Source: a virus. Taken from it: DNA of 41,400 nt. Every line of letters starts with the position of its first letter. Position 1 is the first letter of the stretch. The stretch spans positions 1 to 41,400 of IMG/VR virus record IMGVR_UViG_3300048804_000007. The stretch is one strand, 5' to 3'. Both the position numbers and the translations under genes were made by a program. The notes beneath the pieces are model-generated. The model searched no databases, had not been told where the DNA came from, and worked only from the letters and a program-made list of their open reading frames with translations. Shown one piece after another: positions 1 through 41,400 of the stretch.

Positions 1-1
1 G

Positions 2-214
2 CTGGCGGAGAGAATACGAGCCAATCCGGTTAATCACGTCTGCCCGTTCAACGCTGAAACGGTAGCAAGCCTCAAGGATTTGGGTTTCTACTTTTCTACA
101 GCTCAAAAAGCTTTCAAGGGTTTCGTGGTCGTCTGTATAGTGATAGGAGCAATCGCCGCATTTCTTATAGGATTAAAAACTAAAATAATGGAATTTTGGG
201 CAACGTTACAATGA
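2..214 (+). CDS. Membrane protein of the lysis-like cassette, 5'-truncated
   Basis: The reading frame is open from the left edge to TGA at 212-214, so the start lies outside the window. It encodes about 70 residues with one hydrophobic segment near the C-terminus (around VVVCIVIGAIAAFLIGL) preceded by a polar, helical region. The full-length version is the gene at 39903-40148, which aligns along its whole length. One membrane segment next to a lipoprotein gene suggests a holin or other lysis accessory protein, but no family could be named. It ends just before the ribosome binding site of the lipoprotein gene that follows. Confidence 0.75.
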   Translation: MAERIRANPVNHVCPFNAETVASLKDLGFYFSTAQKAFKGFVVVCIVIGAIAAFLIGLKTKIMEFWATLQ

Positions 215-237
215 ATAATCAAAGGAGGATGAGGCTT

Positions 238-717
238 ATGAGTATAATCGAACTTGAAAAACAGGCGCAAATAAAAGCGGCTGGGTTTATTATCGTGATC
301 GCGCTGATCGTCGCGGCGTGTCTTTTGTCGGGGTGCGGTACGGTCTACAACGTGACGACATACGACAAGGACGGCAAGATCGCCACCGTCGAGAATGTAG
401 ACGCTGATATTATCGGCTCGATAGTCCAGAGCACGAAAAACAAAACACTGATAGTCTGGCATACGGGCTGGGCTGTTGGAATACACGCCTCCCCGGGAAC
501 ATATGAAGATCCCACTCCTACGCTTAAAATATTAGCTGGCAAGTTTGATGATGGGTATATCTCAATCTGCAAAGACCAGGTGGGGTTAAATTGGGATGGG
601 ATTGCGGCAACCATAGAAGCGACAAATAAGAGTTTAAGCGTGTCGCCTACGGGCGTAGCTGAAACAAAAACCGTACCGTCTAATTTTAAACTACTTGAGC
701 CAACAGAAAACCCATGA
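238..717 (+). CDS. Phage lipoprotein, left-hand allele (159 aa)
   Basis: The protein starts with a charged segment, then a hydrophobic stretch ending in a lipobox (LLSGC), which predicts signal peptidase II cleavage and lipid attachment at the cysteine. I chose the ATG at 238 because AGGAGG at 223-228 is 9 bases upstream; upstream in-frame ATGs at 196, 211 and 229 have poorer spacing. The N-terminal signal (AAGFIIVIALIVAA) and C-terminal end (FKLLEP) match the lipoprotein at 40175-40705, whereas the middle is unrelated, so the two look like alleles with an exchanged central domain. The role is unknown; a lysis, surface-exclusion or outer-membrane function is possible. Confidence 0.8.
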   Translation: MSIIELEKQAQIKAAGFIIVIALIVAACLLSGCGTVYNVTTYDKDGKIATVENVDADIIGSIVQSTKNKTLIVWHTGWAVGIHASPGTYEDPTPTLKILAGKFDDGYISICKDQVGLNWDGIAATIEATNKSLSVSPTGVAETKTVPSNFKLLEPTENP

Positions 718-884
718 AACAAATCCTTGTCAGCTCGTGCGGTAATTGTCCGTGGCTCGTGATATATGAGACGGGTGGTGAGTTGAAATACGAATGCAGC
801 GAAACAAGGAATGTCAGGCGGAAGATAAAGGACAAGGATAAAATTCACCCGAAATGTCCACTGCCTTGCTTTGCAATATGGTGA
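714..884 (+). CDS. Small cysteine-rich protein (56 aa)
   Basis: ATG at 714 overlaps the TGA of the lipoprotein gene (ATGA), a typical phage translational coupling. The 56-residue product has five cysteines, including CGNC near the N-terminus and a C..P.C pair near the C-terminus, with no signal peptide, so it may bind a metal. The right-hand copy of this cassette lacks this gene and has two other small genes in its place (40702-40917 and 40914-41054). I do not recognise the family. Confidence 0.6.
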   Translation: MKQILVSSCGNCPWLVIYETGGELKYECSETRNVRRKIKDKDKIHPKCPLPCFAIW

Positions 885-981
885 GGTGAAATGAACGAGG
901 GGTACTTTGTGACAAATGAATTGAAAAACTTGAAAAACTCTGCAATTCAAATGTCACTGGCAGTCTCGAAAGAGCTATGCC

Positions 982-1014
982 AGCCGGAGCTAGGTGTAAC
1001 CGAATCCGGCTTTT
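982..1014 (+). terminator. Hairpin terminator, left copy
   Basis: A seven-base-pair stem, AGCCGGA (982-988) with TCCGGCT (1005-1011), is followed by a run of Ts. The 16-base loop contains a small GGT/ACC helix. The same element occurs at 41132-41166; the one-base difference in that loop falls inside the innermost loop and preserves both helices. This supports an RNA structure, most simply an intrinsic terminator closing the lysis-like operon. Confidence 0.6.
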
Positions 1015-1069
1015 CTAAAGACAATTTTTCTAAAGACTATGGCTATAGAATGTTTATAGGATGGTTTAT

Positions 1070-1192
1070 ATGAAACCTGAAATCAAATGTCCGCACTGTG
1101 GATCGAGTCTAAACGAGGAGATTGATGATATTTGGCTCCGGTGCATAGCATGTCAGATGGAGTTTAAGGCTGAAGAGGAAAAAGATGAATAA
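1070..1192 (+). CDS. Zinc-ribbon protein, left copy (40 aa)
   Basis: The 40-residue protein has two cysteine pairs, CPHC near residue 7 and CIAC near residue 25, the pattern of a minimal zinc ribbon, followed by an acidic tail. It is nearly identical to the protein at 41219-41341 (a few conservative substitutions), and conservation at the codon level supports a real gene. Its last codons overlap the start of the DUF1353 gene. The specific function is unknown; such small zinc ribbons often bind nucleic acid or protein. Confidence 0.7.
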   Translation: MKPEIKCPHCGSSLNEEIDDIWLRCIACQMEFKAEEEKDE

Positions 1193-1251
1193 ACTTTTGA
1201 CACATCCGGGCTTCGATCCCGCCCCGCCATGGGAGGTGACATTGACGGGTG
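1137..1251 (+). repeat. 115-bp exact terminal overlap, left copy
   Basis: Bases 1137-1251 are identical to 41286-41400, the last 115 bases of the window (offset 40149); the first mismatch going left is 1136 versus 41285. It lies inside a longer diverged duplication (1-1251 versus about 39925-41400). The simplest reading is the closing overlap of a circular or circularly permuted genome of about 40.15 kb. Confidence 0.85.
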
Positions 1252-1628
1252 ATTTAATCTACGAGAACGATTCTTATATAATTACAGTAAAAAAGGATTA
1301 TAGAAGTGATGGCGGATCGCTCCCTCGGATATCATGGACGCTTCTAGGTGTAACCCCAACAGATTCCCGTTGCATCTATGCTTTTTTTCTCCATGACTTC
1401 TTATATCAATCGGAATCTCTCACAAGACAACAGGCGGACACCATCCTAGATGAAGTCCTTGCGATACCGCCTTGCTGCAATTCTGTACAACGCTGGCTTA
1501 TCTGGAGCCACGTCAGGGCATACGGCTGGCTAGTATGGAATAAACACACGTCGGAATCAATTGAAGAGGGTAAGAAGTGGGGAAAGGTCGAAGAGAAAAA
1601 GAAACTTTTATCTACGGTGATCAAATGA
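1185..1628 (+). CDS. DUF1353 family phage protein (147 aa)
   Basis: The protein carries the hallmarks of DUF1353: a segment DYRSDGGSLPR around residues 38-48, an aromatic/proline-rich stretch, and the HDFLY motif near residue 69. DUF1353 proteins are common in phage tail/lysis regions and their biochemical function is not established. The start overlaps the zinc-ribbon gene by 8 bases, with a GAGGAAAA-type ribosome binding site upstream. The gene begins again at 41334 in the right-hand copy, truncated by the window edge. Since no endolysin is recognisable elsewhere, a lysis-related role is possible but unproven. Confidence 0.8.
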   Translation: MNKLLTHPGFDPAPPWEVTLTGDLIYENDSYIITVKKDYRSDGGSLPRISWTLLGVTPTDSRCIYAFFLHDFLYQSESLTRQQADTILDEVLAIPPCCNSVQRWLIWSHVRAYGWLVWNKHTSESIEEGKKWGKVEEKKKLLSTVIK

Positions 1629-1765
1629 CCAACGAAGCCAGAATACTAAAGTTGATGGATGAGGTCTGCAAAAGGACACTGCCAAAAATTAGCCGGACGA
1701 ACCTGGGCTCTTTGAGTTCCATCACGCAGAAAAAGAAATTAAAGTTTCGATCCATTCTGAAATAA
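1625..1765 (+). CDS. Small basic hypothetical protein (46 aa)
   Basis: ATG at 1625 overlaps the TGA of the DUF1353 gene (ATGA). The product is a 46-residue, lysine/arginine-rich protein with a predicted helix at the N-terminus and a basic C-terminus. The frame is also open upstream to 1577, but the coupled start is more likely. No family is recognised. Confidence 0.5.
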   Translation: MTNEARILKLMDEVCKRTLPKISRTNLGSLSSITQKKKLKFRSILK

Positions 1766-1783
1766 TCTAACCACTGGAGGACT

Positions 1784-2017
1784 ATGAGCGCAACCGCCTG
1801 CCTGAAATGCACCCTTGACGACTGCTCGAAGTGCGATCACGTGCCGAAAAATAAATGCAGGATGAAGACAACAGTTTGGAGTCGTGTAAGCGGTTATTGC
1901 CGCCCGACTTCATCTTGGAATCGCGGAAAACAACAGGAATTCAAAGACAGAAAAGAATTTGTTATTGATCTTGAAAAACCTCTAACCAAGGAAAAGGCGG
2001 GGCTTTCACCCGCCTGA
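1784..2017 (+). CDS. Stand-alone NrdD-like glycyl-radical domain protein (77 aa)
   Basis: The start is set by GGAGG seven bases upstream. Residues 31-59 match the C-terminal end of class III (anaerobic) ribonucleotide reductase NrdD: VWSRVSGY, in which the glycine would be the radical site, then WNRGKQQEFKDRKEF. Residues 6-25 have five cysteines (C6, C9, C14, C17, C25), resembling the zinc site that precedes the radical loop in NrdD. The catalytic ten-stranded barrel is absent and no nrdD or activase nrdG is present. By analogy with GrcA/YfiD, it could repair a damaged host NrdD, but this is inference. It could also be a decayed remnant. It converges on the minus-strand gene, with a 3-base gap. 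Confidence 0.65.
   Translation: MSATACLKCTLDDCSKCDHVPKNKCRMKTTVWSRVSGYCRPTSSWNRGKQQEFKDRKEFVIDLEKPLTKEKAGLSPA
1996..2014 (-). terminator. Hairpin terminator of the minus-strand gene
   Basis: A six-base-pair GC stem (GGCGGG at 1996-2001 with CCCGCC at 2009-2014) lies between two convergent genes. Read on the minus strand it is followed by TTTTCCTT, so it suits termination of the 2021-2560 gene; on the plus strand the following sequence is only moderately T-rich. It overlaps the 3' end of the glycyl-radical gene. Confidence 0.5.
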
Positions 2018-2020
2018 TTA

Positions 2021-2560
2021 TTATCTTATCGCGGTTATCGGCAAATCTTCCGGCTTTTTGTTTTTTAGGGCGGCGATTTGTGCGTTGAGGGATTCACTGT
2101 ATCTAACTCTTAACGCGCTGTATTCATCTTTTATAGGAGTAAATTTGGCATCAAGAGCTTGCGCCTGTATTTTTAGGGCGTTCAATTCTTTTGCTATTGC
2201 CTCTGTTTTTATTTCTCCACGGGTGCGGGTTGGCAAATTAGTAGAACTCCTCTTTTTCTCTTTTTGCTTCTGTCCCGAGTCCACGTCATTTAGGATATTT
2301 TTAATCTGTTTTTCCTTTGCGGCTATTTGCACCTGTAGATTATTCTTCTCCACCAAAATCGCCTCCGCCTTTTGATTGAGGAGTATAGCGGCGTTGCGTA
2401 TGACCAGTTCAAACGTCTGCTCTCCCAGGTTTACAGTAGGGGCGGCCAATAACGCTTTTTGTAGCTCGGGCAGGGTGGGTTCCTTGATTACGTCCTTCGG
2501 CTCTTCTGCATTCAGACACACACACGCGGCCATCAACATAACTGCTATTACCTTTTTCAT
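2021..2560 (-). CDS. Secreted coiled-coil protein, minus strand (179 aa)
   Basis: This is the only convincing minus-strand gene. The N-terminus is a clear signal peptide (KK, hydrophobic core, probable cleavage near LNA-EE). The mature part is almost wholly helical with long heptad-like stretches (around residues 55-95 and 120-165). AGGAGG lies just upstream of the ATG. Its opposite orientation, isolated transcription unit and own terminator are typical of a moron, an extra gene that may alter the host periplasm or envelope. It resembles no specific family that I recognise. Confidence 0.75.
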   Translation of the reverse strand: MKKVIAVMLMAACVCLNAEEPKDVIKEPTLPELQKALLAAPTVNLGEQTFELVIRNAAILLNQKAEAILVEKNNLQVQIAAKEKQIKNILNDVDSGQKQKEKKRSSTNLPTRTRGEIKTEAIAKELNALKIQAQALDAKFTPIKDEYSALRVRYSESLNAQIAALKNKKPEDLPITAIR

Positions 2561-2648
2561 AATTCCTCCTTTGTTTGATATACCCTAGTTATATTTGCAT
2601 GGAAGTCAAGGGCAATAAATTATTTTTATCTTTTTTTTATTATTCTAC

Positions 2649-2677
2649 TTGACTTTGCATATTTACCTCTGTATAAT
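2649..2677 (+). promoter_or_regulatory. Strong sigma70-type early promoter
   Basis: The -35 is TTGACT (2649-2654, five of six to consensus) and the -10 is TATAAT (2672-2677, perfect), separated by exactly 17 bases. It lies 25 bases before the first gene of the long early operon. A mirror-image TTGACTT occurs on the minus strand at about 2603-2609, a possible -35 for the divergent 2021-2560 gene, though no good -10 follows it at standard spacing. Confidence 0.85.
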
Positions 2678-2701
2678 AAGGGCAAAGGAGAAATAACATT
2701 T

Positions 2702-2842
2702 ATGAAAAACTACAAGCAAATAAAGATTATCAAGCCGCTGCATAAGAGAATCAAAACCATCGCCCACGAACGAAAGATGAAACTGGAGGGGCTTGTTGAA
2801 ATTCTGCTTATTAGGGGATTGAAAGCAAAAGAAAATCAATAA
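2702..2842 (+). CDS. Ribbon-helix-helix-like small protein (46 aa)
   Basis: This is the first gene after the early promoter, with AAAGGAG upstream. The 46 residues fit a strand (KQIKIIK), a basic helix (HKRIKTIAHERK) and a second helix (LEGLVEILLIRGL), the arrangement of Arc/CopG-type ribbon-helix-helix DNA-binding proteins. Its position suggests a regulator of the promoter it follows. The assignment rests on pattern and size only. Confidence 0.55.
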   Translation: MKNYKQIKIIKPLHKRIKTIAHERKMKLEGLVEILLIRGLKAKENQ

Positions 2843-2851
2843 AGGAGTTTT

Positions 2852-3163
2852 ATGATTTCGGAAAAAGCAAACGGAGAGCTAGGCGCAAAAATAGGCGAGG
2901 AGATTAGCGACCTCGTACTGTCAAATATCAGCCTGATAACCAAGGATGTGGAACAGGCCATCAAAGACAGGGACGAAGGGCAGGAATTTGGCGAAGTTAC
3001 CGGAGCCGTGAAGTTCAAACTTGGAAGCGCGCCCGGCGAAACATTTAAATGGGAATTAAATCTTGAATGGCAAAGATCCAATAAAACCAAAATAGAGGCT
3101 GTAAAGGGCGAGTACGACCCGTTGCAACCGCCATTAATTCCAAGGGAGACAAAGAAGAAATGA
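2852..3163 (+). CDS. Hypothetical early protein (103 aa)
   Basis: It is preceded by AAAGGAG and sits directly behind the small regulator candidate. The first half is acidic and helical; the second half has alternating hydrophobic residues (GAVKFKLGSAP, FKWELNLEWQ) consistent with beta strands, ending in a lysine-rich tail. No family is recognised; it is soluble and probably a small host-takeover protein. Confidence 0.65.
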   Translation: MISEKANGELGAKIGEEISDLVLSNISLITKDVEQAIKDRDEGQEFGEVTGAVKFKLGSAPGETFKWELNLEWQRSNKTKIEAVKGEYDPLQPPLIPRETKKK

Positions 3164-3312
3164 AAACCACCAAGACAGTCCAATTCTGCAAGGGGAGTTC
3201 AAAGCCAACCATAACCGTCTACGTCAAGGGCTATAATCGGCTGTTGAACCCTCCAAAAGCAAAAATAGCACCCGCAATAATTGAGAACGGAATAATGAAG
3301 TATGGGTTTTAA
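3160..3312 (+). CDS. Small basic hypothetical protein (50 aa)
   Basis: ATG at 3160 overlaps the TGA of the preceding gene, indicating coupled translation. The product is a 50-residue basic protein with a single cysteine and no membrane segment. No family is recognised. Confidence 0.5.
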   Translation: MKTTKTVQFCKGSSKPTITVYVKGYNRLLNPPKAKIAPAIIENGIMKYGF

Positions 3313-3328
3313 TCAATAGGAGGCTCCC

Positions 3329-3475
3329 ATGCGCTGGTACGAAACTTTAATTGTGATTCTCGTGATTTGGATTCTGACGGCCGGATTTATCTGGATAGGG
3401 ACTTCTGAAGACATGTGGTCTGCCGGAACGCCTTCGCACGAGGGAACGGTTAAGATGCTTTTCGAGGGGAATTAA
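3329..3475 (+). CDS. Small membrane protein (48 aa)
   Basis: AGGAGG eight bases upstream sets the start. Residues 5-24 form one hydrophobic helix (ETLIVILVIWILTAGFIWIG) and the C-terminal half is polar. Such early single-pass proteins often act on the host membrane, but no function can be assigned. Confidence 0.6.
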   Translation: MRWYETLIVILVIWILTAGFIWIGTSEDMWSAGTPSHEGTVKMLFEGN

Positions 3476-3497
3476 TAATAACATAAGAGGTGGAAAA

Positions 3498-4352
3498 ATG
3501 AAAAAAGAACAAAAATTAATACCGATGATGAAAGGATTTAAGGCAACGGACAAGGACATGAAGTGTACGCCTGGTAATAAGGCATTCCAGTACGAATTTG
3601 ATAAAATATTTGAGCATGAGGGCGAACTTGAAATGTGTAAGGCTGGTTTTCATTTTTGCGTTCATCTGTCTGGGGTTTGGAGTTTTTACAATAATAGCGA
3701 CACAAGAGTTTTTGAGGTAGAAGCCTACGATGTTCTTGATGAACGTTCCGGCGATGGCGCAGAAGTCAAAATGGTTGCGCATAAAATAAAATTCGTCAGG
3801 GAGGTAAAAATAGGGGGCGACAGTAACACTGGCTACAGTAACACTGGCTACAGGAACACTGGCGACAGTAACACTGGCTACAGTAACACTGGCTACAGGA
3901 ACACTGGCGACAGTAACACTGGCGACAGTAACACTGGCTACAGTAACACTGGCTACAGGAACACTGGCGACAGTAACACTGGCGACAGGAACACTGGCTA
4001 CAGGAACACTGGCGACAGTAACACTGGCGACTGGAACACTGGCGACAGGAACACTGGCAACAGGAACACTGGCGACTGGAACATTGGCGACAGTAACACT
4101 GGCGACTGGAACACTTCAAATTTTTCAAGTGGTTTTTTCTGCATTGAAGAACCCAAAACAATCTCCTTTAACAAGCCTTGTGAACTTTCAAGGCAAGATT
4201 TCTTGAACAGACTGGACGTGTCGAACCTTGGCGAAGCTCTGGCAAAGAATGAGCCGATTGACTTTGAGAAGGTCAAAACTGTTCCGAATATTACAAAGGA
4301 GAAACTAAAAAAACTGCATGAGAAGTTTATTGAAGCAAGAAAGGCAAAATAA
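3498..4352 (+). CDS. DUF7666-like protein with 20 pentapeptide repeats (284 aa)
   Basis: Three parts are visible. Residues 12-100 match the N-terminal domain of the protein at 11227-12615 (KGFKATDKD..., the GFHFC motif, EVEAYDV, HKIKFVRE) and resemble what I recall as DUF7666. Residues 108-207 are exactly 20 tandem pentapeptides of the form [DYN]-[SRW]-N-T-G, likely a beta-solenoid. Residues 208-284 form a helical C-terminal domain beginning EEPKTISF, again shared with the paralog (DKPKTFRLF). A good RBS (AGAGGTGG) precedes the start. No catalytic motif is visible; a scaffold, decoy or host-interaction role is possible. Confidence 0.75.
   Translation: MKKEQKLIPMMKGFKATDKDMKCTPGNKAFQYEFDKIFEHEGELEMCKAGFHFCVHLSGVWSFYNNSDTRVFEVEAYDVLDERSGDGAEVKMVAHKIKFVREVKIGGDSNTGYSNTGYRNTGDSNTGYSNTGYRNTGDSNTGDSNTGYSNTGYRNTGDSNTGDRNTGYRNTGDSNTGDWNTGDRNTGNRNTGDWNIGDSNTGDWNTSNFSSGFFCIEEPKTISFNKPCELSRQDFLNRLDVSNLGEALAKNEPIDFEKVKTVPNITKEKLKKLHEKFIEARKAK
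3819..4118 (+). repeat. 15-bp tandem repeat, 20 units (pentapeptide)
   Basis: Twenty uninterrupted 15-base units of type GAC AGT AAC ACT GGC run across 300 bases. Variation is confined to the first two codons (GAC/TAC/AAC then AGT/AGG/TGG), apart from one ATT and the last Ser codon. Higher-order triplets (DS-YS-YR units) recur, showing block duplication. Confidence 0.95.
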
Positions 4353-4361
4353 GAGGTGGTT

Positions 4362-4571
4362 ATGAAACACGAAATTACAAAAGAGAAATTTTTGGAGATC
4401 GCGCTGCCGGGTCAAACGCTCCCGCCGAATGTAAAAGTCGAACGCTGTAATTGCGGCGGAAGTTTTTGTTTCGGCTGGACGCTGAATCATCATCCGGTGA
4501 CAATCAAACAAAGATCCAGCTTTTCCGGTGCGGCGGGGTGTTCTTATCCCGTGGGAGTAATAAAAAAATAA
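4362..4571 (+). CDS. Small hypothetical protein (69 aa)
   Basis: I chose ATG at 4362, 3-8 bases after GAGGTGG, over GTG at 4356, which lies inside that site. The product has a CNCGG motif and several glycines in its second half and could bind a metal. It directly follows the repeat protein and is probably cotranscribed with it. No family is recognised. Confidence 0.5.
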   Translation: MKHEITKEKFLEIALPGQTLPPNVKVERCNCGGSFCFGWTLNHHPVTIKQRSSFSGAAGCSYPVGVIKK

Positions 4572-4604
4572 CAAGCTTTTCCCGTGGCCACCTCTTTCGG
4601 GAAA

Positions 4605-4626
4605 AACTGGAAAGGCGTAACCAGTT
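4605..4626 (+). promoter_or_regulatory. Intergenic hairpin
   Basis: A perfect six-base-pair inverted repeat (AACTGG, ten-base loop, CCAGTT) lies in the 96-base gap before the recombination module and is followed by AAAATAA. There is no T-run, so it is more likely an RNA stability element or weak pause than a terminator. Confidence 0.3.
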
Positions 4627-4667
4627 AAAATAACCGCCACTAATTAAAACTAAAAAAGGAGGAGTTT

Positions 4668-5480
4668 ATGAATGAGGTCGTGAAGAGGGAATCCGAAACG
4701 ATGACAACAGATGACTTGCGCCGGAATATCAACTTGATTCAGGGCGTACTCAATGACGTCATGCAGAAAGATGTTCATTACGGGGTAATTAAGGGGTGCG
4801 GAGACAAGCCCGCCCTGCTCAAGCCAGGGGCTGAAAAAATCCTTGCGACATTCCGGATCGGCGTGAATTATGATGTCGAGGATCTCGGGACGGACAATGA
4901 GCGGCGTTATCGGATAACCGCAAAGGGCTTTTACATTCCAACCGGAAACCCCATCGGCTCCGGCCTCGGTGAATGCTCCTCGAATGAAAAGAAGTTCGCA
5001 TGGCGTGAAGCGGTCTGCCAGAAAGAGTTTGAATTGGCCGATGCAAGCAAAAAACAGATACTTTTCCGCAAGGGATACAAGACGGGGCAGGTCGAGGAGG
5101 TCATGCAGATAAAAACAGTTCCCGCCGACATCGCAAACACCGTTTTAAAGATGGGAAAGAAGCGGGCAATGATTGACCTCTGTCTTTCCGCCGTTGCATG
5201 TTCAGATATTTTTACGCAGGACATTGTTGAGGAAGGGATCGAAATCGAGGCGGAAACTGCAAAGGACACCACAGAGAGGGCGGAGCAGAAAGCCCCTGTT
5301 AATCCTATTTCAGATGCTCAAAATAAACGCCTGTGGGCTATCCTTTCGGGAAATGAAAGCAAGCACACCAAAGACGAGCTGGAAAAATATCTTGACACAA
5401 AATACAGCATAAATGATACACGGGAAATTGACAGAGCTTCTTATGAATCTGTTATAAACTGGATACGGGGTGCGGCGTGA
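4668..5480 (+). CDS. Putative recombination-associated protein (single-strand annealing candidate, 270 aa)
   Basis: The sequence contains the phage-typical block HYGVIKGCGDKPALLKPGAEK (residues about 37-57), then a beta-rich core and a conserved GKKRAMIDL segment near residue 163. The C-terminal about 55 residues (SDAQNKRLWAIL...INWIRG) resemble the small helical domain found at the C-terminus of several phage annealing proteins. It overlaps by four bases a RecB/Cas4-like nuclease, and annealing protein plus exonuclease is the classic phage recombination pair. AAAGGAGGAG precedes the start. The family is common in phages, but I know of no proven function for it. Confidence 0.6.
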   Translation: MNEVVKRESETMTTDDLRRNINLIQGVLNDVMQKDVHYGVIKGCGDKPALLKPGAEKILATFRIGVNYDVEDLGTDNERRYRITAKGFYIPTGNPIGSGLGECSSNEKKFAWREAVCQKEFELADASKKQILFRKGYKTGQVEEVMQIKTVPADIANTVLKMGKKRAMIDLCLSAVACSDIFTQDIVEEGIEIEAETAKDTTERAEQKAPVNPISDAQNKRLWAILSGNESKHTKDELEKYLDTKYSINDTREIDRASYESVINWIRGAA

Positions 5481-6058
5481 GTTTGATCTTCAATCCTGAA
5501 AACCACTCCTATTTTATGGACGGCAAGGAACTGCCCTCCGTGACGCAGGTGATAGACGGGGCGGGGTTTGTGTCTGATTTCTGCAAACAAGATCGGGCGG
5601 CGGACTACGGGCGGAAAGTGCATGAGGCGGTGTCATCAGTTGCTAGGGGAACTGAAACTTACGAGACCGACAAACGGATCGAATGCGCAGTTGACGGATT
5701 CCGTGAATGGAAAAAAGCCTATAAGCCAGAAACTTGCTATTCCGAAATGCCAATGGCGAGTAAGTCCAGGGGGTACGCCGGGACAATAGACCTGCTGGCG
5801 AAGATCAAGGGCAAGTACTGGCTCGTGGATGTGAAGACGGGCGGTTACTGCCCGTGGCACATTATCCAGCTTGCGGCCTACAATGAACTGGTCAAGTCGG
5901 AAAAATTAAGAGCCGACAAGTTCGCCTGTCTCTATCTTGATCCGGTGGAGGCGGGGAAATTTACGTTTAGGGAGGTTAACCGGACTGAAATTCAAGGAGG
6001 ATTTTCAGTCTTTTTGAACGCGTTGAACGTTTACCGTTGGAAAAACAGTCAAAAATAA
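5477..6058 (+). CDS. PD-(D/E)XK nuclease, RecB/Cas4-like (193 aa)
   Basis: GTG at 5477 overlaps the upstream TGA. The order of motifs fits the RecB/Cas4-type PD-(D/E)XK fold: GRKVHE (H49), E90, GTIDLL (D105), the catalytic VDVKTG (D118 and K120), and QLAAY (Q131-Y135). No cysteine cluster typical of Cas4 iron-sulfur proteins is visible. It probably degrades DNA ends for recombination with the protein encoded just upstream, and may also take part in replication or packaging. Confidence 0.85.
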   Translation: MSLIFNPENHSYFMDGKELPSVTQVIDGAGFVSDFCKQDRAADYGRKVHEAVSSVARGTETYETDKRIECAVDGFREWKKAYKPETCYSEMPMASKSRGYAGTIDLLAKIKGKYWLVDVKTGGYCPWHIIQLAAYNELVKSEKLRADKFACLYLDPVEAGKFTFREVNRTEIQGGFSVFLNALNVYRWKNSQK

Positions 6059-6071
6059 AAGGAGATGTAAA

Positions 6072-6878
6072 ATGGATAAGTTTAAAGGTTTCATGGTTGG
6101 GGTAATCGCAATTGTGCTTCTTGGGATATGCTTATGCTTTTTGTTTGATGGATGGGGGACGGTGCAACCCGGAGAGCGCGGAATATATGTAAAGTTGGGG
6201 CGGGTTTCCGGAGATGCGCTTGGAGAGGGTTTTTGGTTTAAGTCTCCACTGATAAGCAAAATATACAAATACAGCATTAAACAGGAAACGCAGACAAATA
6301 CAACTGCTTGTTTCTCTTCAGACCTTCAGCAAGTTTCAACAACTTTCACGATATTGTTTAAGATTCCCGAAAACAAAGTAATTGAGATTTACAGAGGGTA
6401 TAAAGGCGACGTTGCAACTTCTCTTATTTATCCGCGCGTAGAGGAAGTTCTTAAACAAGTTACAGCAATGCACAGAGCGGATGAGCTTATAAAATCCAGG
6501 GAAATAATAAAGGCAAAAGTAATTAAGCAGGTCAGGGAAAATATAGGAAACATAATTGAGTTGTCCGATCTCAACATTACTAACATGGACTTAACGGATG
6601 AGCTTGAAAAATCTATCGAGTTAAAAGTAGTTGAAGAACAAAAAGCACTTGCTAAAACCTATGAACTCCAAAAGGCCCAGAAGTCCGCTGAAATTACAAT
6701 CGTAGAAGCAACTGCCGAAGCGCAATCAGTTAAAATAAAAGGCGAAGCATTAAAAGCCTCTCCTGAAGTTATCCAGCTTGAAATCGCTAAAAAATGGAAC
6801 GGCATACCGCCTCTTTATGTCAGTACTACAAATGGCGGTGCAAATATTCTATTGCCCCTGCAAAGCGAACGTAGATAA
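6072..6878 (+). CDS. SPFH (band 7/prohibitin-like) membrane protein (268 aa)
   Basis: One N-terminal membrane helix (residues 7-28) is followed by VQPGERGIYVKLGRV and an SPFH domain, then a long charged, alanine/lysine/glutamate-rich helix (residues about 190-240) typical of stomatin/prohibitin proteins. Family members assemble large rings at the inner membrane and in bacteria modulate FtsH protease or membrane microdomains. In a phage it could modulate host proteolysis or protect the membrane, which is inference. It has a good RBS (AAAGGAG) and lies inside the recombination operon, a common location in phages. Confidence 0.85.
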   Translation: MDKFKGFMVGVIAIVLLGICLCFLFDGWGTVQPGERGIYVKLGRVSGDALGEGFWFKSPLISKIYKYSIKQETQTNTTACFSSDLQQVSTTFTILFKIPENKVIEIYRGYKGDVATSLIYPRVEEVLKQVTAMHRADELIKSREIIKAKVIKQVRENIGNIIELSDLNITNMDLTDELEKSIELKVVEEQKALAKTYELQKAQKSAEITIVEATAEAQSVKIKGEALKASPEVIQLEIAKKWNGIPPLYVSTTNGGANILLPLQSERR

Positions 6879-6900
6879 AAAAACGGGGAACAATTAACAA

Positions 6901-7578
6901 ATGGAACCAATTAACAAAACCGAACTTGAAAACGAAACGCTCCCGATCCGTAAACAGGCGGAAGTAATGGAGGTCAAGACAGACTCTGACAATATCGCCG
7001 CCGCTAATTTTCTCATGACTATCAAAGGCATGATAAAGAAGGTCAAAGAGAAGTTTGCTCCGGCAAAGGAAAGCGCGTGGAAAGCCCACAAGGAAATAAC
7101 CGGACTTGAAACCGAAATACTCCGTCCGCTCGAACAGGCAGAAAACGGATTGAAGCAGAAGATGATTGCCTTTGAACGTGAAGCGGAAAAGGAACGCCAG
7201 CGTTTACAGGCAATTCAGGAGGCGGAGGCGAGACAGATAGAGGCGGAGGCGCAAAAAGCCGCAGAACAGGCAGCGAAGCTGGCGGAAAAGGGCAAGGACG
7301 GAAAGGCGGAAGTCAAACAGCAGGTTGCCGAAACATTGCAGGTCAAGGCGGACGAAATCCGGCAGGTGGTGATCGAAAAACCCATGACCCGCAATGCTGG
7401 GATCTCGTATGTCACAACATGGAAGTACGAGATTGTCAATCCGGAGACGGTCCCGGCCAATTACATGATGATCGATGAAAAGAAGATCGGGCAGGTTGTC
7501 AAGGCGACAAGAGGGACGCTGGCAATTCCGGGTGTCCGTATTTACTCGGAAAAGCAGATAGCTTCGAAAAGTTATTAA
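6901..7578 (+). CDS. Coiled-coil phage protein of the recombination module (225 aa)
   Basis: Residues 30-150 are a long charged coiled coil rich in alanine, glutamate and lysine. The C-terminal 60 residues form a small globular domain ending in a pattern I have often seen in phage proteins beside annealing proteins (VPANYMMIDEKKIGQVVKA followed by TRGTLAIPGVRIY). The function is unproven. The start has only a weak upstream site (GGGGAAC). It is probably cotranscribed with the SPFH and nuclease genes. Confidence 0.7.
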   Translation: MEPINKTELENETLPIRKQAEVMEVKTDSDNIAAANFLMTIKGMIKKVKEKFAPAKESAWKAHKEITGLETEILRPLEQAENGLKQKMIAFEREAEKERQRLQAIQEAEARQIEAEAQKAAEQAAKLAEKGKDGKAEVKQQVAETLQVKADEIRQVVIEKPMTRNAGISYVTTWKYEIVNPETVPANYMMIDEKKIGQVVKATRGTLAIPGVRIYSEKQIASKSY

Positions 7579-7670
7579 GTGCCACCAACTGCCGCGTAGT
7601 CCTCCTGCGCGACACCCGAGAGGCGTGAGGGTCACGAACCGCCATTTAAAATAACAGGAAAGGGGAATTT
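7579..7670 (+). other. GC-rich untranslated stretch
   Basis: The 92 bases between two genes include about 65 bases that are close to 70% G+C, much richer than the surrounding sequence, with short inverted repeats (for example CGTGA-GGG-TCACG). No open frame, promoter or T-run is visible. It could be a structured leader of the next gene or a remnant of inserted DNA. Confidence 0.3.
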
Positions 7671-7907
7671 ATGCACTGCTCAAAAGGAAAATACGCATGT
7701 CCGGAGTGTCGGAAGGAATACAACCATGAATATCATTTAAAACACCGTAAACCCGTAGACGGGCGGACGTTGCGATATGGCGTTAAGGAGTTACTTGAAA
7801 AGGCTAGGGAGTACAACGAGAAGACCAAGGACAGGGCGTTTAAGATGACGGAATCCAGGGCGTTTATTGAGCATGAAATTTACAACGGAAGGATGGTGCT
7901 GGCGTGA
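7671..7907 (+). CDS. Small Cys/His protein (78 aa)
   Basis: The N-terminus carries C3, CPEC and following histidines (HEYHLKH), consistent with a zinc finger; the rest is a charged helix. The TGA overlaps the GTG start of the RusA-like gene, suggesting coupled expression. It may help a DNA transaction enzyme, but no family is recognised. Confidence 0.55.
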   Translation: MHCSKGKYACPECRKEYNHEYHLKHRKPVDGRTLRYGVKELLEKAREYNEKTKDRAFKMTESRAFIEHEIYNGRMVLA

Positions 7908-8362
7908 CTATAACTTTAACATTCTCCGGTGAGCCAAAGGCTGTCCAATCCGTCCGCTTCGCCAGAATCGGAAACTTTATGAGGAAATACCAACCCGCAA
8001 AAGTGACCGAGTGGAAGAACTGGATAAGGCTACAGGCGCAACAGCAGTTATCCCAGATAGCCGAATTTAAGCCTTTTGTTGGTGCGGTGGGTGTAGAAGT
8101 CGATTTTATATTCTCACTGCCTAAATCTGCTTCTAAGCGCGAAAAACAGCTTTTGAATTATTCCGGCGTGACACTTTGGAAAGCCAAACGACCCGACCTG
8201 GGAGATAACCTTTTTAAGGGAATGGCGGATGCCTTGACGGAAATTGTGTGGTTTGACGATTCACAGATTGTCGAGATCCACAGCCGGAAATTTTACGGAG
8301 CGAGTCCGATGATAAAAATCACGGTTTCGGAAAAGGAACCAGTGGGAGTGTTGATTAGATGA
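7904..8362 (+). CDS. RusA-like Holliday junction resolvase (152 aa)
   Basis: GTG at 7904 overlaps the previous stop. The C-terminal half has the RusA signature: RPDLGDNLFKGMADALT followed by WFDDSQIVEI, with D98, D101, D109 and D118/D119 in the positions of the metal-binding acidic residues and the invariant lysine K105. One residue (G100) is inserted compared with the usual PDLDN spacing. RusA dimers cut four-way DNA junctions and serve phage recombination and packaging. Confidence 0.88.
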   Translation: MTITLTFSGEPKAVQSVRFARIGNFMRKYQPAKVTEWKNWIRLQAQQQLSQIAEFKPFVGAVGVEVDFIFSLPKSASKREKQLLNYSGVTLWKAKRPDLGDNLFKGMADALTEIVWFDDSQIVEIHSRKFYGASPMIKITVSEKEPVGVLIR

Positions 8363-8499
8363 AAACTCCAGTCTATAAATGCCCGATACCTAACTGCAAG
8401 TATGCTGGAAAAGAAAAGCTGTGTCCGGTTTGCAGCGTTAAATACGGAAAACATGTGCCGACAGTGAAGGTCGAAAAAAGAATGATGGAGGATGTATGA
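8359..8499 (+). CDS. Small zinc-ribbon protein (46 aa)
   Basis: ATG at 8359 overlaps the RusA stop. The protein has CPIPNC and CPVC, a two-pair cysteine arrangement typical of zinc ribbons, and a basic C-terminus. It overlaps the next gene in turn (ATGA at 8496). Confidence 0.6.
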   Translation: MKTPVYKCPIPNCKYAGKEKLCPVCSVKYGKHVPTVKVEKRMMEDV

Positions 8500-8861
8500 A
8501 CCGCAAACCTATCCATCACGTCCCGCCGCAAAAAGGCAGGGACATTACGCAGAATGAAAGGCGTTTCACGGCAGTCGAGGCTAAACGTTTCGCGGAAATA
8601 CAGAGACTATTTGGACATTGGCAGAAATATCCAGAGAAGGAGGAACAGGTCTACACGCCGGAGCAGGAAAGATTCGGGATGAGATGTGAAACCATTGTGA
8701 CGGATGGAAAGGGAAAAATCCTAAGCAGGGGCAGGGGATTGCCGGAGGGAGTTTTTTCACACGGAATACCAAGCAAATTGGAGTCCAGGCCCGACCCCGT
8801 TTTAGACGTGCTCAATAAAATTCTATCAGAAATAATTAAAATAAGGGAGTTGTTAAAATGA
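8496..8861 (+). CDS. Hypothetical basic protein (121 aa)
   Basis: It is translationally coupled to the zinc-ribbon gene. The N-terminal half is basic and helical; the centre is glycine/arginine-rich (LSRGRGLPEG) and the C-terminus is an amphipathic helix (VLNKILSEIIKIRELL). No family is recognised; nucleic-acid binding is plausible from its charge. Confidence 0.6.
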   Translation: MNRKPIHHVPPQKGRDITQNERRFTAVEAKRFAEIQRLFGHWQKYPEKEEQVYTPEQERFGMRCETIVTDGKGKILSRGRGLPEGVFSHGIPSKLESRPDPVLDVLNKILSEIIKIRELLK

Positions 8862-9034
8862 TTGAAAACATAAATGCAGTTGAACTGATTAATGAAGATA
8901 GGGAAAAAATAATTATCAGTAAATATGAACCCCACGGCGTGTTATTGCACTTCGCAGACGAGGAGTTTTGGGTTGACAATGTTGCCAAGTTTATTGATGG
9001 TCTTGAAAAATTCAAGGACAACGACGAGAAATGA
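8858..9034 (+). CDS. Small acidic hypothetical protein (58 aa)
   Basis: ATG at 8858 overlaps the preceding TGA. The 58-residue acidic product alternates short strands and a C-terminal helix. A longer open frame starting at 8925 crosses this gene but belongs to the methyltransferase downstream. No family is recognised. Confidence 0.5.
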   Translation: MIENINAVELINEDREKIIISKYEPHGVLLHFADEEFWVDNVAKFIDGLEKFKDNDEK

Positions 9035-9080
9035 AAAACAAAATACACGACAGGATTGGACAGATATTGGAGAGGGGGAA

Positions 9081-10376
9081 ATGAAACCGACTCACGTGGA
9101 TTTGTTTTCTGGAATTGATGGCTTTGCCTTGGCGGCGAAATGGGCAGGATATCAGACGGTGGCTTTTTGTGAAATAAATCCATTTTGCCAGCAGATAATT
9201 AAAAAGAATTTTGGAAAGGACGTGAAAATTTATGGGGATATCAGGAAACTTGCTGCCGACTCCTTTTACGGGCGACAGGAGAAGTGCGAAAAGCAAACAA
9301 CAGGGAATAAACAATGTGATAGCTTTACTACCAACTCCTCAAGCTCAAGGATTAAAAACCTGCGACAAGAACGGAAAAACTCAATTCATGGATTTAAACA
9401 AATCGATTTACTCACCGGCGGATTTCCTTGTCAGCCAGCCTCATGTGCAGGAAAGCGAAAAGGAACGGCGGACAACCGCTGGCTCTGGCCTGAAATGTTG
9501 CGGGTTATTAAAGAGTTCGAGCCGACTTGGATTATTGGTGAAAACGTTAATGGTCTCGCAAGCTTGGTGGAGTGGACAAGTGATCTTGAGATGGGAGGTG
9601 AAGCCGATTTTTTCGAGGAGGAAAGAAAGATATATGAAAGAGAGGGATCCGGTATCCTTAATGGAATCTGTAGTGATCTTGAATCGCTGGGATACGAAGT
9701 CCAACCGCTTGTTATTCCAGCTTGCGCCGTCAATGCGCCGCACAGAAGGGACAGAATCTGGATTGTTGGGCACTCCGGACGCCAATATGGAAAGGGGACC
9801 AAGGACGGAGGAGAACCTAAAGGACAGATATCTAGTCAGGAAGATGCCTCTATGTCTGAACGATCAATTGGCAATGATGAACAAGGGGATGATACCGACA
9901 CCGAACGCCAGAGATCACAAGTCGGGCAAGAGGCACACAAAACACGACTATCAGGTGTTGAGCGAGACAGTAGCCATGCTTCCGACGCCATCAGCAAACC
10001 TGTTGACATTCGAAGACATGGAACAGAGCCGATATGCCGGAAACGGCGGCAAGCGTCCGGAGTACAAGGACGCGAAGTTACTGCCGACCCCTTGCACACT
10101 AAACGACAGTTTTTATCCAGACAACAGTCCAAACAAGGACAAGAGACACAGCAAAGGAATGGGAACAATTTTGGACAAGAAGAACAATGGAACCGCGACT
10201 GGCTTGAAGTTGCAACCGAACTTTGTCGCTTGGATGATGGGTTATCCGTTGAACTGGGCAAATTTAAACTGTCCAAAAGCAAACACAGAGAAGAGCAGTT
10301 GAAGGCTTACGGCAACGCCATAGTGCCGCAAGTCGCATACCAGATTATGAAAGCAATACAGGAGATCGAACAATGA
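9081..10376 (+). CDS. DNA cytosine-5 methyltransferase (431 aa)
   Basis: GGAGAGGGGGAA precedes ATG 9081, which puts motif I (DLFSGIDGFALA) at the N-terminus. Motif IV is GGFPCQPAS with catalytic C117, motif VI is ENV (154-156), motif VIII is APHRRDRIWIVG (219-230), and motif X is AYGNAIVPQVAYQI near the C-terminus. Two segments are unusual: a hydrophilic insertion at about residues 58-105 and a polar low-complexity stretch at about 231-375 where the target recognition region lies. Both coincide with the nested frame 9232-10302. It probably methylates phage DNA against host restriction. Confidence 0.9.
   Translation: MKPTHVDLFSGIDGFALAAKWAGYQTVAFCEINPFCQQIIKKNFGKDVKIYGDIRKLAADSFYGRQEKCEKQTTGNKQCDSFTTNSSSSRIKNLRQERKNSIHGFKQIDLLTGGFPCQPASCAGKRKGTADNRWLWPEMLRVIKEFEPTWIIGENVNGLASLVEWTSDLEMGGEADFFEEERKIYEREGSGILNGICSDLESLGYEVQPLVIPACAVNAPHRRDRIWIVGHSGRQYGKGTKDGGEPKGQISSQEDASMSERSIGNDEQGDDTDTERQRSQVGQEAHKTRLSGVERDSSHASDAISKPVDIRRHGTEPICRKRRQASGVQGREVTADPLHTKRQFLSRQQSKQGQETQQRNGNNFGQEEQWNRDWLEVATELCRLDDGLSVELGKFKLSKSKHREEQLKAYGNAIVPQVAYQIMKAIQEIEQ
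9232..10302 (+). CDS. Overlapping LPTP-repeat protein nested in the methyltransferase gene (356 aa)
   Basis: This frame is shifted +1 relative to the methyltransferase and stays open for 1071 bases. It contains six recurrences of a (L/M/I)PTP-like motif, several followed by an N-A-R-D-type tail, and ends with QPNFVAWMMGYPLNW. I recall this combination (LPTP repeats plus xxNPxFVEWLMGxPxxW) as a recurrent phage protein pattern. The methyltransferase insertion at residues 58-105 encodes two of the LPTP motifs in this frame, suggesting selection for it. The proposed ATG 9232 has only a weak upstream site (AAAGGA about 12 bases away). The function is unknown. Confidence 0.55.
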   Translation: MGISGNLLPTPFTGDRRSAKSKQQGINNVIALLPTPQAQGLKTCDKNGKTQFMDLNKSIYSPADFLVSQPHVQESEKERRTTAGSGLKCCGLLKSSSRLGLLVKTLMVSQAWWSGQVILRWEVKPIFSRRKERYMKERDPVSLMESVVILNRWDTKSNRLLFQLAPSMRRTEGTESGLLGTPDANMERGPRTEENLKDRYLVRKMPLCLNDQLAMMNKGMIPTPNARDHKSGKRHTKHDYQVLSETVAMLPTPSANLLTFEDMEQSRYAGNGGKRPEYKDAKLLPTPCTLNDSFYPDNSPNKDKRHSKGMGTILDKKNNGTATGLKLQPNFVAWMMGYPLNWANLNCPKANTEKSS

Positions 10377-10435
10377 CAACCCCGCGACGTAACATAACAA
10401 GGGAGCAGAGGGATGTTAAAAATAAACAGAGTTAA
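10373..10435 (+). CDS. Tiny open frame, truncated paralog of the 10670 gene (20 aa)
   Basis: ATG at 10373 overlaps the methyltransferase TGA. The 20-residue product begins like the protein at 10670 (RRN-T-EQR shared), and the DNA is similar over about 28 bases. It may be a remnant of a duplicated start or simply a coupling peptide for the gene at 10413, whose ATG it overlaps. Confidence 0.25.
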   Translation: MTTPRRNITREQRDVKNKQS

Positions 10436-10673
10436 AATAGTTGACGGGATTCAGTCAAAGATGAAAAACCGCAGAATGATAATCAAGCGATATGCAGACA
10501 ATTCCTACTTTCTTAGCTTTAAACGGCTCGAAAAGGATATTAATGGAAACCTTCGCACTCCTGTGGAAAAAATGATGCTTTCCAGCGAGGCTTTTGAACG
10601 GTTAATAGGTGGAGGTTTAACGTTGATTGGAAGAGCCAAGCAACAGTCAAATAAAAAAGAGGCAAACCCATGA
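10413..10673 (+). CDS. Hypothetical protein (86 aa)
   Basis: The start is preceded by GGGAG 9 bases upstream. The protein has a basic N-terminal half with alternating hydrophobics (MIIKRYADNSYFLSFKRL) followed by a helix and glycines, suggesting a small beta-rich domain with a basic tail. No family is recognised. It is coupled by ATGA to the next gene. Confidence 0.55.
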   Translation: MLKINRVKIVDGIQSKMKNRRMIIKRYADNSYFLSFKRLEKDINGNLRTPVEKMMLSSEAFERLIGGGLTLIGRAKQQSNKKEANP

Positions 10674-10819
10674 GGCGCAACCCGACAAAGGAGCAGAGGG
10701 AAAAGGAAGCAAAGAAGTTCAAAGAGTGGAACGAAAAGCATCCGGCTAAATTCGATGGCGTTCTAACGCACCCAGACAGGACGGAATATATCGGGACAAT
10801 GAAAGGGAATAGGGAATGA
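10670..10819 (+). CDS. Small charged hypothetical protein (49 aa)
   Basis: ATG at 10670 overlaps the preceding stop. The 49-residue product has a strongly charged N-terminal helix (RNPTKEQREKEAKKFKEW) and a short polar tail. No family is recognised. Confidence 0.5.
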   Translation: MRRNPTKEQREKEAKKFKEWNEKHPAKFDGVLTHPDRTEYIGTMKGNRE

Positions 10820-10989
10820 AAACCTGCAAATGGCTCTATGACGACATGATTGACGTGTATAACTCGGACTGCGGACAGGCTTACTCGTTTGAAGCGTCCA
10901 GCGATCTTGAAGAGAACCATTACAGGTATTGTCCTTGGTGTGGACGTCAGATAGAAACTTTAAAGGAGGCGGAAGATGAAAAAGAGTAG
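10816..10989 (+). CDS. Zinc-ribbon protein (57 aa)
   Basis: It is coupled by ATGA to the preceding gene. The pattern C-x15-C (residues 4 and 19), then YCPWCGRQI near residue 40, is a common phage zinc-ribbon layout (TxCG...F...CPxCG). The C-terminus is acidic and overlaps the RBS and start of the next gene. Role unknown. Confidence 0.65.
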   Translation: MKTCKWLYDDMIDVYNSDCGQAYSFEASSDLEENHYRYCPWCGRQIETLKEAEDEKE

Positions 10990-11230
10990 GGCGCCGGAAA
11001 GGATATCGGTAATGGTTGACTATGATAAAAACGGTAAGCTTAAAATTACAAACAAATGGTATCCGGGCAGGAAAGGCATGAAAGAGGATATCGAATACGT
11101 CCTCGCCGGATCGGCGTGGCGGAAGACGATAAAAGAGTTAAGGGCGTGGGTGGATATCATGACTTGCCTTGGAGGGGATCTGATACATAAGGAGGAACTG
11201 TTGACAAAATTAAAGGAGATGGAAAGATGA
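10976..11230 (+). CDS. Hypothetical protein (84 aa)
   Basis: AAAGGAGGCGGAAG immediately precedes the ATG. The N-terminal half is strand-like and basic, the C-terminal half helical and ending in KLKEMER. It overlaps the repeat-protein gene by four bases (ATGA). No family is recognised. Confidence 0.55.
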   Translation: MKKSRAPERISVMVDYDKNGKLKITNKWYPGRKGMKEDIEYVLAGSAWRKTIKELRAWVDIMTCLGGDLIHKEELLTKLKEMER

Positions 11231-12615
11231 AAGGATACAAGGGATTTAATGAAGACTGGCTTTGCAAAGATAACTTTAAGTTCAAAATTGGCGAGACTTA
11301 TGAGATTCCAGAAAAGCCTATTGCATGTAAAATTGGATTTCATTTCTGCGCTGAACTTTTCGACGTAATGAGCTACTACCCCATTGATAAATTCAATCAC
11401 ATTGCAGAAGTCGAGGCTTTAGGTGATACGGCGGATCATGACGAAGATTCAAAGATCGCGACTAATAAAATAAAAATTATTCGGGAAATTGGTTTTAATG
11501 AGGCAATGGATATCATTAAAAAACAAAGTCTTGAAAAAGTTAAAAAAGAAAAAAATAAAATAAACGACGAGATTAATGCAGTACGCTCCTCGGATGCAGT
11601 ACGCTCCTCGGATGCAGTACGCTCCTCGAATGCAGTACGCTCCTCGGATGCAGTCAGCTCCTCGAATGCAGTCAACGCCTCGAATGCAGTCAGCTACTCG
11701 AATGCAGTACGCTCCTCGGATGCAGTCAGCTTCTCGAATGCAGTCAGCTACTCGGATGCAGTCAGCTACTCGAATGCAGTACGCTCCTCGGATGCAGTCA
11801 GCTTCTCGAATGCAGTCAGCTACTCGGATGCAGTCAGCTACTCGAATGCAGTCAGCGCCTCGAATGCAGTCAGCGCCTCGAGTGCAGTACGCGCCTCGAG
11901 TGCAGTACGCGCCTCGAATGCAGTCAGCTACTCGAATGCAGTCAGCCACTCGAATGCAGTCAACTACTCGAATGCAGTCAGCTACTCGAATGCAGTCAGC
12001 TACTCGAATGCAGTACGCTCCTCGGATGCAGTACGCTCCTCGAATGCAGTCAGCTCCTCGAATGCAGTCAACGCCTCGAATGCAGTCAGCTCCTCGAATG
12101 CAGTCAGCGCCTCGAATGCAGTCAGCCACTCGAATGCAGTCAGCGCCTCGAATGCAGTCAGCTACTCGAATGCAGTACGCTCCTCGGATGCAGTCAGCTC
12201 CTCGAATGCAGTCAGCTACTCGAATGCAGTCAGCTACTCGAATGCAGTCAGCTACTCGAATGCAGTCAGCTACTCGAATGCAGTCAGCTACTCGAATGCA
12301 GTACGCTCCTCGGATGCAGTCAGCTACTCGAATGCAGTCAGCCACTCGAATGCAGTCAGCGCCTCGATATTCGTAGAAAAGTCCAACGCCGCAGATCACT
12401 CTATTTTTGAAATTGACAAACCAAAAACATTCAGGCTTTTTGGCGCAAATATCGCAGAAAGCAGATGGCAAGAGGTTAATTCTTATTTAAGGGAAAATAT
12501 TGACTTTAAAAAACCACTGTCAGAAGTTGCGCCGGACGTTATTTCATGGATTAAGTCTATGCCTGAATTTAAGCGGGAGATATTTGAGAGGTTTTTTAAA
12601 AAAGGAGATGTATGA
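11227..12615 (+). CDS. DUF7666-like protein with 44 hexapeptide repeats (462 aa)
   Basis: The N-terminal domain (residues 1-90: KGYKGFNEDW, IGFHFCAELFDV, EVEALGDT, NKIKIIRE) is homologous to that of the protein at 3498-4352. After a lysine-rich helix, residues 117-380 are exactly 44 hexapeptides [NDS]-A-V-[SRN]-[YSAFH]-S, then two decayed units. The last about 70 residues form a helical domain (starting EIDKPKTFRLF) that also matches the paralog. A regular six-residue period with Ala-Val inward and Ser/Tyr outward fits a left-handed beta-helix-like solenoid. The operon position is early, not structural. Function unknown. Confidence 0.75.
   Translation: MKGYKGFNEDWLCKDNFKFKIGETYEIPEKPIACKIGFHFCAELFDVMSYYPIDKFNHIAEVEALGDTADHDEDSKIATNKIKIIREIGFNEAMDIIKKQSLEKVKKEKNKINDEINAVRSSDAVRSSDAVRSSNAVRSSDAVSSSNAVNASNAVSYSNAVRSSDAVSFSNAVSYSDAVSYSNAVRSSDAVSFSNAVSYSDAVSYSNAVSASNAVSASSAVRASSAVRASNAVSYSNAVSHSNAVNYSNAVSYSNAVSYSNAVRSSDAVRSSNAVSSSNAVNASNAVSSSNAVSASNAVSHSNAVSASNAVSYSNAVRSSDAVSSSNAVSYSNAVSYSNAVSYSNAVSYSNAVSYSNAVRSSDAVSYSNAVSHSNAVSASIFVEKSNAADHSIFEIDKPKTFRLFGANIAESRWQEVNSYLRENIDFKKPLSEVAPDVISWIKSMPEFKREIFERFFKKGDV
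11575..12366 (+). repeat. 18-bp tandem repeat, 44 units (hexapeptide)
   Basis: Forty-four perfect-length 18-base units (AAT GCA GTC AGC TAC TCG type) span 792 bases without a gap. Only codons 1, 4 and 5 change the protein. The valine codon is fully linked to the next codon: GTA always precedes CGC and GTC always precedes AGC or AAC. The four-unit block at units 8-11 is repeated exactly as units 12-15, showing duplication of blocks. Confidence 0.97.
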
Positions 12616-12977
12616 CCAACATTGAACAAGCGAAGCGGCTGAAAGAGGCGGGAATTACGCAGGGCAAATCAAGCAGGCTGTATGTCGAATATGAACATGG
12701 TGGTAAAATTCATTTTATGGAGCGTTGTCGGTCGGAATACGAGGATGGCTTATGCCGTGGAATACGAGAGAAAGCAATTGCAGATATCTACGACGAACTG
12801 GAGATGATGAATTGGCTGGCGACAGGAAGAAAAATTGAGGTTAGGAAATATTATGAGAAATGGTGCGTGGAGATTGATAATAATGGTGACACGTTTAAGC
12901 ACCATAATCTCACGGAAGCCCTAGTACAGGCTTGCGAGGCGGTTTTGAAGGAAAATAAAAAGGAGGGAAGGGGATGA
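12612..12977 (+). CDS. Hypothetical protein (121 aa)
   Basis: ATG at 12612 overlaps the stop of the repeat protein. The product is a mixed alpha/beta soluble protein with a charged N-terminus (NIEQAKRLKEAGI) and a C-terminal helix (LTEALVQACEAVLKEN) resembling small phage proteins that act on substrates passed along the operon, but no family is recognised. Confidence 0.6.
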   Translation: MTNIEQAKRLKEAGITQGKSSRLYVEYEHGGKIHFMERCRSEYEDGLCRGIREKAIADIYDELEMMNWLATGRKIEVRKYYEKWCVEIDNNGDTFKHHNLTEALVQACEAVLKENKKEGRG

Positions 12978-13246
12978 GAGAGATAATCAAGACTTGTGAT
13001 AATTGTCAAGCGCAAACCGTGTATATCGGCTATGAACCCTGCCATAGTTGCAATAGAGGCAGGGAGGGAATGGATAACGAGATTATGAAAGATAATTGGA
13101 TTGCGTCTGACTTGTACAAGGCAGAACAGGAAGCCGCCCGCCTCCGCGCCATCATCGAGGGGTTCCCGTGTTACAGGCTGCAAATATATGGGCAAGAGTG
13201 TCAAGGTTCTCCTCATGGTTTATGTCCATCATGCAAGGCAAAATAG
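12974..13246 (+). CDS. Cysteine-rich zinc-binding candidate (90 aa)
   Basis: It is coupled by ATGA. Four CxxC-type pairs or partial pairs occur: CDNC near the start, CHSC at about residue 23, single cysteines in the middle, and CPSC at the C-terminus. A helix (KAEQEAARLRAIIEG) separates the two cysteine regions. This suggests two zinc ribbons joined by a helix. Confidence 0.6.
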   Translation: MREIIKTCDNCQAQTVYIGYEPCHSCNRGREGMDNEIMKDNWIASDLYKAEQEAARLRAIIEGFPCYRLQIYGQECQGSPHGLCPSCKAK

Positions 13247-13263
13247 GAAGCGAGGGAGGGGAG

Positions 13264-13569
13264 ATGAATAATTTAGGAAAAATTAGATTGCTTTATGACA
13301 AGGACAGGGAGATATCCAAACTCAAATATCTCTTGTCAAACCTCAAGAATAAATTCCGCAATGGAATTAATGAGATTGAAGATGTGGAAAAACAAAAGAT
13401 GTCAGGACAGTATGCACTGTTCGGCTTGGATGGCAGAGGACGATACGCCTGCCGGATGGTATGTGATCCATATAAAGATGAAGATATATCCGATGAAATT
13501 ATGAACGATGTAGTTCTCATAGTTCCATTGCCGGATTTCAAGACAGTAAAAGAATTTGATGGATTTTAA
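13264..13569 (+). CDS. Hypothetical protein (101 aa)
   Basis: The frame is open upstream to 13168, but GAGGGAGGGGAG just before ATG 13264 decides the start. The N-terminal half is a helical hairpin (YDKDREISKLKYLLSNLKNK) and the C-terminal half is strand-rich with IVPLPDF. No family is recognised. It is the last gene before the intergenic RNA element. Confidence 0.6.
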   Translation: MNNLGKIRLLYDKDREISKLKYLLSNLKNKFRNGINEIEDVEKQKMSGQYALFGLDGRGRYACRMVCDPYKDEDISDEIMNDVVLIVPLPDFKTVKEFDGF

Positions 13570-13599
13570 AAGTCAACAAGATAAACGGGGAGATGCGCC

Positions 13600-13704
13600 A
13601 TGGATAAGAAACAGATAATGGGGTTTGACAAAACAACTTCATGTGATACAATAACTTCAAAGGTGTTAGAATCGCCTCTAAAAGCTGGAGTTATAAAAAC
13701 ATGA
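13600..13704 (+). CDS. Possible leader peptide (34 aa)
   Basis: ATG at 13600 has GGGGAG nine bases upstream and the frame runs 34 codons to TGA at 13702. It contains the promoter at 13625-13652 and the left arms of the helices of the RNA element. It resembles no protein; if translated it could influence which RNA structure forms, as in attenuation, but that is speculative. Confidence 0.3.
   Translation: MDKKQIMGFDKTTSCDTITSKVLESPLKAGVIKT
13625..13652 (+). promoter_or_regulatory. Sigma70-type promoter before the RNA element/HNH gene
   Basis: A perfect -35 TTGACA (13625-13630) and -10 TACAAT (13647-13652, five of six) are separated by 16 bases. The predicted transcript starts at about 13659, immediately before the structured element. 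This gives the HNH gene, or the RNA, its own promoter within the early operon. Confidence 0.75.
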
Positions 13705-13799
13705 ATACTGGGCTTGTCATTGCGTTGCCGTCAGTCTTTTCCGCAAAGGAAAACTCCAGCACGGATTCTACTTCGCAAGGGCAAGCCCTCTTTATTTAT
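13659..13799 (+). ncRNA. Structured RNA element upstream of the HNH gene
   Basis: Set A: GGGCTTGTC (13710-13718) pairs with GGCAAGCCC (13780-13788), extended by TTGCG/CGCAA after one mismatch, enclosing CCGT/ACGG and an apical TTTTCC-GCAAA-GGAAAA hairpin; a T-rich TCTTTATTTAT follows. Set B: TAGAATC (13667-13673) with GATTCTA (13764-13770), and CTGGAGTT (13685-13692) with AACTCCAG (13752-13759). Sets A and B cross each other, so they form either a pseudoknot or alternative folds. It starts at a strong promoter and ends just before the HNH start codon. It could be an attenuator, a regulatory small RNA or a homing-element RNA. Confidence 0.6.
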
Positions 13800-13807
13800 G
13801 GTGAATT

Positions 13808-14320
13808 ATGAAAAACACCGCAATGTGTCTTGGTAAGAGTATTGAAGGATATGATAATTATCTTATTTTTTTAACTGGTGAAATATACGGAAATTGCAGA
13901 AAAAGATTCCTTTCTCCGGTGCCGAATAATTGGGGATACCTACGTGTTGAACTAAGCAAAAACGGGGAACAGATTACAAAAATGGTTCATAGGCTTGTAG
14001 TGGAAGCCCATATCGGGAAAATACCTAGCGGTAAAGTTGTCAATCATAAAGATGGAAATAAGCAAAATAACAATCTGAATAATCTTGAAGTTGTAACAGC
14101 TTCGGAAAATGAAAGACACGCGGTTAAAAACGGGTTCGCGTTTCATAAACATGGCTATGGTTCTCTACTTCAAAAGACGATTAGTGGGGATATTGTGGCT
14201 CAACATGGAACAACGCGTGATGCCGCAAGGACAATGAATTGCCATCAATCTTCGATATGCAAGTCTATTGCATTAGGGCGTAAATGTAAAGGCTATATTT
14301 TTCAATGGGAGAAACAATGA
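13808..14320 (+). CDS. HNH homing endonuclease, NUMOD-type (170 aa)
   Basis: The N-terminal part resembles a NUMOD4-like segment (LTGEIYGNCRKRFLSP). The HNH core follows, with HRLVVEAHIG (H61), VVNHKDGNKQNNNLNNLEVV (N79, H80) and TASENERHA. The C-terminal 50 residues resemble a NUMOD1-like helix-turn-helix (RDAARTMNCHQSSICKSI). Such genes are selfish mobile genes that cut DNA at unoccupied sites. It has no purine-rich RBS close to the ATG. No group I intron core was found around it, so it seems free-standing. Confidence 0.85.
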   Translation: MKNTAMCLGKSIEGYDNYLIFLTGEIYGNCRKRFLSPVPNNWGYLRVELSKNGEQITKMVHRLVVEAHIGKIPSGKVVNHKDGNKQNNNLNNLEVVTASENERHAVKNGFAFHKHGYGSLLQKTISGDIVAQHGTTRDAARTMNCHQSSICKSIALGRKCKGYIFQWEKQ

Positions 14321-14577
14321 AAAACAAAATACTTGAGTGGATTTGTATTGAACTTGAAGGTGTTTGCGATCCTAGCACATGTCCTTGTAGCACAAAATTA
14401 AAATTATCAAGGATGCTGGACTCCTACCGTGATTCCATCGTGGATTCTGCGCCCGGACTTGACATGATGATACCCGAAAAAACCGAACCGAAAGAAGGAA
14501 GGAAACAATTAATTGGATGGAATGCCGCATGTAAAGAAGTCGAGGCATGGAAGAAAGAGAAAAAGGAGGGCGGGTGA
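14317..14577 (+). CDS. Small hypothetical protein (86 aa)
   Basis: ATG at 14317 overlaps the HNH stop (ATGA), chosen over an upstream in-frame ATG at 14305. Four cysteines cluster at residues 8-22 (including CDPSTCPC), and the C-terminus is a lysine-rich helix (WNAACKEVEAWKKEKK). No family is recognised. Confidence 0.55.
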   Translation: MKNKILEWICIELEGVCDPSTCPCSTKLKLSRMLDSYRDSIVDSAPGLDMMIPEKTEPKEGRKQLIGWNAACKEVEAWKKEKKEGG

Positions 14578-14579
14578 GT

Positions 14580-14798
14580 ATGAAACTTTACTATGTTGAA
14601 TATCTGGTTTGGGGCAAAGAACGGTATGAAAAAGGAGAAGCAATCCAACAGGCAACGCAATACGATGTCATTGTCGAGGCGGACGATCTGATAACCGCCG
14701 GAACCCGTGCCGTTGGCAGTCGGGAGAAGACAGAATTAAGGGTGGTTAAATATATCGGTTGCGTAGGGGTTAGACAACCAAACAGGAAGGGCAATTGA
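14580..14798 (+). CDS. Small hypothetical protein (72 aa)
   Basis: AAAAGGAGGG upstream and ATG at 14580 decide the start; the frame is also open further upstream to 14547. The product reads as a small alpha/beta domain (MKLYYVEYLVWG, YDVIVEADDLITAG, LRVVKYIG). Its strand pattern resembles small phage proteins that follow a V-x-A-D-D-xx-TA motif. Function unknown. Confidence 0.55.
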   Translation: MKLYYVEYLVWGKERYEKGEAIQQATQYDVIVEADDLITAGTRAVGSREKTELRVVKYIGCVGVRQPNRKGN

Positions 14799-14799
14799 C

Positions 14800-15096
14800 A
14801 TGCCAATTTGCAAGATGACCGATATGGAGGGGATGCCGAGATCTTGTTTGGAATGTTCCGTAGGTTGCAATGTGCATTTGGAATGGCTTGAAAAAACCAC
14901 AGCTAACACCGATGAAGAGTGGGAAGATATGAAAAGATATGTTGCGGATAAAAGACACGAAACCTGCCCCCTCTTTGCCAGGCCTTCAAGGGATGAGGCG
15001 TATAAAATATTATGCACTGCTTTTCCTAATAATTGGGGAGCGATAACATCCGAACTGCTTGACAAGCTCGGGTACGGGGAGGGGAAATATGATTAA
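14800..15096 (+). CDS. Cysteine-rich hypothetical protein (98 aa)
   Basis: AGGAAGGG precedes ATG 14800. The N-terminal half has CLECSVGC and more cysteines that may bind metal; the middle is acidic (NTDEEWEDMKRY). It ends eight bases inside the adenine methyltransferase gene. No family is recognised. Confidence 0.55.
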   Translation: MPICKMTDMEGMPRSCLECSVGCNVHLEWLEKTTANTDEEWEDMKRYVADKRHETCPLFARPSRDEAYKILCTAFPNNWGAITSELLDKLGYGEGKYD

Positions 15097-15745
15097 CATG
15101 CACATGGGTGACTGTATGGAGGCAATGACTAAGATGCCGGACAAGGCGTTCGAGCTGGCGATTGTAGATCCGCCGTATGGGATTGGCGCAGGAAAGGCGC
15201 AACAAGGAAAATGGATATCATCTCGCATGGAGAAAAAGGAGTGGGATAAGGCAATTCCGAGTCCTGAATATTTCAACGAGCTTCTTAGAGTGTCCAAAGA
15301 ACAAATTATTTTTGGTGGAAATTATTTTAATTTGCGTCCGTCACGGTGTTTTATTGTTTGGGATAAAGGTGCTGGATTTTTAGGTCGCGATTTTGCGGAA
15401 TGTGAAATAGCGTGGTGTTCTAGGGATGGCAATGCTAAAATATTTAAATATGATCCTTTAAGCAACGGCGATTATCATAATAAAATCCACCCCACCCAGA
15501 AACCCGTCGCCCTTTACAAATGGCTCCTGCAAGACTACGCCAAGCAGGGTGATAAAATACTCGACACCCACGGCGGTTCGGGCAGTATTTGCATAGCTTG
15601 CCATGATTTAGGGTTCGATCTTGATTGGATGGAGTTGGATAAGGATTACTACGATGCAGCGGTGAAACGCTTCGAGAAGCACAAGCTCCAGCCTGACATG
15701 TTCCAGGCGAAAAAGGAAGAAATTATTCAGGAAAACTTAATATAA
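15089..15745 (+). CDS. DNA N6-adenine methyltransferase, beta class (218 aa)
   Basis: I chose ATG 15089, preceded by GGGGAGGGGAA, over an upstream ATG at 15059. The catalytic motif DPPYG (residues 27-31) comes before the AdoMet-binding motif DTHGGSGS (159-166), the order of beta-class methyltransferases. HPTQKPVALYKWLL (residues about 134-147) is the characteristic motif X-like segment before motif I. DTHGGSGS replaces the usual D-x-F-x-G-S/T-G, with histidine for the aromatic residue. It probably methylates adenine in phage DNA for anti-restriction or replication control. Confidence 0.9.
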   Translation: MINMHMGDCMEAMTKMPDKAFELAIVDPPYGIGAGKAQQGKWISSRMEKKEWDKAIPSPEYFNELLRVSKEQIIFGGNYFNLRPSRCFIVWDKGAGFLGRDFAECEIAWCSRDGNAKIFKYDPLSNGDYHNKIHPTQKPVALYKWLLQDYAKQGDKILDTHGGSGSICIACHDLGFDLDWMELDKDYYDAAVKRFEKHKLQPDMFQAKKEEIIQENLI

Positions 15746-15754
15746 GGAGGTGGA

Positions 15755-16462
15755 ATGCCGAATGAATTACACACGATGCCGTTGAACTGTGAAATACTGC
15801 TTTCAAGCAGAAGTTTTCGGCGGATGAAATGGGACGAAAAAGGTGCATATCTAATCCTCCTTGCAGAGGCATGGCTGGACGGTGCGCGTCTGGAAAATAA
15901 CCCGGATGAACTCCGGGAACTGCTCGGGGTGTCAGAGGATGCCGCGTGGAGCAGAATACGGAAATTTGTAATTGAGAAGATGTTTATCCCGTCAGAGGAC
16001 GGGAAGTATTTGATGAATTCCAAGCAAACAGAGGTTTACAAGGAAGTCATCGCAAGACACAGGATGTTTTCGGAAAATGGCAGAAAAGGAAATGATATCA
16101 GGTGGCAATCTCAAGGCGATGGCAGGGCGATGTTAAGGCGATCGCATCCAAATCCAAATCCAAATCCAAATCCAAATCCAAATCCACACACACAAGAGCG
16201 CGCGGGTGTATTGAGAAATTTTAATCCACTGGAAAAAGAACCAACGCCTGAAAACGTAAAAGCAGAGGCCGAATTGAAATGTATCATCTGCACGATTGAG
16301 CGGTGCAGGGAGTTTGTGGATCACTACGCTTCGACGGGATGGCGACTCCCGAGCGGGGCTTTTATCACCGACTGGCGAAGGCGTGTTCAGGGTTTCATGG
16401 AAAAAGAAAGCAAATTTTCAAGCAACGGGAAACAAGTAAAAAGGGTTAAATGTGATATATGA
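15755..16462 (+). CDS. DUF1376-type replication-initiator-like protein (235 aa)
   Basis: Residues 1-110 fit DUF1376 (LSSRSFRRMKWDEKGAYLIL, LRELLGVSEDAAW), a winged-helix-like domain common in phage replication regions. A (Pro-Asn)6-7 linker follows at residues 131-145. The C-terminal region (CREFVDHYASTGWRLPSG, ITDWRRRVQGF) matches the short motif found at the end of phage initiator/DnaD-like proteins that recruit helicase. AAGGAGGT precedes the start. No helicase, primase or polymerase is encoded nearby, so it likely recruits host replication enzymes. Confidence 0.75.
   Translation: MPNELHTMPLNCEILLSSRSFRRMKWDEKGAYLILLAEAWLDGARLENNPDELRELLGVSEDAAWSRIRKFVIEKMFIPSEDGKYLMNSKQTEVYKEVIARHRMFSENGRKGNDIRWQSQGDGRAMLRRSHPNPNPNPNPNPNPHTQERAGVLRNFNPLEKEPTPENVKAEAELKCIICTIERCREFVDHYASTGWRLPSGAFITDWRRRVQGFMEKESKFSSNGKQVKRVKCDI
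16146..16187 (+). repeat. Hexanucleotide microsatellite (ATCCAA)n
   Basis: Six perfect ATCCAA units plus one ATCCAC encode an alternating Asn-Pro linker in the replication protein. A six-base unit changes linker length without breaking the frame. Confidence 0.9.
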
Positions 16463-17151
16463 AATTTGAGAACTTCAAATCTAATTTTGAGGCCGCATTC
16501 CAGCAAGGTATGAAAGGCGAAGGGAGCTGGATTGACACGATAGAGGCCGAAGAGGAAAGCGTGGTGCAGGAAGCCTTGTCAATGTCAGCCGAAATTTTCC
16601 TCATGAAACGACAGGCCGGAATCCATTGGAATCCGCCAGGGCTGAAAGAATTCAAATGGGAGCTTGTTAAAGTCAAAAAGGATAGGAGAAGAGACAGTTT
16701 AAACCTCTGCCAGTCCTCATGCCGCCTATGTAGGGGAACATCGGGGCTCCTGATAGTCGAGCATCATTTGACTGGAAAAGTTCTGAATCCTAACCGACCG
16801 GAGCCGATACCGGAAATTGAATTGTATATCAAGTTTGCAGCGTGTCCGGAGAAATCCAAATCATCAGTCAGTTATTACGGCTGGCCAATGGACACGGCAA
16901 TTGTCGAGATCCGGCAATACCTCTGGCTCTGTGATGCACTGGCACAGCAGCAGAAGACCGGAAAACTGCCAGTAAAGCCCGAATTCTGCGATATTCCGCA
17001 GATGGATAGGGTTTGTCCTGGGTGTGGGGCAAGTATGCGTTTAAACGCGGTTCCTGAATGCCTTGGACTTTTAAAGGGGCTGGGTAATTCTTTTGACGGA
17101 CTTTTAGAAAGTATTGTCTGTGATAATTGCTTTGAGAGGCGGTATGCATGA
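16459..17151 (+). CDS. Hypothetical zinc-binding protein of the replication region (230 aa)
   Basis: ATG at 16459 overlaps the previous stop by four bases. Two cysteine groups are visible: CQSSCRLC around residue 84 and a CPGCG...CDNC pair near the C-terminus (residues about 192 and 222), suggesting zinc-finger domains. The first 70 residues are helical. No catalytic motif is recognised. Its position after the initiator-like gene suggests a helper in replication, such as a helicase loader, but that is inference. Confidence 0.6.
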   Translation: MKFENFKSNFEAAFQQGMKGEGSWIDTIEAEEESVVQEALSMSAEIFLMKRQAGIHWNPPGLKEFKWELVKVKKDRRRDSLNLCQSSCRLCRGTSGLLIVEHHLTGKVLNPNRPEPIPEIELYIKFAACPEKSKSSVSYYGWPMDTAIVEIRQYLWLCDALAQQQKTGKLPVKPEFCDIPQMDRVCPGCGASMRLNAVPECLGLLKGLGNSFDGLLESIVCDNCFERRYA

Positions 17152-17327
17152 GCTACACGGCGAGAGAAAAACAGGAGAATGATACAAATGAAATGTGGAC
17201 GCGAAAAGACCGCATTGAACGCGGCAAACGGTATGAGACAGGCTTGAAGGTCGAAATGTTCTTGTATTGCCCCAAAGAACGCAAGGAAACGGCAAAGCAA
17301 CAAATAAAAGAAAGGAAGGAAGTATGA
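17148..17327 (+). CDS. Small basic hypothetical protein (59 aa)
   Basis: ATG at 17148 overlaps the TGA of the preceding gene. The product is highly charged and helical with a single cysteine. It ends in a lysine/glutamate-rich helix that overlaps the RBS of the next gene. No family is recognised. Confidence 0.5.
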   Translation: MSYTAREKQENDTNEMWTRKDRIERGKRYETGLKVEMFLYCPKERKETAKQQIKERKEV

Positions 17328-17539
17328 AAGTCTTTATTTGGAAAGAAGTTAAAAAAGTATCAGATCGTTATCATTCGCAAGGCGGATTAGTGGTTTTTGC
17401 AAAAGACGAGAACAGGGCAAGGCAATTAGCCAATTCACAAGAATACATCGAAATTCAAAAATCGGAAAAGGTTAATGAAGTGCGGGATGCAAGCGGAGAT
17501 GAAGCGGTTTTTATATTCCCCGATGCGGGATGTTGCTAA
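17324..17539 (+). CDS. Small hypothetical protein (71 aa)
   Basis: AAGGAAGGAAGT before ATG 17324 and the ATGA overlap decide the start. The product is a small alpha/beta protein (MKVFIWKEVKKV, GGLVVFAKDENRARQLA) ending in FPDAGCC. The two terminal cysteines are conspicuous. Function unknown. Confidence 0.55.
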   Translation: MKVFIWKEVKKVSDRYHSQGGLVVFAKDENRARQLANSQEYIEIQKSEKVNEVRDASGDEAVFIFPDAGCC

Positions 17540-17551
17540 AAAGGAAGGTGT

Positions 17552-17565
17552 ACGGGAATTCCCGT
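17552..17565. promoter_or_regulatory. 14-bp perfect palindrome
   Basis: ACGGGAATTCCCGT is a perfect inverted repeat in the 60-base gap between two genes, preceded by GGAAGGTGT and followed by AT-rich sequence. It could be an operator or a hairpin. No promoter elements are evident next to it. Confidence 0.35.
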
Positions 17566-17599
17566 TAACCAGTTAATATTTACAATTAAAGAAGGAAGT

Positions 17600-17797
17600 A
17601 TGGGAAAAGAAATAGATTCAAAGGATTCAATAGAACTGGCTATCAGGGGCGAAATGGTGGCGAAAAGCGCACTTGAACTGTTAAACGGGCACATGGACAC
17701 GACTTTAGCAAGGTTGTATTTCGTTGAGATAGTCAAAGGGTTGAAGGAACTTGATGTACTTATAACACGACTTGAAAACGGTAAGGGAGAAAAATGA
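17600..17797 (+). CDS. Small helical hypothetical protein (65 aa)
   Basis: GAAGGAAG precedes ATG 17600. The product is an acidic, all-helical 65-residue protein (IELAIRGEMVAKSALELLNG, LARLYFVEIVKGLKELDVLI). No family is recognised. It is coupled by ATGA to the membrane protein that follows. Confidence 0.55.
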   Translation: MGKEIDSKDSIELAIRGEMVAKSALELLNGHMDTTLARLYFVEIVKGLKELDVLITRLENGKGEK

Positions 17798-17964
17798 TGA
17801 CTTACTTGAAATTCATGTTTGAGAGCTGGCAGCACTATTTCGGATGCCTGGTGCTTGTTATAGGAGCCGGATATCTGTTAGATAGTTTTATGATGTCATG
17901 TGAGCGAGTTATCACGGGGATCGGCAGGTTTCTTGTGGTTGCGGCAGGGTGGGGGAGAAGGTAA
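17794..17964 (+). CDS. Small membrane protein (56 aa)
   Basis: ATG at 17794 overlaps the preceding TGA. The 56-residue product has one clear hydrophobic helix (CLVLVIGAGYLLDSF) and a second weaker one near the C-terminus (GRFLVVAAGWG). Function unknown. Confidence 0.5.
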   Translation: MMTYLKFMFESWQHYFGCLVLVIGAGYLLDSFMMSCERVITGIGRFLVVAAGWGRR

Positions 17965-18028
17965 GGGAAGGGAAAACCATACAAGGAAAGGGATGGGGTG
18001 TGAAGAATACAATACAGGAGTTAAGAGG

Positions 18029-18208
18029 ATGTGGAATTTTATCGACAAGTTAAAAAGTATTGAGTTGACATGGGATAATGACTATGGGTGCAATCATCGC
18101 CGCGGGTGGTCTATCACTTATCGCGGCTGCGTAATTGCAGAACTTGAGAAATACTTGATTATTGCGATATGGAAAGCAATAAAAGAGGTAAGACGATGGG
18201 AAGTATAG
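18029..18208 (+). CDS. Small hypothetical protein (59 aa)
   Basis: The frame is open from 17900, but CAGGAGTTAAGAGG before ATG 18029 gives the best start; ATG 17993 is an alternative. The product begins MWNFIDKLKSIELTW and ends in a helix (LEKYLIIAIWKAIKEVRRW). No family is recognised. Confidence 0.45.
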   Translation: MWNFIDKLKSIELTWDNDYGCNHRRGWSITYRGCVIAELEKYLIIAIWKAIKEVRRWEV

Positions 18209-18318
18209 CCAAGGCATACGAGGCGTTGAGTCCTATGTGGTGCGCGTTAGGTGGAAAATTCAAAAGTTTTCATCTCTACGGCTATCGCCATACGACCTTA
18301 GCGCCCAGATCTTCGTAA
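18196..18318 (+). CDS. Small hypothetical protein (40 aa)
   Basis: ATG at 18196 follows AGAGGTAAGACG and overlaps the previous gene. The 40-residue product has no recognisable feature and may not be a real gene; it fills most of the gap before the HNH endonuclease. Confidence 0.3.
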   Translation: MGSIAKAYEALSPMWCALGGKFKSFHLYGYRHTTLAPRSS

Positions 18319-18352
18319 ATTTTCACCGGAAATGGCAAAACGATAAGGACTT

Positions 18353-18685
18353 ATGAGAAAACTATCTGAAAAACCTATAGGGCGGACACTTGAAAGCGGT
18401 GACAAAAAGGGCTGGGAACGGTCAAAAACCGAGGAATATGCCCGGCTTCATACGTCTGACCGCTGGAAAAAGTTAAGGGAATTGCAGCTTTCCGAGTTCC
18501 CTTTATGCGAAATAAAGAACTGCGACCATCCGGCGGTGGAGGTTCACAGGGTAGACCCGAAGCGGACGGACTTGTTTTATGAGAGAATCAATCATCGGAG
18601 TATTTGTGAGCGGCATCATAAACAGATCGGCGTATTATTGAAGATGAAACAGGAGACTAAACATTTATTTAAGGAAAGGAATTAA
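18353..18685 (+). CDS. HNH endonuclease, terminase-associated type (110 aa)
   Basis: The short HNH domain contains SDRWKKLRELQLSEFPLC, then AVEVHRVD (H65), RINHRSICERHHK (N80/H81 and H88/H89). Only one clear zinc CxxC-like half remains (CEIKNC), as in many small phage HNH proteins. It sits two genes upstream of the terminase, the location where such nucleases support DNA packaging in HK97-like phages. This contrasts with the selfish HNH at 13808. Confidence 0.82.
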   Translation: MRKLSEKPIGRTLESGDKKGWERSKTEEYARLHTSDRWKKLRELQLSEFPLCEIKNCDHPAVEVHRVDPKRTDLFYERINHRSICERHHKQIGVLLKMKQETKHLFKERN

Positions 18686-18686
18686 C

Positions 18687-18920
18687 ATGGCGTTTTTAAA
18701 ACGGGACTACAACCCAGAAACAAGCGCGGCAATTCTTGAAGCGTTGGGACTTGAAAATCTTAATGTATCAGAGGTGACAATAAAATTTACACCCTTGAAT
18801 CCTCCAATAGCTAATGTTCAAATTCAGCTTTGGGACAGGCAGGCAGGGGATGTGATTAAAATATTGCGAGACAAAACAAATCCAGAGGATTTAAAAAAGG
18901 AGTCAACATGTCAGGCGTAG
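18687..18920 (+). CDS. Hypothetical protein before the terminase (77 aa)
   Basis: AAAGGAA precedes the ATG. The product is mixed alpha/beta with repeated strand-like segments (VSEVTIKFTPL, NVQIQLWDRQ) and a C-terminal acidic helix. It overlaps the small terminase gene by 13 bases, suggesting coupled expression. No family is recognised. Confidence 0.55.
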   Translation: MAFLKRDYNPETSAAILEALGLENLNVSEVTIKFTPLNPPIANVQIQLWDRQAGDVIKILRDKTNPEDLKKESTCQA

Positions 18921-19399
18921 CAGGTAGAAGCGGCGGTAAGAAAACCCCGACGGCGATACTATTGAAACGCGGGGCGTGGCGCGGCAAGGTTCGCAAAGGT
19001 ACGGAACCCGAAGTCATGCTGGACCGGTTCGTGGTGCCGGCAAACCTGTCCAAGGAAGTGCAGGCGTACTACAACGCGAACCTTTCGGACTTCAAGGCCA
19101 GGGGGATACTGAGCGACACCGACAGCATAGCGTTTGAAATGCTGGCCAAGGCGTTCGCCAGATGGAGGGCTGTGGATGCGCTGTTAAGGAACGGCGACAA
19201 CGAGATCGCCCGTATGTTCGGCAAGGTCGTGGATAAATTCGGGAATGAGCATCTAGCCATAACAGACATGGCATCGGAGGAAAAGGAACGGTTCAGGATC
19301 CTGAAGGACATGCTGATCCAGTTCGGGTTTACGCCCGTGACCCGTGCAAACGTGAATAAGACGGACGTGAGGAATATTAAAACCAACAAGGTAACGTAA
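18908..19399 (+). CDS. Terminase small subunit, P27 family-like (163 aa)
   Basis: The start follows AAAAGGAG. The N-terminus is the glycine/arginine-rich SGVAGRSGGKKTPTAILLKR seen in P27-type subunits, followed by a helical core (LSKEVQAYYNANL, GILSDTDSIAFEMLAKAFARW) and an extended C-terminus. The small subunit recognises the packaging site and delivers DNA to the large subunit. Position directly before the large terminase agrees. A strong terminator follows the gene. Confidence 0.82.
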   Translation: MSGVAGRSGGKKTPTAILLKRGAWRGKVRKGTEPEVMLDRFVVPANLSKEVQAYYNANLSDFKARGILSDTDSIAFEMLAKAFARWRAVDALLRNGDNEIARMFGKVVDKFGNEHLAITDMASEEKERFRILKDMLIQFGFTPVTRANVNKTDVRNIKTNKVT

Positions 19400-19460
19400 A
19401 AAGTAAAAAAATAGCGAAAAAACGAGATCGGACTAATTACCCGGTCAAGTGAGAAATCAA

Positions 19461-19500
19461 AGAGCCGTTCAGGGCTGAACACCTGACGGCTCTTTTTTTT
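19461..19500 (+). terminator. Strong intrinsic terminator between the terminase genes
   Basis: A 12-base-pair stem (AGAGCCGT-T-CAGG at 19461-19473 with CCTGACGGCTCT at 19482-19493, one bulged T) encloses an eight-base loop and is followed by eight Ts. It is the strongest terminator in the window. It lies 27 bases before the large terminase start. Confidence 0.9.
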
Positions 19501-19526
19501 CGCCCTGTAACATTAAAGGGGTTGAA

Positions 19527-21125
19527 ATGCCCTACATCCCAAAAATCTGGCGTGAACCTATAGCAGGTTTCGACCCGTGGAAGAATCCCGGCGACTCCAA
19601 GTTCGACTTGAAGACGGCAAAAAGGATTTGCAAGTTCATTGAAAGCCATTGCAGGCACAGCAAAGGGCAGTTTGCAAGACAGTTGTTTTATCTGGAGCCA
19701 TGGGAAAAAAAATTGTTCGGACACCTGTTTGCATGGAAAAGGCCGGACGGAAAAAGGCGGTTCCGTAAATTATTCTTATACATTCCGCGTAAGAACGGAA
19801 AAAGCATGATAGCATCGGTTCTTTTAATTCTGCTTATGAAATACGATGGGGAGGTCGGTGCGGATGTCTACTGTTGCGCCGCTGCAAAATCCCAAGCCAA
19901 ATTTGTCTATGATCCGGCTCAAAACATGATCGCCCTTGATGATGAATTAAAGAGAGGGGTCAAGACCTATAAAAGTACAAAGACAATGGAGTACATTGAT
20001 GAGACCGGAATGATTATCGGCATGGCGCAGGTATTGGGCTCGGACGGCGATTTGATTCTCGGTTCAAACCCGCACGGATATATCATAGATGAAGTTTTAG
20101 CCCAGAAAAAATTTGATATCATGGAAAACCTTGAATCCGGTGTAGGCACGAGACAGCAGCCGTTGGGGATCTACCTGACCACTGCGGCCGAAGACGGATA
20201 CAATCCCTGCAATATAAAACTGGAATATGCCAAGCTCGTCAGGGACGGGCACAATGATCCGACTTATTTTCCCGTGATATTTGAAACAAGGCCGAACGCA
20301 AACTGGCATGATGAAAAGGTATGGGCTGCGGTGAATCCAAACCTAGACGTTACAATTACCCTTGATTATTTGCGCTCTGAATATGTCGCCGCCCTGAAAA
20401 ACAAAGCCGACGAAATCAAATTTAAACGCCGTTATCTGAACATGCAGGTTGCGGCCATTGATGCTTGGATACCGATGGACGATTGGAACAACTGCCCCAT
20501 GGATATGAAACCCGAGGATCTTATGAAAGAAAAATGCTATTTAGGAATTGATTTGTCAAGCACGAACGACATATCGGCGGTTATACAATATTTCCCCGTG
20601 CAGGAGGCGTGCCTGTGTCACTTCTATTGTCCCGAGGCGGCATTCCAAAATAAAATTGAGTACGGAGCTTTATTCAAGGACTGGATGAAGATAATGCCCG
20701 GGGCTACGGTAGACTATGAATTAATTTATAATGATATCGTCTGCCTGTCGGAGCAATACGAGATAATGGGGATCGGTTTTGATCCATGGCACGCGAAAGA
20801 CTTATGCAAGAAGCTGTCGGAAAAATTCGGAGAAGATAAAATGATACAGATCGGGCAATCTGCAAAGGTAATGACCGATCCGATTAAACAACTCGACGCA
20901 CAGATACGGAAAAAGGCGTTGCGGCATTTTATGAATCCCGTTCTTCAATGGATGGCAGGAAATGCGAAGTTGTGGACAGATCAGGCTGGGAAGGCTTGCA
21001 GGGTCACGAAGTCGCACAAGGACAGCCCGGCAAAGATTGACGGCATCATTGCACTGATCATGGCGAAGGCCGTGGCAGATGAGATAAAAATAGAAACCCA
21101 AATAGAAGGATTGACGATAATATGA
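19527..21125 (+). CDS. Terminase large subunit (532 aa)
   Basis: It is the packaging motor ATPase and nuclease, acting with the portal. The ATPase has a Walker A-like PRKNGKS (residues 87-93) and Walker B-like YIIDEV (185-190). The nuclease half starts with GIDLSSTNDIS (D342) and has the late acidic motif AKIDGIIALIMA near residue 508. It matches the Terminase_1 (HK97/lambda-type) group in length and motif order. AAAGGGG precedes the ATG at 19527. The gene follows a terminator, so it may have its own upstream promoter or rely on antitermination. Confidence 0.92.
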   Translation: MPYIPKIWREPIAGFDPWKNPGDSKFDLKTAKRICKFIESHCRHSKGQFARQLFYLEPWEKKLFGHLFAWKRPDGKRRFRKLFLYIPRKNGKSMIASVLLILLMKYDGEVGADVYCCAAAKSQAKFVYDPAQNMIALDDELKRGVKTYKSTKTMEYIDETGMIIGMAQVLGSDGDLILGSNPHGYIIDEVLAQKKFDIMENLESGVGTRQQPLGIYLTTAAEDGYNPCNIKLEYAKLVRDGHNDPTYFPVIFETRPNANWHDEKVWAAVNPNLDVTITLDYLRSEYVAALKNKADEIKFKRRYLNMQVAAIDAWIPMDDWNNCPMDMKPEDLMKEKCYLGIDLSSTNDISAVIQYFPVQEACLCHFYCPEAAFQNKIEYGALFKDWMKIMPGATVDYELIYNDIVCLSEQYEIMGIGFDPWHAKDLCKKLSEKFGEDKMIQIGQSAKVMTDPIKQLDAQIRKKALRHFMNPVLQWMAGNAKLWTDQAGKACRVTKSHKDSPAKIDGIIALIMAKAVADEIKIETQIEGLTII

Positions 21126-22549
21126 AAAGAGAAACCTTAGGCGTGTGTATGATCGTGAAGAACGAGGAATCTTGTCTCGGAAAATGTCTGGAATCCATCA
21201 AGGGTATCGACGAGATCGTAATTCTTGACACTGGAAGCACAGACAAGACCGGGGATATCGCCCGTCAGCACGGCGCAAGATTTATTGAGAACGTCTACAA
21301 ATGGGAGGACGATTTCAGCAAGGCAAGAAATAAGGCGTTGGAATTCGCAACCGCCGATTGGATTCTAGTAATTGATGCAGATGAAACCCTGTCAAGGGGT
21401 GGATTAAAAAAGATACGTGAAGCGATAAAAAAGGCAGATGAAAGGACGCTCGGATTAAAGCTAGACATGGTTTCCGCATGTAAAACCGTTCGTCATGAGA
21501 TCGCCCGTATTCATCGGCGAAGGCCGGATATTTTCTGGAAGGGTGCGGCTCATAATTATCTTACAGTTCAAGACGGCCCTAAGGTTGACGTGGAGATAAC
21601 CTACGGATGGAGCAAGGCACACAATCTTGACCCGACCAGGACGTTCAGGATACTGAAAAAGTTTGTCAGGAAAAATCCGACCAAGCCCAGGGAACTTTAT
21701 TATCTGGCGCGTGAATATTTTGCAAGAGGCGAATACGGGATGGCAAAGAAATATTATGAAAGATATTTAAGGGTTGCTACGTGGGGGCCGGAGATCGCCG
21801 ATGCCCATTTGATGATTGCCAAATGCGCCGTAGGTATTGGAAATTATGATCGTGCATGGTTAGCCGCGTTTAAAGCCCTGCAAATAAACGCGGACTTGTC
21901 TGAAGGGCTCCAGACTCTTGCCGCATTGTCCGGCCCCAACAATCGCAGGAAGTGGCTTGAATATGCAAGACAGGCCAAGAATAAAAAGGCATTGTTTATC
22001 AGAGAAGTTCAGGGACTCGAAGAAGTCACCGAGAAGAACGCCGATTATTACCGTGAGATGTTTGCAAAATATCCAGATATGGGGCGGTATGAAAATATCT
22101 ACAAGATGGCTGGCTCTATGTGCAAGGGGAAAGTGCTGGATATGGGATGTGGAACCGGCGAATTTCGCAAGCACGTTCCTTCTGACTGTGAATATCTGGG
22201 ATTTGATTTTTCAGGAGTGGCAAAAGGAAAGTGTTTTAAAAAGGGCGACATATATAAATATCCGCTTAAAGGATATGATACATATATCTGCCTAGAAGTA
22301 TTGGAACACGTCGACGACATCAAAGTACTGGAAAGGATCCCGTCCGGTTCCACGTTTATATATTCCGTCCCATCTTTTCCAGATCCGGCGCATATCCGGA
22401 CGTATACAATTGACATGATGATAGACCGCTACCGCGATTATTTCAGCGACATGCAGATACGCAGATACAATTTTCACGATGGAAAATGGATTGATGGAGA
22501 TCCTGAAACTGAAAACCATATTTTACTCGTAAAGGCGGTGAGAAGATGA
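21122..22549 (+). CDS. Glycosyltransferase-TPR-methyltransferase fusion (475 aa)
   Basis: Residues 5-200 are a family 2 glycosyltransferase: GVCMIVKNEES, ILDTGSTDKT (36-43), and the metal-binding DADE (85-88). Residues 190-290 are helical repeats of TPR type. Residues 333-475 are an AdoMet-dependent methyltransferase with LDMGCGTGEF (339-348) and LEVLEH (391-396). It overlaps the large terminase by four bases. It may glycosylate and then methylate a phage structural protein, or modify the host envelope; the acceptor is unknown. Confidence 0.85.
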   Translation: MKRETLGVCMIVKNEESCLGKCLESIKGIDEIVILDTGSTDKTGDIARQHGARFIENVYKWEDDFSKARNKALEFATADWILVIDADETLSRGGLKKIREAIKKADERTLGLKLDMVSACKTVRHEIARIHRRRPDIFWKGAAHNYLTVQDGPKVDVEITYGWSKAHNLDPTRTFRILKKFVRKNPTKPRELYYLAREYFARGEYGMAKKYYERYLRVATWGPEIADAHLMIAKCAVGIGNYDRAWLAAFKALQINADLSEGLQTLAALSGPNNRRKWLEYARQAKNKKALFIREVQGLEEVTEKNADYYREMFAKYPDMGRYENIYKMAGSMCKGKVLDMGCGTGEFRKHVPSDCEYLGFDFSGVAKGKCFKKGDIYKYPLKGYDTYICLEVLEHVDDIKVLERIPSGSTFIYSVPSFPDPAHIRTYTIDMMIDRYRDYFSDMQIRRYNFHDGKWIDGDPETENHILLVKAVRR

Positions 22550-22746
22550 TTCCACAATCAATAATAGCAGGAGAATTAAAAGGCGAATTGCAGATTGATG
22601 ATTTTTCAATGTCCATATCTGATGAAAAAGCACAAATAGACATTGAAGATTTCGCAGAGGATTTAATCAGGCGAGCTATAAAATCCGCAGAAGTTAAAGA
22701 CGGAAATTATATAAGCCTTGAAATAAGAATAGGGGTAAAAAGATGA
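22546..22746 (+). CDS. Small hypothetical protein (66 aa)
   Basis: ATG at 22546 overlaps the preceding TGA. The product is acidic with strand-helix-strand character (LKGELQIDDFSMSIS, IEDFAEDLIRRAIKSA, YISLEIRIGVK). No family is recognised. Confidence 0.5.
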   Translation: MIPQSIIAGELKGELQIDDFSMSISDEKAQIDIEDFAEDLIRRAIKSAEVKDGNYISLEIRIGVKR

Positions 22747-22940
22747 ATAATAAAATTTCTTTTACTGTTTTGGTTGACACTGTTCCAAACATTCCGCCCG
22801 TTGTCAAGCCCGGCTTCTACTGCCCGAAATGCGGATTCAAGATGCGGGTTTACTGGAGTCGTCCAGCGACATGCGGATGCGTGGTTAGGATGCGTTTATG
22901 TACAAAATGTGGAGAAAAGACAAAAACGACAGAAAGTTGA
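22743..22940 (+). CDS. Zinc-ribbon protein with NrdR/Ogr-like pattern (65 aa)
   Basis: ATG at 22743 is coupled to the previous stop. Residues 27-65 contain CPKC, a basic stretch around SRPATCGC, and MRLCTKCGEKTKTTE. The spacing resembles the N-terminal zinc ribbon of NrdR and, less closely, Ogr/Com-type phage regulators. It lies immediately before a palindromic operator and promoter, so it may bind them. No ATP cone of NrdR is present. Confidence 0.55.
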   Translation: MNNKISFTVLVDTVPNIPPVVKPGFYCPKCGFKMRVYWSRPATCGCVVRMRLCTKCGEKTKTTES

Positions 22941-22946
22941 AACGCG

Positions 22947-22964
22947 AATTACATATATGTAATT
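22947..22964. promoter_or_regulatory. 18-bp perfect palindromic operator
   Basis: AATTACATATATGTAATT is a perfect inverted repeat located just upstream of the -35 of the portal promoter. A similar half-site, TGTAAGTAATT, occurs again inside the promoter spacer (22987-22997). This suggests regulation of the head operon by a DNA-binding protein, possibly the zinc-ribbon protein encoded beside it. Confidence 0.65.
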
Positions 22965-22971
22965 AGGTGTT

Positions 22972-23002
22972 TTGACATTATAAAAATGTAAGTAATTATA
23001 AA
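22972..23002 (+). promoter_or_regulatory. Promoter of the head operon
   Basis: TTGACA (22972-22977) is a perfect -35. TATAAA (22997-23002) gives a 19-base spacer, or TTATAA (22996-23001) an 18-base spacer. It lies 19 bases before the portal start and next to the palindrome. The wide spacer suggests that a regulator modifies its activity. Confidence 0.6.
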
Positions 23003-23020
23003 AGCAGACCGGAGGTAGGT

Positions 23021-24232
23021 TTGCTTAATAATATACTTAATTTTTTCAGACCGCAGAATAACGCGGAACAAATGATCCGCTCCATTGTGATGCGCCACCT
23101 CTCGGATGCAGGCGTGTCTGTCTCCCCTGAAATAGCGATGCGATTTTCCACCGTATACGCCTGCGTCCGGCTCCTCTCCGATACAATTGCACAGATGCCC
23201 TGCAAGCTTTATAGCACGGATATAAGCGGTGACCGCAATCCTTCAATGGGCGACCCTCTTTATAACGTGCTTTCCATTTCACCGGAGAACGGACTTACCG
23301 CGTATGACTTCTGGAAAAAATCCATTGAACAATTTCTCCTTCGTGGTTATTTCGTTGCCCGGACAATCAAGAATACAACAGGAGAAATAATCAGGCTTAT
23401 TCCCGTAAATAACGTCACAAAAATAGAGCGCGATGTTTTCGGGCGGTACGTCTTCACCTACCGGACACAGCAGGGCGAGCAACTGGAGCTAAAACAACAG
23501 GATGCTTTCTTTTCTTTCTTCTCCGTCAATGAGGACATGATTCCAATATCTCCTATTGAGGTCAACCGTAACACCGTAGGACTTGCGATAGCCGCTGAAA
23601 AGCACGGATGTAACGTTTTCAAGTCCGGTGGTACTCCTGCGGGAACACTTGAATATCCCGGCAAGCTTGATCAAAAAATAGCTGCTGCCATAAAAGAAGC
23701 ATGGGACAAGGCATACGGAGTGAATGGAGTTGGCGGCGTAGCTATTCTTGAAGGCGGCGCAAAATTTGGCAAAGTTTCCATGAGCAACGAAGATGCTCAA
23801 TACCTCCAGACAAGGCAATTCCAAAAAACCGACATATGCGGAATCTTTGGCGTTCCTCCCCACATGATTTCCGATACAGCCCAGGCAAAGGGCTGGTCTA
23901 CCATGGAGCAGATGATGATTGAGTTCGTCACGCTCACAATAAATCCAATCACAATCCGGCTGGAACAGTCAATAAAGAAATGCCTAATTCCCTCTAAAAA
24001 ATGGAATTCCGATTTTGCGAAATTCGCGACAAACGGGCTGCTTCGCGGAGATACCGGAGCGCGGACAGCCTACTACGCGGGCGGACTTGATCGCGGATAT
24101 CTCGAAATAAACGAAGTCCGGCGGCTTGAAGACATGAACGCGCTTGACGACAGCAAGATAAAAGAATTTCAGGCAAGCAAAAAATCTGCACCACCTATAC
24201 CTACACCAAAACCACAGGAGCAAGCAGCATGA
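23021..24232 (+). CDS. Portal protein, HK97 family (403 aa)
   Basis: TTG at 23021 is the probable start because GGAGG lies at 23011-23015 and the protein then begins LNNILNFFRP. FSTVYACVRLLSDTIAQMP (residues about 43-61) is the typical HK97-portal block, and the C-terminal region has GIFGVPPHMISD with DIC before it. The protein makes the ring through which DNA enters and leaves the capsid. It is coupled to the protease gene (ATGA). Confidence 0.92.
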   Translation: MLNNILNFFRPQNNAEQMIRSIVMRHLSDAGVSVSPEIAMRFSTVYACVRLLSDTIAQMPCKLYSTDISGDRNPSMGDPLYNVLSISPENGLTAYDFWKKSIEQFLLRGYFVARTIKNTTGEIIRLIPVNNVTKIERDVFGRYVFTYRTQQGEQLELKQQDAFFSFFSVNEDMIPISPIEVNRNTVGLAIAAEKHGCNVFKSGGTPAGTLEYPGKLDQKIAAAIKEAWDKAYGVNGVGGVAILEGGAKFGKVSMSNEDAQYLQTRQFQKTDICGIFGVPPHMISDTAQAKGWSTMEQMMIEFVTLTINPITIRLEQSIKKCLIPSKKWNSDFAKFATNGLLRGDTGARTAYYAGGLDRGYLEINEVRRLEDMNALDDSKIKEFQASKKSAPPIPTPKPQEQAA

Positions 24233-25026
24233 ATGCTACACGATTAAAACAGGAACTTTTAAGGCCGCGTAAATGGTTCGACCTTTCTGAATCAAGCGAC
24301 GTTGCCGAATTTTACATATATGATGTTATTGGAACTGACTTCTGGGGCGAAGGACTCAGGGCTATTGACTTCATAAACCAGGTTAAAAATGCCAAGTCTA
24401 ACAACATCCATATTCACATAAATTCACCCGGCGGGGACGTGTTTGACGGGATCGCGATTTACACAAATCTAATTGACAGCAAGAAGAAAATCAAAACTAT
24501 TTGCGACGGCATAGCTGCCAGCTCCGCAAGTGTAATTTTCGGGGCAGGGCAGGAGCGTGAAATGCCCGTCGGCGCCATGCTGATGATTCACAGGGCGTGG
24601 ACTCTGGCAATGGGTAACGTTGACGACATGATGAAGGCCGCAGACAGGCTTTCAAAGGTCGATGATCAACTAGTTGGAATCTATCATTCCAGCACAAAAT
24701 ACGACGAGAAGAAAATCAAGAAGATGATGGAAGATGAAACCTATATGGGCGGCGAAGAGGCTCTAAAAATGGGGTTCGCAACTGCGATACCCGAAGATTT
24801 AAAAATAGCCGCCCTTAAATGGGACAGGAACATACTGCCGGGACTCCCTGACAGTTTTAATAGAATGCAATCAGCTCTAAAAAAACGCGATGCCGAGAGC
24901 GTCCTGCGTGATGCAGGATACTCAATTGCCGAAGCCAAGAAATTGGCGGCTGGTCCTCGCGACGAGGAAAACGACAATGCGGAAATTTGCAGGCTGATAG
25001 CAAAGAACACCGAAATTTGGAAGTAA
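24229..25026 (+). CDS. Prohead protease, ClpP (S14) type (265 aa)
   Basis: The protein shows INSPGGDV (residues 64-71), GIAASSAS with catalytic S98, MIHRA with H121, and D169 in MEDETYMGGEEALKMGF. These match the ClpP serine protease triad used by many phages for capsid maturation. An acidic, charged C-terminal tail (residues 220-265) may be an assembly region. It would remove the scaffold part of the capsid protein. Confidence 0.9.
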   Translation: MNATRLKQELLRPRKWFDLSESSDVAEFYIYDVIGTDFWGEGLRAIDFINQVKNAKSNNIHIHINSPGGDVFDGIAIYTNLIDSKKKIKTICDGIAASSASVIFGAGQEREMPVGAMLMIHRAWTLAMGNVDDMMKAADRLSKVDDQLVGIYHSSTKYDEKKIKKMMEDETYMGGEEALKMGFATAIPEDLKIAALKWDRNILPGLPDSFNRMQSALKKRDAESVLRDAGYSIAEAKKLAAGPRDEENDNAEICRLIAKNTEIWK

Positions 25027-25047
25027 ACAAAAAAAGGAAACCTGACA

Positions 25048-26247
25048 ATGAGCGATGAAATTAAAAACATGATTCAGAAGCAGGGCGAAGCTTTTGATGC
25101 CTACAAGAAGACCGCCGAGGAGAAGTTTTCCGCGCTTGAGAAAAAGAGCGGAACCGCAGAGATAGACGGCAAGTTGACAAAGATCGTTGCCGAATATGAC
25201 AGCATGAAGGAAAACGTGGACAAAGTCTACGCCGACATGCAGACCATGAAGTTCAATCCCGGCACGCAAGAAGATCCCAAACTCAAGGCGCACAAGGAAG
25301 CTCTTAACCTGTATTGCCGTAAAGGCGATGCAAGTAAGATGTTGAACGTTGTACAGGTAGGCGTTGACGCTGATGGTGGATATGCCTGCCCTCCGGACAT
25401 CTCTGCAAGAATTTCCAGTGTCGTCCTTGCCGGAAATCCTATCAGGCAGCTTGCGACGGTTGAAACTACCAATCGCGCAACATGGGAAATGCTGGCTGAC
25501 CCCAACGAGATGACTGCATCCCGTATCGGTGAAGCCGGAACACGTTCAGAGACCAGCACGCCCCAGATCGGCAAGATCACGATCACGCCGTTTGAGATGT
25601 ATTGCTATCCGAAGTCCACGCAGCAGGCTCTTGATGATGGCGCTTGGAATTTCGAGGAATGGCTTATCAACAAGGCCGGACGCGCGTTCACGAATCTTGA
25701 AACAACCGAGATGGCGGCTGGCGATGGCGTTGCTGGATCGCAGGGGCTGACAGGAACTCCCGTAGTCCTTGATAATGTATGGGCATGGGGTTCTCTCGGA
25801 CGGATTCACACCGGACAGGCCGCAGTGATCGGCACTGTCGGTGCAGAGCTTGTCAACACGGTTGACGCTCTTGAAGTTCCTTACCTGACCAACGCGAGCT
25901 GGGTCATGAACAAGGCGACATTCACGTCCTACAGGCTTCTCAGGGCCGGTGCGAACGCCGCGAACATGTTCCTATTCTGGCAACCGTCTCTTCAGGCAGG
26001 GGTTCCTGACAAGTTCATGGACTACCCGGTCTATAAGTCCAACGGAATGCCCGTACAGGCCACGAACGCGCACATAGTGGCATTTGGCGACATCAGGGCC
26101 GGATACACGATTGTTGACCGCATCGGGATCAACGTGATCCGCGACAACATCACGAGTCCCGGATTTGTGAAGTTCCACATCTATCGCCGGAGTGCTGGTA
26201 AGGTGACAAACTTCCAGGCTATCAAGCTTATCAAGTGTGCAGCGTAA
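25048..26247 (+). CDS. Major capsid protein, HK97 fold (399 aa)
   Basis: The first about 90 residues form a charged coiled coil (delta/scaffold domain). The capsid core follows, with GGYACPPDISARI, RQLATVETTNRATWEML, and the C-terminal GYTIVDRIGINVIRD and VKFHIYRRSAGKV typical of HK97-fold capsids. The upstream protease and the coiled-coil N-terminus suggest proteolytic maturation near residue 95-105. AAAGGAAA precedes the start and a GC-rich hairpin follows the stop. Confidence 0.92.
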   Translation: MSDEIKNMIQKQGEAFDAYKKTAEEKFSALEKKSGTAEIDGKLTKIVAEYDSMKENVDKVYADMQTMKFNPGTQEDPKLKAHKEALNLYCRKGDASKMLNVVQVGVDADGGYACPPDISARISSVVLAGNPIRQLATVETTNRATWEMLADPNEMTASRIGEAGTRSETSTPQIGKITITPFEMYCYPKSTQQALDDGAWNFEEWLINKAGRAFTNLETTEMAAGDGVAGSQGLTGTPVVLDNVWAWGSLGRIHTGQAAVIGTVGAELVNTVDALEVPYLTNASWVMNKATFTSYRLLRAGANAANMFLFWQPSLQAGVPDKFMDYPVYKSNGMPVQATNAHIVAFGDIRAGYTIVDRIGINVIRDNITSPGFVKFHIYRRSAGKVTNFQAIKLIKCAA

Positions 26248-26258
26248 CAAACAAAAAC

Positions 26259-26280
26259 GGGGAGGCGTAAAAACCTCCCC
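26259..26280 (+). terminator. GC-rich hairpin after the capsid gene
   Basis: A perfect seven-base-pair stem (GGGGAGG/CCTCCCC) with an eight-base loop lies 12 bases after the capsid stop, followed by ATAATTTAA with no true T-run. It may be a weak terminator or a 3'-end stabiliser that raises the relative level of capsid mRNA. Confidence 0.5.
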
Positions 26281-26300
26281 ATAATTTAAGGAGAATTGAA

Positions 26301-26750
26301 ATGAGAGATTTACACAGCAATATCAAAGCGGAAACCATCCTGATGAAGGGGCGTGCTGCCCTTTCCCTTAGCGGTTCCGCAACTTCCGACCTTCTTGGTT
26401 ATAATGGTGCAGAAATCCTTGTGGGTATTCGTGGCACAGGCGCAACCCTTGGCGCGGCAAAGCCCGTCAAGATATATCTGCTCCATGGCGACACTTCCAC
26501 AGCGGCAACCGGCGCGGTTGCAACGGCTGACGTGATCGGAGTAACTCCGGTCGCTGGACTTGTCAAGACATACGCCGCCGCCCCGACAGGCGCAGCGCGT
26601 GATTTCAGGGTTGGATATATCGGCGGGAAACGCCATATCCGCGTAAGATACACGGCTACCGGAGTTGCGACAGCCGCAACCGGCGCAAACGGAATCCAGA
26701 TGACGGTCACAGTTGTCAAAGGACTTCCGTGCGTGGCGCCGATAGCTTGA
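26301..26750 (+). CDS. Probable head decoration protein (149 aa)
   Basis: TAAGGAGA precedes the ATG. The protein is rich in alanine, glycine and threonine, predicted to be beta-rich with strands such as GAEILVGIRGTG, PVKIYLLHGD and KRHIRVRYTATG. Its position right after the capsid gene is the usual place for decoration or capsid-stabilising proteins. No family is recognised with certainty. Confidence 0.55.
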   Translation: MRDLHSNIKAETILMKGRAALSLSGSATSDLLGYNGAEILVGIRGTGATLGAAKPVKIYLLHGDTSTAATGAVATADVIGVTPVAGLVKTYAAAPTGAARDFRVGYIGGKRHIRVRYTATGVATAATGANGIQMTVTVVKGLPCVAPIA

Positions 26751-26767
26751 ATAACTGAGGAATAATA

Positions 26768-27334
26768 ATGGACTGGATGGGATACAAGATTTATACGGAG
26801 CCCGTAGACGAGCCGGTAACAACTGGCGACATGAAGGATTATCTCCGTTTATCTTCCGACGATACGGATCAGGACGCTCTTTTGGACGGACTGATAACCG
26901 CCGCCAGGATGAATCTTGAGAGGGTTACAGGTCGGATTTTCTGCTCAACCACTTACGATGTGCAATATTCATCGTTTGTGGACGGAGTATTAAAACTGCC
27001 CGTGACCCCCATCCAGTCAATTACCTCTATTGTCTACAAGAGTTCAAATGTTTTGGTGACGCTGGCGGCAAGCCAGTATGAATTGAGAGATTACGCGGCT
27101 GTGCCGACTATTGTTCCAAAATGGGAAGCCACATGGCCTGATTGTGACGAGGGAACAATAATTGTCCGCGTTCTTGCCGGAGTTCCACCAACTTCGAACT
27201 ATGACAAGATGGGAATAACGCTTATTAAGGCGATGGTTGCCGACATGTACGAGCATCCGGAGGCACAGAGCGAAATTTCGTTGACTGAAAACAAGGCGAT
27301 TGAGCGGCTGTTCAATGCGTATCAGACAAGGTGA
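26768..27334 (+). CDS. Head-tail connector (gp6/phiE125 gp8-like, 188 aa)
   Basis: The N-terminal half has the typical helical pattern of connector proteins (EPVTTGDMKDYLRLSSDDTDQDALLDG...RMNLERVTGRIF), and the middle is strand-rich (KLPVTPIQSITSIVYKSS). It probably forms the ring between portal and tail completion proteins. ATG 26768 has weak RBS support (GAGGAATAAT). Confidence 0.8.
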   Translation: MDWMGYKIYTEPVDEPVTTGDMKDYLRLSSDDTDQDALLDGLITAARMNLERVTGRIFCSTTYDVQYSSFVDGVLKLPVTPIQSITSIVYKSSNVLVTLAASQYELRDYAAVPTIVPKWEATWPDCDEGTIIVRVLAGVPPTSNYDKMGITLIKAMVADMYEHPEAQSEISLTENKAIERLFNAYQTR

Positions 27335-27337
27335 AAT

Positions 27338-27658
27338 ATGCAGGGCGGAAAACTTAGGACGAAGATCACTGTTCAGGAAAAGACCGACACTATTTCAGAT
27401 TCTGGACAGGCCGTGTCTACGTTTTCGACATTTCGGGATATTTACGCCGATATCCGCACACCGTCCGGTCGGGAGTTTTTCGGACAGGACAAGTTTAACG
27501 CCACAGTGTCGCACGTTGTTACGATCCGCTGGTTGGAAGGCATTAAACCTGAAATGCGTATTCTATGGGGTACGAGAATTTTGAACATCATTTATATCAA
27601 CGAGGACAGGCAACATGCCCGAATGATGCAACTGAACTGTATGGAGGCAAGAAATTAA
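27338..27658 (+). CDS. Head closure / head-tail adaptor protein (106 aa)
   Basis: The protein has the short beta-barrel pattern of phage head-tail adaptors (SPP1 gp16/HK97 type): KLRTKITVQEKTD, VSTFSTFRDIYADIRTPSGREFF and VVTIRWLEGIKPEMRILWG. It lies between the connector and gp10-like genes, the conserved order. It would close the connector after packaging. Confidence 0.85.
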   Translation: MQGGKLRTKITVQEKTDTISDSGQAVSTFSTFRDIYADIRTPSGREFFGQDKFNATVSHVVTIRWLEGIKPEMRILWGTRILNIIYINEDRQHARMMQLNCMEARN

Positions 27659-28129
27659 ATGGCGACTCCCCGCACAAGAAACCGTTTCGCCGGACAAGGC
27701 GACCAGATAAAAGATTCCGGAGTCGACAAGTGGATAAATATTTTCGGAGACGTGCAGGTCATAGAGAATCTGGGGCGGCTTAATACGGCGGTTGAAAGAC
27801 GGATGCTGAAAAAGGCGATTGGAAAAGGATTGAAAGCGATCGTCAGGATCGCAAAGCAGAACGTGCCCGTGGATTCCGGACTTTTAAAAAAATCAATCAA
27901 ATCAGCGGTCACAAAAATGATTTCCGGCAAGGTCTACATAGATCCGAAGGTAGTTGGCAAGGACGGAGACAAGCCCGCGAAATACGCGCATATCGTGGAG
28001 TTCGGCGGGGCAAAACATCCGAACCCGACACCGTTCATGCGTCCAGCTCTGGATGCTGGAAGAAACGAGGCACTGGAACTCATAGCGCAATCGTTCAGGG
28101 AAGAGCTGCAAAATTTTAATTTCAAGTAG
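27659..28129 (+). CDS. HK97 gp10-like tail completion protein (156 aa)
   Basis: The C-terminal half has the hallmarks VPVDSGLLKKSI and YAHIVEFGGAKHPNPTPFMRPAL of the HK97 gp10 family. The first 40 residues are polar and extended. ATG 27659 lies immediately after the stop of the adaptor gene. It joins the tail to the head connector. Confidence 0.88.
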   Translation: MATPRTRNRFAGQGDQIKDSGVDKWINIFGDVQVIENLGRLNTAVERRMLKKAIGKGLKAIVRIAKQNVPVDSGLLKKSIKSAVTKMISGKVYIDPKVVGKDGDKPAKYAHIVEFGGAKHPNPTPFMRPALDAGRNEALELIAQSFREELQNFNFK

Positions 28130-28135
28130 GGATTT

Positions 28136-28561
28136 ATGGCGGTCGTTAATTTTAAAGGAGCATTAAGAACTTATCTGCTGGCGGATACGCCTCTGGCCGC
28201 GCTTGTAGGTGTTAAGATATACAGTCCGGCGGCTCCGCAGAATACCATCAGGCCATACGTGACTATCAGGAAGATAAGCCGGGTGACGATTGATAATCTG
28301 ACAGTCTTTAATTCGGTGGTTGAGGAGCGTTGGCAGACAGATTCATACGGTTCCGATCCGGACAATACCGAAGCCGTAGCCAAGGCGGTATTTGACAGGT
28401 TGCACATGAAAATACTGGAGACATGGAGCGGGTACAAAATTTATTTGAGCAAGTTTGATAATGAGAACGATTTATCTGAATCGGAAATCGAAGGTTCGGA
28501 GAATATGATTGACAGAATCCAACAGGATTTTTATATAAAAAGAAATTACAACAAAATCTAA
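28136..28561 (+). CDS. Tail terminator, DUF3168-like (141 aa)
   Basis: The N-terminus (FKGALRTYLLADTPLAALVGVKIY) and a following PYVTIRKIS match the small tail terminator family that caps the tail tube. It sits in the canonical position between gp10-like and tail tube genes. GGGATTT precedes the start. Confidence 0.82.
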   Translation: MAVVNFKGALRTYLLADTPLAALVGVKIYSPAAPQNTIRPYVTIRKISRVTIDNLTVFNSVVEERWQTDSYGSDPDNTEAVAKAVFDRLHMKILETWSGYKIYLSKFDNENDLSESEIEGSENMIDRIQQDFYIKRNYNKI

Positions 28562-28575
28562 AAGGAGATTAAAAA

Positions 28576-28971
28576 ATGGCTACCACGTTTGAAGGGCAGG
28601 GCGCAACGTTCACAAAGGCGAGTTTAACCCTTGGGATCAAGGATATAACTTTGCCGGGATGGAGCAAGGGCGAAATAGATGTAACACTTCTGGCGAATAC
28701 GGACGTGAAGACGTTCGTGCTGGAAAAATTGCGGACAATTAAGGATTTTTCCGCGACGATGGAGTTTGACAAAACTCCGTACATGGCGATTCCTGAGGGA
28801 AACTCCCTCTGTGTGATTACCTTGCCGGATGCCGCTGGAACAATATCGTTCTGGGGCGATGTCAAGGAAGTCGGAGATGTAAAACTGTCTACTGGCGGAC
28901 AGCCGACCGTACAAGTTACAATCAAGGTCACGAACCGCAACGGATCAGGCGTTGAAACCGCACCGTTCTAA
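28576..28971 (+). CDS. Probable major tail tube protein (131 aa)
   Basis: AAAGGAG precedes the start. The product is beta-rich (LGIKDITLPGWSKGEIDV, FSATMEFDKTPYMAI, TVQVTIKVTNRN) and lies where the tail tube gene is expected, before the tape-measure region. It is on the short side for a tube protein. Confidence 0.65.
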   Translation: MATTFEGQGATFTKASLTLGIKDITLPGWSKGEIDVTLLANTDVKTFVLEKLRTIKDFSATMEFDKTPYMAIPEGNSLCVITLPDAAGTISFWGDVKEVGDVKLSTGGQPTVQVTIKVTNRNGSGVETAPF

Positions 28972-28996
28972 CCAATAAAAAAAAGGAGATTGAAAA

Positions 28997-29578
28997 ATGT
29001 CGCAGATATTTAATATTAAAAAGTCCATTGGAGGCGGCGGAATAACCGTTACAGACAACAGGGATGTAACCGCCGATAATATCATCATTGGAAGCGAACC
29101 AATACCCGCAGGCGTGGCGGGAACAGGTGCGGCTGCAAGTGCGATCACCATGCCTACCGGACACGGGTTTACAGACGGACAGGTTGTGTGTGTGTCCGGT
29201 ACTTTTGGCGCATACTATAATGGCACGATATCGCTTTCCGGACAGAACACCATAACCGTAACAGGCGGAGCAGGTGATACGCTTCCAACATCCGGAGCCG
29301 TTGTTGTTTCCCTTCAAGTCGAAATAGACATGGGATTTCTCGGAACCAATATGGCCGTGATTTCTGTAGGCGGAGATATTGCGCTTGAAACCACGCTCGA
29401 GACTTCCGGAGCCGTCCAGCTCGTCAAGGCAACCGCTGCAAATGCTTCTTATCAATGGGATTCCGGATCTGGGGATGTCAACCCGATTACAGGCGATGCC
29501 ATTGTCAAGGCGCATGTCTACAATCGTGGCGTTGCCGCTGGCACAATCACAATTCTTGTCGGATATGACAACGACTAA
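28997..29578 (+). CDS. Probable tail structural protein (193 aa)
   Basis: AAAAGGAG precedes ATG 28997. The protein is glycine/threonine-rich with repeated beta segments (GQVVCVSGTFGAYYNGTISL, NTITVTGGAGDTLPTSG). It could be a second tube or decoration protein of the tail. No specific family is recognised. Confidence 0.5.
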   Translation: MSQIFNIKKSIGGGGITVTDNRDVTADNIIIGSEPIPAGVAGTGAAASAITMPTGHGFTDGQVVCVSGTFGAYYNGTISLSGQNTITVTGGAGDTLPTSGAVVVSLQVEIDMGFLGTNMAVISVGGDIALETTLETSGAVQLVKATAANASYQWDSGSGDVNPITGDAIVKAHVYNRGVAAGTITILVGYDND

Positions 29579-29589
29579 GGAGGTCTCTG

Positions 29590-29952
29590 ATGTGGGATAA
29601 GACAAAACTTGGCGGACGGACTTTTAAGCTTGTGGTCTGCGGAGACGATTTTCTTGTGAGAAAAATCAAGGTCGGGGAACTTCTTGGCGATACTAAAGAG
29701 GATGCGAAAGAGGACGCTAAGAAAAAATCCTGCAATCTTATTTCCAAGGTATTGCTTGATCCTGCTCTGACACCTGATGAGGTGAACGGGCTTGATTACG
29801 ATATCTACACGGATTTGCAGTCTCAAATAATGGACTTGAACGGCATGAGTGTAAAAAGCAAGGAAGCAATCCAGGGAAACTTAAAAGAGACCCCGCCAGA
29901 CAAATCCTCTTTAAAATTGCAGGACGGCTCGGAAAATACGCCAGCGAAGTAG
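29590..29952 (+). CDS. Tail assembly chaperone, short form (120 aa)
   Basis: This is the unshifted product before the tape measure. The gene begins with AAGGAGGT before ATG 29590. A -1 slippery heptamer, GGGAAAC, occurs at 29874-29880 in the frame G-GGA-AAC. It resembles lambda gpG in size and position. Confidence 0.8.
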   Translation: MWDKTKLGGRTFKLVVCGDDFLVRKIKVGELLGDTKEDAKEDAKKKSCNLISKVLLDPALTPDEVNGLDYDIYTDLQSQIMDLNGMSVKSKEAIQGNLKETPPDKSSLKLQDGSENTPAK

Positions 29953-30224
29953 AACGTGAACTTGATTACACGGAATTTTTAGAGTGGGAAGAATTTTTCG
30001 AGCATGAAATGACGACACACGGCAGTATTGATTATCAGCTGGCGCAAATTGCAATGTACTGCCATATGCCGGTTTCAGACAAGAAGATTTTCAAAGTAAA
30101 TGAATATCTGATTGAGTTTGAAAAACCCGGAACGAAAAAAAGCGACGCGGTAAAACTGCCGCCCGGTCTTTTCAGTAAGATCATGAAGGCGGCTTTTGGA
30201 ATAAAGGACAAAGGCAATGGTTAA
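29590..30224 (+). CDS. Tail assembly chaperone, -1 frameshift form (211 aa)
   Basis: A -1 shift at GGGAAAC (29874-29880) joins the first 97 codons to the overlapping frame, which is open from there to TAA at 30222-30224. The joined part reads GRLGKYASEVERELDYTEFL, then the internal ATG 30009. The same logic as lambda gpG/gpGT applies: a small amount of long form binds the tape measure during tail assembly. The frame at 30009 alone would have a poor start. Confidence 0.82.
29874..29880 (+). promoter_or_regulatory. Programmed -1 ribosomal frameshift site
   Basis: GGGAAAC in frame as G-GGA-AAC fits the X-XXY-YYZ rule and differs only in the last base from lambda's GGGAAAG. It is followed by an uninterrupted -1 frame of 114 codons ending at the tape-measure start. 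Confidence 0.85.
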
Positions 30225-32172
30225 AGATGTAGGGACATTGGCGGTCTGGCTTACAATGCCGCGTGACGACTTCCAGAAGGGAGTCCGCGAGGCGCAGCGG
30301 GATATCGGAAAATTGTCCTCGGTCATTGGAGGGTTTGCTATTGCCGGAGCCGCGTCAATAACTGCGTTTGCCACAAAGAGCGTTGCCGCGTTCATGGAGA
30401 ATGAAACCGCTGTTGGTGCTCTTGAAGCCGCATTGTCCGCCGCCGGAGACAATGTCGAAAAGTTTTCATCCAGATATCAGAAGTTTTCCGAGGACATGAT
30501 GGCTAAAACCATATTTGACCATGACAAGGTTCTGGAGATTATGGCGTATGGGAAACAGATGGGCATAGCCGCCGATCAGCTTGAGGATGCTGCGAAGGCC
30601 GCCGTCGGTCTTTCCGCGAAATACAATATTGACCTATCTACGGCAATGGGATTGATCGCAAAAGCGAATCTCGGAGCAACTGAACGGCTTAAAAGATACG
30701 GCATCGTCCTTGATGAGAACATGACCAAGGAGGAGAAGTTTGCAGCCCTGTTAAAAATAGGCGGCGAGTCCTTCGGGCTTGCGGAAGCGAAAACACAGAC
30801 GTTATCCGGCGCGATATCACAGCTTAAAAACAATTTTGCGGAGATTGAAGAAGAGACGGGAAAGATGATTGTCGAAGGGTTGAATCTAAAGGGAGTGTTT
30901 CAAGCCTTGTCCGGTGCGGCCTTAGATGTTTCCAAGTATATAGGCGGACTCGATGATGCAACAAAGAACGCTATTGCTAGAACCGGACTTCTTGCCGTGG
31001 GGGTCGTGTCTTTGGCAAGCGCGTGGAAGGTTTTAACGTATACCGGAATGCTTCAAGGCGTTGCCGGACTTGGAAAATATATTATTCTTATAGCAACTCA
31101 CACTGCCGCTCAAAAATCAGCCACAGTTGCAATTATTGAACAGATAAACGCCCAGCTTGCATTGAACGCGGCGCAGGCATCTGCCGCTAAAATTAACGCA
31201 ATGTCTTTTACTTCACAGTTGAAGGATCTTCCAGCTTTGACATTTGCCGGAGCCAGTGCAATGAACGCATTCGGTTCAGCGGTTGCGGTTGTTGGAGTAG
31301 CTTGGGCAAGCTGGGAAATAGGCAAGAAAATATCCGAACTTACTGGACTTGATAATTTGCTTACAGACTTCTACGCGAAATATCTTTTTGGCGCAGAGGA
31401 AATACAAAGAAAATCGGACGAGTTGAATAAAAAAATTGAAGCGGCATGGGGAACAAGAGACAATAGAAAATTCTCAAACGGAGGATTATCGGCGATAGTT
31501 GCGGACGACTTGACACAGGAGGCTAAAAATAATGCTTTTAGATTTCAGCGTGATTTAAAAGACATGCAGTCTGACAACGCGGCGAAAAACCTAGAAGGAC
31601 TGGAAAAAATAAACGCATTGAAGGAAAAACAGAATCGACTCGATGAAATTACTAGAAATCTTGATCCAAAAAAGAGAGAAGAAAACATAAAGGAAAAGCT
31701 TAAAATAGGATTTGAGATCGAGGATGTCTATAAAACTATGGCAAAAGATGCAATTGCCGCACAGGAATCCCTGGACAACACAATAAGCGATATCAAACTT
31801 AAGAACGCCACTACGCTTGAGGAAAAACTTGAGATACTTGCAAAGAAAAGAATTGACGCGGAACTTGCGGCTGTCTACGGAAAAGATGAAGCGGAAAAGA
31901 AAAAGGCGGAGGAACGCGCTTTGATAATAGCCGACCAGATGGACAATCTGCGGAAACAGGATGCCGAAAAAAGCAAGGAAAAATACGTCGCCCCCCGCCT
32001 TGCCGGAGCCATAGAGCAGGGAACCGTAGAGGCTTACCGCGCCGAGCTTGCCGGAAAGAATTCCGACTTGGAGTATACCAAGAAGACGGCTGACAATACA
32101 GACAGGACGGCGAAGGGCATTCAACAGCTCGTAACCGCATTCAAACCTTTTGGCTCGCTGGGGGTCGCATGA
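30217..32172 (+). CDS. Tape measure protein (651 aa)
   Basis: At 651 residues it is the longest gene. It has a helical N-terminus (RDIGKLSSVIGGFAIAG), several hydrophobic segments (about 37-59, 250-275, 285-300), and a long charged coiled coil at residues 400-600. It lies directly after the chaperones, overlapping them by eight bases. It sets tail length, about 100 nm if 0.15 nm per residue applies, and is carried into the cell with the DNA. Confidence 0.88.
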   Translation: MVKDVGTLAVWLTMPRDDFQKGVREAQRDIGKLSSVIGGFAIAGAASITAFATKSVAAFMENETAVGALEAALSAAGDNVEKFSSRYQKFSEDMMAKTIFDHDKVLEIMAYGKQMGIAADQLEDAAKAAVGLSAKYNIDLSTAMGLIAKANLGATERLKRYGIVLDENMTKEEKFAALLKIGGESFGLAEAKTQTLSGAISQLKNNFAEIEEETGKMIVEGLNLKGVFQALSGAALDVSKYIGGLDDATKNAIARTGLLAVGVVSLASAWKVLTYTGMLQGVAGLGKYIILIATHTAAQKSATVAIIEQINAQLALNAAQASAAKINAMSFTSQLKDLPALTFAGASAMNAFGSAVAVVGVAWASWEIGKKISELTGLDNLLTDFYAKYLFGAEEIQRKSDELNKKIEAAWGTRDNRKFSNGGLSAIVADDLTQEAKNNAFRFQRDLKDMQSDNAAKNLEGLEKINALKEKQNRLDEITRNLDPKKREENIKEKLKIGFEIEDVYKTMAKDAIAAQESLDNTISDIKLKNATTLEEKLEILAKKRIDAELAAVYGKDEAEKKKAEERALIIADQMDNLRKQDAEKSKEKYVAPRLAGAIEQGTVEAYRAELAGKNSDLEYTKKTADNTDRTAKGIQQLVTAFKPFGSLGVA

Positions 32173-33152
32173 GCTACACTGTAAACAAATTCAATGACAA
32201 GCCCGGATACACCAACAAGGCGGACGGGACGCGCTCGTATAGTGTCAAGTACATCGTCGAAAGCACCACGGCAAACGATCTGAATATTCACGCGGCAAGG
32301 AAGGCCACAGGGATGCCCGTTGCGGGTTCCGCCTATGAATACGATTCCGGAGTTTTCCTTTCAACCGTAAGTGTTGACGATGTGAAGTTCACAGACTCGA
32401 AGACGATTTTTTATTTCAACGCCGAGTATGAAATACCTACGGGAGGCGGGGGAGAGCCTGGAGGGGACGATCCGTTAAATCAGCCCGTTAAAGTCACATA
32501 CGGCAACGTTAAATATCAAGTTCCTTTTGACATGGCATATAAAAGCACGGACGCGCAGGGGAGCCCTACGGAGCCCGTAGTCAATACTGCTGGGCAGAAA
32601 TTTGACCCCCCCGCCGTCAAAATGAAGATCAACAGTCTGATATCGCTGCAATATAATGTCCGTATATTCAGGCAGGAATGGCAGGAAATATATACCGACA
32701 CGATTAATCTATCGGCGGTCAATATATTAGGCTCGGTGATTCCGGTTAACTGCGCCAGAATAAATGAACTTACAGCTACAAATGCTTTTGATAGCGATGG
32801 CAAGGAATATTGGCAGGTGAATGTATCAATAGAAAAATCAAAAACTCCATTTACCGTCAATCTGTTAAATCAAGGTTTTATGGCTCTTAACTCTACTGGA
32901 ATCCTTGATAATATCTATGTCTTTTCAGATGCGGATGCGGTTGCTCCAGCACTTAAATCTGTAATCCAATGCAAGAGCGATTTTGCAAATACCAAGCAAT
33001 TGATAGCGGACGGATTATTGGAGCCGGTACAGGAGCCGCAAAAACTAGACGAGAACGGTCAAGTTTCGGAAACTCCCCTGTATACATCATTCAAGCAAAA
33101 TTATTCCGCCGACTGGTCTCCCCTCTTAATCCCCAAAAGGACAACGCGATGA
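32169..33152 (+). CDS. Tail tip protein candidate (327 aa)
   Basis: ATG at 32169 overlaps the tape-measure stop. The protein is beta-rich with a glycine-rich linker (PTGGGGEPGGDD) near residue 95, separating an N-terminal domain from a larger C-terminal one. In position it corresponds to the distal tail protein or a minor tip protein. No family is recognised. Confidence 0.55.
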   Translation: MSYTVNKFNDKPGYTNKADGTRSYSVKYIVESTTANDLNIHAARKATGMPVAGSAYEYDSGVFLSTVSVDDVKFTDSKTIFYFNAEYEIPTGGGGEPGGDDPLNQPVKVTYGNVKYQVPFDMAYKSTDAQGSPTEPVVNTAGQKFDPPAVKMKINSLISLQYNVRIFRQEWQEIYTDTINLSAVNILGSVIPVNCARINELTATNAFDSDGKEYWQVNVSIEKSKTPFTVNLLNQGFMALNSTGILDNIYVFSDADAVAPALKSVIQCKSDFANTKQLIADGLLEPVQEPQKLDENGQVSETPLYTSFKQNYSADWSPLLIPKRTTR

Positions 33153-33631
33153 ATTGGCTCCTATCAGACAAAACAAAGAAAAACCTCGACGGGCTGATAT
33201 CCGAACACGGATACGACATGACGGCTCCGGGCAGGGCGAGAAGACCGGGGATATCTAGGGGCGGGGGATCGTCTGCCTACTCCGGCCCCTTCGCAGTTGC
33301 AAAGCTTACCGACACGTCCGCCGAAGTCCTGGGTTATTCCGCAACCGACGGGCAATACTGGAATAACTACATCATAAGTGGCCTCTCCCGTATCGAAGTA
33401 GCAGACGGCGCAAGTGTAACGGGAATTACCACAAACGGATATCTCTATGTAGGCATAACATGGAATGGATCTGCGTATGTCGCAACACTGGCGCACGCGG
33501 CGGCATTGCCAGTACAGGATAACACTCATGTCTATATTCCCTTGGCTTTTATCCTTTGCGCTGACTCAAAGATATCCTCAATAGTGCAAATCCGACACGA
33601 CATAATCGAACATCCGGCGAGGGCAGGATAA
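33149..33631 (+). CDS. Tail tip/fibre protein candidate (160 aa)
   Basis: The start at 33149 overlaps the previous stop; the frame is open upstream to 32969 but coupling supports 33149. The centre is a beta-rich domain (PFAVAKLTDTSAEVLGYSAT) and the N-terminus a helix (NWLLSDKTKKNLDGLISEH). Function unknown. Confidence 0.5.
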   Translation: MNWLLSDKTKKNLDGLISEHGYDMTAPGRARRPGISRGGGSSAYSGPFAVAKLTDTSAEVLGYSATDGQYWNNYIISGLSRIEVADGASVTGITTNGYLYVGITWNGSAYVATLAHAAALPVQDNTHVYIPLAFILCADSKISSIVQIRHDIIEHPARAG

Positions 33632-34557
33632 TGCCGACACCTACATCATGGACATCGACGGGGTTAAGTTGGACGGCGGCAGATCCTATGTGGCCGCTTG
33701 AGCTTCTTAGCCCCTGTATGATTGAGGCGATCAAAGAATGTGATTCAATTACAGGCCGGAGTGTTCCCACCCTGCTTTCCGCCTCTTACAATCCAATCCG
33801 TCCCAATTGTGATTATGTGAATGCCATTCACAGTGAAGTATCAGCCCTTATTCCTTTGTTTGTGAATCACCTTGACCATTCAGGGGATTGGAACGGGCAG
33901 ACAACTATCCCTAACTGGACAGAGGCGACGATCTTGACCGCCATTGGAGACGCTTCGAGGATAGTTCCAAGCAATTTGAATGTTCTTTCCCCGTGGTATT
34001 TCCAGCAGTACAAGATTCTGAATATGCTGAGGTGGTCTTATCTGGAAACGTATTCAGATTCAAGATGGATATCTCACGGTTTTACCAAAACAGTAAACGT
34101 TAATCCTGGAACATGGGCAGACGTGCAGGCGGCATTCTTGACACAAGCATGGTCAGCAGATGATACGACTAGGGATGCGCCAAGGTACTATGCAATTAAT
34201 TATAGCTCTCAATTTTACAAATTTGCGTCTAAAATCACGCGGGAATGGGAAAATATCATACCGCATTCTGTTGATTTATACCACTCTTCTGGTGGGTACC
34301 CTAGCTACATATTTCAGCCAATAGGTTCACAAATATTAGCAGATTTGTATTATCTTGTAAATACTTACCCGGAAAACAGCAGTCATTCTCTTACACTATG
34401 GGAAGACGATGATTTAGCTGATCTGCCATCTCCGGAGACATCGGGGGGCCCTTATAATCAAAAAACAAATTATGTTGGCGGTAGTAGTGCAAACCACACA
34501 CCTAAGGCCGTCCTCAAATTCGACGGCGCGAACGGCAGGAAGTTTAGGGATTGGTGA
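33631..34557 (+). CDS. Tail protein candidate (308 aa)
   Basis: ATG at 33631 overlaps the last base of the preceding stop codon. The product is rich in aromatic residues and mostly globular, with helical stretches (WYFQQYKILNMLRWSYLE) and no membrane segment. It sits between tail tip and fibre genes. No family is recognised. Confidence 0.5.
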   Translation: MPTPTSWTSTGLSWTAADPMWPLELLSPCMIEAIKECDSITGRSVPTLLSASYNPIRPNCDYVNAIHSEVSALIPLFVNHLDHSGDWNGQTTIPNWTEATILTAIGDASRIVPSNLNVLSPWYFQQYKILNMLRWSYLETYSDSRWISHGFTKTVNVNPGTWADVQAAFLTQAWSADDTTRDAPRYYAINYSSQFYKFASKITREWENIIPHSVDLYHSSGGYPSYIFQPIGSQILADLYYLVNTYPENSSHSLTLWEDDDLADLPSPETSGGPYNQKTNYVGGSSANHTPKAVLKFDGANGRKFRDW

Positions 34558-34628
34558 AAAAATCAACTCTAAATTCCACATATGAAAAGTGAAGATTGAA
34601 AAACAACAATTTAAAAATAGCGTGAAAC

Positions 34629-35807
34629 ATGGAATTACCCACTAAAATATTTTACGATGCGGTGAACAAGGTTTTCCGGAATTCGGCTGGTACGGAAATC
34701 ACCGACAAGGATCTTTACCCGTCCGCAACATTCGGGCAGAAGTTCTGGATGAATGTCCAGCTGGTTTCAGACGATGCCAGCCCGGGGACGAAATATTCAG
34801 CCCTGCCTACGGGCACAACCGCCGATGTCCTTGTAGACAATGACTACCTGAACCCGTCTCCCATCCTGCCAGTGCCCGGCGGTAATGATGACTGGACTGC
34901 GGGAACCGGATCGGAATACTACTACAACGGCACGGACATTCTGACGAAACCAACGATTGTATACGAAAACAGTGTGCAGATTTCAGAGGGGACTAAAGGG
35001 GCTTTGACCGCGGGAACGTGGGCATGGGACGCAGTGGCTCTGAAACTATATGTCCGGCTTACTGACAGCACCGACCCCGACACCAAGACCGCCGGATATG
35101 TGGAGTTCAAAGAGACGGTCACCGCGACACTTCCATTCATTGAAGTCGACGGCTCTACGTTCAACCAGGCGAATTCATGGTATGACACCGCGACTCTGGC
35201 GTTTAGAAATCCAGTCATAGCCGACGGCGAACTCTCTTTTTACATTACGGCAAACACCCTGCAATTTTACCGGAGGCTGGGGACGGATGATGAGATCACA
35301 AATGCCACTATGCAAATTCAACTTCTTGCACCGTCTACCGCCATCAATTTTGACGTGATAGAATTTCCGTTTGTCTGTAGGAACAAGTATCTGGGGCAGG
35401 GGTACAGCGTAGACGTGACCGGATCGAATATCTACACAAAGGCGGAGGTGCTGGCTCTGATTGCTGGTTTTGCTGACCTACTTTCCGGCACACAGGCGAC
35501 CTTGACCGACAACGCGACAACCAACATAAATCTTTTTAATAAAACGACTGCAAGAAAAGCAACTGTTGAAATGTACGCAGTTGGAGCCGCAGGAATTCGA
35601 GACTGGCTTTCATTTACGGTAACGTTCTTTGGCGCTGTGGCATATCTACAGCCCGCTAGTTATTCCGATAATGGAACCATATCCGGCTCCATAACATTGA
35701 ACGCCGATATATCCGGAAATAATGTCCGATTGAATGTCACGCTTGCCGGATGCGGGGAAAATTTAAAACTCGTGTATAGAACATCACAAACGATAATTGA
35801 GGTTTGA
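34629..35807 (+). CDS. Tail fibre/baseplate-like protein (392 aa)
   Basis: The gene follows a 71-base AT-rich gap with no strong RBS. The protein is beta-rich, glycine/threonine-rich, with an internal segment YTKAEVLALIAGFADLLSG typical of linkers in tail fibres. It probably forms part of the tail tip or a receptor-binding structure. Confidence 0.55.
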   Translation: MELPTKIFYDAVNKVFRNSAGTEITDKDLYPSATFGQKFWMNVQLVSDDASPGTKYSALPTGTTADVLVDNDYLNPSPILPVPGGNDDWTAGTGSEYYYNGTDILTKPTIVYENSVQISEGTKGALTAGTWAWDAVALKLYVRLTDSTDPDTKTAGYVEFKETVTATLPFIEVDGSTFNQANSWYDTATLAFRNPVIADGELSFYITANTLQFYRRLGTDDEITNATMQIQLLAPSTAINFDVIEFPFVCRNKYLGQGYSVDVTGSNIYTKAEVLALIAGFADLLSGTQATLTDNATTNINLFNKTTARKATVEMYAVGAAGIRDWLSFTVTFFGAVAYLQPASYSDNGTISGSITLNADISGNNVRLNVTLAGCGENLKLVYRTSQTIIEV

Positions 35808-35811
35808 GTTT

Positions 35812-37641
35812 ATGAAAAAAGAAATGTCATGGAAAAAATTATGTCTTGTGACATTCGGGCTGTGGCTTGCGGTGGTCACGCTCGGAGCAATCGCCATTCC
35901 CAATTCGCCGCTGCAGAGATTCCGTGATGGGATCATGGCGGACTTCCTTTATAAAATCGACGGCTCTTTTGGTTTTTATACGGCTGATGTGGTGACTGCA
36001 ATAACAAATACCAGCGGGGCGACAAGCGCAAATACTGCGAACGCCATAGTCAAGCGCGGGGCAAGCGGGGAGTTTTCGGCGGGGACGATAACTGCGGCGT
36101 TGACAGGCAACGTGACTGGCGACGTGTCAGGCTCCTCTGGATCGTGCATAGGTAATGCCGCAACTGTGACAAATGGTGTTTATTCCAACGGCTCCTACTC
36201 CGATCCCTCGTGGCTCACAATAAGTAAATCAAAAGTCGGACTTGGAAGTGTTGCAAATGCGCTACAGGCTTACGCCGCAGATTTAAACACCGGAGCAGTG
36301 GCGAGCACAATAGCTCAAAGGGACGCGAACGCTGCAATCACGGCAAGCTATTATTATGGCAGTGCGGCGCATTTGACGGACATAAACGCGTTGCCGTCGG
36401 GTGCGTGGGGAGATATTCTTTTTTATGGTACTTCCGGATGGACTGTTCTCAATGCTGGCGACGCTGGAAAATTCTTAAAAACCTTGGGGGCTGGAGCAGA
36501 TCCCGCGTGGGCGACTCCGGCTGGGGCTGGAAATACTACAAGTCCAGCAACAAATACCGCCGACTTTGTTCCTCAATGGGACGGCGCAAATTCCAACACC
36601 TTGAAAGATGGATATTCCGCAACGGCTGCGGCGACCGCTTCCACGCTTGTGCTAAGGGACGCGAATGCCGCGATAACGGCAGTTAAATTTTATGACGATG
36701 GCGACGCTCCCACGCTCGATACCCAACTGGCGAATAAAAAATATGTGGATGATAATGCGGGTGATACCCTGCCTTCACAGACTGGAAATAATGGAAAGTA
36801 TCTGTCTACGAACGGCAGCGCGGCGAGTTGGGCGGCGGTGGCTGGAGGCACGCAGGCGGTACAAAATTACACGGCAGACTTTGTAATTAATTCCGCGCTT
36901 ACTTGTGTCTCAAACTCCGGAGCAACCGCAAATATTAAAGCGACGCTGGAGGCAAGATCCAATTTAGGCGATGGCTGGAGTTGCACGATAATAAACGAGG
37001 CTCCTGGAAGTGCGACAAAACTAACTCCGTCCGCGGAAGTTCATGGTACGGTGCAGAATGTTGGCACACTTGCCGATATTACAGACGGGAGCACGTCCAC
37101 CACTACATGGTATAATACCGGCGCAACGGCAAATTTATGGATTGGATTTCAATTTTCCGGCTCGACTACGGTAAATGAAATAAAATTTTATGTTATAGCG
37201 GCTTCGAGCAGAATTAAAACGTTTAGCGTTGAGCGTTATGACGGTGGATCGTGGACAGCCGTACCTGTTACAAGTACCGGAGCAAATACGTCGATATATA
37301 ATACCACGCAGGCGATATACGACAACGCCGAAACAGGCAATGGATGGGCGACTGTATATTTTACTCCGGTGGCGGATACTGAATTCAGGGTAAGTATTTT
37401 GTCAAGATCTACGGCTGGTGACGACGGTATTTATTTTCCCGAGATGGAAATGTACTTGATACCTTTTTCCGTTTCGATTGCTCCCGCTTCCGGCGAACAA
37501 TTACCTGGAACCAGCGCGGCGAATAGACTGTTAAAATCATCAGTTCACGGCGATTCAATAACATTAAAAGCCACAAGTGCGAATATCATAGCAACAGGCG
37601 TTTATCCGGCAGTGGCCAACTGGGTGGACACGGCTCCGTAA
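35812..37641 (+). CDS. Tail fibre protein with signal-anchor N-terminus and F5/8-like domain (609 aa)
   Basis: I chose ATG 35812 after TTGAGG over the upstream TTG 35797. Residues 6-30 are hydrophobic (LCLVTFGLWLAVVTLGAIAI), which is odd for a tail fibre. The centre has repeated fibre-type segments (GNVTGDVSGSSGS, and RDANAAITA twice). Residues about 400-555 resemble a discoidin/F5-8 carbohydrate-binding fold (LWIGFQFSGSTTVNEIKFYV). It is probably a receptor-binding fibre. Confidence 0.65.
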   Translation: MKKEMSWKKLCLVTFGLWLAVVTLGAIAIPNSPLQRFRDGIMADFLYKIDGSFGFYTADVVTAITNTSGATSANTANAIVKRGASGEFSAGTITAALTGNVTGDVSGSSGSCIGNAATVTNGVYSNGSYSDPSWLTISKSKVGLGSVANALQAYAADLNTGAVASTIAQRDANAAITASYYYGSAAHLTDINALPSGAWGDILFYGTSGWTVLNAGDAGKFLKTLGAGADPAWATPAGAGNTTSPATNTADFVPQWDGANSNTLKDGYSATAAATASTLVLRDANAAITAVKFYDDGDAPTLDTQLANKKYVDDNAGDTLPSQTGNNGKYLSTNGSAASWAAVAGGTQAVQNYTADFVINSALTCVSNSGATANIKATLEARSNLGDGWSCTIINEAPGSATKLTPSAEVHGTVQNVGTLADITDGSTSTTTWYNTGATANLWIGFQFSGSTTVNEIKFYVIAASSRIKTFSVERYDGGSWTAVPVTSTGANTSIYNTTQAIYDNAETGNGWATVYFTPVADTEFRVSILSRSTAGDDGIYFPEMEMYLIPFSVSIAPASGEQLPGTSAANRLLKSSVHGDSITLKATSANIIATGVYPAVANWVDTAP

Positions 37642-37687
37642 AAATTAATTAATGGTTTAAACTTAAAATAAAAAAAGGAAAGACGAT

Positions 37688-38038
37688 ATGAAAAAGAAGT
37701 TTTTAAGACTAGGCGTTTTAATCGGATTGCTTGTTATAGCGACGGGCATGTATGCGGCAACGCAGGGAATAGGAATACTCAGGGCATTGACCGGAGATCG
37801 CCCAAATGACGACAGTGTTCTTGCCTGCACGATGAATATGGTGGCATACCAAATATACGCGGCGGATGCCAATACCAAATATACGCGTTATCAGGGCGGT
37901 GACGGTCCTGTGTTTATTAAGAAGGAAACAATAACAACCACTCCGGGCGGGATCAGTATTACCACAAACGAAAAGACATTTGCACCGTGGTCTACATGCA
38001 CGACCGCCAGCTACATCGGTATAAATGACTGGCAGTAA
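37688..38038 (+). CDS. Secreted hypothetical protein (116 aa)
   Basis: AAAGGAAAG precedes ATG 37688. The N-terminus is a signal peptide (KKKFLRLGVLIGLLVIATGM, probable cleavage YAA-TQ). The mature part is small with two cysteines. Being exported, it is unlikely to be an ordinary tail component; it may act in the periplasm. Confidence 0.55.
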   Translation: MKKKFLRLGVLIGLLVIATGMYAATQGIGILRALTGDRPNDDSVLACTMNMVAYQIYAADANTKYTRYQGGDGPVFIKKETITTTPGGISITTNEKTFAPWSTCTTASYIGINDWQ

Positions 38039-38047
38039 AGGAGCGTT

Positions 38048-38401
38048 ATGAAAACATTCAGCATACCACGGGCAGATTACCGCGCTCTTCCGTTTTCCAT
38101 GGATGTTGACGGAGTTGCGCAGAATATTGCAGGATACACTTTTGTCTTCACCTTGAAAAAGAATATTGCGGACGACGACACCGGAATACTTTTTGAGGAA
38201 ATAATTGAGATCCCCGCAGGAACTGCCGTGTACTCGTCATTGTTCGAAATTTCTTCTGAAGACTCTGACCAGGAGCCGGGCACCTATTGGCTTGAAGGAT
38301 CGTCATATACCGACGTAACCCAGCCGATTACAGCCGATCCGGTAGTGTTCAAGATAACGGAGCGTGAGAGGAAGGATATGCCGGCTGAGGTAACGCCATG
38401 A
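38048..38401 (+). CDS. Baseplate/fibre adaptor-like protein (117 aa)
   Basis: AAAGGAG precedes ATG 38048. The protein is an Ig-like beta domain (FVFTLKKNIADDDTGILFEE) similar in pattern to the N-terminal domain of BppU-type baseplate proteins. It overlaps the fibre gene by four bases. Confidence 0.5.
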   Translation: MKTFSIPRADYRALPFSMDVDGVAQNIAGYTFVFTLKKNIADDDTGILFEEIIEIPAGTAVYSSLFEISSEDSDQEPGTYWLEGSSYTDVTQPITADPVVFKITERERKDMPAEVTP

Positions 38402-39375
38402 GTACGGATATAAAACTCAAGATTTCACAGCCGGTGATAAAATTCAACTTTCAGGGCGTTCCTGCACCGGTAGTTGCCCAGGTACAGACCGATTGGAACG
38501 CTACTGCTGGCTTAGGTGTATTGCTTCACAAACCCAGCACATTCCCCCCAAGTTCTCATAATCACGCACTAAATGATCTTTCGGAAAAGTCCTACAATTC
38601 TTTGTCGGATAAGCCTTCAATCCCCGCCGCCCAGGTGCAGACCGATTGGAACGCAACGGAGGGACTTGGAAAACTCTTGAATAAGCCCAGCACGTTCCCT
38701 CCGAGCTCTCACAATCACGCCTTGAACGATCTCAGCGAGAAGTCCTATAGTAGCCTTACTGACAAACCATCTATCCCCGCGGCGCAAATACAGAGCGATT
38801 GGAACCAGGGAACGACCGAAGCGTTGGATTTCATAAAGAACAAGCCAAGCATACCAGCAGCGCAGGTGCAGGCTGATTGGAACGCCGTGTCCGGCATGGG
38901 GCAAATACTGAACAAACCTAATGTCACCTATAAAACACTTGCCGCCGATCATGACAACGGATCGCCGAATCCTGCGGCAATGACAACTGCTTTTTCGTCC
39001 GACGCTTTATTGCCAAACAAAAACTACTTCTATTTTTTTAGAATTTTGCATCGTACAAATGCGTACACAACCGGTATGGGATTCAGCATCACTTTTTCTT
39101 CTACGCCAAGTGCTTTTACAATCAACCAGTTGACTACCGCTGCTAACTCGGCAACGTATGGTTTCTACCGCATCCGCACCGAAGATGCAGTGCTCGTATC
39201 CTCTCAGCTTGGGACTTCGGCTGGAGACGATCATCAACCATACGAATCGTTTGTGTTTGGCTGGCTCCTGACCAATGCAGCAACGGTGATAAACCTACGC
39301 TGCAAGTCGGAACTAAACTCCACAAAAGTTGAAGTTTTAAAGGGCACAAAACTCACACTTGAATTGTTAGATTAA
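38398..39375 (+). CDS. Tail fibre protein with repeated DWNxT/SHNH modules (325 aa)
   Basis: ATG at 38398 overlaps the preceding stop. Residues 25-180 carry a repeated module of about 45 residues with QTDWNAT, LLNKPSTFPPSSHNHALNDL and SLTDKPSIPAAQ, twice complete and twice partial. The SHNHAL motif is common in phage fibres and probably binds metal. The C-terminal half is a separate globular beta domain that may bind the receptor. Confidence 0.75.
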   Translation: MSTDIKLKISQPVIKFNFQGVPAPVVAQVQTDWNATAGLGVLLHKPSTFPPSSHNHALNDLSEKSYNSLSDKPSIPAAQVQTDWNATEGLGKLLNKPSTFPPSSHNHALNDLSEKSYSSLTDKPSIPAAQIQSDWNQGTTEALDFIKNKPSIPAAQVQADWNAVSGMGQILNKPNVTYKTLAADHDNGSPNPAAMTTAFSSDALLPNKNYFYFFRILHRTNAYTTGMGFSITFSSTPSAFTINQLTTAANSATYGFYRIRTEDAVLVSSQLGTSAGDDHQPYESFVFGWLLTNAATVINLRCKSELNSTKVEVLKGTKLTLELLD

Positions 39376-39391
39376 GTAATAGGAGAATAAA

Positions 39392-39802
39392 ATGGAACAG
39401 CAAAAATTCACCGAAGAAATTGATAAAATACGCTGGGTGCATCGCAACGAGGCAGACGCGAAAACCGCCGAAATTCTTGCCGACGGCATGATATGGCGCG
39501 GCTTTCGCTGGAGCGCGGACAAGGAACATTTCGACGACTACCGTGACATCTGCCAGCAGATTATGACTGGACTGGAAAAAGAACTGCTCGTCCATGGCAT
39601 AGGCGAGGATGCTTACATGCTGCTCAATATTTCAAACGTTCAGGAATTTTTCATCACCGGAAAAACGTTTAAGATAAATACTTTGACGGACGGATATAAA
39701 GTTAAGGATCTGGGAGGGGTGCTCTCAACAGGGCAGACCGTCAAGTCTTTGAAGGATATGACACTTGAGGAATTGAGAACTTGGAAGGATCCGCGAATAT
39801 AA
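39392..39802 (+). CDS. Hypothetical protein after the fibre gene (136 aa)
   Basis: AGGAGAA precedes ATG 39392. The N-terminal half is helical and acidic, the C-terminal half has a strand-rich segment. The position suggests a fibre assembly chaperone, but there is no sequence support. No family is recognised. Confidence 0.5.
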   Translation: MEQQKFTEEIDKIRWVHRNEADAKTAEILADGMIWRGFRWSADKEHFDDYRDICQQIMTGLEKELLVHGIGEDAYMLLNISNVQEFFITGKTFKINTLTDGYKVKDLGGVLSTGQTVKSLKDMTLEELRTWKDPRI

Positions 39803-39813
39803 CAAGGTGACCT

Positions 39814-39906
39814 ATGAGCACCAAATCAGATTTACTGACTGCAAAACTGAATCTGAAATTTGTACGTAAACTTTATAATAAACTTAGAAAGCGACTAAGA
39901 AAATGA
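39814..39906 (+). CDS. Cationic peptide gene (30 aa)
   Basis: AAGGTGACC precedes ATG 39814, and its TGA overlaps the ATG at 39903. The 30-residue peptide is strongly basic (KFVRKLYNKLRKRLRK at the C-terminus) and would form an amphipathic helix. In front of a probable holin-like gene it could be a membrane-active lysis peptide; this is inference. Confidence 0.45.
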   Translation: MSTKSDLLTAKLNLKFVRKLYNKLRKRLRK

Positions 39907-40148
39907 ATGACCACGAACTTGAAAGGATGGCGGAGAAGATAGCAGAGAAGATGAAGGGCAGTCCAGTCAATCATATCTGTCCGTTTACCGCCGAGACGGT
40001 GGCAAGTCTCAAGGATCTGGCCTTCTACTTTTCGACCGCTCAAAAAGCTTTCAAGGGCTTCATAATCCTTTGTATCGTAATAGGGGCAATCGCCGCTTTT
40101 CTCATAGGATTAAAAACTAAAATAATGGAATTTTGGGCAACGTTATAA
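39903..40148 (+). CDS. Single-pass membrane protein, holin-like (81 aa)
   Basis: The full-length version of the 2-214 gene: an acidic/basic helical N-terminus (residues 1-20), HICPFTAETVASLKDLAFY, and one membrane helix (GFIILCIVIGAIAAFLIGL). Its size and position before a lipoprotein suit a holin or spanin-like partner, without proof. The stop lies just before the lipoprotein's ribosome binding site. Confidence 0.6.
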   Translation: MNDHELERMAEKIAEKMKGSPVNHICPFTAETVASLKDLAFYFSTAQKAFKGFIILCIVIGAIAAFLIGLKTKIMEFWATL

Positions 40149-40174
40149 TGAATAATCAAAGGAGGATGAAGCTT

Positions 40175-40705
40175 ATGAGTACAGCTGAACTTAAAAAACG
40201 GGCACAAAAGGAAGCGGCTGGGTTTATTATCGTGATCGCGCTGATCGTCGCAGCGTGGCTTTTGTCGGGGTGTACGTCAATGTCAACGGTGTCTACGTTT
40301 GATCCAAAAACAGGCATAACAACCACGGTTAATGATTTTAAAGGCGACTTGGCAACCGCCGTGGTATTCGATCTCAAAGACAAGATCGTTTTTGATTTTA
40401 CCAACGGTATGGCAGTAAGGGCTAAGATAGAACCGCCCAGCAAGGAAAATCCCATGGGAATAATTGTAGTTGAATACGCCAATGGTGCGATTGGACATAT
40501 TTCAATTCCGAAAGACTGCGACTTGAGTAAATGCAATCCATCAATGCTTGCAAAAATGATTACGGCCTCAATGGGGAAAAATCTCAGCATGTCAGCAACT
40601 GGCATCAATACGACAGATCAAACAGAAACAATAGAAGAACCTAAGACCGTACCCACCGCTGAACCATCTACTTTTAAACTATTGGAACCAATAAGCGAAA
40701 AGTGA
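40175..40705 (+). CDS. Phage lipoprotein, right-hand allele (176 aa)
   Basis: AGGAGG nine bases before ATG 40175 decides the start. The N-terminal signal with lipobox LLSGC and the C-terminal FKLLEP match the 238-717 protein, but the central 110 residues are unrelated. The mature protein should be lipid-anchored in the periplasm. Confidence 0.8.
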   Translation: MSTAELKKRAQKEAAGFIIVIALIVAAWLLSGCTSMSTVSTFDPKTGITTTVNDFKGDLATAVVFDLKDKIVFDFTNGMAVRAKIEPPSKENPMGIIVVEYANGAIGHISIPKDCDLSKCNPSMLAKMITASMGKNLSMSATGINTTDQTETIEEPKTVPTAEPSTFKLLEPISEK

Positions 40706-40917
40706 AAATTATTATTTCAGCTATTATTATTTTGCTTTTGACTGGTTGCATCACGATGAATCATTGTCCGTATTGTGGCGAAAAGGATTATCCGGAATAT
40801 GCAAGGTATGAAAAAGAAAATCTTGGACATGGCATAATTCGTGAAACTAAATGGCGTGGATGGGTGCATGTTTACGAGGAAGAGCCTACGCCTAATGGAA
40901 TTAAGGAATTAAAGTGA
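40702..40917 (+). CDS. Small lipoprotein (71 aa)
   Basis: GTG at 40702 overlaps the previous stop. Residues 1-14 form a short signal with a lipobox (LLLTGC), followed by CPYCG and a charged tail. A small lipoprotein in this place could be an outer-membrane spanin, but the CxxC motif makes that uncertain. The left copy has no equivalent. Confidence 0.6.
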   Translation: MKIIISAIIILLLTGCITMNHCPYCGEKDYPEYARYEKENLGHGIIRETKWRGWVHVYEEEPTPNGIKELK

Positions 40918-41054
40918 AAATCATTATTACAAAACTAGGGCTTGATTGGGACACTTGCGGACAGGGGAAAATATCCGAGATAATTATGAGTGTTTGTATC
41001 GGGATAATGTTAATTGAAATAGGTTTTGGAGTTGCGATTTACTTGATGAAATAG
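40914..41054 (+). CDS. Small membrane protein (46 aa)
   Basis: GTG at 40914 overlaps the preceding stop. The N-terminal half is polar and the C-terminal half a membrane helix (IIMSVCIGIMLIEIGFGVAI). It could be a holin-type partner to the other small genes. It is absent from the left copy. Confidence 0.45.
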   Translation: MKIIITKLGLDWDTCGQGKISEIIMSVCIGIMLIEIGFGVAIYLMK

Positions 41055-41131
41055 GGAAGGGGTACTTTGTGACGTTTAACTGACAAACCCGGCAGTTTAA
41101 ATGTTACTGGCAGTCTCGTGAGAGCTATGCC

Positions 41132-41166
41132 AGCCGGAGCTAGGTGTATACCGAATCCGGCTTTTT
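41132..41166 (+). terminator. Hairpin terminator, right copy
   Basis: Same element as 982-1014: AGCCGGA (41132-41138) pairs with TCCGGCT (41156-41162), the loop again contains GGT/ACC, and five Ts follow. The surrounding sequence has diverged by insertions and deletions while the helices are intact. Confidence 0.6.
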
Positions 41167-41218
41167 AAAGACAATTTTCTAAAGATTAGGGTTATAGAAT
41201 GTTTATAAGATTGTTTAT

Positions 41219-41341
41219 ATGAAACCTGAACTCAAATGTCCGCACTGTGGATCGAACCTGAATGAGGAAATTGATGCTATTTGGATCCGGTGCATAGCAT
41301 GTCAGATGGAGTTTAAGGCTGAAGAGGAAAAAGATGAATAA
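41219..41341 (+). CDS. Zinc-ribbon protein, right copy (40 aa)
   Basis: This is the counterpart of 1070-1192, with the same CPHC and CIAC pairs. It differs at a handful of residues in the first half and is identical from the second cysteine pair on, where the exact 115-base overlap begins. Confidence 0.7.
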   Translation: MKPELKCPHCGSNLNEEIDAIWIRCIACQMEFKAEEEKDE

Positions 41342-41400
41342 ACTTTTGACACATCCGGGCTTCGATCCCGCCCCGCCATGGGAGGTGACATTGACGGGTG
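41286..41400 (+). repeat. 115-bp exact terminal overlap, right copy
   Basis: It is identical to 1137-1251 and reaches the last base of the window. See the left copy for the interpretation. Confidence 0.85.
41334..41400 (+). CDS. DUF1353 protein, right copy, 3'-truncated
   Basis: The first 22 codons of the gene at 1185-1628 recur here without change, and the frame runs off the window edge. It is therefore partial. Confidence 0.75.
   Translation, partial: MNKLLTHPGFDPAPPWEVTLTG

Follow-up and report, generated by a model that had tools for sequence, protein, structure and literature searches.

A conserved gene nested in the +1 frame of a phage cytosine methyltransferase, probably encoding its recognition and motif IX subunit

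Two frames in one stretch of DNA

Can a phage DNA methyltransferase gene hold a second gene in another frame of the same bases and, if so, what would the second product contribute? The question is raised by the window, the whole 41.4-kb stretch of DNA analysed here, which is an IMG/VR virus record carrying tailed-phage genes that include a terminase large subunit, a RusA resolvase and an exonuclease. On its plus strand, a C5-cytosine methyltransferase gene (9081–10376) entirely encloses an open reading frame in its +1 frame, here called P1, which runs for 356 codons from an ATG at 9232 to a stop codon at 10300–10302; both frames and their coordinates were found as reported in an earlier note on this DNA. 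The features, with their basis in brackets, are:

9069–9078, plus: Shine-Dalgarno-like GGAGAGGGGG before the methyltransferase ATG at 9081 (sequence)
9081–10376, plus: C5-cytosine DNA methyltransferase, the proposed alpha chain (Pfam PF00145, E=1.4e-43; PHROG 363, E=6.9e-64; motif coordinates)
9216–9220, plus: possible Shine-Dalgarno core AAGGA, 11 nt before the P1 ATG (sequence, weak evidence)
9232–10302, plus: P1, nested gene in the +1 frame of the methyltransferase, 356 aa, the proposed beta (recognition and motif IX) subunit (ORF; phrog_1008, E=3.3e-21; selection tests; 160/160 homologous loci from the closer part of the family)
9246–9401, plus: insertion in the methyltransferase between motifs III and IV, the +1 frame of which encodes the first two P1 LPTP motifs (homologue spacing comparison)
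9253–9339, plus: P1 LPTP motifs 1 and 2, at 9253–9264 and 9328–9339 (sequence)
9417–9437, plus: methyltransferase motif IV, GGFPCQP with the catalytic Cys (motif coordinates)
9735–9761, plus: methyltransferase motif VIII region, APHRRDRIW, followed by the LPTP region in the target-recognition (TRD) slot (motif coordinates)
9766–10092, plus: P1 LPTP-like motifs 3 to 6, where the methyltransferase frame is neutral (sequence, omega)
10204–10260, plus: P1 motif IX-like segment LKLQPNFVAWMMGYPLNWA (motif IX scoring and register)
10308–10337, plus: methyltransferase motif X, YGNAIVPQVA, just past the P1 stop (motif coordinates)

The mechanical ORF of the methyltransferase begins at 8925; its most likely start is the ATG at 9081, with GGAGAGGGGG directly 5' of it, which would give an enzyme of 431 codons. 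The outer frame contains the PF00145 motifs I, IV (PCQ), VI (ENV), VIII and X. The earlier note had gone further and credited it with all catalytic motifs, and here it has to be corrected, as motif IX is absent from the enzyme frame. P1 has the six LPTP-like motifs that the note reported (LPTP at 9253 and 9328, LGTP at 9766, IPTP at 9892, LPTP at 9979 and 10081), as well as NFVAWMMGYPLNW, which lies inside 10204–10260. The start of P1 at ATG 9232 is not fixed, and its Shine-Dalgarno support is weak: four-nucleotide cores precede 39% of P1-frame ATGs versus 30% of control ATGs, a weak enrichment, and with five-nucleotide cores the trend between the same two sets is reversed.

Elsewhere in the window, 11227–12615 encodes a protein consisting largely of AVxxSN/AVxxSD repeats, which leave long ORFs open in another frame at 11576–12376 on the plus strand and at 11449–12471 on the minus strand.

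Conservation of the overlap and selection in both frames

We permuted the synonymous codons of the methyltransferase 10,000 times, retaining its protein sequence and codon usage. The longest +1 open run observed is 358 codons, whereas the shuffles average 117 and peak at 275; because none of them reaches the observed length, the P1 frame is not a matter of chance. Searching with P1 by tblastn returned matches in Bacteroides, Acinetobacter and Paenibacillus larvae phages, and all five of the matching loci inspected have P1 inside a methyltransferase gene, in its +1 frame.

So as not to select for this result, 80 viral and 80 bacterial loci were then picked by methyltransferase alignment alone. 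A +1 ORF matching the P1 profile was present in 160/160 of them (80/80 viral, 80/80 bacterial, from several bacterial phyla), a statement that applies to the closer part of the family, since these loci are the best-scoring 80 of several hundred candidates per scan. Sampling in the reverse direction gave the same picture, with an overlapping methyltransferase frame in 79/79 loci fetched by the P1 C-terminal pattern. Across the 80 viral loci, the median +1 open run is 269 codons, versus 103 expected from synonymous shuffling (p<0.05 in 79/80), while open runs in their +2 frame are no different from the shuffle expectation. Several stop-to-stop P1 frames of the family exceed that of the window, reaching up to 499 codons (L012). 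Stops in the +1 frame of homologous methyltransferases had been named beforehand as what would mark the overlap as accidental; the frame proved open at all 80 viral and all 80 bacterial loci. On these sequence comparisons, the overlap is family-wide and not peculiar to the phage of the window: it persists in hundreds of related phages and bacteria.

Substitutions were counted in 38 independent homologue pairs whose enzymes are 60–97% identical. The change at enzyme codon positions 1/2/3 was:

Before P1:.136/.091/.374
Overlapped catalytic core:.090/.044/.189
LPTP region:.401/.276/.320
Around MMGYP (motif IX segment):.164/.050/.120
After P1:.149/.104/.381

Within P1, third-position change in the enzyme frame thus drops to half; at the P1 stop codon it goes back to its normal level, rising from.127 in the six codons before it to.310 in the six after it, and in the LPTP and motif IX regions change at the first position, the wobble base of P1, exceeds that at the third. 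Free variation of the enzyme's synonymous sites, likewise named as a sign of chance, is therefore not what the 38 pairs display: these sites are constrained, and only inside P1. From a Wei-Zhang-style count of dual-frame changes, omega of P1 is 0.61 in the core, 0.74 in the LPTP region and 0.31 in the motif IX region; the value of 1.20 outside the overlap indicates no constraint on that frame, as expected there. Omega is below 1 for both frames in the core and motif IX regions and for P1 only in the LPTP region, where the enzyme frame is neutral (0.93–1.08), which implies that in the TRD slot only P1 is selected. Judged by these substitution patterns, P1 is a real gene, and the overlap is real and conserved, with both frames selected over most of its length.

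The LPTP motif recurs at 511 sites spread over 57 of the 64 possible methyltransferase tripeptides, and so is not caused by the enzyme sequence. The proposal that the second frame shaped the enzyme's insertion between GDIRKL and LLTGGFPCQP also gained support: the insertion is real (9246–9401) and holds two LPTP motifs in its +1 frame, and among homologues LPTP occurs in the P1 frame of 9/9 with a long insertion (at least 45 residues from the D-I motif to GGFPC) versus 4/173 with short spacing. When P1 and the enzyme frame were compared by profile, no homology emerged, and we therefore rejected the idea that P1 is a frame-shifted copy of the enzyme.

Other insertions were seen in this part of the gene. 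Two loci carry HNH endonuclease-like sequence between enzyme motifs III and IV (L006 1791–2520, L074 1900–2610). L006, which of the viral loci is most closely related to the window gene, additionally carries TGAATCA, an insertion of 7 nt, where the Pro and Cys codons meet. At L003 818–2000, an intein-like insertion, itself interrupted by stops, sits at the catalytic Cys, its end reading VVHN before CQPFS.

Motif IX and the layouts of relatives

C5 enzymes require motif IX a short way before motif X. The enzyme's own polypeptide yielded no motif IX, its score of 3.6 being background (3.2 for shuffled tails), while P1 tails score 13.9. The canonical C5 motif fits best exactly at the P1 MG.P segment (the MGYP register) in 186/232 homologues, compared with 0.4% in a column-shuffled control, and its median distance to motif X is 22.7 codons versus 24 in one-frame enzymes.

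A single frame holds motifs I–VIII, LPTP repeats, a WMM-type, motif IX-like segment and motif X in eleven actinophage and prophage enzymes (L294–L304). The P1 profile recognises their WMM-type segment; a simple motif IX scan peaks at it in 1/9 one-frame relatives and elsewhere in 8/9. Mycobacteriophage Dorothy has the same parts split into gp71 and gp72, with gp72 in the +1 frame, and at L020 and L024 methyltransferase motifs I–III are in frame with P1 and the other frame holds the remainder, as would be the case if one enzyme drew on both chains.

A profile of the motif IX segment, which is short, matched no methyltransferase in the PDB, and the whole P1 profile had no match there. AlphaFold2 modelled P1 alone with a mean pLDDT of 56 and no similar fold was found, a result that would fit a chain folding only with its partner and, equally, a poor model. 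The AlphaFold2 model of the one-frame actinophage enzyme L298 matches M.HhaI over its core (E=4e-13), with low confidence in the LPTP region; ahead of motif X, at the place expected for motif IX, the model has a strand-strand-helix, and the match list is silent on whether that segment was aligned. P1 most likely carries the motif IX absent from the enzyme frame, a conclusion drawn from register, spacing and the one-frame relatives, not from a structural match.

Because the spacing of motifs IX and X, the one-frame relatives, the Dorothy split and the L020/L024 fusion fit one model, we read P1 as a second chain, and consider it likely that a single stretch of DNA here encodes both polypeptides of a C5-cytosine methyltransferase, with P1 as its recognition and motif IX (beta) subunit, working like M.EcoHK31I. 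The outer frame (alpha, 9081–10376) would give the catalytic chain with motifs I–VIII and X; P1 (9232–10302) would be translated separately, from its own +1-frame start inside the gene, supplying motif IX and the LPTP-repeat segment that fills the target-recognition slot. The two chains would associate on DNA as a heterodimer, with P1 recognising the DNA, and methylate a specific cytosine, probably protecting phage DNA from host restriction.

P1 could instead be a real nested protein that is no subunit of the enzyme but a phage protein in its own right, acting for instance in DNA binding, regulation or anti-restriction, which arose by overprinting of the methyltransferase gene and was retained there. 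We consider this unlikely, although P1 is clearly coding by substitution pattern and omega, and its N-terminal part (GLKC..LTWK..RLLFQL) is without counterpart in the one-frame actinophage enzymes. This reading would also suit the Bacteroides loci L177, L179 and L181, which have TGA codons in the enzyme frame and an intact P1, and L193, where a second, free-standing P1-like ORF (4147–4713) lies directly downstream of the nested pair, with the other two frames full of stops. However, the spacing between P1 motif IX and motif X is as it should be, monomeric relatives hold the same segments in frame, and we found P1 nowhere apart from a methyltransferase gene but for the L193 copy, which directly follows one; our search of viral contigs and phages found no further free-standing copies. 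The extra copy also fits the two-chain reading, being what would be expected if P1 were a separate, exchangeable subunit.

Programmed frameshifting, producing one chimeric enzyme with motifs I–VIII from frame 0 and the LPTP repeats and motif IX from the +1 frame rather than two chains, seems to us less probable again. The joining of motifs I–III to P1 in L020 and L024 and the actinophage enzymes, which are natural fusions, are compatible with it, and the evidence on the P1 ATG is not decisive; yet a second shift back to frame 0 would be needed for motif X, and near motif IV ATGs are far more frequent in the P1 frame than in frame 2 (354 versus 98), with a P1-frame ATG upstream of or near motif IV in 224/225 loci. 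Finally, that the +1 frame is a passive shadow of the enzyme's amino-acid sequence and codon use, with no protein made, is highly improbable and in essence refuted by the selection tests, for although +1 runs of about 103–117 codons in shuffled genes indicate an enzyme family permissive for +1 openness, no shuffle matched the observed length, third-position constraint begins inside P1 and ends at its stop, LPTP recurs across most possible enzyme tripeptides, and the P1-like copy in L193 does not overlap.

Stops within the enzyme frame were a separate observation. In 33 viral contigs, some of them identical, TAACTA, TAACTG or TAGCTG (a stop and a Leu codon) stands in frame exactly between the motif IV Pro and catalytic Cys codons (L043 2470, L074 2578, L107 2753, L153 2753, and L260–L293 except L277). 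In most of them the enzyme frame is nevertheless open downstream and bears a selection signature, and P1 is open across the hexamer; candidate explanations are readthrough, reinitiation or one more split in the enzyme. Bacteroides-type loci have a TGA just before motif X (L003 2894, L177 4069, L179 4123, L181 4123), at a position where the relatives L001 and L002 have a Trp codon, and in L177, L179 and L181 a second TGA falls in the LPTP region; P1 is intact throughout.

Known two-chain enzymes and what the overlap would mean

The small chain of M.EcoHK31I is encoded in another frame within the large-chain gene, and M.EaeI is alike. Compared by motif layout, both of these YGGCCR enzymes resemble the locus described here in having a large chain without motif IX and a small chain with it. 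For M.EcoHK31I, two polypeptides are needed: the large chain has motifs I–VIII and X, and the small chain contributes just motif IX (PMC3404938). The TRD of M.EcoHK31I is predicted on the large subunit, whereas here the large-chain recognition slot is neutral, P1 is selected, and P1 has LPTP repeats. M.AquI is likewise a C5 enzyme in two polypeptides with motif IX on the second (PMC3404938), but it is split in the variable region and has motif X on the small chain, unlike the present locus, which has a nested small gene and leaves motif X to the large chain.

Among phages, orf13 and orf14 of Streptococcus phage MM1 (GenBank DQ113772) are annotated as C5 methyltransferase alpha and beta subunits, and here too a +1 ORF is nested inside the gene, its N-terminal segment weakly similar to P1; matches to this type of nested ORF are present in 226 phage records. 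In contrast to the window, motif IX is in the enzyme's own frame, and the nested ORF is without LPTP and MMGFP. Canonical Streptococcus and Lactococcus phage C5 enzymes with a different nested +1 ORF (QMSLF...WMNWG...CSLSDILE) were also seen at L258 1643–2068 and L306–L309, with third-position change of.351 inside the nested ORF versus.525 after it. Since enzymes of this type have motif IX in frame and still a nested ORF, supplying motif IX may not be the only role of nested ORFs in this family.

The one-frame actinophage methyltransferases (for example Gordonia phage Jabberwocky gp4) share the LPTP repeats and the WMM..P segment with P1, which matches phrog_1008, but hold these segments in the enzyme's own frame and have no significantly long +1 frame. 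ShiLan-type elements, mobile HNH endonucleases inserted in phage methylases (PMC11855218), resemble P1 in being out-of-frame coding inside such genes; P1, however, is without HNH similarity and is not a mobile insertion. Our search of the open-access literature found no description of the present overlap, which on its sequence features is best described as a widespread variant of the two-polypeptide C5-methyltransferases.

Annotation pipelines often retain one of two overlapping frames; the Porphyromonas phage018a record, for example, annotates P1 and omits the enzyme frame. If the two-chain reading is true, phage ORFs now labelled hypothetical or mislabelled (phrog_1008 and the fragments phrog_26627, 27243, 31772 and 35493) would become candidate specificity subunits, and the locus would represent dual coding that is large in extent, fully nested and widespread among phages and bacteria, with a directly assayable function and with the parts of one enzyme lying in different frames. 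How selection is shared between overlapping frames can also be studied cleanly in this natural case. For the broadest interpretation we see the balance as even: a widespread class of phage and prophage methyltransferases may keep the recognition part and motif IX in a different frame of the same DNA as the catalytic part, the catalytic chain being neutral filler in the recognition slot, so that specificity would evolve through a hidden LPTP-repeat subunit that can be duplicated as a free-standing second subunit, as in L193.

Follow-up and report, generated by a model that had tools for sequence, protein, structure and literature searches.

A promoter followed by a stem and a T-rich tract makes up the lambda-type terminated leader RNA, or attenuator. 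Control by an RNA hairpin is known for phage homing endonucleases, the described cases being I-TevI, I-TevII, I-TevIII, segB, mobE and seg43 (PMC2988022). The seg43 gene of Aeromonas phage 25 has a stable hairpin that stops just short of the ribosome-binding site on its 5' side, with an effect that is not established there (PMC2988022). Coupling of genes at ATGA overlaps via termination-reinitiation is established in other systems (PMC6728339).

The window analyzed here, a virus record of 41,400 bases, represents a tailed phage whose terminase and structural genes occupy the part beyond about 18.9 kb. The region 13600-13807 sits among clustered small genes that are all encoded on the + strand, and had been described in an earlier note as a structured RNA next to an HNH gene. 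Most likely, the region is ordinary protein-coding phage DNA and not a non-coding switch RNA. As read from the sequence, it is spanned by two small ORFs directly 5' of a free-standing HNH endonuclease gene (HNH_3, PF13392; phrog_59; 13808-14320). ORF1 (13600-13704; 34 codons, MDKKQIMGFDKTTSCDTITSKVLESPLKAGVIKT) is preceded by an SD-like GGGGAG at 13587-13592, 7 nt 5' of ATG 13600. It corresponds to the 34-codon leader frame of the earlier note, which was right in this respect and missed the second frame running through the structured stretch. This second frame, ORF2 (36 codons, MNTGLVIALPSVFSAKENSSTDSTSQGQALFIYGEL), extends from ATG 13701 to TGA 13811, has an SD-like GGAG at 13687-13690, 10 nt 5' of its ATG, and covers most of the supposedly non-coding stretch.

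Same-strand ATGA stop/start overlaps of 4 nt connect ORF1 with ORF2 (13704/13701), ORF2 with the HNH gene (13811/13808) and the HNH gene with gene 14317 (14320/14317). The last of these (14317-14577) is the next gene of the packed cluster and has no family match. Two-step ATGA chains with ORFs of at least 30 codons, such as the observed 13600-13701-13808, which continues to 14317, were found at 14 of 10,942 random ATGA sites (0.13%) when the dinucleotides were preserved in the random sequence. Across 10413-17151, minus-4 overlaps are present at 7 of 15 junctions, and at 4 of 12 once the junctions of the ORF1-ORF2-HNH-14317 chain are left out (11230/11227, 12615/12612, 12977/12974 and 16462/16459). 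When ORF1 and ORF2 are counted, an intergenic gap disappears, and 13264-17151 is free of any gap longer than 30 nt.

Other small or unusual genes were noted in the window. A second run of small ORFs with ATGA overlaps lies at 8222-9031 (8359, 8496, 8679, 8858 and 9031). The middle parts of genes 11227-12615 and 3498-4352 consist of long runs of five-residue repeats (SNAVS..., SNTGD...), and the former gene encodes an N-terminal DUF7666 domain. Near both ends of the record, at 196-717 and 40133-40705, there are paralogous lipoprotein-like genes.

Among the three forward frames, those of ORF1 and ORF2 have the highest codon scores in their respective parts, and these scores are nearer to coding than to non-coding sequence. 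ORF1 scores between the two classes, with 5% of non-coding stretches as high and 15% of coding stretches as low. Scores such as those of ORF1 and ORF2 are also matched by 5-6% of non-coding stretches and are not decisive. We infer that both ORFs are translated. Neither is confirmed as a gene, because no homologue of either was found in the collections searched. Alternatively, given an indel of one base in the A5 run (13695-13699), ORF1 and ORF2 could be a single gene of 70 codons; the joined 70-aa reading of ORF1 and ORF2, used as a search query, gave no credible match.

The HNH gene encodes a protein of 170 aa with an HNH_3 domain only, and its codon usage is foreign to the rest of the phage. 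Its start is preceded by a weak SD-like GGTGA at 13800-13804. The starts of the HNH gene and of gene 14317 have 10 nt in common, ATGAAAAACA, the longest run shared among 666 pairs of gene starts. As weak evidence, this shared sequence would fit insertion of the HNH gene at an ATGA junction with the chain left intact. If so, the structured stretch would lie outside the inserted gene.

A sigma-70-type promoter is located within ORF1 on the + strand (13625-13652). It is composed of TTGACA at 13625-13630, a 16-nt spacer and TACAAT at 13647-13652, with a TG one base 5' of the -10 (extended -10), so the perfect -35 and good -10 reported previously are present. In a promoter scan, this was the top match within the surrounding 19 kb. 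It alone in the window combines an 11/12 match with the TG, compared with 0.05 such sites expected in random sequence; without the TG requirement, 0.95 sites of at least 11/12 are expected in the window. From the promoter spacing, transcription would start at about 13659. Recognition of ORF2 makes plain sense of the promoter, since the predicted leader is normal, with the transcription start, GGAG at 13687 and ATG 13701 following in order.

A complementarity search identified several helices over ORF2. The 14-bp composite stem claimed earlier was recovered as 9 bp (13710-13718/13780-13788) plus 5 bp (13720-13724/13774-13778) with one mismatch between them (C+D). Two helices do cross it, as had been proposed; their lengths are 9 and 7 bp rather than 7 and 8. 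The shorter, helix A, pairs 13667-13673 with 13764-13770. In helix B (13684-13692/13752-13760; GCTGGAGTT/AACTCCAGC), the ORF2 SD in the 5' arm pairs with an anti-SD inside ORF2. On folding, C+D is extended by the 8-bp stem E (13700-13707/13793-13800), which contains the start codon of ORF2 and extends as far as the weak HNH SD. Helix B is predicted to arise first during transcription and then to give way to the long stem, and the competing foldings stand as computed structures.

In a test over gene starts, the upstream stretch gave z = -2.95, and three further genes of the phage scored lower. The region before the portal gene, 22880-23025, folds with z of about -4.3. A predicted hairpin, AGCAGACC/GGTTTGCT, lies upstream of that gene at 22995-23030. 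Its loop displays the SD GGAGG, its stem contains the TTG start, and a promoter match of the TTGACA type lies 5' of it at 22972.

The fold over ORF2 is possibly incidental. It would be accounted for by ordinary coding sequence that contains an internal promoter and has acquired its long complementarities by chance, an explanation that keeps the coding part of the coupled operon and that we take as a serious contender without preferring it. Among 12 random windows (+ strand), crossing pairs of comparable strength arose 7 times and a triple once. Moreover, the MFE z of -2.7 to -2.8 is only moderately unusual, and the HNH start is predicted to be accessible. Against chance, just 1-2% of synonymous-codon controls of ORF1/ORF2 fold as well, the real fold being better than 98-99% of them, and helix B falls exactly on the ORF2 SD. 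Because so few synonymous versions reach this fold, some extra structure is possible. The predicted cost of opening the ORF2 start is 10.4 kcal/mol, 5th of 37 gene starts, which is high, not extreme. Since helix B pairs the ORF2 SD and the long stem includes the ORF2 start, some control of ORF2, and through coupling of the HNH gene, is possible according to these models.

Control aimed at the HNH start itself, through a structured leader of the T4 type (I-TevI, segB, Aeh1 mobE), is unlikely. Here a hairpin before the start would delay translation, in a geometry nearest to that of seg43 of Aeromonas phage 25. The locus does offer a promoter of its own, a free-standing HNH gene and a stable hairpin that reaches as far as the weak HNH SD (13800), and there are precedents in T4 (PMC2988022). 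On the promoter transcript, the HNH start has a middling predicted opening cost of 7.1 kcal/mol. Nevertheless, in the operon context (-100 to +110) this cost is a low 3.2 kcal/mol, 27th of 37, which places the HNH start among the more accessible of the phage. Given these two values, hiding of the HNH start as in I-TevI is not predicted. The short late transcript of T4 is without the inhibitory hairpin, whereas the promoter-proximal transcript here contains all of it, the promoter at 13625-13652 lying upstream of every helix arm. Among the relatives of the HNH gene, most leaders are not unusually well folded, so unusual folding is not a general trait of such leaders. Rather improbable, in turn, is a translated leader acting like a switch, with the SD-hiding helix and the long stem mutually exclusive or pseudoknotted; ORF1 translation would then unlock ORF2 and the HNH gene on long mRNAs and not on the promoter-proximal mRNA.

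We consider it hardly probable that the stretch is an independent non-coding RNA of the phage, about 140 nt long and with an H-type pseudoknot, running from the 13625 promoter to the T-rich tract. A structured stretch does follow directly 3' of the promoter, and both sets of helices could form in principle. However, the coupled ORFs span it, the T tract (CTCTTTATTT) is broken and poor, the stem has a 49-nt loop, and the element was missing from the terminator scan. At stem C+D, there is no short-loop, G+C-rich stem with a T run of the kind seen at 19459-19500. The proposed switch between terminating and non-terminating forms is thus without support, its 3' element not being terminator-like. 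An RNA companion of a mobile element fares likewise, as no Rfam family or homologue matches. In Rfam, no family was found at the gathering score, and in the search up to E 10 the match to RT-9 (E 1.5) is at chance level. No HEARO was among the matches up to E 10, and the HNH_3-only protein argues in the same direction against IscB, an HNH protein with a RuvC domain, and its omega RNA. Least probable, and largely refuted, is a part of a group I intron carrying the HNH gene. Several relatives of the HNH gene do sit in split genes, namely those of terminase (phiTE, Silence), ribonucleotide reductase (K412) and capsid (Dulem virus 42). Intron_gpI matches the loci of four relatives (E 2.7e-5 to 0.21), which served as positive controls, while 13400-14900 gave no match up to E 10. 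There is also no room for the 3' half of an intron, because the HNH stop overlaps gene 14317.

No DNA homologues of the stretch were found in phages, in plasmids or by viral-contig patterns. Covariance models built from this single sequence, one per fold, gave only chance-level matches (best 18.5 bits) over 46 loci with both models and over 49 records with the long-stem model. The direct neighbors, genes 13264 and 14317, had no homologue in the collections searched. Structural-gene relatives exist (54-63% identity). None of the examined relatives traced via genes 13264 and 14317, HNH, terminase and portal carries the 13600-13807 region. In Dulem virus 33, an int-alpA RNA (RF02996, 46 bits; locus positions 2282-2348) lies 20 nt 5' of an HNH gene. 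Similar sequence adjoins other genes in other phages, and the RNA was therefore ruled out as an HNH companion.

On balance, we lean toward a coupled operon, in which the two small ORFs, the HNH gene and gene 14317 are chained by ATGA overlaps, with an internal promoter and a fold over ORF2. The stretch would be a translated part of a tightly packed operon, and ribosomes would be handed on from ORF1 to ORF2, the HNH gene and gene 14317 by termination-reinitiation at the overlaps. The promoter inside ORF1 would start a second mRNA near 13659 with ORF2 as its first cistron. This mRNA probably extends to a textbook intrinsic terminator on the + strand (19459-19500; AAAGAGCCGT...ACGGCTCTTTTTTTT), which lies between the small terminase gene and the large one and is likely to be the end of the transcription unit. 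The RNA over ORF2 is predicted to pair either the ORF2 SD (helix B) or the start codon (stem E). The likeliest effect of the fold, if any, would be less independent initiation at ORF2, and hence at the HNH gene, on the promoter-proximal mRNA; on the longer operon mRNA, ribosomes coming from ORF1 would open the fold.

The locus illustrates how a structured non-coding RNA can be wrongly read into a packed phage operon with very small overlapping genes. It also suggests that a horizontally acquired HNH gene can fit seamlessly into an ATGA-coupled chain. If the fold controls ORF2, a translated leader would be added to the mechanisms by which phages are known to hold homing endonucleases in check.

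Compared with the lambda-type leader or attenuator, the locus has the same promoter, stem and T-rich tract; it differs in the length of the loop (49 nt), the interruption of the T tract and the lack of a terminator-scan match. In common with the ATGA pairs of PMC6728339, the chain has 4-nt stop/start overlaps between co-directed genes. Unlike those pairs, it contains two tiny cistrons that lack known relatives, and the coupling is predicted from the overlaps. As in the endonucleases of PMC2988022, a phage homing-type endonuclease gene is closely preceded by a promoter and a stable RNA hairpin. Of the known arrangements, that of seg43 comes nearest, the ribosome-binding site lying at the base of the stem there and, for the HNH gene, here. 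In contrast to those systems, strong hiding of the HNH start is not predicted in the operon context, the entire hairpin is downstream of the promoter, and the hairpin is traversed by a second ORF that extends into the HNH gene.
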